A program made the position numbers and the translations under genes. The notes under the pieces are model-generated. The model ran no database searches and was not told where the DNA came from. It saw only the letters and a program-made list of their open reading frames with translations. A stretch of DNA of 64,000 bases from Bolinopsis microptera (lineage: Eukaryota > Ctenophora > Tentaculata > Lobata > Bolinopsidae): NCBI RefSeq assembly GCF_026151205.1, contig NC_087074.1, positions 12,009,182 through 12,073,181 of the forward strand. The letters are read 5' to 3'. Below are positions 1 through 64,000 of this stretch, piece after piece. Numbering within the stretch: the stretch's first letter is position 1; each line of letters starts with the position of its first letter.

Positions 1-455
1 CACGAACTTACTTCTTATTTCCGTTTACAACTCATTCTTATCTGAGTGGAATCACCAAAAGCCGTAAAAGCTTCGAATGTCAAATCATGTTGGTGTTAAG
101 TTATTTATTTTAAAAATATGTGTGGGATTCCGGCTATAAAGGTTATAATGATTTACTTTGAGCAAATGCATTTATTTCATAAGCGGTAATTTTGGTAGAC
201 AGATCGTTTCTGTGGCATTAATTCTTAGTGATTGCTACCGTCGCACCGGTATCAGTTCACACATAACGGAGCGGACCCGCCCTGCTTTTGCAACATAAAA
301 CCTTCGGCTGTACCGAACTTGATATCACTTTCATTTGTGAGTTGTTTGATCCAAGATATATAAATTATTCAGATTTATTTGTTCACCGAAATCATCACCA
401 TTTCATTTCTTGTTCTGCAATTTCATTTTATGTTTCCTGAATTTCCATGAAGGAA

Positions 456-504
456 ACACTTTCCTAGTACACTTTCCTAGTACACTTTCCTAGTACACTT
501 TCCT
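456..504. repeat. 13-bp tandem repeat, about 3.8 copies
   Basis: The unit ACACTTTCCTAGT is repeated head to tail almost without error. It is a simple minisatellite in non-coding DNA. Confidence 0.9.
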
Positions 505-567
505 CATTGCACGCTTTACCAAAAACAATCCCACAATTGACAGCATCCCAAATCTCTCTGAAAACGA

Positions 568-684
568 GTCCCTAGATCTAGGAGCCTCTAGATCCAAGAG
601 TCTCTAGTTCTAGGAATTTATAAATGTAAGTTTCTCCAGTTCTAGGAGTCTGCAATAGTCTCCAGATCTAAGAGTCTCTAGATT
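568..684. repeat. Degenerate CTAGATC/TAGGAG-rich repeat
   Basis: Variants of AGTCTCTAGATCTAGGAG recur about six times with drift (for example CTAGATCTAGGAG, CTAGATCCAAGAG, CTAGTTCTAGGAA, CCAGATCTAAGAG). It reads as an old tandem array of roughly 18-20 bp units. Confidence 0.7.
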
Positions 685-3055
685 AATTCCTTATTCATAT
701 TATTGGTATACTGTTTTGACAGTCGTTGTTGTCGTCGTCTGCTGCATCACGCTGAACGTTGCCACAATGTGACTTAAGATGCTACTGTCTCCATAGGGGT
801 CATCTTCCGACTATATCCTGTATTATTGGAAGTTCGCTCTGAAAATGAGAGTCAGTGTTATGATATCTGCAGTTCCTCCAAACATTGGAGCCCTATACAA
901 TGGATGAAGTTAAAATTGCCAATACTCCAGCATATGACGCAACCCTTCCTTCTTCACCGTCTGTCTCAAGATAACAACAATAGCTGATACTATGTCCCTT
1001 AGTCTGTAATAATGGATAAAACTGCAGCAGCCAACTTCATAATGCTATAGTTCTTTATCAAGAGATTTTAAGTTTACCAATGCTTGTTAGTTGTTACAGA
1101 TAGTATTGGCCAGCCTAGATAATATAGATTTGTATAAATGTTTGAGGTATCTCGTTCGATCGAAAATCAAGCAGGATAGGGAGCTTACATCATCTGTATA
1201 ATTAATCTACATGTTATAAAAGGACAACCATTCTCTCGATATATTTAAATTTCGTCGAGAAGAAAATTCCGATCTTATCTGTCCTCATGCAATTCTGGTG
1301 CGATTACTCCAGCTTCTTCTTCGGTGCTATGTTAAGATATTTATTCATGGTGTCATGCTTGAACGTAGGCTGTCTCTGTCTAGTATACATTGGACAGTTG
1401 AATAGATATTCGACTGTCGCTATTGCTTCATTGCTTGACAGTCAGTTTCAACTGGCATACGGTTGCACTGAATTTTATACGTATTTGGAACGCGCTGCGC
1501 GTTAAATATGATGAAAACAAATGTTGTTTGTTCGCAGTGTGACAAAAATATTTTAATTTATTTATTATTTATTTTGGCCAGTTACACCTGCGACATATGA
1601 CAAAAAGTGATTGATTGCAGATTAAGGAAAATAAGAATATCGACTTGACTCGTTTGAAACAACATGGATGAAAGTTTCGTCTTTTGATCACGAAGTTTGG
1701 TCTTCACACAGATTTCATCATTTTGACTCTACAAAGCCTCTCAATTTTCGTAACCCCTGCTCCCCAGACCACATCGTCTCATTCTCAAGGTTTTAACGAT
1801 AATGTCCAAAACCCTCACTTTCATCCGAATGAGTTATTCTTCGCATGGCTAGTACTCATGATCAACAATTTGCAGCTGTACAAGTGGTGTACTTAGATGG
1901 CTTATAAAGAAAGTTTCAGCATCGAGAGGAGATACGAATACATGATACATCCGTTAACTTGATCGGCCGAGCAGGATCTTCAACCGGTATCTTAATCGAA
2001 CCAGTTGCCAGTAGGCCCATTTTCATAAATAAAATAGTAAAATGTGCTAGTAGGTACGAATCACGATCAGGACCCAGTTCCAAAACTATATAAAATGCGG
2101 GAGACGGCAATGATTCAATGTGCATGAATTAGGGAAGGAGTGGTGCTATATAAACGGATAAATAAAGGTGCCGTGATATGATTAGTTGGGCTTGTAAAAG
2201 ACAATCATCCTACTCGAACTCCTGGCTCTAACACGGGCCGGGTGAACTTAAATCATCTGTTTGGGTGGGCTGGAAACAAGCGTCAATAATTTAAAGTTCT
2301 ATTGATCGCTATCTAGTGTATCTACGGAAGCGTACGTTGGCACTTAAGGCAGAGGATATACTCGATATCTTGGCATGAGCGAGATCTAGCGGTAGCTCGA
2401 AGCCGACTAGAAGGTAGGAACGGACGTGACAATACCCTATATTAATATTATCAAAGTTATATTAGATGGTTAGTCGATAAATGGGTCGCTAAGTCCAATG
2501 CCCAGAATAGCATAAACTAAAGATAGCATTAAAGTTACATATTTATATAGCTTTCCGACAATTTTCTCCTTACCCTAACTCCGGCCTCTACAAACAGTGT
2601 AGAGGAGGGTAGGGGTAGGGCAGGGAGGAGTCAGGAGAGGGGGCCGGGCGTGCCGCTCTGCCTCTGTCCCAAAAATAACTGCTCTTCAGTTGGCCAGTAC
2701 TATAATATTAGAGTCATCCTTTGCGTTAATACTAATAAACAAACTGCAGCTCAGTTGACACAATACAAGGAGGGGTTCTTATGAATTTATATTTACAGCA
2801 CTCCAACGACAGTTGCAGGTTTTACAAATTCATATTATAAATGTAATATTTATATACGATTTGGGAATTATAATTACGACTCCCACAACTCCGGCCACCA
2901 AACACCTGTCCATTCACTAACTACAGCTTAGACAGCATGCGGACGTTCCGAAGTATACGTGATACCTATTGGCTATTATTGCCTCGCCCCCTATATAATA
3001 ACGGTCCAAGGAAGAAGTTAAGCTGTCAGTTATCGATAATTATAGGTACTGGGGT

Positions 3056-3103
3056 ATTACTTTAATTATTACTTTAATTATTACTTTAATTATTACTTTC
3101 ATT
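3056..3103. repeat. 12-bp tandem repeat, 4 copies
   Basis: ATTACTTTAATT is repeated four times, the last copy with one change. Confidence 0.9.
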
Positions 3104-3616
3104 GTATTTGTAGTTAGACGGACTGTCTACTCTCGTAACCTTGGGAGCTGGAGTAAGAAGATACTACGTACTGAGAATCATGACTACCTGCGTTGTTAAT
3201 TTCTCTACTATTTGATGGCTTGCTCGTTACAATTTTTTATTGCTGAGTTGAGATTTCGCTTATAAGTGAGTGAAGTATGAGACCCTAATCCCTATAAGTA
3301 ATAAATACACATTACACGGTGGATTTTAACACCAGTAGTTTAAAGACTTGTAAATGCTGCAACATCTTTCCATTTCTGTTTTACTTTTTTTCCTGTTTCG
3401 TTACGCTCGTGACAGACACGATCGTATGACTCACAAATTCTGTAAGCTTTGTTAATGATCAGTTGATAATCAGTTCATCCTCGTATCATTTTAGTCTTCC
3501 TGATTGTTGGCCAGATACCATAGTTCTATCAGATGGTAGAAAGTCAAACTGACCGTCTGAAGCAGTAAGCATACACTTATATAACGTGTTCAATGAATAC
3601 GTATGTCAGAAGCTTG

Positions 3617-3693
3617 GATTTATTGAGATTACTAGAGATTAGTAGAGTATATGAATACTGTCTTCATATACTCTAGTAATCTCAATAAATCGA
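3617..3693. repeat. Imperfect palindrome (MITE-like hairpin)
   Basis: The left arm GATTTATTGAGATTACTAG plus AGTATATGAA is mirrored by TTCATATACTCTAGTAATCTCAATAAATC. The left arm carries about 12 extra bases (AGAGATTAGTAG) and the loop is TACTGTC. This looks like a small foldback element or hairpin. No target duplication was identified. Confidence 0.75.
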
Positions 3694-6600
3694 GGCTTTT
3701 GATGACATAAAGCTTTCAATAACATCTGCAAGATCAAATTCAATCCTGGAGCTTCCGCCCTTTTCTAGTTATCGCGGCTCATCTTCATATTTAACTGTCC
3801 TGTTTTCCGGAAACTTCTTGGTAAAAAACCGCTGTTCTTTACTTGTTTAGGAGTCACGTTTTTAGCGAACTAATATTATCCAGGTCAAGTAAATTGTTGC
3901 GATGGGATGAGATCATGGTATTTTCTCGTCGTTGTACGTTTTGACTATTAGTATAAAATTATTCCGTTCTACGATAAATGATTGTTTTACAAATAATATT
4001 TTTCGGTCTTGGTTGTTTTATTGTGCGGCATGTTACTAAATATTATGTGTGTTTTGAAATTATCAGGATTAGTATATATTTCAATAAGGATTTTTGCTTC
4101 AATTGTTCCACACTCCACAGTAACGTTGTTGACATTGAATTTCGGAACTGAGATGTAATGACTACATTTTCTCAGCCATTATTATTATATATTTATTATG
4201 CCGAGGTGATCAGTATAATTTGACTTAAAATGTTTAAATTTGAAATGTGATTGCTGTAATTTGTTAGGAATGTCTGAGCCGGGAATGGTGAGAGAACTTA
4301 CAGGCCAACTTTTGAATAAGAAAAAGCTACCATTTCAGTTAAAGGCTCCGCCATACTCCATAGCGAACATTTTTGTATAATTAGTACTATAAGATTCCTT
4401 GCACGCTAAAGCTACAAATAAAATTCGTTAGAATTGAGTGCCATAACATCATGAGTTTGCAGGGTTCGAGGGTTCAACGAAAGAAAGAAGTCTGTGAATA
4501 TCAAAATTATTTCGCAGCGATCACATGCTCCGTCAGTGTTCACCGTCAGGCGTCGGCGGACATATCAATAATATGATCTCGAGAAATAATTCGCACTAAT
4601 TCAGTATTCATAAAAAACGGTCCTTACTCCTTAGGTAAATGACGACAATTTATATTGTTTTATTCAATATTTAAAGTTGAAGACGGGACAGGTTTCTATT
4701 TTAAACTGTCTAGAAATTTTAACCAATTAATAGAGGAATTTTCTCATTCTTTGAGTTGGTTCTCCAGAAATTGCAGCCGGAAATTTTAGATTTATATTTA
4801 GTTTAATATAGATTTACCTTTACACTTTAGTTTAAGTTGGTGAGCTATGGGATTGTTGCTATCAACTTTTTTTCCGAGATATTTTAATGTTTGCTATTTT
4901 CACCATCACTAAAAGGAAACAATGAAAAAAATTGTGCCATATTAAGATGTGCAACTCAGAGTTGTAAAACTTTATGAAATGCTTTTGCCATTTTCTCGGA
5001 GATGACCAAAATACATAGTTTTTGTTTTTTGCCCAAGATGCATTATGATTAACTAAGCAGTAAACACTTCCACCTTTTCGAAAAGAGCCAAAATATCGAT
5101 ATTTCAAATTTTACCACTCCGTAATTAAATTAAACGTGAGAATTTTCAAGGGTGATGATGGCGAAATTGATTTCCTTTTGTACGGCAAGACCTACATTTA
5201 CCATTACAGTCACGACGCTTTGGTCATAACTGGACGAATTTACATTTAAGATGATCCCCAATTTGCTGATTTCGATTACAGTCAAAGTTATCGCTTCAAG
5301 TTATGACAAATTAACAGATGATTGATTTGGTGTATCAAGTACCGATTATAACGTCGTGTCATGCACTTTCAGTTGTACCTGTGGCGTCAGATTGCATTTC
5401 AGGATTCCTAGAACCGACTAGTCTGACATGGCGTACTGCTAAACGGATTATTGCAAAATTGGTCAATGGTCATGATCATTGGCCATAAAAATTAGTAATT
5501 GGTCGAATGGCTAAAATTGGTGACGTCTGCAATCCCCCGCAATACCCTTCGAAATAGCACCTGATAAGGACCTGAGCTGCTGTTTTGTTAGTTTGTGAGC
5601 CACTCCTGCTAGTCCTAACAATAGCATTCGCCCTCTTAGTCTTAGAGTTTTATCGCCCTTAATCTCCCCAATTTACGCTCTGTTACAAACTAACGAACCG
5701 TTCCACCTCTACCACTCGCCGGTAAATTGTAAGCTGATTAGTGGTGAAGTAATTAGTGGTGATGTCATAGTGAGCGTCTGTGAAGATCCACGTTAAGATG
5801 TGCACGCGTATATTGTTAATTGTTTAATGATATCTTGTACAATGCTACTTGTGACTTAATGCACTATTATGAGAACAATGCAAGATCGACTTAATGGGGA
5901 TTCCTGTGACGCCGTGACGGTCACGTGACATAAGCTTCACGTCAGAATGGCAGAGTAGTTGACGTTTCACAACGTATCAAAACAAGCCCTAAAATTCTCT
6001 GTCAACCGGGGGACGTCAAACAGCCCCGTTAGCCTCGTAAATATTTCTCTCTGACGCAGTGAAACGTCCTTACAGTTGCGCAGAATGTCAAGGATTGGGC
6101 AGTTTAAAACACAGATGTTGTGCATTATTGGATTATTGGAAACTTTAACAATCAATCGACAAATGTATGGGAGCTCTAAGAGAGATATGAATTGTTCTTT
6201 GAAGTGGGATAAAAGAAGCCTACGAACAAGATCATCTTAAAAATGCCAACATGAACTTCATTTTAAGTTAAGTCATTTTTGGTCATTTTGCTATTTTAGA
6301 AATGTCGTCAATATGCTACTATGATATAAGCTAGATGTATCGCTTCATTTATTTCTCACCCGCATCAGGGCTTGCACTTTCCCCTTATAGTTTGTCCCAA
6401 CTTCCTTAGTAAAATAGACAAATTTAACTTTGTCTCGGTTGGCCTTGTTCTCTATCATGGCTAGGAACTCGTGATGTCTGATGCAGTGTTCCGTCATTTT
6501 AAATCGTTAATATCAAGGAATAATATTAAGCCTTAATAATCGATGAGTAATATTAAGGATCATTTTTGTTTGTTGGGGAGGGATACGTGGAACACTGATA

Positions 6601-9600
6601 CGAGCCCGCTGATTTACCCATATCCAGTTTTTTAAATCATAAGTCATATGATTCTTTTTATTTCCCGAAATAACGAAATTTATCCTAATCGATACGATCT
6701 TTCTAAATCTGTTTCACATTTTTCCTTCCAATAAATTTCTTTCTCCACAAAAATGCAAGATTAGCAGCGAATTTGTGGCCCCTGTAGTCTAATATTAAAC
6801 GCCAATAGTTAGACCAAGAATTGAAATTTATGGGACCATCTGTGAATATATTCGTAACAAAAGTCTCTGTTCAGAGCTTCAGGAATGTGTAGCTTATATT
6901 AAGTGCGACTAGAATGAATCGATTTTAGACACATTTTCATTGGATATCTACTAGAGGCATTCCAAGGAATCGTAGGATGTAGCATTCGGGAATAAAATGA
7001 AAAGGAGATATTTGAATTGAGATTATATGGCAATAAAGAAGTCATATGGCAATAAAGAATTCAGACAGATATTTTTAATTCAATTTTACGGACTATTTTA
7101 CCTTGTTCGTGTATTCAGGGCGGATACCGGATATAGACGTTTAAAAAATACTTCTTATTTTTACTGTTAGATATTTGTGAGATGTTTCTTAGCAGTAGTA
7201 GTAGATATAAGTTGAACATTTTCTGTTTTTGAACGCTACAAGTAGTCCGCATGAGCTAAGGGAAATTTATTTCTTATCCATTTGAGGCGTCAAGAGGGAA
7301 TAGTGATGCTATATCTCTGCAAAACTTAACAACAGACATAGATCTAAATGGAACCCGACCTTTGAGGAATATTTCTTCCCATCGCATGTATATTATGATT
7401 AAAAAGTACCAAATGATAAGGAGGAGGAGCCGATGAACATTACCTGATAAGTAAATTTGCTCGGGATTCTAGTATTATTATTCTAGTAATTAGTATTGTC
7501 CTCAACACCCTTTAATTAAGGTATCTGTGTAATGAAGATACCTTAATATAGCTGAATAGTCATAAAATAGAGGTCTTACCCAGGATTTTCTTGGTATTTT
7601 GGAAGTTCGATATTTAATTATTACTAAATAAAAGTTCTAAACGAGCGTTAGTTGAAAACAACGCCCAAGTCTAATTTTATCCCCTAAACAAATAACTGCA
7701 TGTCGAAACTTCACTTTATTTAGTTCGATATTAAAATTTCATCCTTCATGTCTTGGGTTTTTAGATATTTATATAGTCAATACTTGGCAATTGGTCGTCT
7801 TAACTTTTATTTATATATTACCTTTTTCCCATCTTGGAGCCGGGTAATAGAAAATTATTTTTCATTTTTGTTAGTGTAGTTTTGAGGCCGAGCAAGTGAT
7901 TACTATTGGGATTGAGTGTACTGCCGTACTGCGGCAAAATCGCGCTTATTTGCGCAAAATCGCGCTTATTTGCGCTCACGCTCATTCAGGGGTTAGCTCA
8001 ACGTGAGCACATTTTAGCGTAATTTTAAGACTGCGAGACGCGATTGCATAAAGTGTGAACATATATTTAATTTGGGAAGCTGATCCACCTTGTACTTAGT
8101 GTCACAAAAATCATTCGCTATTCAAAGGTTTGAATATCATTAATACTTTGTTAGTCGAGTATCTAATTGTTTATTGTGCTTATGTTCTAGAAAACTTCAG
8201 TGCGTGAGCAATATATACACTTTCTATCTGCATATTAAACAATGTGCAATATTTAGACTTCCTAAAACATTCGTTCAAAAAATTTCTGTCTAACATGCAT
8301 GAAGGCTGGAGTAACATAGATATGACAACTCAGTTTTATGCAATACTGGTAAATATCAGCAAATAATTTTATAATGGTGGTCACGATGGTATGTCTAACA
8401 TTTTTCCTTTCATCTCTACATCTTGTCTTCTTTTTATATTTTTTGCTTCTCGTTTTCGAGATTCTCGAATTCACTTTGGAAGCCTGCCTCATACCTTTGG
8501 AATTTTACTTTTATTATTAGTGACGTATATGAGTTCACCATTAAGGGTCTTTAGTTACTTCATTCACAACTGACACTGTTCCCGTGGAATTTGTCAGCCG
8601 ATCGAAAATCAGAAGTCTCTCCTAATAAACCTTAATTTATTGGATGGAGGGTATCATTTTATAGTTGATTGTTGTATTGAGGACAAATTTTGTCCACAGA
8701 CTGCACGAAATCACTCCCAACGCCATTTATCTAACAGGCTTATTTGACAAAACATTGTATGATTTCCGCTCCTCAACCGCCCGCTAGAGAATTCGTAGAA
8801 GACTGAAAGTATTACAATGTGCTACTGCAGCTAGCTTGGTACCTTGACCGAAGTCTGGTCTAAACAAGATGAAACATTTGATTGCAGACCGTCTTTGGCT
8901 TTTACCGGATAGGCTGCTAACAAAACGAAATGAGACGATAACTTTCACGGTTTTAGACCGATTGCTCTAAGCGATCATGTAAGTGCCGCCCCAGGAAGAT
9001 ACCTCTGCAATTCCGCCCAGATATGTTGTTACTAACCCCCGCCCAGTTGCTCCTTTGAGGAGGGCTAGGTCGATTACAACTGTGCCAATCTGTTAACTGT
9101 TCCTTTCTTTAAACCGTCTCCTAGGCAGCACTTGCTCTGACAAATTACGGGGAAATATCGCACGTGCCGTAACTTTAGTTTGTAGTTAAATTCTGCTGTT
9201 TCTGGTCCCAATGTAATGGCGATGCAATGTGTTATGTAATAATACTACTAATGAATAGTCAGAATCACCCACCTATACTTGCACGACTAGGCCTCTATTA
9301 GACGATGACAAATCAGCCGGGATATTTTGAATAATTATACGGTAGAGGTAATGGTGTTGACAGATTTATCGCCACAGTGAAATTTTGGTACCTGGAACAA
9401 TATGTTAGGTACGGAAACTTCCGTCCAAGATATGTTTCTCAATCTGTTCATACAGTGGACCTAATTAGTAGCTTTTCTTACTTGTTTAGCTTCCCTTGGC
9501 ATTCTTCCAAGTCCTGGTACAAGGGGTTCAATCTACAAAAAATATCCTATGGAAGGTGATGGTACAAAATAGCCAGCTGCACTAATGCTCTGGCCCTACC

Positions 9601-10402
9601 CTTGCCCTACCCTGACCCTGGACCCAACCCGCGTGTCAACGTTCATTCCTCATACCATTTCCATAACAGCTCACTGTTAGCACTCCGGCTGTCTGCATCG
9701 GATTTCGATTATTTGACACGATTAGATCGTCAAATTTAATCAATCTTAATGTGTTCATTCATTACAATTGATGACCAACCCATTAAACATGACCGCGTAT
9801 CAACCCCACAACATGCCCAAGTATTCTCCCTCCCTGTTGTCACGTGGAAATACGTGTGTGAACCGTGGCACGTGTTAACTACTGTTGGGGAGCCCTGCAC
9901 AACAAAGGAAACAGAGGGAAATTGGACAGCGCAGGTGATCGGTCTGTCACAAAGAGACACCCCCCCCCCGAACAGCCCGTTTCAGAAGTTCCTGGAAGTA
10001 GCTTGCGGCATGAATTAAATTCAAACATACAATTTAGAAATTTGTATTATTTCACCGTGGTTATTTTCATCGCACACATTCTTTCGATTCGGAATCCGCT
10101 CTATATTACGGGGGTGTAAATAGCTGCTCATTTCTTTTAACCTCGTTTAAGTCATTGCTGGCAGACCAGAAACGGCGGTGACCTATCTTATAGGTAATGA
10201 CAATACACCCATGAAACGCCCTTCAACTTCCCCATCTAGTTACCTAGTAATGAGATCTACCCGTGATTATGTGACTTTGGTCTGGGTATAGCATCTACCT
10301 TATAATTATAGGTGTCATATTTACCTTGTTATCGTGATCTTATCTTATTGAAATCACGTGACTGATAATGAACTGAAGCCTGCTCATTCCCCGCGATCAG
10401 CT

Positions 10403-10474
10403 CACAGGTCTAGTTCACACACAGCGCCCAACAGATATCACAGGTCTAGTTCACACACAGCGCCCAACAGATAT
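10403..10474. repeat. 36-bp direct duplication
   Basis: CACAGGTCTAGTTCACACAC plus 16 more bases occurs twice in perfect tandem (starts at 10403 and 10439). Confidence 0.9.
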
Positions 10475-10637
10475 CCGCCAGTATTGCGCGGGGCAATGAC
10501 CAGCAGCTAACTCACAATTCATGTTAAGTAACGGAGTCCTTCCACTCTGAATTAGGTTACTCATATGGCCACAGATAGCTGTGAACTATCTGATCACTGT
10601 CGTAATTACCTCCACCTTTTGACTTGCCTCACCTCAA

Positions 10638-10685
10638 ATGCAGGCTTCCTTGTTTACGTCATTCCTGGTGCTTTGCTTTATAATA
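10638..10685 (+). other. Candidate signal-peptide-like first exon (speculative)
   Basis: An ATG opens MQASLFTSFLVLCFII, a short hydrophobic start resembling a secretory leader, which runs directly into a consensus donor (A|GTGAGT at about 10686). The exon would end in phase 1, which does not match the phase-2 start of the EGF-gene exon at 31126, so at least one further exon would be needed. It may be chance. Confidence 0.15.
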
Positions 10686-13600
10686 AGTGAGTGGTGGGAA
10701 CCAGATACGTTTGCAGATTCCCACCGTGCTCGTAGTATTAGTATTTCCGCGATTAACAGAATCCGATTTGAAATCTCTTTACATGCTCGGAGATTGGACT
10801 ATTTTCACAGCGCCTTGGTCGATTGTCTGTATCGAATGTCAGGGATTAAGCTAATTTTGAGGAATTGCAATCAAGGCTGTTTTAATTAATACTATCGGCT
10901 GGACTATGTGGTATTGTTCTTTAATCCTTTTAATCGAGGGTGCAGCTTTCCCAGCAGCTGTTTTGCAATTTTGCATTCGTTGAACTAACGATTGTGGCTC
11001 TCGTTTTATTAATGAGTTATTGAAAATTGCAAATGGTACGATAAATTCGCGACTGTAATCCGTTTTCGAATCTCTGTAAATCGGGCTACCGAGGTGCATG
11101 AAGTCTTGGTAAACCCATCTGTATCGTCCCTCGATACAATGACCGATGTTGTTTGTTAATTGAGTTTACATTAGGCGGATGGCTAGGGGGTTTAACAAGA
11201 TAGATCTCTCCACCTCTCCCTCGACTCGACGACAACCACGTGTTAACTGCATTCCATATTCCGCATTTTGATCATTTATCCTTAATTACTTGGTTCTGCC
11301 CAAAGCTAGGCTTGGCGTTGTGAATAATGACTGTAAATTTTCCTTAAAACGAATTCTTAAGAATAATCACACAACGCCAGAACGTTTCACGACAACTCGA
11401 TCATATCATGAATTTTCTACGCCGTAAATTTGATCTATCACCGATAGCTATTAATCAGTAACTCTAGCCCTGGAAATGCGCAATGTCCGCGTTGATGTTC
11501 TCCCCGGAGTTTGTGATGTATTATAGCCGTGAGATCTGCTGGGCCTGGTAGTCGTAGGTGCTTTGCAACTTCTCAGCCTGAGCTCTCACTTCCCTTTTGG
11601 AATCATTTTTATCGGTTGGTACCGTGTGTGTTTGAACTGATGTTGATGATGCTTGCTGGAGCTCAACGCCGGCCGCTGTACGGATTATTTTAGGCTTTTT
11701 AGTCTTTAACTTTATTTCATTTCAATGTGTTTGTCTGCAGACCGTTTTAGAATGACATCATGTGCTTTGGAGCTAGTTTTATAAGCTATAATAAGTTAAT
11801 ACTTATTGCATCCATAACAAGTCTTTGAAAAATATACATTTGTTATCTGCTATCTATAAGCACCATTTACTTATAATGAGTTATACATGTCCTAGATAAT
11901 TTGCTTTAAAATGAGCTCATGACATATCAGGTCCTTTATAGAACTATAAGCAAATTCTGTCATTTCACCATAATATGGGAAGACTATTACCGTTAGTGCA
12001 AACTGCACATATACTCAGACGTGGGACTACTGAGTTAAAAGTCGTGTTGTCCGTTCGTTGGATAGTCACTTTCTAACGGGTAGATTTTATATAAATGCTA
12101 ATTTATTCGGACAACAAATGCGATTCAAAGGCGATTGTTTGGACAGAGGGGGGCCTTGCGAGATATGATACGGTGTGAATGCAATGTGCTTGAAAAATTC
12201 TTAACATGATGTGTCCTTGAAAATTTAAAATACCACCGAGACAGACTAGTGATTCAGGAATTCACATTTAATTTTAACTTTCTTATAAATAGCATCAATA
12301 TTTTAATAATTTTTGTCTACGCGGTGATATAATAGGTGAATTTTGCATCAGTATAATTGCTCGACATACTTGAATGAAGATATGCATTAGCGCAATTATG
12401 TGAAGCCTCGTGAATATCCGTAAACGGAGCCAGCTGTCATAGCATCCAGTTTCATCCTCGGCTGAAAACCAATGCATGAAACAGAAAATAGCCTGCTCAT
12501 GATATTTAGCTCTGAGTAGATTAACGAGGGAAGCACAGATAGCATATATGTCAGCATTAGTGCGATTATCAAGTTATCAGACCTGTTATCAACTCAGCAA
12601 AGTCTCAAGCATTTGTACCCGCTCCACTGTCCACACATGCCAGAAGCTCGGCTGAAACCTCTCTGAGAAACTGTGCTTGCGGCTCTTCTAAAAGGTCGGT
12701 TTAACATGCTGATACGGAGCTGTTCACTTGCGTAGCTGGAATGGTACGACTAGGATGGCGACTGAAGGGAATACCCCGAGTAGAGTGGGGAGGTAGTGCA
12801 TGCGCTCACATCCAGCCCACGTGCACATCCAGCCCACGGGCGTACTGCAGGGCTGGTCTGTCACGTGTGCAACATGATCTCTTCCAGCAATTAGATTTCT
12901 CAAAAGTATTCTGGGCAGAATAGGTATGGAAAAACCGCTTTTATTTGTGTGATGACTAGCCTTTGGACTTCTGAAGAATCGTTAAAACCGATAATTTGTG
13001 GACGAAATGTTGAGTAGCCCAACCTTTGGAGAACAATAAATTCTTTATTAATGCCGCTTCTTGTGCTTTATCGTCATGTTTTGAATATTTAGGCCGTATG
13101 ATTTACTGGGTCATAAACCTGATATTTCTTGGAGCCAGTTGTTACTGCACTGAGTTACATTGTAAATTCGAAAAAGAATTTTGTGAACTCCCTTGAAATG
13201 CGCCATGAAATTTGTTGTCAGATAAATTTAATCGAATCACTTCAACGTCAATTCGAATAAGACCCCATTCGAAGAAGATGCTCGACTCTATAGTAGCAAA
13301 ATACTCTCTTGATTTCTTATAGTGTATCTATAATAGGGCGCCCTACTCCCTGCATAATACCCTATTTTCAGTCATTATGTAAGGAATTTCAGCTCTGAGA
13401 AGTGAAATTAGTACTAATTTGTGGAGACAAGGGGGCTAGATTATTCACATTTAATATCATGTGTGGTGCACAGATCCTGATTTCACCGTGTTTAGGCTCT
13501 GATCATGTTAGGTGCCACCTTTTCCACGGACCGTCCCTGGTAAGTACGTTATCTGCTGTTATCCAGCCCGCAGCCCAGCCGTGTGTTATATAAGTATCAG

Positions 13601-14602
13601 TAACTTTATTAGAGTTTGCAACATCGCCCCAGCATCTGACGTCCGAACTGTTCATCCTTGGAAATAGAGTTAAAGTTCCGGGTGCGAACCCGAATGGTTC
13701 TGTCGGTAGCGCTGTATCTGTATTTAAGTGCTAATGAATCTATGAATCTTATTTACTGAGATGTTGCAATCATGTTCCAGACTCATTTCATAGAGAGACT
13801 TTATCTCGTAAATTTAAATTTTTGATAAGGTGCAGTTTAGAAATTCATCACATTTACCTTCCCAGTGAGGCATCCTCACTTCATCTCCTTGGGGCTGCAA
13901 GTTGAGCTGCGGGTTTGGGGCAGTCGATTGCATTGCGCAACCTCAACGTTTCTCATTTTTATGAGTTCCTAACATTTTCGATCCATGTCCTTCATTCTTT
14001 ACTAACTTCATTTATTTCTTTATTCCGTTCCGTGGAATTGTTAAGACGCTTAATTTGCTTATTAAACATATTGGCAAAACTTTTGTCGAGCAACATTAAA
14101 AACTTTATCATTATTTCGTGCATGGTACACACTGTGCTGGACATAATTTTTCCAATTCCGTCGACCCGAAGTTGGTTCATGGACTATTTATATCTTAATT
14201 AATATCTTAAGCATAATTTTAATAATTACAGTCATAATTTTCATCGTTATATTAATTTATAATCAATACATAATTTCATAATCATTACAATTGATTTTAT
14301 AAGAGATCACACAGGCCACAGGTTGAGAGACAAACACATATAACTTTCACAACTTCTCCTATCTCTAACATCTCCCCTACTTCATCCCAGCCCCTCATTG
14401 TTCTCATCTGTAAGTAAATGTAAGTTAAAACTCAAATGTATGATACAATTATACATCACTATTGTAATAGTCGTCAGTAAAGAATGTCGGATGTAAACTA
14501 CAAAACCGAAAACCGCCCCCTTTCAGAGCGTTTGATTTCACGCGGACAGTGCTACGGTACCTAGTGTAGGATGGGGCCGTGCCAGAATGGTGCTAACGTT
14601 TA

Positions 14603-15122
14603 GGGCTCTTACTAATTCGCTCGCCCAAAAATTTCACGTGACTTTGGTTTTTATGGTTTTGCAGCCGTACAAAACGGTTTTACATAAACCCTAATCCCAA
14701 GTCCCAACCCTAACCATAACCATAACCCCGAAGCTATCCATAACCCTTACCACAACTCTAACCCTAACCCGAGCCCTAAACAATAGTATGGCTACTGCCG
14801 AGGGCAGTGTATGATCATCTCTGGGAGGGTGAAGATGGGCGGTGTCCGCTATATAGGTGGCCGATGTTGGCAGAGCTAAACACATCCCTTCCGGTTGTAT
14901 GGTTACTCTTCAAAATGGAATGTTAAGTTGGAGACATGATAAAGGTCTCAACTAAATCCAGAGCAAGGTAGATTTAGTTCTAATATTGGTAAACAAGTGA
15001 AAAGCTCCGGAAATGCGGCTAATAACCAAAGGGGTAACTGTTGTTAAACTTAACAAAGGTGTTTAGGTTGTGGCAGTACCCCACTAATTCGCTAGGTTGG
15101 GCGAGCGAATTAGTAAGAGCCA
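14603..15122. mobile_element. Putative TA-flanked TIR element (MITE-like), ~520 bp
   Basis: A 25-bp sequence at 14603-14627 (key part GGCTCTTACTAATTCGCTC) recurs inverted at 15098-15122, with 24 of 25 positions matching. Both ends are bordered by TA (14601-14602 and 15123-15124), as expected for a Tc1/mariner-type target duplication. The interior has no transposase frame. It includes telomere-like degenerate repeats (CCCTAA, CCATAA) at about 14690-14780. It is probably a non-autonomous element, but the flanking TA is short and could be chance. Confidence 0.6.
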
Positions 15123-16324
15123 TACTATTGAGTCTCCTATCTTGAAGAGAGTTCGATGACATAGAACATCTTGTTCATTTAAGATCTTACATCGCCGAAA
15201 AAATATTACAAACTGAAATAATCTGCTCCCCTTTCTATATATATAAAGAGATATATCTCTCTCTGACTTCTTTATCCTACTCGATCAATTGCAACATACT
15301 ATTACTATACTCTTCTGGTCCAAAGCCCACCTTTAGGCCTTGACCCTGGTGGAACTCAGGAACCATACCCTGGCCCCTACATAGTGCATAGCTTTACTAA
15401 CGGTTTTTAACGAATTTGTCGAGCATATTTAAACGTTCCAAATTCGATCAATAATTCCAAACTCTACTTATAATTGTATAAGTCTTTTTGCACGATTTTT
15501 GTGTATAAAACTTTGTTGTGCAATCTAATTTACGACCCACGATTTCTCAATTTATGAACTTTCAAATCCAGTGTTGCAGATCGCATTAGGAAACACCTCA
15601 ATTTCACATTTCTTGGAATAATTAGGTGGCGTTTCGTACCAAACCTGAAACTGATATAAATATAATATGTATGTAGATGGTATGTGACTTTCTAAATTTA
15701 AAAAAGCTCAAATGAAGATCAATATTTTAGGACATGAACCATAATCTAGTTATAAAGTTATAAATTAATCAACTTACACTTTAGTAATGATATGCCAATT
15801 TATTCGATGCAATTTCTTAAATGGCGAAACTGTTGAATACTGCCGCGAATGTTCGTGATTGATCATCAGCATACCTTATGGGCGGTAAACTTAATTAAAC
15901 ATGATGATGTTATGATATCCTTTAATCGGTAGATTATCTGGGTTTTAAAAATTATTTACGCGTGTCGTTCCTTTAAGTCTCCGTATAGTTTTCATTGTGT
16001 CTAGTTTCTGGTGCATTGTCTTTTCATCTTGTTAATTGTCACTATCTTGTTAGTTATCACTATTCATCTTAAGATTGTTTTCGTCAAAACTTTTGGAGAC
16101 GCACTAGATTCCTAAAATTAGAAATAGCTGAACCGGATTATCTCATTTTTGGACTAAATTTCTATTGTCTAGTAACACCATAATTATATATAGCGTCTTA
16201 TTTTGGACTGCTTCATACCTAGTTCATACCTTAAGAAAGCAGGTACGTGCAATTGCGCACAAGCAAATTTAATCTGCAAATCGCGATTTTGTTCTTTGAT
16301 GTGATTGGTCGAAAATTCTTGCAT

Positions 16325-16434
16325 TTTGCAGTAGGTTTTCTTTTGATATTTCAGCTACGTTTTTCAGTAGACTAATTTATTTGCAGCGGGTTTTCTGTTG
16401 ATATTTCAGCTAAGTTTTTCAGTAAACTAATTTT
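16325..16434. repeat. 55-bp tandem duplication
   Basis: TTTGCAGTAGGTTTTCTTTT through CAGTAGACTAATTTAT is repeated immediately with a few substitutions. Both copies contain several CAG acceptor-like sites after T-rich tracts, but no exon follows. Confidence 0.8.
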
Positions 16435-19400
16435 ACTTTTAAAATGTGGCCGTAAGAGGGAATGACAATTCCTGCAAAACGATGATTAAAGGATCCTAAC
16501 TATTAAGTTGATGATATAATATCAACCTTGTTAAGGGATCTAACAGACAATTGACGTTCCAGTAAAAAGTCCGTTTAGAGATGCAGGGACAAATATTAAT
16601 TTATAGATCTGCAAGAATGGAATTCATTGGTCAGCTGCACTTATTACTTAACCTAAAGAATGCAGGCGTAAACTTTAAATCAGAGGATGACCATGCCCGA
16701 TAGGGGAGGCGGTAAATTGTCTGGATTACCGTATGGTTTACCTACCAAGCCTCAATTTCTACGTCTATCAGTATCTCTAGCTGAACTAAACCTGTTGCCA
16801 CGTATTACGCCCCTGGACTCCCCGTTGGCGAAGCAACCAAGATTGTTTCATTACTTGGGACCCCCACATTTGCATAAAGTCTTGCTCTAATAATTATCAT
16901 TCCTAATCCATAAATTTTACTTTCCATTGGCAAAATGTTTTAAACGATTCACCATTACATATATTTTATTACTATCATTATTGTTGTTGTACTACTAAAT
17001 TTCAATCCTACTTCAAAACATTCCTGCCCAATAATCAATGATATCTTTTCACCATCCTCATTTCTCTTTGCTAATTACAAATTTTAAAACCCTTTCTCCA
17101 AAGCCCCAGTGGCTCCAGTCCAAGCCCTTACTGACACCATAGGCTGCAAAATTATTGAAACTTGTCTGCATAAAATAATTTTTCAAGGCATCACTTATTC
17201 GTAAATTATCGATTTATTTGGATTAAAGAGATTAAGTTTTACTCAAGGTCGTTCAATGACTGGCTTACGAAACGTTTCTTATCTTCTTCTGAGGAAGTCA
17301 CATGTACCCCACGGTGTCCCATAGTCACACTCCGCCCTCTGTCCCTCTCTAAAGTCTTTTCTTTAAACTTGCTCTCTAGACGCCGCCTTGTTCATCTCGC
17401 ATAGTTAATGATTCAATATACCACTTTTAATAGTCGTCTCTTTTTCTTTTTTTTCTCTTCTTATTTATTATATTGAACAGAGTGCTACAACCCATTTAGA
17501 CGCTGCACTAATTGGTGCTGCAGAAAAGGCGAAAAGCCTAAAAAAGCCTAGTGGGATATTTTGAATTCTTTAGCCGTATAAGTCTCTAACAACCTATAAA
17601 ATTAGAGTGTTTCTTACGGGCCAGTCTCCAACCAATAGAATGTCCGTCCGTCCGTACGTTTTACCCTGTTTAAATGAGTCTAACCAAGAGTATAAGCGCA
17701 CAAATATGTTGATATTGTAGGTTTCTTTTTAGTATGTAACTGATGTTAGGTTTTAAACCCCGATTTATCGAAGGGTGAGTTCTTACACCACTGATAAATT
17801 GTTCAACAGATTTCAGCGGTCAGCTCTTACTCTTAGTTAAGCACCTTCTTATCAATTTCTCCATGGTTTTCGTACTTTACAACTATCAAAACTTCAGAAG
17901 CTAGGAGCTTTTTCCAGAAACATCCTCGGACTTGGTTTGTACTAAACTCTATGCACGTGGCATTTAATAGATTAAAGCTGGTATAACAAATCAGGAGACG
18001 AACTTGCTCCTCCAAGTTTTCTCTGCAACAACGAATTTGCTCAGAAAGTATGAAACAGTATGTTAGTCCGTGGGGCATCGCATCAACGCGTGCAGTGGTC
18101 TAAAATTTGTAGAGCTTTTGTTTTGATGGAGCTTCAATTTTATCGTTGAAGCCCTTGATTTCATGGCAAGATTCATCATTTATTTGTACACTCATTATTA
18201 AGCAGACAGGTGATGAGTGAATCCATATCCGTTTTTTAAATAAAGTAAGTTGAGTCATGTTAGATCACCACCACACCACAGTAAGTCCTTGTTTCTTAAG
18301 AATTGAATCGAGCTTAACCCATTAATATTATTGTCGATAAACTTATCAATGTTTTGTTATTGAAGTCATTTGTTCGTAGAGTTAGTCGATCTTACTGTGC
18401 TGATCTTGATATGTATGGTATGGCCATGGGAGGGTTATTATAGTTTTATGCTGCCGAGACTTGGCCTTCGGTTGAAAGAGACTGGGGCATTTTTCCATGG
18501 TACGATGATCGCTTGAAGTAGATAGACTCATTAATAGAGGAACATCAGGCTGAGCTATTTCGGAGTCACGATGACGGTCTGTAGCTCTAATTATCTAATT
18601 AACTAATTATCGTGCTGTAAAATATGTTCTTGTACAGTGATAAGACTTGGACAGTCGGATTCTAGAGAAGTAGAGACTGGCATCCAGAGTCCAGACCACC
18701 CGTTATAGCGGGCCTACCTGGACCCACCTTTAGCTTTGATGTCGCTAAATATTAATACTGTCCAGAAATAATGATTACACACGCTTTTTGATACAGGTGG
18801 CGGGTTTTCAGTCTTTTAGCTAGCTTCAAGCCTTCATTCAGTGTCTTGAGCGCGTTTTAATATCGCATCGTCTCCAGATCTGCTCACATAAACGTCTGTT
18901 TCAACATTCTGCGGAAGTTATGGTTCGTTCTTTTTGATTTCAGAGGTTTCTCGCGTATTTGCAAATAGTTTGCCGTGAATTGGTCAAAATTGTCTACCTA
19001 GGTATGCAGCCGAAATATCGATGATACTAGTAACTGATGCATTTTTGAATCAAGTGTTAACCCTCATTTCGTCCTCTGTTATTTAATCACAAATTTAGAT
19101 AAATTAAAAATAACAGCAATCTTTCCGTTTTATAGGATTAGGAAATGCAAGATATGTAATATAGCTATTGCTTTTGATGAGCCACTAAGGCTGCGTTTGA
19201 TGAGCAATCGAGGCTGCAAAACATTTTTTAATTCCGGAAAATTACAAAGTACTAGTGACTCTTGAAATCCACTAACAGGTCGCATTAAAGTTATTGTCTT
19301 TTCACAAAAATCCTTGAGTGTAGGTGACAACAACTATGATTCAGATTGATGTGACCTTTACGGCTGAGCCATATTATCTGCACCGTGTCGGTGCCGCTTT

Positions 19401-20048
19401 GTTTGAATTTCAAAGTTGAGTAGATCAAATCTGACCAATTTGAATTACTTGCAAATTTAGAAGTTGTCACCAATTAGGACTTTCGATGAGACGGCTGAAT
19501 ATTTTAGTGTACTTGTTGAATATTATTACACGTGTGGATAAAATGATATATTGATTCGGATCAAGCTGTGATAAAGGTCGTGCCGTGGCAATCTGAATCA
19601 GGTCCATTCTGGGTGTTGGTTGATCTCACCACGAGGTGTGATTAATTCCGGAACTAGACAGTTCTACTCACTGTTATTTTTAGTTTCGACTGATAGCACT
19701 CCAACATTCCAACGCATTACTTTCTGATTTGCGAATTCTTCCCTCTTGAAGTCATATGTAAAATAGTTCCTGAAGGCTGGCTTATATTAGTTGACGTGAC
19801 TGAATGTGATGATCGGTTACTGTTGATGACGAGACTGGTTGCACTGATATAATGACTTTATATGGTGATATACAAGGTATATCTGGTCACGTGATGTATG
19901 GTGAAATACAGGTGGAGTAAAGGTGTGTTTACAGAACGTCACAGAGGCATGACATTGCACTTAAATACCCACAAGATCACCAGACAGCTCACAGTTGAGC
20001 TCTGTAGGGCTGGTCGGAGTGAGAGAGTGCACAATTTCCACCGTCGCA

Positions 20049-20201
20049 CCTCGTTACAAATGTGCTAGTCGTGTGTCACAGTGTGTTACCGATCCTGCAC
20101 CTCGTTACAAATGTGCTAGTCGTGTGTCACAGTGTGTTACCGGTCCTGTACCTCGTTACAAATGTGCTAGTCGTGTGTCACAGTGTGTTACCGGTCCTGT
20201 C
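20049..20201 (+). repeat. 51-bp tandem repeat, 3 copies, frame-preserving
   Basis: A 51-bp unit starting CCTCGTTACAAATGTGCTAG is repeated three times (20049, 20100, 20151). The unit length is a multiple of three and stays open on the + strand, where it would encode a 17-residue repeat, PRYKCASRVSQCVTGPV, with two cysteines. The surrounding frame (19995-20321) has no domain and no clear splice context, so I annotate DNA repeats rather than a gene. Confidence 0.85.
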
Positions 20202-21596
20202 AGACGAATAATTGTGGTACTAAATGTGCTATTGTGTTTAAAACATAGCCCAGCCCCGACCAGCCCCAGTCAGCACCTGTCAGGACCTGCCCCAATTATT
20301 TCACTTCATTTATCTGTATGAAGTATATTCGGGGGTATGCTGCCTCAGTATGTGCTAGACACCTGTCCTGAATATAATATTCGAGACTTTGTTTTTTTGA
20401 CTACCTATTTTTGTCTTTTCTTGTCTTTTCTTTGACGTTCTTTATTGCTGTTTGAACTATTTCTAGTTCCTGGAAACTCGAGACTCGTGGACCGGCTAGA
20501 CTGATGTCCGATGGGCTGAATATTTCAAATGTCAATGACTGGCCCTGTCAGAGTTCCAGGACATCGCCTCTAATTGCTGGTAAATTTATCCAGTCCATGT
20601 TAATTCTATTTTTGCCCTTTTTTATTATCTATCCTTTTTATCTCTGCACTACGTCAGCTTATTCTCTGGTAACATCTAGAATTTGCCAGCATGTGTCGAG
20701 ATTTTGGTTTAAATTCATCAAGTTGTTGGTAACTAAGTTAAAAAGTTAAAAGGATAGTGCGTGAATACCTCCATCTGCCTTCTCATAGTTATATGGTTTT
20801 CCTTTTACGTCTAACCCCAACAAATGTTAATTAGGAACACCCAACATCTGAATTCGATCACGTGTCGTCATCTGGCCAGTACCTCCCTCCCCTGTGCTCC
20901 ATACTGAGCAGATACTCACTTCCTAAGTATGGGGGGTATCTCTGATTTCACTTCTCCCTACCTGATCTTATCTGAATTCCACCGGTCCTCGCGATTTTAT
21001 CTAATCTGTATCAATTCCTGAAGTGCTTTTAGTTGGCGTCAGTTGGTATGTATACTCAGTGCTTACTGCTGCCAACTGAGACAGCGTCCCTTAGAATAGA
21101 ATATATTTATTTTAAAACTTGTTATCTTCGCTATTTAGCAGCTCCTCATTATCCAGTGCGCACTTCAAATTAAGGGGGCGTAATTGGGTTTTTCTAGGGT
21201 TTTCTTTTAGTTTTTGATTGTAAGTTGATATTGAATAATTTCAGTTCCCTAACATGTGCATTCAGTGCTATTCACAGTACTACGTAACCAGTACTAGTAG
21301 TTGACTGATTCGTTAGATCAAATTGATTATGTTGCCATGGTAGCCATCGGGGTATCATTTGCTCATTTGCAACATATTTTGAATTTTTCGCAGTTCTTCA
21401 TATCACGTGTGCGATTGGATGAAATTGGAGAAAGTCCGTAGTGATACTTTAAGATTAGAATTAACAATCGAATCATAATCATCGGATTGAGTAGGTAGGA
21501 TTAAATTTCTATTTTTACGCTCACATAACTTGATCCACTTCGCACTTTTATTAGATTTTCTAGGATTTAATCTAACAATACTGTTAGTGTTACTGT

Positions 21597-21733
21597 GATG
21601 CCGATAATGGAAATTGCGCTGTATCTCCATTGTCTCGCATCAACAATCTTTGTTCGTGGAGAAAACCCTGCCAAATTCCCGAAATATGATAAGAATGGCC
21701 GTGCGTGTTCAAAGTTTCAATTTCGGTGTGTAC
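21597..21733 (+). other. Candidate secretory first exon (speculative)
   Basis: From the ATG at 21598 a frame begins MPIMEIALYLHCLASTIF, a plausible leader, and continues to a strong donor ATC|GTAAGT at 21734. The exon would end in phase 0, so it cannot splice directly to the phase-2 exon at 31126. Opposite-strand frames overlap it, so coding status is uncertain. Confidence 0.2.
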
Positions 21734-23553
21734 CTTTAATCGTAAGTTGTAGCAATTCAATGATCTGTCATTTTGGCTTGCAAGACGAAACACGTGGTGG
21801 TTTGGGCTGGTCCACGGCCTTGTCATCCTTCGCCACAACCAAGACATTTTGAGACAGCTCCTCCATCATCCCTCGCTGACAATATAGCTCCTTACTGATT
21901 TTGTGGCTCCACTGTGCTGTTGTGACGCTAGATTTGTATCCTAGATAAGTGAGTATGCAGGGGCGTCGTGAGGCTCTGAGAGCACCGCTTTGGCAAGCAC
22001 CATGGTTGGTGGTGTCTGTTTTCTTTAGACATTGTGACCCTTGGGTGGCGTTGTGCGGGTTGGTTCTGCGGTTGGGCCGTGGCGGGGCATTAAAGTAGGA
22101 GCAATTCATTAACATGCCTACTGTTACAGTGCGGCTCTCTCTGTTACAGTGCAGCTCTCTCTCGCCCGCAGCATCGTCCTTCCGTTACATTTTGTTTTTT
22201 ATTGTAGCTATGCCTATAGACAATATTAACTTTTTAACTTGGTAAGCTTGTAAATATATCCGACATATGCAGTCTGTACTTACTACTTACTACTTAATAA
22301 AACTTAAGAGAGTGTGTTGCTGCTTTTTTTCTAGAACCGTTCACATCACGCCTTCTTGGTGTAAAAAGCTTTAAATCGTCTCATTGTTGGCTCAAGAAAT
22401 AGTGGGGGACTTGGTGACCGAATTTACTGCTCGTGATGCAAGTAACAGTTTCGCTACTTGTCAAGTGTTTTGTATTGGACGTTTTGTTAGTTTTTCTCTC
22501 ATGTTGCAGTGCCGTTTGTTGATATACAGCCTAGTTTACAAGGGTTATTACTCTAGTTATATTAATCGGGGAATTTGGTTAATATTGGGTGCATGTGAGA
22601 AACATCCGGTATATCCGGTACTGTCTCAACTGTTCCGAGATCGGGTTTGCAGGCTTCAAATTTCATTTTCATGTTTTATGCATGACTGCCATACATTTCA
22701 TGCTTCTTAAAAACCCCATTATTCATTAACTATAGTTACTGGTCGACTTAATTCCCATATGAATAATAATATGCTGAATTTATTCTTATCTTACATTAAT
22801 ACGGGTAGAGACTGAATGCCTATTTACGATTGCAATTTCTCTGAAAGGTGTCTAGATGACTTTTATTGAGATTCAAGTTTTTAAAGTCTACGGTGTCATG
22901 TATCATAGACATCCGATGGTCTTCAGAATTTCGAAACCATATTCATTATTCAAGCAATTAACGAACAAATTCTCTCTGCATAAAAACTTTGATATTTTTT
23001 AATTGTTTCGGTTCTTTACCATCGATATGTTGAATCGCTTCATTGCTAATAAGCCTTTAATTTAAAACAGTTTTAAATATTTTGAAGTTTTTGCATGAAA
23101 TCGAGACATTTTCGTTTATTCCATTAGCTATAAATTTTCTTTATATTTAAAAACATTTGTCACGAGTTTTAACATGCCAAAAATACAGATTCTGTGATTA
23201 AATATATTTTGGTGATTGTGATGTCGTGATGACTGTATATTTTATTGCTCATTTCAGTATTATGTTATGGGTATGAAGGTGTAGCTAGTCCACACCTTAG
23301 TTCCATAATCAGAAGAATTTGTTTCACTTCTAGATGAGATGCTCGAATAGTTCACATTGTCTGCTTATCTAGTGTAAAGTGCAAACAATTTTGTCTGCCC
23401 AAGGAACTAATTTCGTTTGTCAATCCCGTGCTTCCAGTTCCATTGATTTCATGACAGTAAATTTAGTAAGACCCGAAAATGAATGCAGTAATACATATTT
23501 AAACAAATATATATTTTTTAACTTGTTGGTTACCAGGCTACTAAATAAAGTTC

Positions 23554-23693
<140 letters not shown>

Positions 23694-24857
23694 AACCCAC
23701 GATGAGGTGACTATCAGTCCTTTCACATATCGCTTTTGTTTTTTTGCGGTCGAATTTTCTATTATAAGCTATTTTAAAATTGTCAATAATTTGTTCAATA
23801 GTTTAGCCTATCATATAAATCAAGTCCGCTTGTCACTGAAACCTCTGAAACCAGACATATTTATACCGCATTCCAACGGACAATCTGTGAAAATGGATCT
23901 GGTCAGCCGCCAAACAATGGGGGGTGTGAGTGTCAAACTCGGTGAAGCTGGAATTTTAATTTGGTACCACCAGGACTACAAACCCAGTTTAATTCCCTCA
24001 AATCCTAATGACAGGACCCTTCAATAGTATTATATACCAGTTTAATCAAATTCACAACCAAATACTACTACATTGGCCGTGACCAATTGTTATCGCATCA
24101 CCACCACTAAGTAGCCCTGTATCATTCCCATTTGTTTGGCGGTGTTAATGTGTTATCAGTTGAACCATGAAAACCTGGTGACAACTGGTTAGGTTAAACA
24201 GGTATGCAATTAATTACAAAAACTGGATTATTCCAACCTACTTTCTGTCAATAAGCCTCAATGATTTCATCTCATTTTAACTGTTTGTGTGACCTTAGTA
24301 CCTACTTTAAAACTGCAAAGGTTGATAAAGTTAAAAGAATATATTTCGCCATGAAGTCTGAAAAACATTTCTAAATCACTCATTTTAACTCTGTACCATT
24401 TGCCCCTCTTTATTAATATTAATGAGGAACGAGGAAGCTATTTTAATCTCTCGAATTACAATTGACTTTCACTGAATGTCCTTTATCATAAAGTCTGAAA
24501 AAATTGCTAAATCCCTGATTTTTAACTCCACCATTTCCCATTATTTATTAATAGGGAACGAGAAAGATATTGTAAACGCTCATATTAAATTAGCCGTGTT
24601 ACCGAGAGCTACTCAACCATTTTATTTTGTTAACTTATCGTCGTCACCCTAAATACCGATTTTCTGATCAATCATTAGTTTTTCCTGCAAACCCCCCATT
24701 CCACAAGTAATTGGATAGGTCGTATTTCGCTACAATTCCTCATTTTTGGTTACAGTTTATACGACGACGAAGCTATCTTGAGGAAGGATTTGATTACGAT
24801 TCAGATCAAGTTCTATTTCGTTAACGACCTGATCCCGGATTTAGCGATGATTTCAGC

Positions 24858-24909
24858 GTTCCCATATGCGTGCTCGAAAGTTAGTTCCCATATGCGTGCT
24901 CGAAAGTTA
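24858..24909. repeat. 26-bp direct duplication
   Basis: GTTCCCATATGCGTGCTCGA plus AAGTTA is present twice in tandem with no mismatch. Confidence 0.9.
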
Positions 24910-25273
24910 GGGTCTTCAGATTGTAAGGTATCTTCATATTTTAATTTTAAACTATAAAACTAAAATTTCGTGAGTGAAGCCATTGACTTCAGGTGTGATT
25001 TATTTACACTTACAGTTTGTTGAAATACGGGCGTTCCCGATTGAGCTGACAGATTGGCAGTTTGCGGCAACTCTGCAAATCAATTCAGATGTTTTAATAC
25101 TAATATGAGGAATTTTCATAGCTGTGGAATTTTATCACTGAAACTACTCCGCACCGACCCTTCAACCGGTAAGAAAATTTGGACACCACCAGCTATCTCC
25201 TATAAACGTGGATATTGGTGCCCGAATGACTAATGAGCTGGTGATAGTTATTCAATTAACAATTCGTTTAAAT

Positions 25274-25329
25274 CTTGATACTTCAGAAATATTTATAGAC
25301 TCTTGATACTTCAGAAATAGTTATAGACT
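25274..25329. repeat. 28-bp direct duplication
   Basis: CTTGATACTTCAGAAATATT plus TATAGACT is repeated in tandem with one change. Confidence 0.85.
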
Positions 25330-26056
25330 CACGCAGAAAAGCAAAAACGTTAAGTATTTACGGAGAAGAATTCCAAACGCATCTGCTCATTTGAAGCTAG
25401 CCCACCCGAGGAGCGGCTGCAAGTTGTTCGCCTCATCCCCCGAATGTCTCTAAATATCGATGAGGCGCTCAGTAACAGAAGACCGTCACCCGGCCTTTTG
25501 CCCACCCTCGCAATTGACCACCACATTCTTCGCACCTCTTCACTAAATGGTATCCGGTGCCACCTAAATTCCAGACGTATGAAAGGGAGCTGCTTCCTGT
25601 CATCCTCCCTCCCTTCTGTCTCAAAATCAAAAACCCAAAGTCAGTGCTATAAAACCTGTTATTACCGGATGTCAGTGGCTAGAGATCTGGCACCATGGGA
25701 CAGAGGTCTGACGCCCGCTTATCTCTAAGACCTACCTTCTTAACTCCATGACAAGTGAAGGTTCCCACCAAGTATGGTAGACGGAGGGCACCTTCCCGTG
25801 AAGTTCACGTCCTTTAGTGAAGTATTCATCCTGTAGTCTATGTAAAGGTATCCCTACTGTTACCCAGAAGATAAGGCTACAAATCCCATGCTGGTAACCT
25901 AGTTTTCTGTCTGAAAATACTTGACTGGAACTCCAAGTTCTCATGTCCCACCATCCGTTAATCGCATTTCTATTGTTTTCAAACTCAATGATAAGGTAAT
26001 CGCGTTACCATTATAGTCATTAATAATGCCTACTGTCGAGAAAGAGCCGAGGATCC

Positions 26057-26126
26057 GCTAGGTAATAGACCCGGACCTAGTCTCCTGACCCGCCAGGTAA
26101 TATAGACCTGGACCTGGTCTCCTGAT
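26057..26126. repeat. ~35-bp diverged tandem duplication
   Basis: GGTAATAGACCCGGACCTAG plus TCTCCTGA is followed by a second copy with several substitutions and a 2-bp insertion. Confidence 0.75.
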
Positions 26127-29100
26127 CTTTGTCCTGTCTAAAATTAAATGACACAGCCTGGTGGATGGTATGAGGTAGGGTGGATGTTTGCCCTCGAGAA
26201 ATGTAACCAGTATGAGCAGACTCCGCCCGCATGCAGTATACTCATTGCCTTGTTCAATAATCAGCTACTCAGGACTCTGTCCCACCCAGACTGTAATGAG
26301 TCCTGCTATTGATATAACACACGTCATCACAGATATAGCTGATAACTGACCAACTATTTTACCCAGCTACCACTACATTAGCTGGAGTGTAAAGGGGCCG
26401 GTTTAGCCACCATACCACGGATCATATAAAATAGTAAGATTGAAGATGCTGAGCTGTTTAGCGTTCCTCGTTTTCTTCGGGCGCCATAGATCGCTCATTT
26501 TATCGATGATTACATTGCTGATTTTTGGCAAAACTCTCGTGTCATACCTTTCTTAACCAATGACTTGTCTAACCTTAAGAGGGAGAAGATTGATTTGTGA
26601 TTTAAAATTGAACAAACACATGCGGGCAAGTCGTTAGCATCAATTAAACATCCAGTCCAGATAGTGACCGATTGATTTTGTTACGATCTGTATTCGGCAC
26701 CAGTTCCCGTATTGAATTTCCAGTCCCGAATACCGTACCAGGTTTACAGTCCTCCTATTTCAAGATACCCTCTACCTTTCACTACCACCTTGGATCTCCT
26801 GATTGAGCTCCATTTGGTCATCTTCATGGAATGCTAAAGTGGAGTCATCCCCTTCGGGTTAACTCGGGTAAAGGCAAGACTGTATCCCAGATTAGCTATT
26901 AAGACTGCAGATAACTCCGCTCAACATGTCTCTGCAGACCGGCAACACGCCTTGCTAATGTTACATCATTATTATATAGTTTAATGTGTTACTTGCTGTT
27001 GTGTGTTTTAACTATTATATTGCGCAATCATGATAAGGTTCCAGTAAAATTATTGGTCTAGCCTTAATGTAAATGTAATGTGGTCCAGCCAGATTGTTAT
27101 CCATTTTTTGTTTCTTCTTAAACGAATTCTAAACTAAACACCCTCCGAACTTGCGCTGGGTAATCCGACCAAATACTTATCGATAACTGGACGGACTGTA
27201 ATTCCAGCAGGAATAGGTAATAGCTGATTTTGTCACTAAATGTCTCTCCACGGTCCATTACAGCTGAGGTAGACTAAAGTAGACTCCACTGATCTACTTG
27301 ATGTACATTGCTCTATTGGATAACTCAATTTCGGAGCTACTTATCTGTACTAAGAAGTTTCAGATACAAGACGTTGATTGGGCAGCGGGCCAGGCTATTC
27401 CTGAGAATTGCCTTCTACATTCTATCCGGAAATGTCAGCCCTACATTCCAAACTGATTTTCAAATTCCTCCTTTGATTTTGTCTTTACGTCTCTTGTTTG
27501 AAGTCAGACGTCAAGGGGCCTTGTTATACCCATCCTAATCTGCCCTCGTTCCTTGTTTTGATCAGATTTAGACTTTGTTCTTGCCAAGGCTTTGAACTAC
27601 GCCTTGAATGGACTTTGTTGTACTTGTAGTAGAAGCTTTGAACTTAGTTCTGAAATATGCTCGATATGAGCTCCAACTCACCCATCTTGTCTGCGAGTCT
27701 CCACCCATCTCCTGTAATAAATCACTCCAAGACCTGGGTCATATTATTTACCACCAGCCGGTTCCACATTTTTTCTAGATCAGTAGTTACAGTAGCTCAT
27801 TTATTGACTCTCAACTCTTAAGGCTTTGACGTCCGAGAACCATGCTCAGAAGTAGGCTGGGCCCTCTCAAATATTTCATCATTCTTCTCGTCACCTGTCG
27901 ACAGCGGCGCTACGACACTCGCAGCTTTTGCTGGGCACTGCCTTTGTCCTTAGACACGTTGCATAGACACACTGTACGAGTAGTGCTCTTTCATCATGTG
28001 CCTAACCGTGGTACTAACATGTCCTTAACGGGATGATCACAGCAAGGTGAAGCAGCTGTGAAACTAGGTGGAGCTCTTTAATGGAGGACTGTGCACAAGT
28101 CTGTACTGACGATAATCAGGCTGCTTAATGTTACGGAGAGAGAGGGTGGTGATAACACATGGGAGCCACACATGTTGTGTCAGGCACGACAGACTTTTAA
28201 AACAGGTAATATGTGAGCAAAGATCTGTTCTATCAGACAATTCGCCCTTTATTAGGGGTTTAACCCCAGGACACATCTGGACTGTAACCGTTCTTCTAGT
28301 CAGATTCACTGTCAAGATTGATAAGCTGCCATGTTACATCTTAACAGGCACACACTTCCCCCCATAATCGGGAATCCTCACCTCCTGTTAATGATAACGA
28401 GAATTTGGCTAGAATTATTTGTGATAAATTTCCTCCTCTTCTCAGAGCGTTAATTGTAGGGTAAGTAGGTCCCTGTGTTCGTATCTGTACATTTTCCTTT
28501 CCACGGTTTCCTTATCTCTTTTAAGTCTGCGAGAACGTTTGGCAACCCATATAACTCATATAATTGCACACGTTATTTTTCACCTAATACCTCCGGAGAA
28601 TGAGTGTTAAAAGAAGATGCAGAACACAGGTACAATCTCCTCTCACGTGACTATGTGGGATATGGGGACCTGTCAGGTCATTGGGAGAAACAATTATTTC
28701 CTGCCCACTCCACACCTCCCCTCCTTCTCCGGAGACCTGGTCAGTTACGACCACATTAGCTGCGTGCACACAAGAGGGAGATATGGGGGGAAGGTGTATG
28801 TGCTGAGGCGCGGTCTTACTGACGTGCGTTGTGTCGTGATATAAGCAACACTTAGAGCCGTCACGTGACGAGTGTGATACAATGTATCCCCACCGCGTTA
28901 CTGCTTATAGTCATCGGCTGTCACTTAAAACGGACATACCTTCCCTGGGATTTGCAAGTGATTAAGATACCTTTGTCACATCGTTTGTGCGTTTTTATGT
29001 CTCGTTCTAAATCAGCTGTAAATGGATATGTATCTTCGTACTCAACGATTATGATAGCCGGTTTGCGATATCCGTTTATCATTATGTGTACTTTTCATGT

Positions 29101-31125
29101 CTCTTTAGATTGCTCTATGAATTAATAACATACCGCCCCTCTTTTACTGAGTTATCCCCTCTTTACCCTCTTTACCATTGGACGGTAAAATCAGTTCGGT
29201 ATCTTTTCCGTTACCATATATTATAATTATCATATCCTGATATTTAGAATTAGATATCATCTCTGACCCAGAACGTTTTCTGGATACTGCCATTCAGCTT
29301 TTGCATTACATAACGTCTAGATTGGTCATGAAACTCTCTGAAACTGCATTGTGACAATAATTATATTGACATCTCCATCACCTTCAATGACTGATAACCT
29401 CCCAATTATCCACTTAGGCTCTATGTTTGTGGAATTAAGGACATCTCATTTCCAAAGAATGCAATCTTTGGCTTTAAATGTTATTATCCAAATCGCTGAT
29501 AAGTGAGGGATCAATTCCATGAATTGACCTGATATTAGGTAAATGTGAATTTAATCGGCAGTCTTTAAAAATTCTTGTCTACAACTCTGCTCCCAATTCT
29601 TCATCGTAAATCCCGACCCGAATGGCATTATCCGCACATTTTTGCTTCTCCAAGGATTGGTTAAATCATCATCAACCTTAAACTTATGCAAAGTGATCTC
29701 GCTGAAATGGAGATCCGAGAGCTGGCTTTGTTTTACCTTGTGTTACCTCGTGAGAAAAGTGACGAGGTATTTTGACCCCTCTTCAGCAGATCCGCTCTCC
29801 ATCCCCAATTCTCCGTTTCACGGCTCCAAATCAGTTCCCGATTAAACAATTGAAATGAATTTTGCGGGCACGCTTCTCTGATTAGCTACTAACTTAATTT
29901 CCTTTCCGTGACATGAACAATTGAGCTTCATGCAATCCCGGTATGTGGCAAATGATTAGTCAGGATATATAAATATATATATAATATACGAGATAATGCG
30001 AATTTATTATAGGGTATCGTTGATCGGCAACCCTTTAATTAGATTACAGATAAAGTTCCCGTGTCTGTTTTTCAACTACATCCCGCTTTGTCAATTTATA
30101 TGCTTTAAGTAGTTTATACGGTAGTTTTGTATGACAAGTTGTCGTGGGGCAAATATTTTACAGTTTTTACACCTCAATTTTAAAATTTGTCGATGTTTAT
30201 CGTTTTTAACTGTTTAGAACGTTTAAAGTAATTTTCCGTATGCTGGTTGGGGTAGAATTTTCGTTGGGTTGAAATTGTTAACGGTAAAAACTGAAAGGCT
30301 GTCCTGTCTCTTTACTCAATACTTAGAAAGTCAGTACTTAGAAACTTTTATATTTGCTGAGTACGACCAAGATAATTACCAACCCCCATTTTTATTTACT
30401 TATTTTCCCACAGCTATCTGATGGTATTAATGGTCTAAGCAGACAATGTTGAAACGGGTTGACACGAAAAACCTTAGAAAGCACCTGAGGATATAATATG
30501 TTAATAATTCTTCTCTTATTATACAGGTTTGTGCCATTATATTACTGTAACCTTCTCTGAACTAGGTTGACAGCCGATCATCAAGAGATCTCGTCAGATA
30601 AAATATGCCTTACCCGATTATTTGGGAAATGTTAATGTTTGTATTACAAACATTACCTACTGAGTTTTCTTTGCTGACGGCCGACCTTGAGATACAATTT
30701 TTTTTTCTTGGGAATTGTCGTAACTTCCGGACCACATCATGTTCGACCGCAAGTTATTCTACGATTCAAACCTCTCTGCCATACTTGAGCTCAAAATGAC
30801 AAGCATCCAATTATTTCCGATCCAATTCTAAGCCAGAAATAGACTCGAAACACCGTTATTTAATAATTTTAGTCCTGTATATAATTAGGAAAAATTTGCA
30901 TAAGCAAGCTGGCTTGCAAAATTTTCGAAATCATACTTGACAATGCCCACAAACTTGTGAATTTTGTAGTAGTGAAGTAACCTTCAAGTTATTTATAATT
31001 TGCCTCTAAAAATCGGTAATAGTGACCTCAAATTCTTTGTGGCATCTCTCTGAATGGACTTACAATCTGGATGGTATTTATATCGTTTCATCCGACCACT
31101 CACTAACAAATCCTTACATTTCCAG

Positions 31126-31278
31126 TATGTTAGAAGGATCCCACACATTGCGAAACAGGGGACGACATAGAAACACAGAAGAAAGAGATTCAGCGCTAAA
31201 CCAGAGACAACAGGCGGGGAAACAGAGGGGGGCCTCCTTCATGGATGAACTCCTCAACGAGGGTCCCACCCCAACCAG
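31126..31278 (+). CDS. EGF-like gene, first exon found (basic N-terminal region)
   Basis: Acceptor TTTCCAG|T at 31125 and donor CCAG|GTGAGA at 31279. It starts and ends in phase 2. It encodes a hydrophilic region rich in Arg, Glu and Gln, ending LLNEGPTPT. An ATG is present at 31127. An upstream signal-peptide exon is expected if the protein is secreted. Confidence 0.7.
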
Positions 31279-34200
31279 GTGAGACAATAGTGCTCAATAA
31301 CACCGAGACACGGATGCGCAGTTTCAAACCTCATTTCATGGCTCATCTCCACATTCTAAACCTCATTTTTACCTCATTGGTACCTCCCATTTCATCACTG
31401 ATCTGTATTCATGTGCTGTGCTTGTAATTTTTGCTGATCTTAAATACCTGATTCTTTGTTTTCCTGAAAAAATCAATTCGTACATCTGACTCATTCAACT
31501 GGTCATTGACGGCGTTGTCGTTGTTCTTTGTACTGCGATAAATGTCGTAATTTGATCACGGTGCCTAGTGAACATCACAATTCACTCAATAAAAAACACC
31601 CACAGCTGCGTGTCCGTGGATCGGTAAATTAGTTGTTAGTGTGCATGTGCTGTGAGGATCTTGCTGCTGCTGCTGTTCTAAATTAGTAATTTTGCTGCGC
31701 TATGATTGTGAAGCCTAATTGCTGCTAAGTATCAATAATTATTTAATGATAATCATTAGGCCCTAAATCTGAAACTTTCTCATAAACGAATTACTTCCGG
31801 TTGTGAAATTTTGATCGCAAATCAAATTTTTGGTGATCGGGAAAATCGATTGTTATTTTAAGGATAAGAGATTTTGATTTGAAGAATGACTTTTGATCTC
31901 TGAATGCTTTGCTAATGCTAATGACATTTTGAAACTTTACAACTTTATTTTCGTCTATTTTATCCGTCGATAATTGCTCGACAACCACACATTGCAAAAG
32001 GAATGCTGTGGACTTCAATTTGCGAATAATTAAATTGCTATTTTCTCTGGACACCGAAACCTCTTTCAAATAAAAATGTGCACATACCTGTAAAGCTTAC
32101 ACAGATACGTTAGGTATTTAAAATACCTAAGATGCTTTCATGATATTTTTTCTTACTAGATATTTTCCTGGTTAAGGATTGCACAAGAATCCACCTTCAA
32201 AGAAAAGTTTGTGGTTACGATTTCTAAGAATTAACAATTAACAACTCTTCAGCCTTCAAACGATAAAATAAAACTCATAAATTGTATTATTTGACTGGTC
32301 AGCTAAATAGTCAGTAGTCTGCTAAATTTTCCCATTCTTTACATGAGAATTAAACGACTGACACAATTTATACGCCCTTACCCTTTCTCCATGGTCAACA
32401 TAAAGTTTGAGGACCTAAACTTTGTGCAGCGTTTTTTTTTCGGTGTCTGTACCGATTAAGTTGTAGAAAATGACAAATTTCTTTGTTTCACAGCCCATGA
32501 TTTTATGAATCATGTTTCACGCAAAATCTTGTTTCACGTTGTCTAGACTACCCCCAACAGCTTATAAAGATAATGATGATTTACGATCGCAACTCAGTGT
32601 CCGGCGTTAAATATAAAGAAATAAACAGTTTGATAGAATTATAAAAGAAAAAATGCATTGTATCATGGCTGTTTTTTATTGTAATTAGATGAAAGTCAGA
32701 AGAGATATAATATCTGTAAATTACTGTTTCATACCCTGGCGATCATAGACGGCGAACATTTTGCATGGCACCTACAATCTACATACTGCTACAACTCGAA
32801 TATCGTTAGAATTACCTCTATATTCTGTAGTCAAATTTTACCGATAAATCTAATTTGGTGGGAAAACTTATTTGATATATTGACCGAGCCCAGCTGTAAA
32901 TTTGAGATCGTAGTGGAGCAGAAAATATTCAGTTTAGGCCAACACGTACCATAATTACCATCTCCTGATATCCCACAAATTGGAAACTCAAGCAATGTAC
33001 GACGTACGTGTCACACCTCCATCATATGTCTCCGATCAGAAAATCTAAACAACTCTTTGTCGAAACTTTTACGTTTTCACATGCGTCAAACAGTTGTGAA
33101 TAATTTCTATTTTAAGGTCTCAGCGTCATTAATTTAATACCAGTGCATACCACGAAACATTCCAACAAACTGACATCATCTAAGTCAGTTGCTTGTAGGC
33201 CAGACGACTGAGGTACCCAATTAATCTACCAGTTTACGATCTTGCAGGATCCATTAAGTAAGATTAAGTAAGGCTGGATTTAAAAGATCGGCACGATTCA
33301 AAGATTTCGGCATTCTTTCGAATTCGCGTAGAAATTTGGACCGAAAGTGAAATTGTTAAGAAGATGCTGATAAGCTTAACGACATAATAAGGCACGTCTC
33401 GACACATTCCTGAAATCACTTTTAAAAATTCCTATCTGCTGATTGAGTGATTATGATCAATAATCCAAGTCATGGTGGATTTCAGTGCCTGATTGCTCGA
33501 ACAAAGTTTTAACTTAGCTCTTTTATTTACATTGTAGTATGAGGTAATAAGGGAATGATATCAAAATAGGCGTCTACTCGTTATTTTTGTTGAGGTTGGC
33601 CATATGACCGTACTCTTTACTCCACCAAGGATGGCATGCTAGTTTTTACTCGAAATAAATAAGAAAATACCCGTTTTTTGCATTTTGCGATAATGATATG
33701 GTTCGCTGGAACTGTGATAAATGCGTATCAATGGCCATTTAATGAAATGACATTGATCGCTCCAGAGTCATATTCATAATAAGTGTCACTTTCCCCCAGT
33801 TTATGCAATTTAATTTTTTGCAGGCTGCAGACAACTGATATCGTAAATTAGTTCTAACTTCTGGCGGTGATTACTAAAAGAGCACAGAATAATGTCCCTA
33901 TGAAGAGGTACTAGGCACTGAAAGGAGCTCTACATAAAATTAAAGGGCAGCCACCGGTGGTTTGACCGTTCAAGTAGATTATTACAGATTATGACAGATT
34001 GAAAATCAGGCATGCTATGACTTTCATTATGACGTGCCTGTTTGACTTTCAATCTGAAGAAATAAGTATTTTAATGGTCAAAGCACATACAAAAAATCAA
34101 TACCATTAGCTTCCCTTCCTGTATCCTGATTACGGTATTCGGTAACAACTGCTACCGTAATCAGGAAGGGGTACTACAGGAAGTGAAACTACTGGTTTTA

Positions 34201-37200
34201 AGGTATTTATTTTCAGTACGTGGTTTAAATATGTTGAAATATGTAACTATTTACTCAGCTGCATCCTTCACAGAACATGCTAAATAAATGAATTTGTTAA
34301 ATAAATCGGTAAATAAACCAATTTGATCAGTTTTTAAAGTAAGTTAAATAAAAATGCTTCAAATCGAAGTCTGGCAATATGGAATTCCTAAGCTTTGCCA
34401 AGGGTGGCAATTTTTAATTTAATTGTGGCCTCTTGAGTACCATGGGTTTTTGGCATCACTTAGAGTTAGACGAAGTAATGATACCACAGATCTTACATTC
34501 TGTTAGTCCCAATCATGGTAATATGTCGGGTTAATTAACGTGACTAAGGTATTTTGTACGCGGTCGATCACTTTTGAAGATGGCGCATCGGTTTGGGGCT
34601 ACATATTTCGGAATATTCTATGGTTTCAGCGCTCAAAATGGGATCGGAACCCTTGGTTCCTGATTTGATTTAGTGTTAAAGTTGCAATTACCTTTTAATT
34701 TCCTTTCAATGTCTCGTCGACAACATTTAATCCAAATAAATTCAGCTCAGCTACTCTGATCATTTTTAATGGGATTTAAAGAGTCATGCAACGATATATA
34801 TCATTATGTAACTACGATAATTTCTCGACATTTATGAAATTCCGAAATGCCGTAAATAGTGTCCGTCACGGGAACTTATAGCAACTTTCCGATCAAGTTG
34901 ATCATTATTTTAAAGTAGGTTCCTCGATAAATAGTTTGCAATTTTGTGTCGTGTATTCGTAGTAAATTTTGTTGTGCAGCCCTAATGCTGGTGTAGTAAC
35001 GTAATACTCTTTAAAAAATGTCTCATACATAATATCTGCGTGATGTTATCTATCTACTTTAGGGAAAAACGCATGGAAAATGTTGAATCATGAGGCTACT
35101 GATGCGGATTGATCTCTTATTGATAGTACTGCTGTTAGTGTTTTACTCTCTTACTGCTTTTTACATTTCTCTTCCACAGATAGAACTGGATTGTGGCTAT
35201 TAATAATGAAATATTTCTCGCTGTTTCCTGGACGGAAAATATAGCAAATTATGTGCTGATGATGCATTTTTTGCTTTTCTAACGTGATGAGTTGTTGTTG
35301 TATTTCTTACTCAGTACCGAGAAAGTAGGTGTCTCACCGACCTATTTTAGAGTAGGTGTCTCACCGACCTATTTTAGAGTAGGTGTCTCACCGACCTATT
35401 TCATGGGGAGGCCATACTGTTCTGCACTTGCATGCAAATCTTTGCAAATCTTTGCAAAAAAATCAAAGATTACTAAACCCAGAAAGTGCTATCTAAGTAT
35501 TTACAAGAGTCGGCAAATAAATTCCTACTTAAGACTAAGTGCATATACAAGTAACTAAGTAGAAGTAATTATACCCAGGATAATACAGGCCCAGCCGGCC
35601 TTGCAGTAACCAGCAGTGAAATTCCCACGGTACGTGCATACTCCACCAAAACGGTGAAGTGCCCCTGAACTTATATCCTTATTCGTGTAGTGAAACCCTT
35701 TTCAGTACCCCGTCGGTGACACACGAGCGTAACGCAGGGAAATGTACCGACAACAGCTGCAAGATGGGCGAGTGTCGACAAGTAGCAGATGGCATTAGAA
35801 TGTGCATGTAAGTTTGAATATTTCGATTGATTAAATATTTCTGGTGACTTGACAGACTTAAAACCATGGACCAAGTCTTAGTCCATGGTTTTTCACCAAG
35901 TCATATCTTTTCCCAAGAAATAGATATTTCGACATTCCCGCAGTAATTGTTTGAAGTTTTGGTATACGGTTTACAATTGTCCTTATGAAATGCCATTGCC
36001 ACGAGAACTCCCTTAATATATAGTTAGTATTTATAGTTGGTGGTTGAAAACAAAGAAATCAGGCCTCTCACAGATCTTTATGCTATTATTTCGTCTTAAC
36101 CGAGTGAAAATTCCTAAAATAATATGCAAGTTGATTTTGTTAAGGTAAATTGATCTTAGAAATGCATTATTGGAGTCTTAGTAAGTTTATTCATATTAAA
36201 TTGTCATTGTCAGGAGCAACTCCTTCAAATTCAATATAATTTATAATTTGGTGGTTGAAAATAAGGACCTCAGCGCCTCCGTCTCGCAAATCGTTGCTCT
36301 ATTATTTTACTTTTACTATAAATATAAATACCTCCGGAAAAATATTTAAGTTGATTTTGTTAAGATTTATGTTAGAAATGAACTTTTAGCTTTTCTGGAC
36401 ATTATAATTCCACAAGTTAATACTGCAACCGCTGAATTTCGATACCAATATATAGCTATAGTCTGATCACTTCAGTTTTTCAGACACAAAATTAGGTTGA
36501 TAATTACCCCGTACCACCATTTCCTGAGTTTTTCTCGCTTAAAATCCAGTATTTCCCTGAGCACTTGAGTCCAATGGTTTAGAATGCTGTAATTAGATAA
36601 TGAAATGCTCGCCACCTCATCACAGTATTTGAATATTCAAACCACACGTCCCGGCCACCTCATGGCACGCCTAGTGAGAATATTAATTAGTATTAGAATT
36701 TGATAATTTTACGTCACCGATCAATATAATTATAATCAGACCTTCTCTCCCACAGCTGCATGCGAGGATATGTTGGTCACCGTTGCTCCGAACTAATGGT
36801 CAACCTTGCCGACTACGTAGAGGCACACCCCGGTAAGTTCAAGTAGAGTAATCAGTAATGTAGCTTACATGAACCCAAATATGGTCACAATCTGACATAC
36901 ACCTCTTTTTTGAAGTAGCCAGACGCGTGCTGAGAAAACAGGTCATCATTCTGCCAGGCAGTGTGCCAGGCACTTGGCAGTGAAAACTCTCTAATATTCA
37001 TTAATCTTATCTGGCATCAGCCGATTGTCGCCCCTGTCAACGTGCATTGTCTCTAAGCGTGCCCCTTCTTCATTAATCGGAATTCTGTGCCTTACACGCA
37101 TCACGCTGAAGACTAACTTTTTAGCTGTCGGGGTATGATAAGAATGCCCTCATTATTATCGCTCAATGACTTGTGTAATGAAGATAATTCTTAGAATATG

Positions 37201-38735
37201 ACTACATGTCTATACTATTACTCTCCGCAGAAACAAAGAGAAAGATAAAGATAATCGCGGAGAAAGAAGGTCAGAGTGGAGCCGCCCGTGTCACGTCAGC
37301 CATCAATCAGAGAATGTACCATTGGTCCAAAAAACAGATGAAGGTGAGATTACAGCTGCTCTTATCATAAATATTACACAGCAAAACTAGACATTTTCAT
37401 CAGAAACGTAAAATTTAAAATTATATTCAAATCCTACATAAATATGTGTTCAACAGAACACAGAAGCTATATTCATCAAATAACTGGTTGTTAAAGTTTC
37501 CGGACTAAATTTTATCTTCTCTGACAGCTCTGCATCACGAGATATCACGATTGGTTATTTCACCTTTCCCAATGACTGACATGTTGGCAAATTTCAGAAA
37601 GACGAATTTGCCAAAAAGAGGGCCAAGAAAAGGCAGCGAGCAAACTCAGAAAAGGTGAAAAATCACCAAATCGTTCACAGCGCCTTCCAAATAGCCTTCA
37701 GAGATCAAAGCCAGGACGACAACTCCAACTCAGTGGTTCTTAGTAAGAAAGAACAGAAGCAAAGGGCCCGAGCGGCTGAAAGAAGAGGTCGAGGCCGATC
37801 TAGGCGAGATCTTACCTCTCATAAAATTGTCCACCATCCAATGGCCCATCCAATGGCCCACCAACCATCAGAGCCATCAGAAGATACATCCCACTTGGTA
37901 AGGCTCCTCTTCCAGTCCCTTTCTCCAACTTTATGATCGAATAAAAGTTATGATATTTGGTACAACCCACGTTTTGGAGATTTGTCACTAATGACTAAGT
38001 AAGGGCCATCTACTCAGTACTAACACCACATTCCGATTACTAACCACCTCATTCCAACAGGTTCTGTGTATCGAGGACTGCCAGACGGTGCTATCTTACA
38101 GTGCCATGTTGTGTCCGGACAATAAGCTGGCCGTGGAGCTCAGGATAGAAGAAAGTGACTGGCATCACGTTCCCGTGGTAAGTACACCATTGCACGTGTT
38201 TATAAAACCGCGCCATTGCACGTGTAATTATAATACCGCACCATAACAAATGCCTATAATTCCTGTGAGGAGGGTCATTGCATTCCTCAAGACACTTTCT
38301 ACTTCGTCCGAATTTTGGCAAGTTTTTCAACCAATAATTCGCTACTAAGTCCTCGGATAAATTCATCCGCCAGAAGTTATTTCTGTCACATACTGCATAG
38401 CATCATTTTTGGCAAATCTGCGCTCACATTAAGTAATAGCTGCGTGCCCGCAGTACCAGGACCCATATGTTGAAGTCTCAGTATAAAGCGTACCAACAGA
38501 TAGGTACTGAACTGAAAAGCTCACAAATCGGCTCATATAATATTTAATGGTTCCTAAATTCCTTGTTTTAATAAAAGTGTCCTCAATAAATATTACTGTT
38601 AAATGTTTTCTCTCCCTGCCCTCGATATATTTTATGTGATAAATGTTTTCTCCCCTGCAGAACAGAGTCAAGTGCTGTAAGGCGAACGTTAGCGACACGT
38701 GCCAGGAACGCTCAAAACCCGTTCTTACAGTATGA
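31126..38735 (+). CDS. EGF-like domain protein, basic, probably secreted (multi-exon gene, 5' end not found)
   Basis: Seven exons (31126-31278, 35706-35807, 36756-36832, 37231-37343, 37598-37897, 38061-38177, 38661-38735) join in consistent phases (2,2,1,0,0,0) to give 311 codons and a TGA. In order: a basic N-terminal stretch (RNRGRHRNTEERD), one EGF-like domain (C-x4-C-x4-C-x9-C-x-C-x8-C), a Lys/Arg-rich segment (FAKKRAKKRQR, RRGRGRSRR), a His-rich segment (VHHPMAHPMAH), and a C-terminal segment with six cysteines and a sequon (NVS). The intron between the fourth and fifth EGF cysteines matches EGFR-ligand genes, which supports a growth-factor or matrix-bound ligand role by inference. No transmembrane helix follows the EGF domain, unlike most vertebrate ligands. 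Translation might also begin at an ATG inside the first exon (31127). It converges on AKAP10. I recognise no close named homologue. Confidence 0.75.
33995..34057. repeat. Inverted repeat / hairpin
   Basis: CAGATTGAAAATCAGGCATG is mirrored by TGCCTGTTTGACTTTCAATCTG with a short loop. The arms are about 22 bp and imperfect. Confidence 0.75.
34115..34182. repeat. Inverted repeat / hairpin
   Basis: CTTCCTGTA and CCTGATTACGGTA are mirrored by TACCGTAATCAGG and TACAGGAAG around a loop ATTCGGTAACAACTGC. It lies about 60 bp after another hairpin. Confidence 0.8.
35324..35404. repeat. 27-bp tandem repeat, 3 copies
   Basis: AGTAGGTGTCTCACCGACCT plus ATTTTAG is repeated at 35324, 35351 and 35378, the last copy slightly altered. 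The length is a multiple of three, so an open frame crosses it by chance (VGVSPTYFR repeats). It is intronic in the gene model. Confidence 0.9.
35706..35807 (+). CDS. EGF-like gene exon: first four EGF cysteines
   Basis: Acceptor CTTTTCAG|T at 35705 and donor AT|GTAAGT at 35808. It is 102 bp, phase 2 at both ends. It encodes GKCTDNSCKMGECRQ... up to the fourth cysteine (MC), with spacing C-x4-C-x4-C-x9-C typical of EGF domains. The fifth cysteine starts the next exon. A near-perfect 11-bp-arm hairpin (35861-35891) follows 53 bp into the intron. Confidence 0.85.
35861..35891. repeat. Perfect 11-bp-arm hairpin
   Basis: AAACCATGGAC, a 9-base loop, then GTCCATGGTTT. It lies in the intron just after the first EGF exon. 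Confidence 0.85.
35987..36385. repeat. Diverged ~200-bp tandem duplication in intron
   Basis: Two blocks (about 35987-36175 and 36205-36385) share an ordered series of motifs: CTCCTTxAA, GGTGGTTGAAAA, CTCTATTATTT-like, CCTxxxAAAATA, AAGTTGATTTTGTTAAG and TTAGAAATG. This points to an old duplication of non-coding sequence. Confidence 0.65.
36756..36832 (+). CDS. EGF-like gene exon: EGF cysteines five and six
   Basis: Acceptor CTCCCACAG|C and donor CCCG|GTAAGT. It encodes CMRGYVGHRCSELMV..., the C-x8-C end of the EGF domain with the conserved Gly-Tyr-x-Gly. It starts in phase 2 and ends in phase 1. The following residues (NLADYVEAHP) are not hydrophobic, so no membrane anchor follows. Confidence 0.88.
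37231..37343 (+). CDS. EGF-like gene exon: basic linker
   Basis: Acceptor TCTCCGCAG|AA and donor AAG|GTGAGA. It encodes TKRKIKIIAEKEGQ... ending MYHWSKKQMK. It starts in phase 1 and ends in phase 0. It is Lys-rich with no recognised domain. Confidence 0.8.
37598..37897 (+). CDS. EGF-like gene exon: Lys/Arg- and His-rich region
   Basis: Acceptor AATTTCAG|AAA and donor TTG|GTAAGG, 300 bp, phase 0. It encodes 100 residues with basic clusters (AKKRAKKRQR, KKEQKQRAR, RRGRGRSRR) and a His/Met/Pro stretch. The clusters resemble heparin-binding or furin-type sites. That role is inference only. Confidence 0.8.
38061..38177 (+). CDS. EGF-like gene exon: start of C-terminal cysteine segment
   Basis: Acceptor CCAACAG|GTT and donor GTG|GTAAGT, 117 bp, phase 0. 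It encodes VLCIEDCQTVLSYSAMLCP... with three cysteines spaced C-x3-C-x10-C, then a charged region ending DWHHVPV. Confidence 0.82.
38661..38735 (+). CDS. EGF-like gene last exon
   Basis: Acceptor CCCCTGCAG|AAC, then 24 codons and TGA. It encodes NRVKCCKANVSDTC and the C-terminal tail SKPVLTV. The CC-x6-C pattern adds three cysteines, and NVS is a possible N-glycosylation site. Confidence 0.82.
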   Translation, partial: NRVKCCKANVSDTCQERSKPVLTV

Positions 38736-38824
38736 GATGAGATGCTCATCAACTACTTACACCAAGTTTAGGATTCTCTTCAGATAGACTGCAAGTCGAA
38801 CACAAGAAAATATTATAATTTTAT

Positions 38825-38891
38825 CTAGCCGCCCGAACGCCAGGCTCGCATAGCTGAGCCATTTGGAGCCTACATGCGAGCCTCTAGGCTA
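38825..38891 (+). repeat. Nested inverted repeat in the EGF-like gene 3' UTR
   Basis: CTAGCC...AGGCTCGCA is mirrored by TGCGAGCCT..AGGCTAG, about 90 bp after the stop. It could form an RNA stem in the 3' UTR. Confidence 0.7.
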
Positions 38892-39047
38892 GCACAATTG
38901 TGGTACAAAGAAGACTGAGAATTATTTATTTAAAGAGTAAAGAATTGAGACTCAGACTGTATAAACCTTAATAATGTTTTAAACTTAATTTGGAGTTATT
39001 ATCCTTATTTTAGATTAATATTATTGTCTAGTCGACGTTCAATGTAA

Positions 39048-39053
39048 AATAAA
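39048..39053 (+). terminator. Candidate polyadenylation signal of the EGF-like gene
   Basis: AATAAA 313 bp after the TGA on the coding strand. It is the first canonical hexamer I see in the 3' region. Confidence 0.5.
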
Positions 39054-42000
39054 AGTTTTGATATATAGTCTTAAACATAGTTAAGTTGGGACAATTTTAC
39101 GTTAGAACAGATTATTTTTTGATGTATAACCGTTTTGTCGTTTCGTTCGATAACAATCGAAATGTTTATACTGTTCATATCTGATGAACTTGATTAGAAT
39201 TCTAGGCAAAGCATTTTATATGTGCTCAAACACCGTAAAAAAAGTTATATCCTTTTGTCTACGCTTCGATGATCTTAGTTGTAGAACAACTAGTATAGGA
39301 CTTTAGGCTCACTTGGCATTAGTCTTATTGAATGTTAAACTGCCAACCGTTCTAGGATTACTCTGACGTTTTCCATGTTTTACTATAGTTATGTGATTTT
39401 ACCTAGAACACTCCTTTTTAATGCCATCCCGTGTTTTCTTTTACTGCCTTGCATGCCCATCTTGAGCTCTAACCAATTTACCTTTATTTTGCTAAATTAT
39501 TATTAGGTAATTGGAAATTTATATTTAACTTTCTTTCTTAATAAGTTTCATAATCAATTTTAGTTTTCTATGCGCTTGGCATGGCGGGACGAGATTCTGA
39601 TTATCGTACAGATATTTGTAATTTGTCATGGAACTTAGCAGTTCCTTAGTGGCATTACCCGGGTCAGGGATTTTATAGTTAGTGCATTTTCAAGAGAGAA
39701 CTAAAATGAAATGAATAATAATACTGTAAATGTCTTGTTTTTAATCTTCCTAAAAGCAACACTGCGAACTGTATTTATTACTGTATTTGAAATGTTATTT
39801 GTATTTCTAACCCGAGACCACAGACTTACTTCGTTTTATTATTGCACACGTCTCCTCACCACGTCTGACAGCCATCAGACGAACTTTTGAGAACAGATTA
39901 TACGAACACAATAGGGCTAGAGCCGCCGCCAAAGGCAGACCTAATAGGCTATTTTAATCGGGATACATCAGCGTATGACTATGGGTTCCAAACATGGTTA
40001 GAAGAAACACTTGCCTAATCTTCACCAGTACTCTATTAGGAGCTGTGGCCTCCACAGCCGTCAGACTCTGCCTGGAGTTAGATCACGCCACCACCCACAC
40101 GGGGATCTAAGTAATGGACCGTTTAGAGCAGGGCATGTAAGTTGTGGATATAGCTGTGAGGTGATGGCACCCGTAAAACTAAACCATGGTTTAAGTAAGT
40201 TTATTAATATTATGCAGACCTCTGCAAGCATAATTATGAAATCATATGAACCAATGAGTCTCATTTTTGTAAACATAATCAGTTTTAAAATTAGACTCCA
40301 AGTTAGTCAGTTCAAGCTGGAGCATTAACCCTGGGAACAGTAAATTAAATTTTGTCTTCCGAAGAAATCAAACTCTTTAATTCATAACAAAATAACGTTT
40401 GAAATGTCTAACTTTATAATATACATGTAATGAAACAAAAATTACACTGCCGTACCACCTTACTCGGCGGTCCATCAAAAATTCAGTAAAAACTAACATC
40501 ACATATATTTTAGAGTTGCTTGAAATCAAGTTACAGCCATATTATTCAAACTAAATGTCGATATTAGGTCAAAAATCACTGGTGATCTTATTCCAACAAC
40601 CATAAATCCATAATCGAAAATTAATGTTTTAACTTGATAAAAGTTAAATTCCACCCCCGTCTAACTCAATAGTCTAAAAGTAAATTTTATGAACAACTCA
40701 TGGTCGTGACTCGCACAGCAATGGTGAATGGGCAACATTTACAATTATGGAAAAATCTCTGTGGGGTGTAACTGTAAGGTGTCATTTTCTTAACCTCGCC
40801 TAACTTGAAAATTAAGTCCCGATCTTGGCCGCCAATTGTGGGCAGAAACTTCAGTTGAAGATCTCTGATTACTTCAAATAGCAGATCATATTGCCCACAA
40901 GCGGGCCCACAAATCACGTTTGAGACGTGCGCACTACATGGATGAAAGGCGACCATGTAGTCAACAGATCGCACTAAGCAGCCTGCAGTCGCACGTGACG
41001 GCCATTCGCCATCGTTAAATCATCATAGTACAATTATGTGACTAACTTCTTTCACTTAACTTCATTATAAACATTTTACTCGTCATTATATATACACGTA
41101 CAAAATTATTCTATACACATAAAATGAATGGTTCCACACTTGAATTGTTAACATCTTTTAAATTGGCTAATGTTTGAAGCAATTTTCCCAAATTCAGCAG
41201 ATTTGTGGGATAAAAGTTTTGGAATATAGTTTCCAAGATAATATTCGAAAAGGCACTCATGATCTAATAGTAATTCGACTTTAACTCTTAGAAATGCTTT
41301 TCAAAAATATCTCTTAATTATTGGTACAAAAAAACTTGTTGAAAGAACAGATTTATCGCATGATCTAACTCTATCCGGGATGCTGTTAATTAATTTCACA
41401 GGCTCCACTCTAATAACTCTAACAACATTTAATTTAGGAAAACGTACAAAAACACAGAAAGCTTAAATCACGGCTTTACATTTCAAAATGATCAATGAAA
41501 GCCGTCCAAATGGAATGGTATCCGGTAGTTGGTAGTTGGAGCGCAGCCCAATTATTTCCTACAAGCAGTAGTTGACGGTCACTGTGGGGAGGTGATCCAA
41601 ATATTTTCTAAGAAACTGTAGTTATTTAATAATTAAAGCATTTTAGAGCTTAATCTTAACTCGCTCTATGGGGTTTCCTGGTTCGATATTTTAAAAGAAT
41701 ATTTGGTTCACCATCACATGTTCCCAGCCGAACTATACACAAGCTACAAAATACACACAAGATCACTAACAACGCAATTGTTACACCATATTATCTTCTC
41801 GGCCCTGATTTGACTGGCCACAGTATGGCGATTGGCTGGAATTTTAATTTACCGGCCATATCAAAAGTTAAATGTTAAGATTACATAGAGATTGAATTAC
41901 CAACACTTATTTCGTCTTGTAGTTCGGCTATGGTTTGTGTAAACCGAAAGGTACTAAATTTACAATCGAAAATCTTCGATTTGTGCGTCATTTGTGCGTC

Positions 42001-42174
42001 ATACGAGTCTACCAGTCCGGATCAGCCAACGCTCACTGGTCAACATTCCAAATAATATAAAATTGGTCAAGTATTCCTCTAAAAATATATTGTTTCAATA
42101 CAATAAATTAATAATTTTTTAAATTTCGGAGGGTTTTCAGGACGTTTTGAAACATTAGAACACTTTTTAAATGT

Positions 42175-42420
42175 AGGGGTCATTCCGGGGGGGGGGGGGG
42201 GGGGGGGTCAGCTTACGGCACTTAGTACCTGATCCCCCCGGTCATTCACATATTATGTAATAATTTTGTTGTCAAATTTCTCACCCCCTCTCCTCCCCCC
42301 TCCGTAAATGTAATCAGTTTTACACATAGCTATTGTGTTAAAATTACACTAGCGTAATCACTTAGAAACTCCCTCCCACCCCTGGCCTCAGCGATTACGT
42401 AATATGTGAGCGAACCCTTA
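42175..42420. mobile_element. Degenerate inverted-repeat element (MITE-like)
   Basis: AGGGGTCATTC near the left end pairs with GAGCGAACCCT near the right end. Inside, TCACATATTATGTAAT is mirrored by ATTACGTAATATGTGA. A G21 tract (42187-42207) interrupts the left arm. It is probably a decayed foldback element. No clear target duplication was seen. Confidence 0.45.
42187..42207. repeat. Homopolymer of 21 G
   Basis: An uninterrupted G run, often unstable and error-prone in assemblies. Confidence 0.95.
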
Positions 42421-43219
42421 CTGCAATATCCGCCCACTAACGGCTGACATAAACCAACAATTACTACAGCTTTGTTTCTCCTGGGACGACATGCCCTAAA
42501 TGTTACCTTTGATTATCGGTTAACATAAGACAATTACAAATTACAGCGAAGCCACTCTTCACTGGCATGGAATTCCAGGGTTTTTTTCGTATCGGTAGGC
42601 AAACAATTTCCCATAACATTAAATAGCCTGGAAGTCTTGCTGTGGATCTATAATCAGATTTATGTTCCGATTTATCGATTTATTCGACGATTGCAAATTC
42701 CAACGAAGCCACTCTTTAATGGCATGGAATTCAAGATTTTGTAAATCATATAGTCGGCATTAAAATCTTGATGTGAGCCTATTATCATACATTTAATTTA
42801 ACTCATAATCCTATGTCAAGAATGCTGTAAATGAGTTACTGTTAATCTGAAGAATAATGAAGGTTACTGCCGAAGGGGCCTGGAGGCTAACTATGGAGTA
42901 TGGATGCTCTGTTGAAAGTGAGTTCAGACTGTGAGGTGCAGGAATGATTAAAATCCCGATTCTCGTTGACGTGCAAAAAAATAGGAATGACGGATTCCGT
43001 AGAAAAAGCAACAAAGCAAAATTATCATGAATTTCTAAGATTTCTAAAATGTCTTTATCTCAGTTCAGGGTAATGTCATTACTGCAGTTGTTATGATTTT
43101 TTTATTTCTGAATCTTTCAATCCTCCTAAAAATTCGAGACTGTAATTTATTTGTTAATCAAATAACTTGAAATTTGGATGGAGAATAACCAAAAATTACT
43201 TTCGAAAATCATGAAAATT

Positions 43220-43272
43220 ACCGAAGTCTTATTATTATATAATTATAAGACCGAAGTCTTATTATTATATAA
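43220..43272. repeat. 30-bp tandem duplication
   Basis: ACCGAAGTCTTATTATTATA plus TAATTATAAG is followed by a second, partial copy. Confidence 0.85.
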
Positions 43273-43342
43273 GAAGGGTGACAAAAGAGAAGGTTATACG
43301 TTTTCAAGCTCAGCAAGAATAACGTTAAATGTTCAGGTATCA

Positions 43343-43348
43343 TTTATT
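43343..43348 (-). terminator. AKAP10: Candidate polyadenylation signal of AKAP10
   Basis: AATAAA on the minus strand (TTTATT on plus), about 340 bp after the AKAP10 stop codon. Confidence 0.4.
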
Positions 43349-43686
43349 CCTTATTCCAAAACTGTCGACTATCCCCCGTTTGTAAGACAACCCGGTCTGA
43401 CAAAGTTTTGAAACTGATCCGAACAGCTCAGTTTGATTGACAAATACTGCCCAAATTTGGATTGGTCCTGATTTGGCCGGCCAAAGTTGCAATTGTATGT
43501 TGCGACCGGACTATCATAATTTCAGCCGATCCTCATAATGATATCTCAGGCCGAAATCAGCCAAGTCAGGGACGATAGATAAGATAAGCTTGATAGACAA
43601 ACACTGAGTTTTCGTTTGATTAAGACGAATATATCGTGCTTTTACTTTAAGTGTCAGAATAAGTGTCTTATGAGTATGACAAACTG

Positions 43687-43844
43687 TTAATCATCTTGAC
43701 TAAGTAAGTCGTTCAGATCAAGTGGTCGAGCGGTGAGGTTCATCACATCCGCTACAATACTTTTAGCTTGAGCCACAGCATCCTCTTCGCTTATTTCTTC
43801 TTTACCGAAGAGTTTCAGAACGGATTTCCTAATTTTCTCGGATC
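43687..43844 (-). CDS. AKAP10: AKAP10 last exon: PKA-binding helix
   Basis: Acceptor GTCCGTAG|GA (minus strand) and stop TAA at 43689-43687. It starts in phase 1, completing a Gly codon, and reads GSEKIRKSVLKLFGKEEIS then the helix EEDAVAQAKSIVADVMNL and the tail ARPLDLNDLLSQDD. The hydrophobic spacing (A,V,A,I,V,V,M,L) is that of an RI/RII-anchoring amphipathic helix. An in-frame ATG in the acceptor region (MSVGSEK) is read as intronic. Confidence 0.85.
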
Positions 43845-46800
43845 CTACGGACATTTTGGGGTTTAAAAGTTGAATTAATCAATATAACTTATAAGTAATT
43901 GATATAACTTACAAGTATTAAGTAGACATGTTAAATAGTGACAAAGTTGTAGTAATGCTGCTAAAGTAGTAAGAACTCCATGGTTATTAAATTACAATAA
44001 CATACAAAGTACTGGCAACTGACAATAGGTAGATTTATGCAGGAAGTAAAGAAGTAGTAGTTTGTTATAGCCACAAATGCGATTATTTACTAGGTATGGG
44101 GTCTATTGTATGGGCACAATAGTTCTCCTGGGTACATTCCAGAAACTTTGGCAAACTTAAAGCCGCACCTTTAGGGTGGGGGAGCTGACTCACCTTTAGG
44201 CGGAGAACTAAGTAAATGTTTGTTCTGACTCACCTTTAGGCGGAGAACTAAGTAAATGTTTGTCCTGGCTCACCTTTAGGCAGAGAACTAAGTAAATGTT
44301 TGTCCTGACTCACCTTGAGGAGGAGAACTAAGTAAATGTTTGTCCTGACTCACCTTGAGGCGGAGAACTAGGTAAATGTTTGTCCTGACTCACCTTGAGG
44401 CGGGGAACTGAGTAAATGTTTGTCCTGGCTAACCTTGAGGCGGGGAACTGAGTAAATGTTTGTCCTGGCTCACCTTGAGGCGGAGAACTGAGTAAATGTT
44501 TGTCCTTGCTCACCTTTAGGCGGAGAACTAAGTAAATGTTTGTTCTGACTCACCTTTAGGAGGAGAACTAAGTAAATGTTTGTCCTGGCTCACCTTGAGG
44601 CGGGAAACTAAGTAAATGTTTGTCCTGGCTCACCTTTAGGCGGAGAACTAAGTAAATGTTTGTTCTGACTCACCTTTAGGAGGAGAACTAAGTAAATGTT
44701 TGTTTAATTGTCCTGGCTCACCTTGAGGCGGGGAACTAAGTAAATGTTTGTCCTGGCTCACCTTGAGGAGGAGAACTAAGTAAATGTTTGTCCTGGCTCA
44801 CCTTGAGGCGGGGAACTGAGTAAATGTTTGTCCTGGCTCGAGTACACGCCCCACTCGTCAACTTCGCTCATCGTGTAGTCCGTGTCGGGAATGGTCCAAA
44901 ACTTTGAGTCGTCCAGCAGGTCTTCGGTGTTACCGTCGTTGGAAGCAACATCCGGATCTGGGGAATGATGATATAATGTAAATTTTAAAACTGTGGGGTC
45001 AAAAAATGATTAAAATTAACACCTATTGACAGCTGATGAGTTTTATCTATAAAGTTATCAACGCCATTAACGACAGTGATTTTCTCATGAGCTACTTCAT
45101 GACTCTTTATGATTATAATAGCTGTTACAGCAGATCAAAGTAATGCATAACAGCGTTCAATCAACATCTTGTCACTCGTTGGTACTAAGATAATTTATTT
45201 TAAAATGCGTAAAAATCACAACACTGGATCACAACGCTCAAGACAGTTATTTTTACATTTTAGGCGTTACCCAGCTGTGCGACGTACGCTCCTCGCTCGA
45301 CAGTATTTGGACATTTTAAAACTGAGTAGTCTTTAAATCTTCAAAAATCGTGCGGATTAGTCGTGCTTTATCATTACAATGCTAATGATGACCACGGTTG
45401 CATTTCTAGCAGCCCTCTAATAGCCATTTCGGCGCTTATCTGTCGGGCATTGTATTTTCCCGACACAAAGTGTATTGAAGTGGTTAGTTATAGAGTTAGG
45501 GCCAATTTACTTTTCAAGATTCGACCAAACCGTCGACCATGAGTGAGGAACAAACTCGTCATCTGGCACAGTCGAAAGTAAAATTATGTGTACCCACATC
45601 TCTTGAACAACAATTTCACGAGACCTCATAACATAAACTAGATCTTTACTCCTTTTTTCTTCTGAACTTGAAGAAATTAATATCTTACAGACGATCTTCT
45701 ACAATAGGAAACTAATTTAATTAACGATAAATTTGTATCTCGTTTGAATATTCCTGTTTTCTTAGATTAACAAGTCTAGGATCAAACGAAGAGATGAAGC
45801 ACAGCCCCTAACACCTCCCCAGAACCGGCTCCCTCAGACGTCTTGAAGTTCTCACTTTTTAAGAAACTCGCTGGGAGTTGGGTACGTGATTTTTAGAGAG
45901 GAGACACTACCACGTCGTGAGCCCGGACAACGGAGTATCTTTAAATGTTTGTCGAACGAGCACAATTCATATTAAAATTGAAGACTGGATCTCTTACTAT
46001 TATGAGATGAGGGTCAACATGAACCCTAGTGGGCGTTACATTCCTGGACCGCATTGTGTTCATTTACCATCACAGTTTACCTGACACCTACCGTCTAAGC
46101 GCAATACGCGTCAGAACAAGATCGGGCTACTAACCTGGGATACTGCCAGGACAATTTCCATCCGGTCAAGATTCAAGGCCTCAGCGAATTTTCAAAAGGA
46201 AGACCGGCCCAGTCCTATTTGTTGGCCCCTTACTTTTTTATTCTATACATATTACATATCCTATAACTATATTTTCCCGGATATTCTCTTATATCCTCTG
46301 AGAACACAACTGTGCCACTGTCACAGCAACATTTTAGACACCCTTCTAACCGTGAAACCTATCCTTCCCAAGAAAATGGAAAAATTCCTACCAAAAGCTC
46401 CTACCAATCCCCTTGCGTACATTAAGAGAAGTCTTATTATAGACCACATAGTGACCTTACAAGAACGATTTCATGGCTCCGGCCTAAAAACAATTACAGT
46501 GAAACTTCGAACTCCTCGCAGGTATTTGGCATGATTCGACCAAACTGATTCGACACGTATTGTAGTTCGACAAACCCTAAAATTCGACTCAGTTGAACTA
46601 GAGGACGCTATCTGGACGTACCGAAGTTTACAAGAGAACTGTGACTGAGTGAAAGGGAAATTCATAAAGATAAGGGGGCTGTCTCATCGTCTTCTGGTTG
46701 ATCTGTCAGGTCTTGCTCCATCTTCAAGACATCGATGAAGCGCCAAATGGTAGGATTACTGCAGCCCATGAGACACCGAAAGCCGTTGTGCCATCTAGGT

Positions 46801-49800
46801 AGGTATTGGCCGTGTCTCGCCAAGTTCCGCCAGAGGGCCTACTTGTGATGGAAGAAACATTCTGTCTTGGTGGAAGTAGGCCAGGTACTTCGACAGGGTT
46901 AATGAGGGCTTACTCGTAATCATTATTGGGGTTCTCTTTCAAAGCTGGCGATCTCTGCTTCGACCAGAAATGAAGGTAATAGTAGAGGGCATCAATATGT
47001 TCACAAGCAGAAAATATTTGTCGTGTTAAAGTATGCTACCTGGACTCTAGTTCGACACGTACCGAAGTTCGACAAAGTTGATTTAGCTGTCGAACTCGAG
47101 TACGTGTCGAACTCGAGTACGTGATTCGTCAAGTTGACTTCAATGAAATGACAATATTTTCAGAAAGATTTGGGCCGAAATAAGATGTTTTCAACATTAT
47201 TATCGACAGGTGTAACTAGATGGACTGTAATATCACTGATTGTTGATTACTTTATTGATAAATAGTACTGGATAACACAGGATTTGGCAACCACTCTCAC
47301 ACCACTCCGTTATATATCAGATCAATTTGTATCCAATTCATCGCATGATTATGACCAAAATGTGTGTCAGGAAAACATTTTTACATAATGTTAAAACTCC
47401 AGACACTCACCTTCAACTGAAGATTTTGGCACCGTTTCGTTTTTCCTTTTGAAACTCTGCGGACTGGAAGTTTTAGAACTGAAAGGAGAAGACTTATGCG
47501 AGGAGGTTGGCGTCTGTTCTCCTGGTAAACTGCTCCCGACATCGCGAGCCTTGACGTCCAGTCTAGGTGACTTTGTCACGGAGTCAGGCGAGGGACTTGA
47601 CAGAGATCTTGGTGCGGCAGCTGGCGTGGGGCTTCCCACGGACATTGCACCAATCTTGGTAATAATTTCTCGATTGGATGCTCTGGGCACTGAAACAAAG
47701 TTTGTTGTTAATCAAAGGAGTTTGAATCCTTGCAAATTATGATACCATACATTGATTATTGAACCACCATACCTTGGTTAACATGGGACATAACTTAAAC
47801 AAATACCAAATTGGCAAGGGCGTCGACAAAAAGAAGCCAAATCATTAGTCTTAGTAGGGTTAGAGTAGGACAATTAGTTCTGCAAAATAAAACTATGTCT
47901 TTAACTGAGAAATTACAGACGTATCTTCTTCAGATTTTACTCGCTCCGTCACGCCAAGATGATATTTAATGTGCCAAACGATATGTGTGCGAACTTTGTA
48001 TACTACCGTTTCTAATCAGGCTTCATTTTCAGATGGTGTTACTATATTTAATCTTCAAGACGTGCTCTCGCTAAAGGACGTGGACGATGCGCGAAAGAAA
48101 GTGATTTTTTTTTAAATGTATCACGAAGTTATACTTGAGTAAACTTAAGAGTTAGGCCGTACAGCCGATAACAATGATTCAACATAAATGAACTATTTCA
48201 AACCCATTCAGCCACCGTTATCAAAGGGTATTATAAAATGTCATAATCATAATTTACCAGCCATCCCTAGACACGGCAGATAGACAATGAGGTACGTCTA
48301 TGCCCCGAAGCCGAAAACAGGAATTCGCAATAAATGAACCATTTTCTGATTTTCAGTGACATTTAACAAAGGGCATTATTAAACCTTATATGTTATCAAT
48401 TTATCACTTCTACTTAGACATGGCGAAAAGACATCGAAGACCGTCTATAACCCCACAGACAAAGCATAACCAGCACATATAAAAGTCATAGACGGTTGTG
48501 ATACGTAACAACGGGGCCCTTTTAATATAATATCTTTGTCACAGTCACCGTTTTAAAGGATACTCATTACTTATAAAACTTTTAAAAGCTTTAATAATTC
48601 TGACATTAGTTGAGTTAGGGCTTTTTATGCCGACCTTAAATTATTTACTTCAGATAATAAAATTACTGCTACGCTATTAATTTATAGGTTTATTTTTTAT
48701 TATTACTAAATTTCATGAAACTACTATATTACGCGTACGCCATTAACTTTAATAGCGTTTGTTTATTGTTTAACTCAATGTTACCTTTTAACTTAATATT
48801 TTAACCTAAAGCCTCATGAGGGGTATGACTAGATATTATTAAATTTTTATCTGTTTCAAAGATCACAGCTTTTGGATGTCACCAAAAGGCTTAAATCACG
48901 ACAATTTTTAAACTTTATCAATTCCGAAGAATGAAAATTATAACTATGTATTCTCTAACGCCTACATTTTTGGATATCTAGATTCGTGCTACCCAACTCG
49001 GCGCCCTGAAACTGGGAGGCGCTCTACTTTTGTTAACCTTGGCAACCCCGCCTACCCTAACATCGGTATTTCATATGTTATTCCAACTGTTTCCGACTTT
49101 TAGACCCAGCGGAGCTTACTCAACCCTCATAAAAGCACGATTAACCTTGAGCCCTCGTTTCTTCCATTCGCATGGTCAAACACATCTGCGTTCCAAACGT
49201 GACTATGATCATCAGGGGGCCTTTGTTATAAAGAACGAAGCCACAGCTAGATCTATTGTGGCCCTCAGGTACGGGGGGAGTATTCACATCTCTAACCTGT
49301 AAAGCTGTAGTTTTGATGCACCAAATAATAAATAACAATATGTCTGTCAAAATTGTTTCGTTTAACAATTAGTGCCCACTGCAGCTTTGTAGTAAGATAT
49401 TTGCCAGGGTACCAATGGGTTATGACTTTCACTAAGGAGGAATTGATTAAAACTTGTAGAAGTGATTTTACGTGACCTTATTTGTAATTGTGGAAGTGCT
49501 TGTATGTTTTTACGGCATCAATACGAACACTTCTTCACATTTGATCACATCCATCGCTACAAACAGTTCTAAAAATATGCATCGCGCCGAATTATATATA
49601 TATAAGATGACTTTATAAAGGCTACCTTCCTCCTTACAAATGCCCTCTTGTTCATTCAAACGTTTTAAGAACAGGTTAAGGCCAGGGGGGGGGGGAGGGG
49701 TTAAAAGTCGATTTTCCAGTTTTTACATATTTGATGTTTTTTTTTTGGAGACGAACAAGAAGAAAAAAACCGGACCGAAATCTGACCTTGCGTTTTTAAG

Positions 49801-52800
49801 ATATCGCGCGCCAATTATTGAGGTTTACATGTAATTACATGTAAAACTTTAACTTTAACTGTAAAAAGTTAAAACGTCCTAAGTTGAGAAGACTGTTAAC
49901 AAAATGGCAAAATGTGATTTTTGAGATTTTTTCAATTTGTTAACCTCTTATTTCAAGAACAAAGGCAAAAATCAAAATTCTAAAACATAAGGTTTTTTGC
50001 GCAAGGAACACCTGTGCCAAGTTTCAGCTTCTGTGTGTGGCAAGTCTTCTCAACTTAGGACGTTTTAACTTTTTACAGTTTAAGTTAAAGTTTTACATGT
50101 AATTACATGTAAACCTCAATATTTGGTGCGCGATATCTTAAAAACGCAAGGTCAGATTTCGGTCCGGTTTTTTCTTCTTGTTCGTCTCCAGCAGCTCTGA
50201 TCGAATATGTAAAAACTGGAAAATCGACTTTTACCCCCCCCCCCCCTCTGGCCTTAAGGTACTTATATCGACCTATGCTCAGTACAAAGAGGCATTATTC
50301 ACTAGGCGACTAGTACCATTCAATGGGACTAGTCCTCAGCTCCGCTAGTTGTTCTGCGGCACGAGGCTGTTGCCGGGCACCGGCAGAAATGGCGTAATCC
50401 TTTCATCAACATTGTTGATTCAACATGGGTGAAAGCTATAAGATACTTTGCTAAAAGGATAATATGTTTCAGTAGAGATATAATTTTGAGGGCGGACAAT
50501 CGTCTCTTTAACAGCTTTGTATCAGCTCCGAAATCATGCTAGACACAATAACGGTCAAGTATCTGGAATCCGGACTGCTTCATCAAGTTACCATTGAAAC
50601 AGGCAGGGCTACTGCACCACTGAACTTTTGATGCATTCGAAAAGGTGGGAACCCTTTTCGTCGTAGCCTCCTCTGATTTCCATTCTTGGCCAGCAACAAA
50701 TACAAAACAGACAGGCCACCGCTGGAAAAAGTGAAGGTCGTGAGGTTACAACGTGGCTCTGTCACGATGGAATAGAAATCGGGGCAGGATGTAGTCTGCT
50801 TCAGTTTGTGTCCATTTCTGCGACAGAAGGAATAACGATGTATAATGTGAGGTTCAAACATGAGCATTGCCTCAAAATGATACAAGGGAGCTACTAGCTT
50901 TGGTCCTGCGAGTAGAGTTTTAATTTTTAGAGGTTTCTGGGCCGATATTCCTGGCTGTGACCACGTCGAGACCTCAACAGAGGTTCTAAATAAGCCTCAT
51001 TAAAGAGCGTAATAAGTACTGCTACCAATATAATCGTTTCTTATTTTTAATGATTGCATTATTTTCCGGAAGCGCACTGCTGGAAAATGTAGCTCTTTTT
51101 TCATTTTTGAGCTATTTTCTGGCTACAAACTATTTAGACTGCCTATCTTTATGAAGAACACGATCATCAGTTTATATAAGAAATATAGACAACAATAACG
51201 ATAAATATAAGTATCAATATTTACAATATTAAATTACGGATATAGATGCACCCGATTTTCAGGAGACAAATTCTGCAGAAAAACCGCATTCTATAATCTA
51301 TTGAGGGACCGCGTACTTTAGGAGTAGCTCGGTCAGAGAGGGCTTGAGGGTCAGGGAGTGTGTGGGGGAGTGGCTCAGTAGCAGCGTGTTAGATCAGGGA
51401 GTGTGTGGGGGAGTGGCTCAGTAGCAGTGTGTTAGACCAGGGAGTGTGTGGGGGAGTGGCTCAGTAGCAGTGTGTTAGACCAGGGAGTGTGTGGGGGAGT
51501 GGCTCAGTAGAGTGTGTTAGATCAGGGAGTGTGTGGGGGAGTGGCTCAGTAGCAGTGTGTTAGATCAGGGGAGTGTGTGGGGGAGTGGCTAAATATTTCT
51601 ATACGGTAATTGCCGGATATGAATAACCAAAACATGGTAGGAATTTGTTTTGCAGCAGATCTCTTTGATCTTTCAATAAGGCTGAAATATAAAATAGCCA
51701 GACACAGCAACCATAAACTCGTCAGATCGAATCACAAGCCGAAAGCCAGTTTCGAATCTAGGTCTGTTCTTTATATTAGTAAAGACAACGGAAAATCATA
51801 CAGCGTGCAATTCGATCAAACTTCTGAATTTTTATTTTTGCTAATAAGTTGCGAGTCGAATTCCATTCCTTGAAGATTGTTCCTTATTCCACGAAATTAC
51901 TTTTGTAAGAGGGAGGGGTTTGGAAAAGCTTAATGAGTTTCTACAAAATAGCTATGTGAAAAGTGGCATACAGCGATGAGAGCTAGAGGGAGGTCTAAAA
52001 AGGTCAAAATCTGGCCTACTCAATATTTTAACGGTCCCTAAATCCAAGGTATTGTTCCTCGATCTGCTGTGGAGCATGTTGAATACCTGACATCTGGAAG
52101 AGATGATGCAGACCTCTAGAATTAGTTAACAGAACAGAGAGAAGAGGGTCTGAAATGTATGCAGACTGCAGAGCATTGTTCTGATTGACATTAAAAGATA
52201 CTCGTTAGCTTTGACAATGAATTTTTCGGCCATACTTGCGCCAGAAAGAGTTAAGCTGCCGTTGAATCGGTCACCGACAAAGCAGGAATGCAACTCACTA
52301 TGGCGTCGATCATATCCAGCAAAGAAATTAATTGTGGTCTGATAACGATTTCAAAATTGATTGCAGAGATCAAGGAGAGATCGTGCCTTGTAGTTAGAAA
52401 AAACAATACTTGGTGAGAAAGAAGACGACCTTTACGAAATACGGGCTTTGAGCAGTTCTAGGCCAATCTTTCTGCAATTCTCTATCTTTGTCGCCCGATT
52501 TTTTATGTTCACAGGAAACTATTCAACTGGAGTCTGGTCACTTACTTTGTTACTTTGTAGGGCTTCATAGAATCCTCTATCGGGCCATCGAAAAAGTCGA
52601 CCCCCCGGACAGTGTAGAAACTGTTTTATCACCACTCCAATCAAGCAAGGAGTTTCCATTCCGACGGCTGTATCCTGGAGCTGGAGGCTCGTCCGGAAAT
52701 GACTTCACAAAGTTCGTTAAAGCTACTTTGAATTGCATAGGATCCTCGATGGTGTGCATATGTGTTGGGATTACATTCCATAATCGAGGTCCAGTGACTG

Positions 52801-55800
52801 CAAATGAGTTGTCATGTAGTGCTTGATTACGTTGACTGCTGGACTTAGCTATACTGGGCACAACTGCTTTTTGACCATGTCTGAGAGTCGCCGAGAACTG
52901 GATACCAATATCATTAGGGCACTTGCAATGCAGAACTTTCCACATGTTGATGATTAAATACCGTTCTCTTCTTCTTTGCAATGACATCAGATCTAGGGCC
53001 TTTAATCGCAGTTATTATTCGCCAGAAATCGGGCCTCTATCTTCTTAGAACAAAGTTTAACCGCCGAAATTGTGCAACTAAAAACATGTATTGGATAGCA
53101 TCTGAAGTTGAAACAGGTGATTAAATATGGATGATCGACTCTAAAATTTTGAGCATTGTACGACGTTTATACCCAGTTCCAATGGTCCTAACTCTCCACG
53201 CTATTAGACTAAAAGTTGGGATACCAAAATATAAGCCACCTTTCACCAGGCTCAAAGGTCTCGGTGTGACACAGTCTTTGGTCTACAGCCACCTAGTATA
53301 ATGCACAAAGGACGTCCAATATTTGTAGGTGGCTTATAGATTATATGCGGTCATGATCAAATGAAAATTTCATGGATCACATGACAATCAAACCCAAAGA
53401 GGCTACAGTTGCAGGTAGGTAGTCTAAATCAGTCACGATAGAATAGTTCGGCTCGGAAAAGTAGGCTCACATCAAGCTTTGAGAAGGGTTCAAGGAAAAG
53501 AGGATTACATTAGAACGTCAAAACAAACAATTTTTTGTACGATGCAAGGACAGTTGTCAGCTCTGTCAATCTGTCATATTTTTATTTGTTTGCCTAACGA
53601 AATAGTACAACGTTTATGTTTTTGCAAACAACGCATAGCCTGCTTCGTTACCGTTTTTGAGAACCTTATATTTACAAGCGGGTACAATCATTTGCATTTG
53701 GACGATTTTTAACTTAGTGTGTACAATTTTGCATTTAGGATATACCAAGTATTCCCATCAATAGGGACAGAATTAACATCGGAAATTCGGATCATATATA
53801 CGATTTATTTCCTTCTACGTGTATGAAATACCCATTCCGAAAATACCGCTGTATTGACTTATAAAAGGATGACGCCGGTACACCTAAATGAAAATACCTG
53901 ATTGAATCACTCACGACTAATCCTTTTGTGGACCGATAATGCTAGTCACGTAGCTCACAGCTATCAAACTAAGGAAGTGCCAACTTGCGCCGCCTAAATG
54001 TCACATTTCAATCTCAAGAGAATAGCCTAATTCTTTTTACGGCTGGAGACATCCTTTCTATCTATATTCTATAAGCTCATTTTCCACAAGATACTGTTTA
54101 TGCAAGAGTACCTGAGTACATTGAATTTCTATGTTAGTAAAAAAATGAGGGATAATTTCATTTCATTTCAATGAGGGATAAATTAACTTTCATTTCATGG
54201 AAGTTGGGGGATCATCTTGGAGTTGGAGAGCGTCCAGAGGTGGTTTACCCGTCTGATTGACGAGGTGGGTACTCTTCCATACAGTCGTCGACTGGAAATC
54301 CTCAATTTAACAACGCTGGCAGAGCGGCGAAAATTAACTTTCATTTCATGACTGCATGGGGTGAGACAGGTTCGTACCCACTACTGATCGAAGTATTAAA
54401 ACTAAGTGTCAAATACTTCAAAAGGATAATGTGTCTTCCATCGTCTCAACTGGTGAAGGCTGCTATGACTGAGCAAGTAAACTTGCATCTTTCGTGGTAC
54501 TCTGGAATAGAAAACATCATCAAGTGCTTTAACAACATTGATCCTAGAACATATGCAAGGAACTCTTCGCTTTTACTCAATGCAACTGCGTTTGCAGACG
54601 CTTGCAGTCCAGACGAGCTGGTTAATAACTTTCAAAAGCTGTTTACAGACTCCTGGAGATCAAAGATTAACGAGAGCAGGAAACTCACTTTCTACAAGGA
54701 CGTCAAAACAGTCTTTGCATGGGAGCCTTACCTAGATTATGCACGAACTCTCGATGACAGAAGATCAACAGCTCAAATAAGGTGCAGTTCTCACAGACTC
54801 AGCATAGAAATTGGGAGATACGAAAACACACCTCTAGAGAGCAGAACTTGCACCTTTTGTGAACTGAAAGGATCAACCGGGATCATAGAGGATGAAACAC
54901 ACTTTCTCACTTCCTGCCCACAAGGGAAGGCTATCAGAGACAAGTTTACCAGAGCTAGTGAAAGCTTGGGAAACAGCAATGACAACGGACTGACCAACAT
55001 TGTCAACACTCTCTCTCGTACCCAAGATCTTTACGGTAACCTTAACGAGCAGGATGTGAACTTGATTAGACTTTCATGCTCAACCATCAGAGAAATGTAC
55101 AGTCTGAACCTCAAGCACAAAGACAGCCTTCGTGATGAAGATGGAAAGTAGTCCTTCAGCTCTTTTTTGCTTTTCTCGTTCTTCCTTTCCTTCTCCTCTT
55201 GCTTTGGATCTGTGACGGATGCTATGAGCGACTCTTGGGACTTTCCGTCCCTACATGGGCTTCCGGCCGTGCGTCCATGTAGGAACTGTGGGGCCTTCAG
55301 AGTGATAGGGTTACAATGGTTGTCAGTACAGCAATGGATCGCTCCATTGGCCCGACCTCCGAGACGGGGTATCCGAGAGGACCCTGGTCGTGACCAGCTC
55401 TGCACCAAAAGGTGTATTCTGGCGCCTGAAATCTTGGACCGTAGTCTGCGTACGGGGTAGACTGCCACGGACGATTATGTTACATGGGCCGCTCACTGCA
55501 TTCTGATTTTAGCCAGACCTCAGCAGGTGGTTTGTCTCCACTCTTGTTTCTTTTTTTCTTGTCCCCCTGCATCCTGTCCTTCCCCTTTGCTTCCCCCTCT
55601 TTCAGTCTTCATCTTCAGCATCAGCCTCATCAGTTTTAGTATTCAGAGCCACTTGCTCCTACAACCGTACCTTACTGGCTCACTGCATTTGGCCCAAACG
55701 GCATTTTAATTATCCGTTTTTTAACTTGCTTACTGTGCATTTCACTTTTTTGCCCTAGCGACTAGCGCGCGTTCGTGTTCCCGAGCCTGTCCTCTTATTC

Positions 55801-58800
55801 TCTCAGAACACCTCGGGTACACTTGTTCGTCCAAGTACCTAGTGGTAGACACTTTGACAGTCATCACACTGTTATGGATTTGGCACAGTTGACATGAAAA
55901 CTTTTTCTTATCAGTCATTATCATGTCACCCATCACAACATTTTGAACTTCGATAGTACCTCACATGAATTTATCGACAGTTAACTCTATTTCACTACGA
56001 CATACTTAACTTTGTCACACAGTATCATATTTTCATTAGACACCTACATTTTGAGAATCATTTAATTTTCGAATGGAATTTTACCGAATTAAAACCGAGT
56101 GTGTGTGTTTGAGCGATTTGTACAACATTTCTGTAATGTTTCAAATTATATTCAAATGTTCTAAAAAAATGTTTCATGGAAGTTGGGGGTCATCTTGGAG
56201 CTGGAGAGCGTCCAGAGGCGGTTTACCCGTCTGATTGACGAGGTGGGTACTCTTCCATACAGTCGTCGACTGGAAATCCTCAATTTAACAACGCTGGCAG
56301 AGCGTCGAATACGTGGGGACCTCATTGAATCTTTTAAAATGATAAGTGGTTTGGTCAATTACGGAGCTGGTTTGTTCAGTATGAGCAGATCTGGTCTTAA
56401 TGTGGTATCAAACAGTAGATGCAGTAAAAGTAGCAGTAGAATGAAGAAAGTCCACAGTTCTTTTCTTCCGGAGAGGGTGAGACCATATTGGAACAAACTC
56501 CCCTCGGATGTCAAGAATTGTGGGACAGTGTTAAGTTTTAAAATAAGATTAGAGGCTTTCAAAAAAGAGACTATTTTAAACGGATCTGTAAATGATAGTC
56601 ATTTTTGGTATGTTTCGGACGAAGTATTAGGAAAGATTGAGGGATTAAATTATGCTACTAATAAAGAGAAGCACAATGAATATCTTATGTGTAATCCTCA
56701 TGTTGCTAAAAAACGCTTTATCAACTTATATAGTAGTGGAAAGTATGTAAATTAGATTCATTTCAACTTGGTTGTTTAGGCCAATAGATTTTAGATAATT
56801 TTTAAACTTTAGTAGATATATTTTTGATGATGTGTGATGATGTTTGTGTCATTTTATTTTGATTTATGACTTGATTTTATTTAATAATTCGATAATGAGA
56901 AGCGGAAATTGACAGGACGCACTTTAGATTCATATATAGTGACTAGTTAAATTGTATTAATATAATAAATGCAAGGAATTATTTCAGTTTGGTTCAGTGT
57001 ACGAGATCGGTCATGTAATTAATTGAGTCATTTAATAATGATGTAATTAATGCTGGCCACGCGCGCGCGACCGGCAGTAGCTCGTAAATGAACACGATAA
57101 ATTAGATAAATAAATAAATAAAATTAAATTAAATTAAATAATATAAATACGCGCATGCATGAACGACTTAAGCAATGAAAACTTTAGACGGAATAATAGT
57201 TATCGCGCGTTCCTACAAGTGACATAAAGGGTTTGTTTTCTTTTGGGGCACTTTGGACCAGACGTCCTGTTTAACCAGATCACGATGATGCAATCTTCTA
57301 GAAAATATAACCTCGATCGCAATCCAATCTACATGAAAAGACGGAAACAGGAGGAACCTCGTAAAACTAAAATGGCGTTCAGAATTCTCGTTTGAGTGCG
57401 TAACTCACACTTAAATAGTTATGCAATATCTAATCGAATTGACAAGCACTACATTGAAGGCAAGGAATACATTATATCAGTTAATGGAAAGTAAACAAAC
57501 CGTTCGAATTGCTCTTTATATTGAACTCTTCTTTTCTTCGAGTTTCCAGAGCCGTGGTCAGTTCCTTTTTATATCTTTTCAGCTGGTCACTTTTGGTGTA
57601 AGCTTCGAAGAAAAACTGAAAATTGATACTCAATAACGAGGTGCACGGGACATTGGGAACCGTGTTTGTATTTAATATAATTAGGACCACTTCCAGCACA
57701 TGTTAGAACAATGTAGGATATGCAAGTGTACGTTACCAAGTATTACTGTAAATATAATACACATGCTCTGATACATTTAATTGTACAATATCCTGTTAGC
57801 AAGATAACTGTGATCCAGGATCATAGGGAAATATTATCTAATATCTACGGAAACAGGACACTGATTGAGAGATGAACCATGTTTGCTTTGACACGTGCAG
57901 TAATTCTGGGAGCTAACTGGTGAATTGCTATCACGTGTCAAAAACATTTGTAGAACAAGTTGTTCAAAGTCTAGTTCAGCTCCACGCCAGTATCCAGATG
58001 TTTTACATTAACAATATCATCTATTACAACGAACCTTATCCATGTAATGATAACAGTATTGTTGTGCTATCATGAACGCGTCAGGTGTAATAATACCATC
58101 GTCTGGAGATATACTGCTCTCCACAATACCTCGTATTATACGACCGTAGTTAACTGGTTTTCTGGCCTGGTGAGGTTTAAGTTAGTGTGATAAGTTAGTT
58201 AATGTTGTTGTGTAAAACTTCAAAATCTAAACAAACTCGTCTCAAGGGATCATGACACATCTGCCAAAAAGAATAAAAAACTAAATTAGAAGTTAATTAA
58301 TAATAATAACCTGTAAAGAGAGGTAAGTTTCATAGAGCGCAATAGCATCATCTCCCACATCCTCCATCTTACACCCTCCCTCCGTCCCACTCCGCCTCAA
58401 ATGCTCCTGGAATGCCTCTACAGAAACCCAAAACAGCACATGGTTCTCATGACTCTTCTGTTCCAGATACTCCATGAAGTGTGTTATACTTTCTTCACAC
58501 AGCAGTATATCTGCTAAACACACATTCTTGCGCAGCACCTCCAGCTGGTACGCCGCGCAGTATGAAGATCTGCGGAATTTAGGTACGAAAGATTCTCCTA
58601 AAACGTGTCTCACGTGATTTACTGCAGCGTCAAAACATCTGTAATCTATACTGCCATCCTCTGTAGATATCTGGTTCTCAACACCAATCCTGATGTTTTC
58701 AGGCAGGGCTATGGGGTGCGGCGCGTTCATTGAGATGAACTTCACGTAGATGTCAAGCGCATCGTTTTGCAGGCTTGATTTAATGGTTTGGGTAGGGCTG

Positions 58801-59505
58801 TTGGGAAACGAGAAACCTGAGTTTGGGATGTCTTTGTTGGCGATCTCTCTGAATGAATCACACGCGAAGAGGAAGTGCAGTAACCGTATACTTTTACAGT
58901 ACTCTAGATACTGAAAGATTATGCATTTATAGTAATAGTATATATATTTATAGTAATAATATGTATTTATAGTATTATTTAGTCTACTTTTCATAAGTTA
59001 GATAACTTACATAATAATTGAGTGTATTTAAATAGCGTGTATTCGTAGAGTGCTAAGATGTACATTCTACAGGATTCTTTAACAATATATATGTCGGTTA
59101 GATTCATACCACTGAACTGTTAAGATACATTACTATATAACTACATTTGTTAAGATACATTACTATGTTACTACATTGTGAGGTTACTAAAGTGATCAAT
59201 ATCATATTACAGTGCACTATTAAAGTCTATTTATACATATGTACTATAAAAAGTTACAAGATACGGCACATGAAAACACGTACAAACTTCATTGAGACTC
59301 ACAAAGTTACTACTAACGTTAAGTTAACTTGTCCCCACCTGTATAAAATAAGGTAAGCAGTGCAGAGCACTGAGACACTCAGTCAGGCGAGGTTTGAGGT
59401 TTGAGGCAGGAGGGTAGGGTGCGGCAGACACGTGGATCTGTTTAGCTGACATTGGCTGCGGATCAAGTTCACTGAAGGAGGGTGCTTGGATACATTCCTC
59501 TGGCA
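43687..59505 (-). CDS. AKAP10: A-kinase anchoring protein 10 (D-AKAP2) orthologue, 5'-partial
   Basis: Seven exons join in phase: 59505-59339, 58910-58311, 58166-58035, 57615-57501, 47689-47411, 44957-44802, 43844-43687. They give 534 residues plus stop. AKAP10 tethers PKA regulatory subunits and carries two RGS-homology domains. Here LPYFIQ followed by YLEYCKSIRLLHFLFACDSF opens the first RGS domain. ADILLCEESITHFMEYLEQK opens the second, which continues through the next two exons to SDQLKRYKKEL. A Ser/Pro-rich linker follows. The last exon has EEDAVAQAKSIVADVMNL, matching the family's PKA-binding amphipathic helix (EELAxxIAKxIVxDIM). The human protein is 662 residues, so the N-terminus lies beyond the window. 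The C-terminus ends LLSQDD, not the vertebrate PDZ-binding TKL. Possible extra exons between 57501 and 47689 cannot be excluded, although the phases join directly. Confidence 0.9.
44187..44839 (-). repeat. 40-bp minisatellite, 16 units, each carrying a 5' splice-donor sequence
   Basis: On the minus strand the unit is AGGACAAACATTTACTTAGT then TCTCCGCCTAAAGGTGAGTC. The array begins inside the AKAP10 penultimate exon and runs about 600 bp into its last intron. All 16 units hold (A/C)AAG|GT at the same place. Fifteen read GTGAGT or GTGAGC and one (near 44432) reads GTTAGC. One unit has a 7-bp insertion (around 44701-44707). Units differ by a few substitutions, so the array is not a trivial assembly duplication. 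The donor that keeps the frame is the first one, between 44802 and 44801. Confidence 0.93.
44802..44957 (-). CDS. AKAP10: AKAP10 penultimate exon
   Basis: Acceptor TTCCCCAG|AT and donor CAAG|GTGAGC. It starts and ends in phase 1. It encodes an acidic segment (DLLDDSKFWTIPDTDYTMSEVDEWGVYS) that aligns loosely with the AKAP10 region just before the PKA-binding helix. Its last 12 or so codons (QDKHLLSSPPQ) are the first unit of the adjoining minisatellite, so repeat sequence has become coding. Confidence 0.85.
44958..47410 (-). other. AKAP10 intron
   Basis: 2.45 kb, AT-rich. The stretch 46500-47130 contains scattered CGAACTCGAGTACGTG/TTCGACA-type repeats. I see no transposon protein or further exon. 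Confidence 0.6.
47411..47689 (-). CDS. AKAP10: AKAP10 exon: Ser/Pro-rich linker
   Basis: Acceptor TTTGTTTCAG|TG and donor GAAG|GTGAGT, 279 bp, phase 1 at both ends. It encodes a low-complexity Ser/Pro/Lys-rich region (PRSLSSPSPDS, SSHKSSPFSSKTSSP) with many SP and TP sites that could be phosphorylated. It matches in position the variable linker between the second RGS domain and the C-terminal helix. Confidence 0.82.
49680..50253. mobile_element. TTAA-flanked foldback MITE, 574 bp
   Basis: Two arms of about 215-220 bp are inverted copies. The left begins GGCCAG and a G tract, then AAAGTCGATTTTCCAGTTTT; the right mirrors it and ends CTGGCC. Both ends are bordered by TTAA (49676-49679 and 50254-50257), the target duplication of piggyBac and Kolobok elements. 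The arms differ at several sites and near the G/C tract. The interior (about 49895-50040) is short and has no transposase. It is a non-autonomous element of a TTAA-type superfamily. Confidence 0.85.
51351..51590 (+). repeat. 43-bp minisatellite with tRNA A-box-like unit, 5.6 copies
   Basis: Units start at 51351, 51394, 51437, 51480, 51522 and 51565. The consensus contains GGGGGAGTGGCTCAGTAGCA then GTGTGTTAGA, which resembles the D-arm/A-box half of a tRNA (TGGCTCAGTGGTAGCGTG). No B-box or full tRNA fold is present. It probably arose by tandem amplification of a tRNA-derived SINE head or a chance A-box. Confidence 0.85.
52577..52987 (-). pseudogene. LINE reverse-transcriptase ORF, C-terminal fragment
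   Basis: The frame reads SLQRRRERYLIINMWKVLHC, later SFAVTGPRLWNVIP and PDEPPAPGY, a signature of the post-RT C-terminus of CR1/L2/jockey-type non-LTR retrotransposons. The match continues upstream as RLKALDL and is then broken by a frameshift near 53010. The RT core and endonuclease are absent, as in a 5'-truncated insertion. It lies in an AKAP10 intron, in the same orientation as the gene. Confidence 0.85.
54200..54329 (+). mobile_element. 130-bp LINE fragment flanked by a 20-bp direct repeat
   Basis: The sequence from GAAGTTGGGGG to GGCAGAGCGGCG matches the start of the LINE remnant at 56177 with few differences. It is bordered by AAATTAACTTTCATTTCATG at 54180-54199 and again at 54331-54350. 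It lacks the LINE 3' end, which is unusual for target-primed insertion. Confidence 0.8.
54348..55151 (+). pseudogene. Non-LTR retrotransposon ORF, C-terminal fragment
   Basis: 267 open codons. The first part, WGETGSYPLLIEVLKLSVKYFKRI, and the later CTFCELKGSTGIIEDETHFLTSCP (split here as C-x2-C, then IEDETHFL, then C) are typical of the region after the RT in many invertebrate LINEs. That region ends with an HCCC-like Cys/His knuckle. The RT core upstream is missing. The frame stops at TAG and is followed by a T-rich 3' region. Confidence 0.85.
55152..55520 (+). mobile_element. Probable 3' UTR of the LINE fragment
   Basis: It starts with a pyrimidine-rich stretch (CTCTTTTTTGCTTTTCTCGT) after the ORF stop, then GC-richer sequence with CTCACTGCATTCTGATTTTAGCC at its end. 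This resembles a LINE tail and not a host gene. The 97-codon frame here has no domain. Confidence 0.5.
56171..56755 (+). pseudogene. CR1/L2-type LINE ORF2, C-terminal fragment
   Basis: From 56171 the frame reads LGVILELESVQRRFTRLI, then LTTLAERRIRGDLIESFKMI, and SFLPERVRPYWNKLP, the conserved C-terminal signature of CR1/L2-like reverse transcriptases. It ends at TAG (56753-56755). The RT core is absent, so this is a 5'-truncated copy. Its 5' edge (TTTCATGGAAGTTGGGG) coincides with that of the 130-bp fragment at 54200. An AT-rich tail follows. Confidence 0.88.
57501..57615 (-). CDS. AKAP10: AKAP10 exon: end of second RGS domain
   Basis: Acceptor CAATTTTCAG|TTT and donor AACG|GTTTGT. It starts in phase 0 and ends in phase 1. 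It encodes FFFEAYTKSDQLKRYKKELT and a charged tail (ETRRKEEFNIKSNSN), matching the last RGS helix of AKAP10 (FLxxFLxSxxYxKYLxxL). Confidence 0.85.
58035..58166 (-). CDS. AKAP10: AKAP10 exon: middle of second RGS domain
   Basis: Acceptor CCTCACCAG|GCC and donor AAG|GTTCGT, 132 bp, phase 0. It encodes ARKPVNYGRIIRGIVESSIS, then PDAFMIAQQYCYHYMDK, co-linear with the AKAP10 RGS segment following SLQ (IES-x-I, then the helix ending xxMEK). Confidence 0.9.
58311..58910 (-). CDS. AKAP10: AKAP10 exon: first RGS domain and start of second
   Basis: Acceptor AATCTTTCAG|TAT and donor CTTTACAG|GTTATT (a weak donor after the GT), 600 bp, phase 0. It encodes YLEYCKSIRLLHFLFACDSF, a linker, ALDIYVKFISMNAPHPIALP, then FVPKFRRSSYCAAYQLEVL closing RGS-A. 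RGS-B begins at ADILLCEESITHFMEYLEQK and continues with HVLFWVSVEAFQEHL. The open frame continues past 58910 into the Tyr-rich intron, which should not be taken as coding. Confidence 0.92.
59339..59505 (-). CDS. AKAP10: AKAP10 exon: start of first RGS domain
   Basis: Acceptor CCCCTCTCAG|TG and donor ATACAG|GTGGGG, 167 bp, starts in phase 1 and ends in phase 0. It encodes PEECIQAPSFSELDPQPMS, a low-complexity linker, and LTECLSALHCLPYFIQ, the conserved entry into the first RGS domain. A 3.69-kb transposon insertion begins 36 bp upstream of this acceptor. Confidence 0.85.
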
Positions 59506-59532
59506 CTGAGAGGGGGGAGGCGGTTATTGAGA

Positions 59533-59541
59533 CTGGTAAAT
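59533..59541. repeat. Target-site duplication, left copy (CTGGTAAAT)
   Basis: Identical to 63233-63241 and directly abuts the element end TAGGGCC. Confidence 0.9.
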
Positions 59542-60279
59542 TAGGGCCTGTCGTGATATCATGGATCGCTTAGGTTCCACCAGGATCTGGTAGTCCTCAT
59601 AATTCTGCGGCCTCTATGTGTCGTCATCTCGCACAACTCTTTAAGAATCTTGTGGATTTGGCATGTGAAAATTTGCAGCCTTCCAGACATAGATTGGGTT
59701 AACGAGGTGTCGTACGTCACCTCAAGATCGGGTGACAGGGGGCTGACCAGGCCAGAACCCAATTGATTGGGCCTGAGGTCACGTGATTATGAGCCTGAGG
59801 TCACGTGACTATGACGTCACCAGACCTTCCTCTCCGTTTCCCGCTCATTGGACCAGGTGAGCTTGCATGCATGTGAATGTGGGTGTAAGTATAGCTGTAC
59901 TGTAGTTTATACCTAATTAAACCCCTATAGAAACCGACAATTTATTTTCTGGCAGAAAGCTAGAAATTTACCAAAATATCGTCATTGTTTTAAATTTATT
60001 TTGATGACCATTCCTGACCTAAAATCGCACGAGAAATCGATTAAACTTGGTTTCAGAACTCAACAATGCTTCCTTATGCCTCAAAATCCATGTTTTATCG
60101 ATACAATCAACATATCGATCCTGTAGTTCAACTTATTACTTAAAGGGTTCAAGTATAGTTACGCGGTAGACAAACTAAAACAAAATTGTAGGTTTATAAC
60201 CTACCAGGACGTGTGCCGAGTTAAGCTCGAGTCGAAGGTAATATTTGGAACAAATATTTTACGAGTATCACCCGTTAAA
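59542..60279. repeat. Left terminal inverted repeat (738 bp)
   Basis: Inverse of 62495-63232, ending inward at CACCCGTTAAA. On the minus strand it carries a 67-codon open frame (59559-59762) beginning MGSGLVSPLSPDLEVTYD, identical to the one in the right repeat. It includes two tandem copies of GCCTGAGGTCACGTGA (about 59770-59807). Confidence 0.92.
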
Positions 60280-60481
60280 TAAACTTATATGTATAAAAAC
60301 CTTGTGTTATGTGGCAGTTGTATTGCAATTTGTGCAATTTCAGTTGGGCAGCTTTTTTAAAGTGTCTGTTATTTCAATTTTCGTAAACCTACTACCTGGG
60401 AATGTAATGAAATAAAAAGGTGACCATCTTTGGTTATTACTAGCACTTTGCAAATCCAGCAGATCTACTTTCGTAATCTCA

Positions 60482-61377
60482 AGATTACGCAACCTACATC
60501 CTAGATGGCCTCAACTTTACGGACAACCTAAGATACACAAACCCGGCGCACCTATCCGTCCCGTAGTCAGCTTCTACAACACCCCCCTCCAAGCCCTCCA
60601 CAAAGTCCTCGCATCTTTCCTCAAACCCCTAGCCCAGAACCCCTTACGCCTCAAAGACTCTTCCGACTTCAAACATCGCTTCGACTCCTCTCTCAATCCC
60701 TCCTTCCACTACCACGCCTCCTTAGACGTCCAATCCTTGTACACCTCCTGTGACATGCGCCTAGCCCTCAAAACTGTCATCTCCTCCTTTGAACAGAACC
60801 CCTCTCGTCTTCCCTCCAATTTCACCACCACCACCATAGGCTCCCTTATCAACTTTTGCCTTGACAACTCATACTTTGAATTCAACGGCTCCTTCTACTC
60901 CCAAGACGAAGGTGGTACAATGGGATCCCCCCTCATTGTTGAACTAGCTGAAATCCGCCTTGCTGAAATCGAGACCTTAGCTTTATCCTCATGTCCTGAC
61001 CCTCCGAACACTTACTCCCATTTCGTTGACGACGGCCTTGGATCTGTTACAGACTCAACAACGCCATCGACGAATCCACAGACAGAATCAAATCAGCCCC
61101 TGCACATCATGCCCTGACCACCGGCCACACCATCTCCTGGAACAACATCGAAGTCCTCAAATCCCTCACCTCACGCTCCCAACTTGACCTCACAGAACAC
61201 GCAGCTATACAAATACGACAACCAGCTATGAACAGAACAGACCGCGCACCCAAATGTAGTTCCCTCTGGGACCCCATTCTTCCTAAAATTGCCAAATCCT
61301 TAAAGACTAAATTTTTATTGACATTGTACTGTAATTTTCACTTTCCCACCCACACCTCCCCCACCCTCCATCCCTGA
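60482..61377 (+). pseudogene. Penelope-like element: RT fragment joined to C-terminal GIY-YIG endonuclease
   Basis: One frame (to 61117) reads PQLYGQPKIHKPGAPIRPVV, LDVQSLYT, FNGSFYSQDEGGTMGSPL and HFVDDGL, the ordered RT motifs of Penelope-like elements. After VDDGL the homology jumps to another frame (61042-61377). That frame reads SAPAHHALTTGHTISWNN, then PAMNRTD and SSLWDPIL, the C-terminal half of the PLE GIY-YIG endonuclease. The RT thumb and the GIY-YIG core are missing, so an internal deletion of several hundred bases with a frame change has occurred. The N-terminal RT part is absent too. It is a dead copy carried inside the TIR element, C-rich on this strand unlike its surroundings. 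Confidence 0.88.
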
Positions 61378-61897
61378 CACCACTCAATCACATATAAGCA
61401 TTGTCCACCACATCACATTCAGCTGAAGACGATTAACACATGTTTAATGTTTATTGAAAGCTTCTACAAGTTAAATCATCGTATCTCTTATATGTTTTTA
61501 ACCCAACTCCACTCACTACTTTCGTAAAATATTTTGTTAACGATTTCTAATATAATTCAAGTTGCGCTGGTGAGGCTAAATGCTAAAAGTGAGTCGGCGA
61601 TTGGTACAGTATAAATGGAAAAGACAACTACTTTTTATATTAATATAATGTTTTATTTTATAAGGTTATTTATGAATTTATTCGAGAAATAATCTGGAAG
61701 TATTATCGGCATCTTTTCACACATATATATATTATATGACTACGAGCACATACACAGTGGCCAATAAGCTGTACACAGCAGGGTTTTAGCGTAATAATCG
61801 ATCTTTTAGAATGTTCTAGTATGAGTGTAGAATAGCCATAAGAGCTGAGTGTAAGATTAGGTAGGATTAGTGTATAGCTTTTGGATGGTTTTGCGGA

Positions 61898-62059
61898 ATG
61901 CCTCTCAAAACAGCATTTGTTAACAACAACCAAGCTGTTGAGAGGCAAGTGGCGCTTATGTCAACCTGTGGTAAGAAGGTGGTAGGGGAGGATAGGAAAT
62001 CTGGGCAACAAATTGCTGTCGCAGAGCACAGACAGCAAACGAAAAAGCAGAAGAAGTGA
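61898..62059 (+). CDS. Small Lys-rich open frame inside the TIR element (unknown)
   Basis: ATG-initiated 53 codons, MPLKTAFVNNNQAVERQVAL to a tail KKQKK and TGA. It is open upstream to a TAG about 30 bases before the ATG. It could be the last exon or remnant of an element-encoded protein, but I recognise no family. Coding status is uncertain. Confidence 0.25.
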   Translation: MPLKTAFVNNNQAVERQVALMSTCGKKVVGEDRKSGQQIAVAEHRQQTKKQKK

Positions 62060-62494
62060 AGGTACAATAAATCAGATATATTGTATTTCCTAAGTGGCTC
62101 ACAAGTAGGAGCTCATCTATTATTTCTTGTATTGTCACAAAAAACGTCTGTAGCTTAACTTAATTTCAGATCACATCATTATAATGGATTATAAATAATG
62201 CTAAACATTAGCCATATTAAGTGAAGAGTATTATGTAGGCTTTTAACAACCATATAATGCTTTATATCCCACACCCAAGTAACAGAAATGCAATTGATTT
62301 TAACCTGTCGACAATATTTCAGAAAAGATTCCCGCAAGCAAGCATGTTCCTTCGTTCTGCTCTGATCTCTACTCTGTTACTAACTGATGATGGACTTTGA
62401 TACGATTCGTTGATATGATTTTTTGACGTATTGTATACAGCTAACACTTAACCATATGGTTCAGACAAAAGGACAATTAAACTGGTGTTTTGTT

Positions 62495-63232
62495 TTTAAC
62501 GGGTGATACTCGTAAAATATTTGTTCCAAATATTACCTTCGACTCGAGCTTAACTCGGCACACGTCCTGGTAGGTTATAAACCTACAATTTTGTTTTAGT
62601 TTGTCTACCGCGTAACTATACTTGAACCCTTTAAGTAATAAGTTGAACTACAGGATCGATATGTTGATTGTATCGATAAAACATGGATTTTGAGGCATAA
62701 GGAAGCATTGTTGAGTTCTGAAACCAAGTTTAATCGATTTCTCGTGCGATTTTAGGTCAGGAATGGTCATCAAAATAAATTTAAAACAATGACGATATTT
62801 TGGTAAATTTCTAGCTTTCTGCCAGAAAATAAATTGTCGGTTTCTATAGGGGTTTAATTAGGTATAAACTACAGTACAGCTATACTTACACCCACATTCA
62901 CATGCATGCAAGCTCACCTGGTCCAATGAGCGGGAAACGGAGAGGAAGGTCTGGTGACGTCATAGTCACGTGACCTCAGGCTCATAATCACGTGACCTCA
63001 GGCCCAATCAATTGGGTTCTGGCCTGGTCAGCCCCCTGTCACCCGATCTTGAGGTGACGTACGACACCTCGTTAACCCAATCTATGTCTGGAAGGCTGCA
63101 AATTTTCACATGCCAAATCCACAAGATTCTTAAAGAGTTGTGCGAGATGACGACACATAGAGGCCGCAGAATTATGAGGACTACCAGATCCTGGTGGAAC
63201 CTAAGCGATCCATGATATCACGACAGGCCCTA
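62495..63232. repeat. Right terminal inverted repeat (738 bp)
   Basis: Inverse of 59542-60279. It begins inward at TTTAACGGGTGATACTCG and ends CAGGCCCTA. The plus-strand frame 63012-63215 is the same 67-residue product as in the left repeat. Confidence 0.92.
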
Positions 63233-63241
63233 CTGGTAAAT
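63233..63241. repeat. Target-site duplication, right copy (CTGGTAAAT)
   Basis: Identical to 59533-59541. Confidence 0.9.
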
Positions 63242-64000
63242 ACTGATCAAAAACGCATGGATTTTGAAGGTTTTGAAAGTAAAATATACATGCAAAGTTA
63301 GTGGAAGAGTTGTTGTCCTTTGCGTTAATATGCATTTAGTCTTGGGCCTATAATCATCATTCAGGTAAAGTCGGCTATGGACCATATGTTTCATGCGGGA
63401 AGGGCTTTATAAAATTAGGCTGTAAAGAAATTGTCTTAAGAACTGAAATCCCAATAATATGAAGATACAACAACACCCAGCAAAAAATACCCTACTCGAT
63501 CAACGAGGCTTCTTGTGCCTTCTAGAACGAAACCAAATTAACCCAAATAATCCTGCAAATCAAGTATTATTCGGCTCACAAGTCACAAGTGTGCTGTTAT
63601 ATACAAATCACCCAAATCCCGTTAGTACAGTACGGTTACAGCGTTTAGATGGAAGAGTAGGGTTACACTTATGCATATTGTCATTGAATATTGCATATTG
63701 ATGGTGGGCAATATGTTTGATTTCATATAAAACAGCCATGTTCATGATATTCATTACACATGGTTAAAATAATTACAGCGACTATTTCTCTTACCCAGCA
63801 TAGGGAACAAATGTCACAAAAATTCGAATCAGAGGTACAGATAAAAAATAGTTCGACGACGTTAAATCATAATGAACACAATAATAATTGAGGGGGCTAC
63901 AAGTTAGAATCATGTAATCAAGTTTATAACATATTGTACCGTTAAGACACCTTGAAACACTATATCAGGTTCTAAATAGTACTCGTTGTAGGCCTTTTTG
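63242..64000. other. AKAP10 intron or upstream sequence, no exon seen
   Basis: On the minus strand this continues upstream of the AKAP10 exon at 59505. I found no exon ending in phase 1 that could encode the AKAP10 N-terminus, so the 5' exons probably lie beyond the window. The plus-strand frame at 63459-63701 has no domain. Confidence 0.5.

Follow-up and report, generated by a model that had tools for sequence, protein, structure and literature searches.

Described donor repeats and the AKAP10 locus

Minisatellites that multiply a splice donor are already known from human genes. According to the available text of PMC5954066, the VNTR in intron 18 of human ABCA7 has a 25-bp unit present in 12 to ~427 copies, its first GT is the donor of exon 18, and every unit has the potential to serve as a donor. 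One-unit retention is observed there, out of frame and independent of VNTR size, whereas exon 19 is skipped more often with a larger VNTR (PMC5954066). The minisatellite of human IFI6 (6-16, G1P3) gives multiple splice donors (Turri et al. 1995, cited in PMC4526556), and the accessible part of PMC4526556 names the first and two downstream units as donors in use. Tandemly duplicated AGGT segments have also been described as a source of new introns, and the sections available of the same source cite a 24-bp AGGT repeat of fission yeasts with introns across copies (PMC4974935). In the open-licence literature on introns, repeats and genomes of ctenophores, Mnemiopsis and Bolinopsis, no title or abstract on the subject was found; PMC12221973, in its accessible part, was considered for a link between loop anchors and repeats, and none was taken up.

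The array described here is located at the end of the penultimate exon of AKAP10 in the ctenophore Bolinopsis microptera. Like the ABCA7 repeat, as far as the available text describes it, the array adjoins an exon, its first GT is taken as the donor of that exon, and retention of one unit shifts the frame. It differs from ABCA7, where both length variation and RNA were measured, in being known from sequence alone, and in that the next exon is the last one. The likeness to IFI6 lies in a minisatellite providing multiple donors; unlike in IFI6, for which the accessible account documents downstream use, every downstream AKAP10 donor would truncate the protein. The tandem AG|GT copies with an intron spanning several of them resemble the AGGT type of intron gain (available text of PMC4974935), but an intron seems to be present at this codon in a repeat-less relative (P0009), and thus the array apparently did not make the intron. 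The two human genes, and similarly built arrays on exon ends elsewhere in this genome, show that the array, called unusual in the initial annotation, is not a singular case. Newer are a possible class of exon-end donor arrays within one genome and an in-frame 54-nt duplication, apparently a different one, that covers this exon end in Mnemiopsis AKAP10.

AKAP10 is encoded on the minus strand of the window, the 64,000-nucleotide stretch of DNA that was analysed. Seven exons were modelled with consistent splice sites and phases, and together they form an open frame of 543 aa. The exon furthest upstream of those modelled (59339..59532) is followed by an exon with RGS homology in two stretches (58311..58910; Pfam RGS, 6.5e-19, in the reading frame 58293-58997), an exon with the second RGS region (58035..58166) and a further exon at 57501..57615; all four were placed by the gene model, and all but the exon at 58311..58910 also by alignment with relatives. 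Next come a linker exon (47411..47689), aligned with P0001, the penultimate exon of 156 nt (44802..44957), the 3' end of which is unit 1 of the array, and the last exon (43687..43844), which encodes the PKA-anchoring (AKB) helix and contains the stop codon. The closest protein is ACHWQZ_G005989 of Mnemiopsis leidyi (P0001), with 81% identity over 93%. The identification of the gene as AKAP10, proposed from the start, is borne out by the two RGS stretches, by alignment with AKAP10-like urchin proteins, and by a profile of six relatives (A2), two of them urchin proteins named AKAP10-like, which matches the D-AKAP2 anchoring peptides 3im4 (1.5e-05) and 2hwn (1.1e-04). When the single sequence of the last exon was compared with the PDB, no D-AKAP2 was found. 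A further minisatellite (43 bp x 5.6) is present at 51351-51590, within the AKAP10 intron 47689-57501.

The array and the product of each donor

TRF analysis of 44185..44839 (minus strand) revealed a minisatellite with a period of 40 bp, 16.2 copies and 90% matches, which overlaps the final ~38 nt of the penultimate exon. The units carry a donor at one fixed position, and 16 donors are thus in register, following 44802, 44762, 44722, 44674 and so on to 44194 at a spacing of 40 nt, with a 48-nt step (unit 4) as the single exception. The first donor (44796..44801) reads GTGAGC, as do eight of the 16 in total; GTGAGT is found at seven (units 4, 7, 11, 12, 13, 15 and 16) and GTTAGC at one (unit 10), so that the 15 further in-register donors (44188..44761) comprise seven GTGAGT, seven GTGAGC and one GTTAGC. 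A 17th, degenerate donor, AAAG|GTGCGG, follows 44169. The unit count rests on one assembly (264.65 Mb, 232 contigs), in which one place was found. Units 5, 8 and 16 are identical, and by their sequence this is to be read as a mark of recent exchange. Sixteen donors in register are far from chance, yet a single duplication spanning the donor, with subsequent multiplication, would account for them.

The multiplication of the penultimate-exon donor and the donor counts agree with the initial annotation, as does the rank it gave to GTGAGT. The predicted duplex with the U1 5' end has an energy of -10.7 kcal/mol for GTGAGT, -9.6 kcal/mol for the GTGAGC of the first donor and -5.6 kcal/mol for GTTAGC, and seven downstream donors therefore outdo the first one in predicted pairing. 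Predicted folding of the 16 donors does not favour the first either: the mean unpaired probability ranges from 0.24 to 0.43 and is 0.25 at the first donor. Structure that hides the downstream copies was accordingly rejected, as the first donor is predicted to be exposed no more than the others.

Joining of donor 1 to the acceptor at 43844 gives an open frame and the full 543-aa model, and with no other donor does the frame continue into the last exon. All 16 alternative junctions computed, from donors 2-17, give one identical 499-aa product, which ends after PPQ-GEPGQTFT at an in-frame stop in unit 2 (44776..44778, minus strand), eight codons on and before the last exon, and which is devoid of the PKA-anchoring helix. 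Since donors 2-17 share one truncation, the outcome is of an on/off kind and not a ladder of proteins: the ladder of competing donors that had been suggested is present as in-register sites, but it collapses to a single truncation at the protein level. The distance from the stop to the junction is 14 nt for donor 2, 54 nt for donor 3 and at least 102 nt for the others. From donor 3 onward the stop would thus precede the junction by more than 50 nt, and decay of the mRNA is to be expected.

The junction of donor 1 is also found in relatives. P0002, P0003 and P0005 read ..QG|S-D/E-K-I/L-K-K-S-V, exactly as predicted from joining donor 1 to the acceptor at 43844. All three look like spliced transcripts, because their coding sequences of 546, 550 and 305 aa are free of introns on contigs of 1886, 2695 and 923 bases, respectively. 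P0008 shows the donor 1 junction as well, but its sequence equals the end of P0002 and thus adds no further witness. P0004 stops short of the site in this comparison, and the junction could not be placed in the two urchin proteins because of their distance. By frame and homologues, the first unit probably supplies the authentic donor, and the exon end and acceptor first proposed appear to be correct.

Proposed origin and probable tolerance of the array

The array is probably a tolerated bystander, an exon-edge minisatellite at which the first donor wins. A tandem duplication would have linked the beginning of the intron itself (GTGAGTCAG) with an exonic word resembling it (CGAGCCAGG), whereby each copy would carry the final ~38 nt of the exon together with the donor, and later exchange would have multiplied the duplicated unit. 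Splicing would normally take the 5'-most donor, whether because this site emerges first during transcription and is paired at an early stage or because its use yields the shortest exon, and the 15 intronic copies would be removed with the intron and tolerated. Leakage to any copy would lead to the one product with a stop eight codons on and no anchoring helix, with mRNA decay expected from donor 3 on.

The exon copy starts TCGAGCCAGG and the intron past the last donor reads GTGAGTCAGC; the word common to both is GAG-Y-CAG, GAGCCAG at the exon breakpoint versus GAGTCAG in the intron. A shared AGTT is found at the array of DPH2, and the exon at array L037 itself holds GTGAGTCC. In AKAP10, DPH2 and L037 it is apparently the donor's own letters that supplied the similarity from which the duplication started, while no such shared breakpoint word was found at GNL2.

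The reading frame of relative P0009, taken from a short contig, contains the unit peptide once and continues as ACFHCFTH up to a stop, which means that no unit directly follows its donor. Its departure from the coding frame comes after the same codon, and creation of the intron by an AGGT repeat was rejected on the basis of this one relative. In the C-terminus of Mnemiopsis AKAP10 (P0001) the unit peptide occurs twice, VYKSQDKHLLSSPAQG-TC-VYKSQDKHLLSSPAQG, forming an 18-aa (54-nt) in-frame unit at the site of the array. The joining codons of P0001 permit GTACNTGY, which does not agree with the GTGAGY found in the unit of the window. The Mnemiopsis and window duplications therefore look independent, although an old common array with altered units is a conceivable alternative. 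P0001 is a database gene model.

Comparison of the units revealed no excess of conservation at the donor: the donor-containing segment ranks 14th among 40 circular windows. Similarly, three of the nine distinct exon-frame changes are synonymous (p = 0.27, or 0.69 against transitions), which is no enrichment in this test, from which unit 4 was omitted owing to its insertion. Selection on the units for the donor is supported by neither result, and the direct bearing on splicing ascribed to the array is weakened, the donor columns being no better conserved than the remainder of the unit. Six of the 36 TRF rows of the window have at least three copies and a period of at least 10, which scales to a rough neutral estimate of ~25,000 arrays per 264.65 Mb. 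Under the assumption of 100,000 introns and 40-bp units, about 1.5% of arrays would, as a rough estimate, straddle a donor by placement alone; no special attraction of arrays to donors is thus needed, and an excess is not demonstrated.

What needs explaining is then the tolerance, namely the reliable use of the first among many equal donors, for which transcription order or exon-length control would presumably suffice. Factors such as SRSF1 determine whether a proximal or a distal donor is chosen in human cells (PMC5585400, available text), and first-donor use is thus not a given. The reading of the array as a tolerated bystander is favoured by GNL2 and DPH2, which have arrays of the same build at which the frame demands the first donor. 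Against it stand the stronger U1 pairing of seven downstream donors, the folding that does not favour the first, and the extra unit contained in the annotated Mnemiopsis protein, as well as human ABCA7, in which, by the available account, one-unit retention does occur (PMC5954066).

The same pairing advantage would suit an array that acts as a dial, in which more or stronger downstream donors lead to more anchor-less or decayed AKAP10 mRNA and the number of units tunes PKA anchoring. The human systems point both ways: in the accessible text on ABCA7, one-unit retention exists and VNTR size alters splicing of the next exon, but unit retention itself is independent of VNTR size (PMC5954066), and IFI6 transcripts take two downstream units as donors (PMC4526556, available part). 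Such a dial is nevertheless unlikely, given the identical truncation from every downstream donor, the absence of excess conservation at the donors, and relative P0009, which has no unit after the corresponding donor.

It is highly improbable that the units are zero-length exons, a wrong donor being repaired by re-splicing of donor 1 to the AG of the unit concerned so that all paths lead to the same mRNA. Every unit does have a TTTAC branch-like word, a pyrimidine stretch and AAG|GTGAG, and the unit sequence GTGAGCCAGGACAAACATTTACTTAGTTCTCCTCCTCAAG can be set beside a true last acceptor that is poor in pyrimidines. AAG is, however, a weak acceptor, and the motif may be accidental, since in unit 1 these letters form part of the coding sequence. 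Growth of the exon by absorption of units into coding sequence, as suggested by the in-frame unit of P0001 and by an array with a 42-bp unit (L044) that is stop-free in the part fetched, is scarcely credible here, since the 40-bp AKAP10 unit shifts the frame and stops at once and P0001 is a database gene model.

Donor arrays at other exon ends of the genome

The genome was searched for patterns of three consecutive donors separated by 5–35 bases, the backwards pattern serving as the control. Triples of AAGGTRAG were found at 1077 + 642 places (110 + 56 backwards), those of AAGGTGAG at 288 + 142 (110 + 51 backwards) and those of CAGGTRAG at 607 + 873 (40 + 261 backwards); with gaps of 4–34, GTGAGC-led triples occurred at 130 + 31 places (23 + 0 backwards) and AAGGTAAGT triples at 181 + 101 (0 + 0 backwards), such places not being arrays and the counts being dominated by a few long arrays. 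Among the matches listed, the 5' flanks of 20 arrays, AKAP10 included, were inspected, neighbouring clusters being counted as one array of which only the first cluster was considered. An exon appears to end at the first unit in eight of these 20 (three firm and five probable), which is not a rate, as the arrays were taken in contig order rather than at random. No exon was found at the first unit in 11 arrays (L034, L035, L038–L042, L046, L048, L049 and L051), and L045 was placed in neither group. The pattern counts and the arrays at other exon ends led to rejection of the AKAP10 array as a singular case.

AKAP10, GNL2 and DPH2 are regarded as firm because in each of them the next exon could be located and is in frame when joined to the first donor. 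The array of GNL2 (nucleolar GTPase 2) has a 38-bp unit and extends over G000:C1:1104930-1111165 (L032 5931 to L033 2366), which corresponds to ~164 units by length; in its two ends, the only parts fetched, AAGGTAAGG is present at 73 of 76 AAGGT donors. The joined exons match nucleolar GTP-binding protein 2 (6lss) ungapped across the junction (1.1e-23), and read-through beyond donor 1 meets a stop 27 nt on. Upstream of the same exon lies an acceptor array (L032 5499-5838, 41 bp x 8), the last copy of which is the true acceptor. The first coding exon of DPH2 ends in a donor array (L036 2704-3087, 38 bp x 10), with the next exon downstream in frame; the joined exons match NCBIfam TIGR00322 (2.5e-29), and the first exon alone gave no match in Pfam or PDB.

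The probable cases are L037 (2702-3087, 23 bp), L043 (from 756, 32 bp), L044 (from 766, 42 bp), L047 (minus strand, 37 bp) and L050 (minus strand, ~38 bp), where an open frame reaches the first donor over 56, 44, 38 and 49 codons in the first four and over 72 codons from a likely acceptor in L050. Open length by itself says little: among the arrays at which no exon was found, L034 (antisense to a reading frame), L038 and L049 reach 56, 38 and 46 open codons. Pfam searches with the exons at L037, L044 and L047 gave no match, and the L043 exon gave a sub-threshold match only (0.017). An in-frame stop inside the first intronic unit was found in five of the six arrays read through (AKAP10, GNL2, DPH2, L037 and L043); in the sixth, L044, the part fetched contains none.

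It is possible, albeit tentatively so, that exon-edge minisatellites are recurrent in lobate ctenophores, with tens of genes carrying ~5 to >150 tandem near-identical donors (and some acceptors), and with the AKAP10 donor duplicated independently in two lineages. A strict rule that the first donor wins would then let arrays reach kilobases inside needed genes, and units would sometimes become coding sequence. Studies of how one 5' splice site is selected from equal rivals usually rely on constructs with a few sites, whereas a single genome here provides natural arrays with as many as ~164 near-identical donors at true exon ends, and in genes such as GNL2 and AKAP10 the reading frame states which donor must be used. 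Should RNA confirm that the first donor wins, transcription-order commitment or exon-length control would be favoured over free competition. The arrays also provide a non-human animal setting for the question raised by ABCA7, that is, the effect of long donor repeats on splicing.

Several other repeats were observed. A 54-bp repeat at G000:C3:5859946-5934229 has donor-like words in clusters across ~74 kb, the first of which (L051) is not at an exon end. In the window, the array at 35324-35401 contains a donor-like word, with no exon edge seen by eye, and a TAG microsatellite of 46.7 copies occupies 23554-23693. The regions 59557-60282 (plus strand) and 62477-63217 (minus strand) contain the same reading frames and form an inverted pair ~2.2 kb apart around a long frame (60416-61117), an arrangement that gives the impression of a mobile element.
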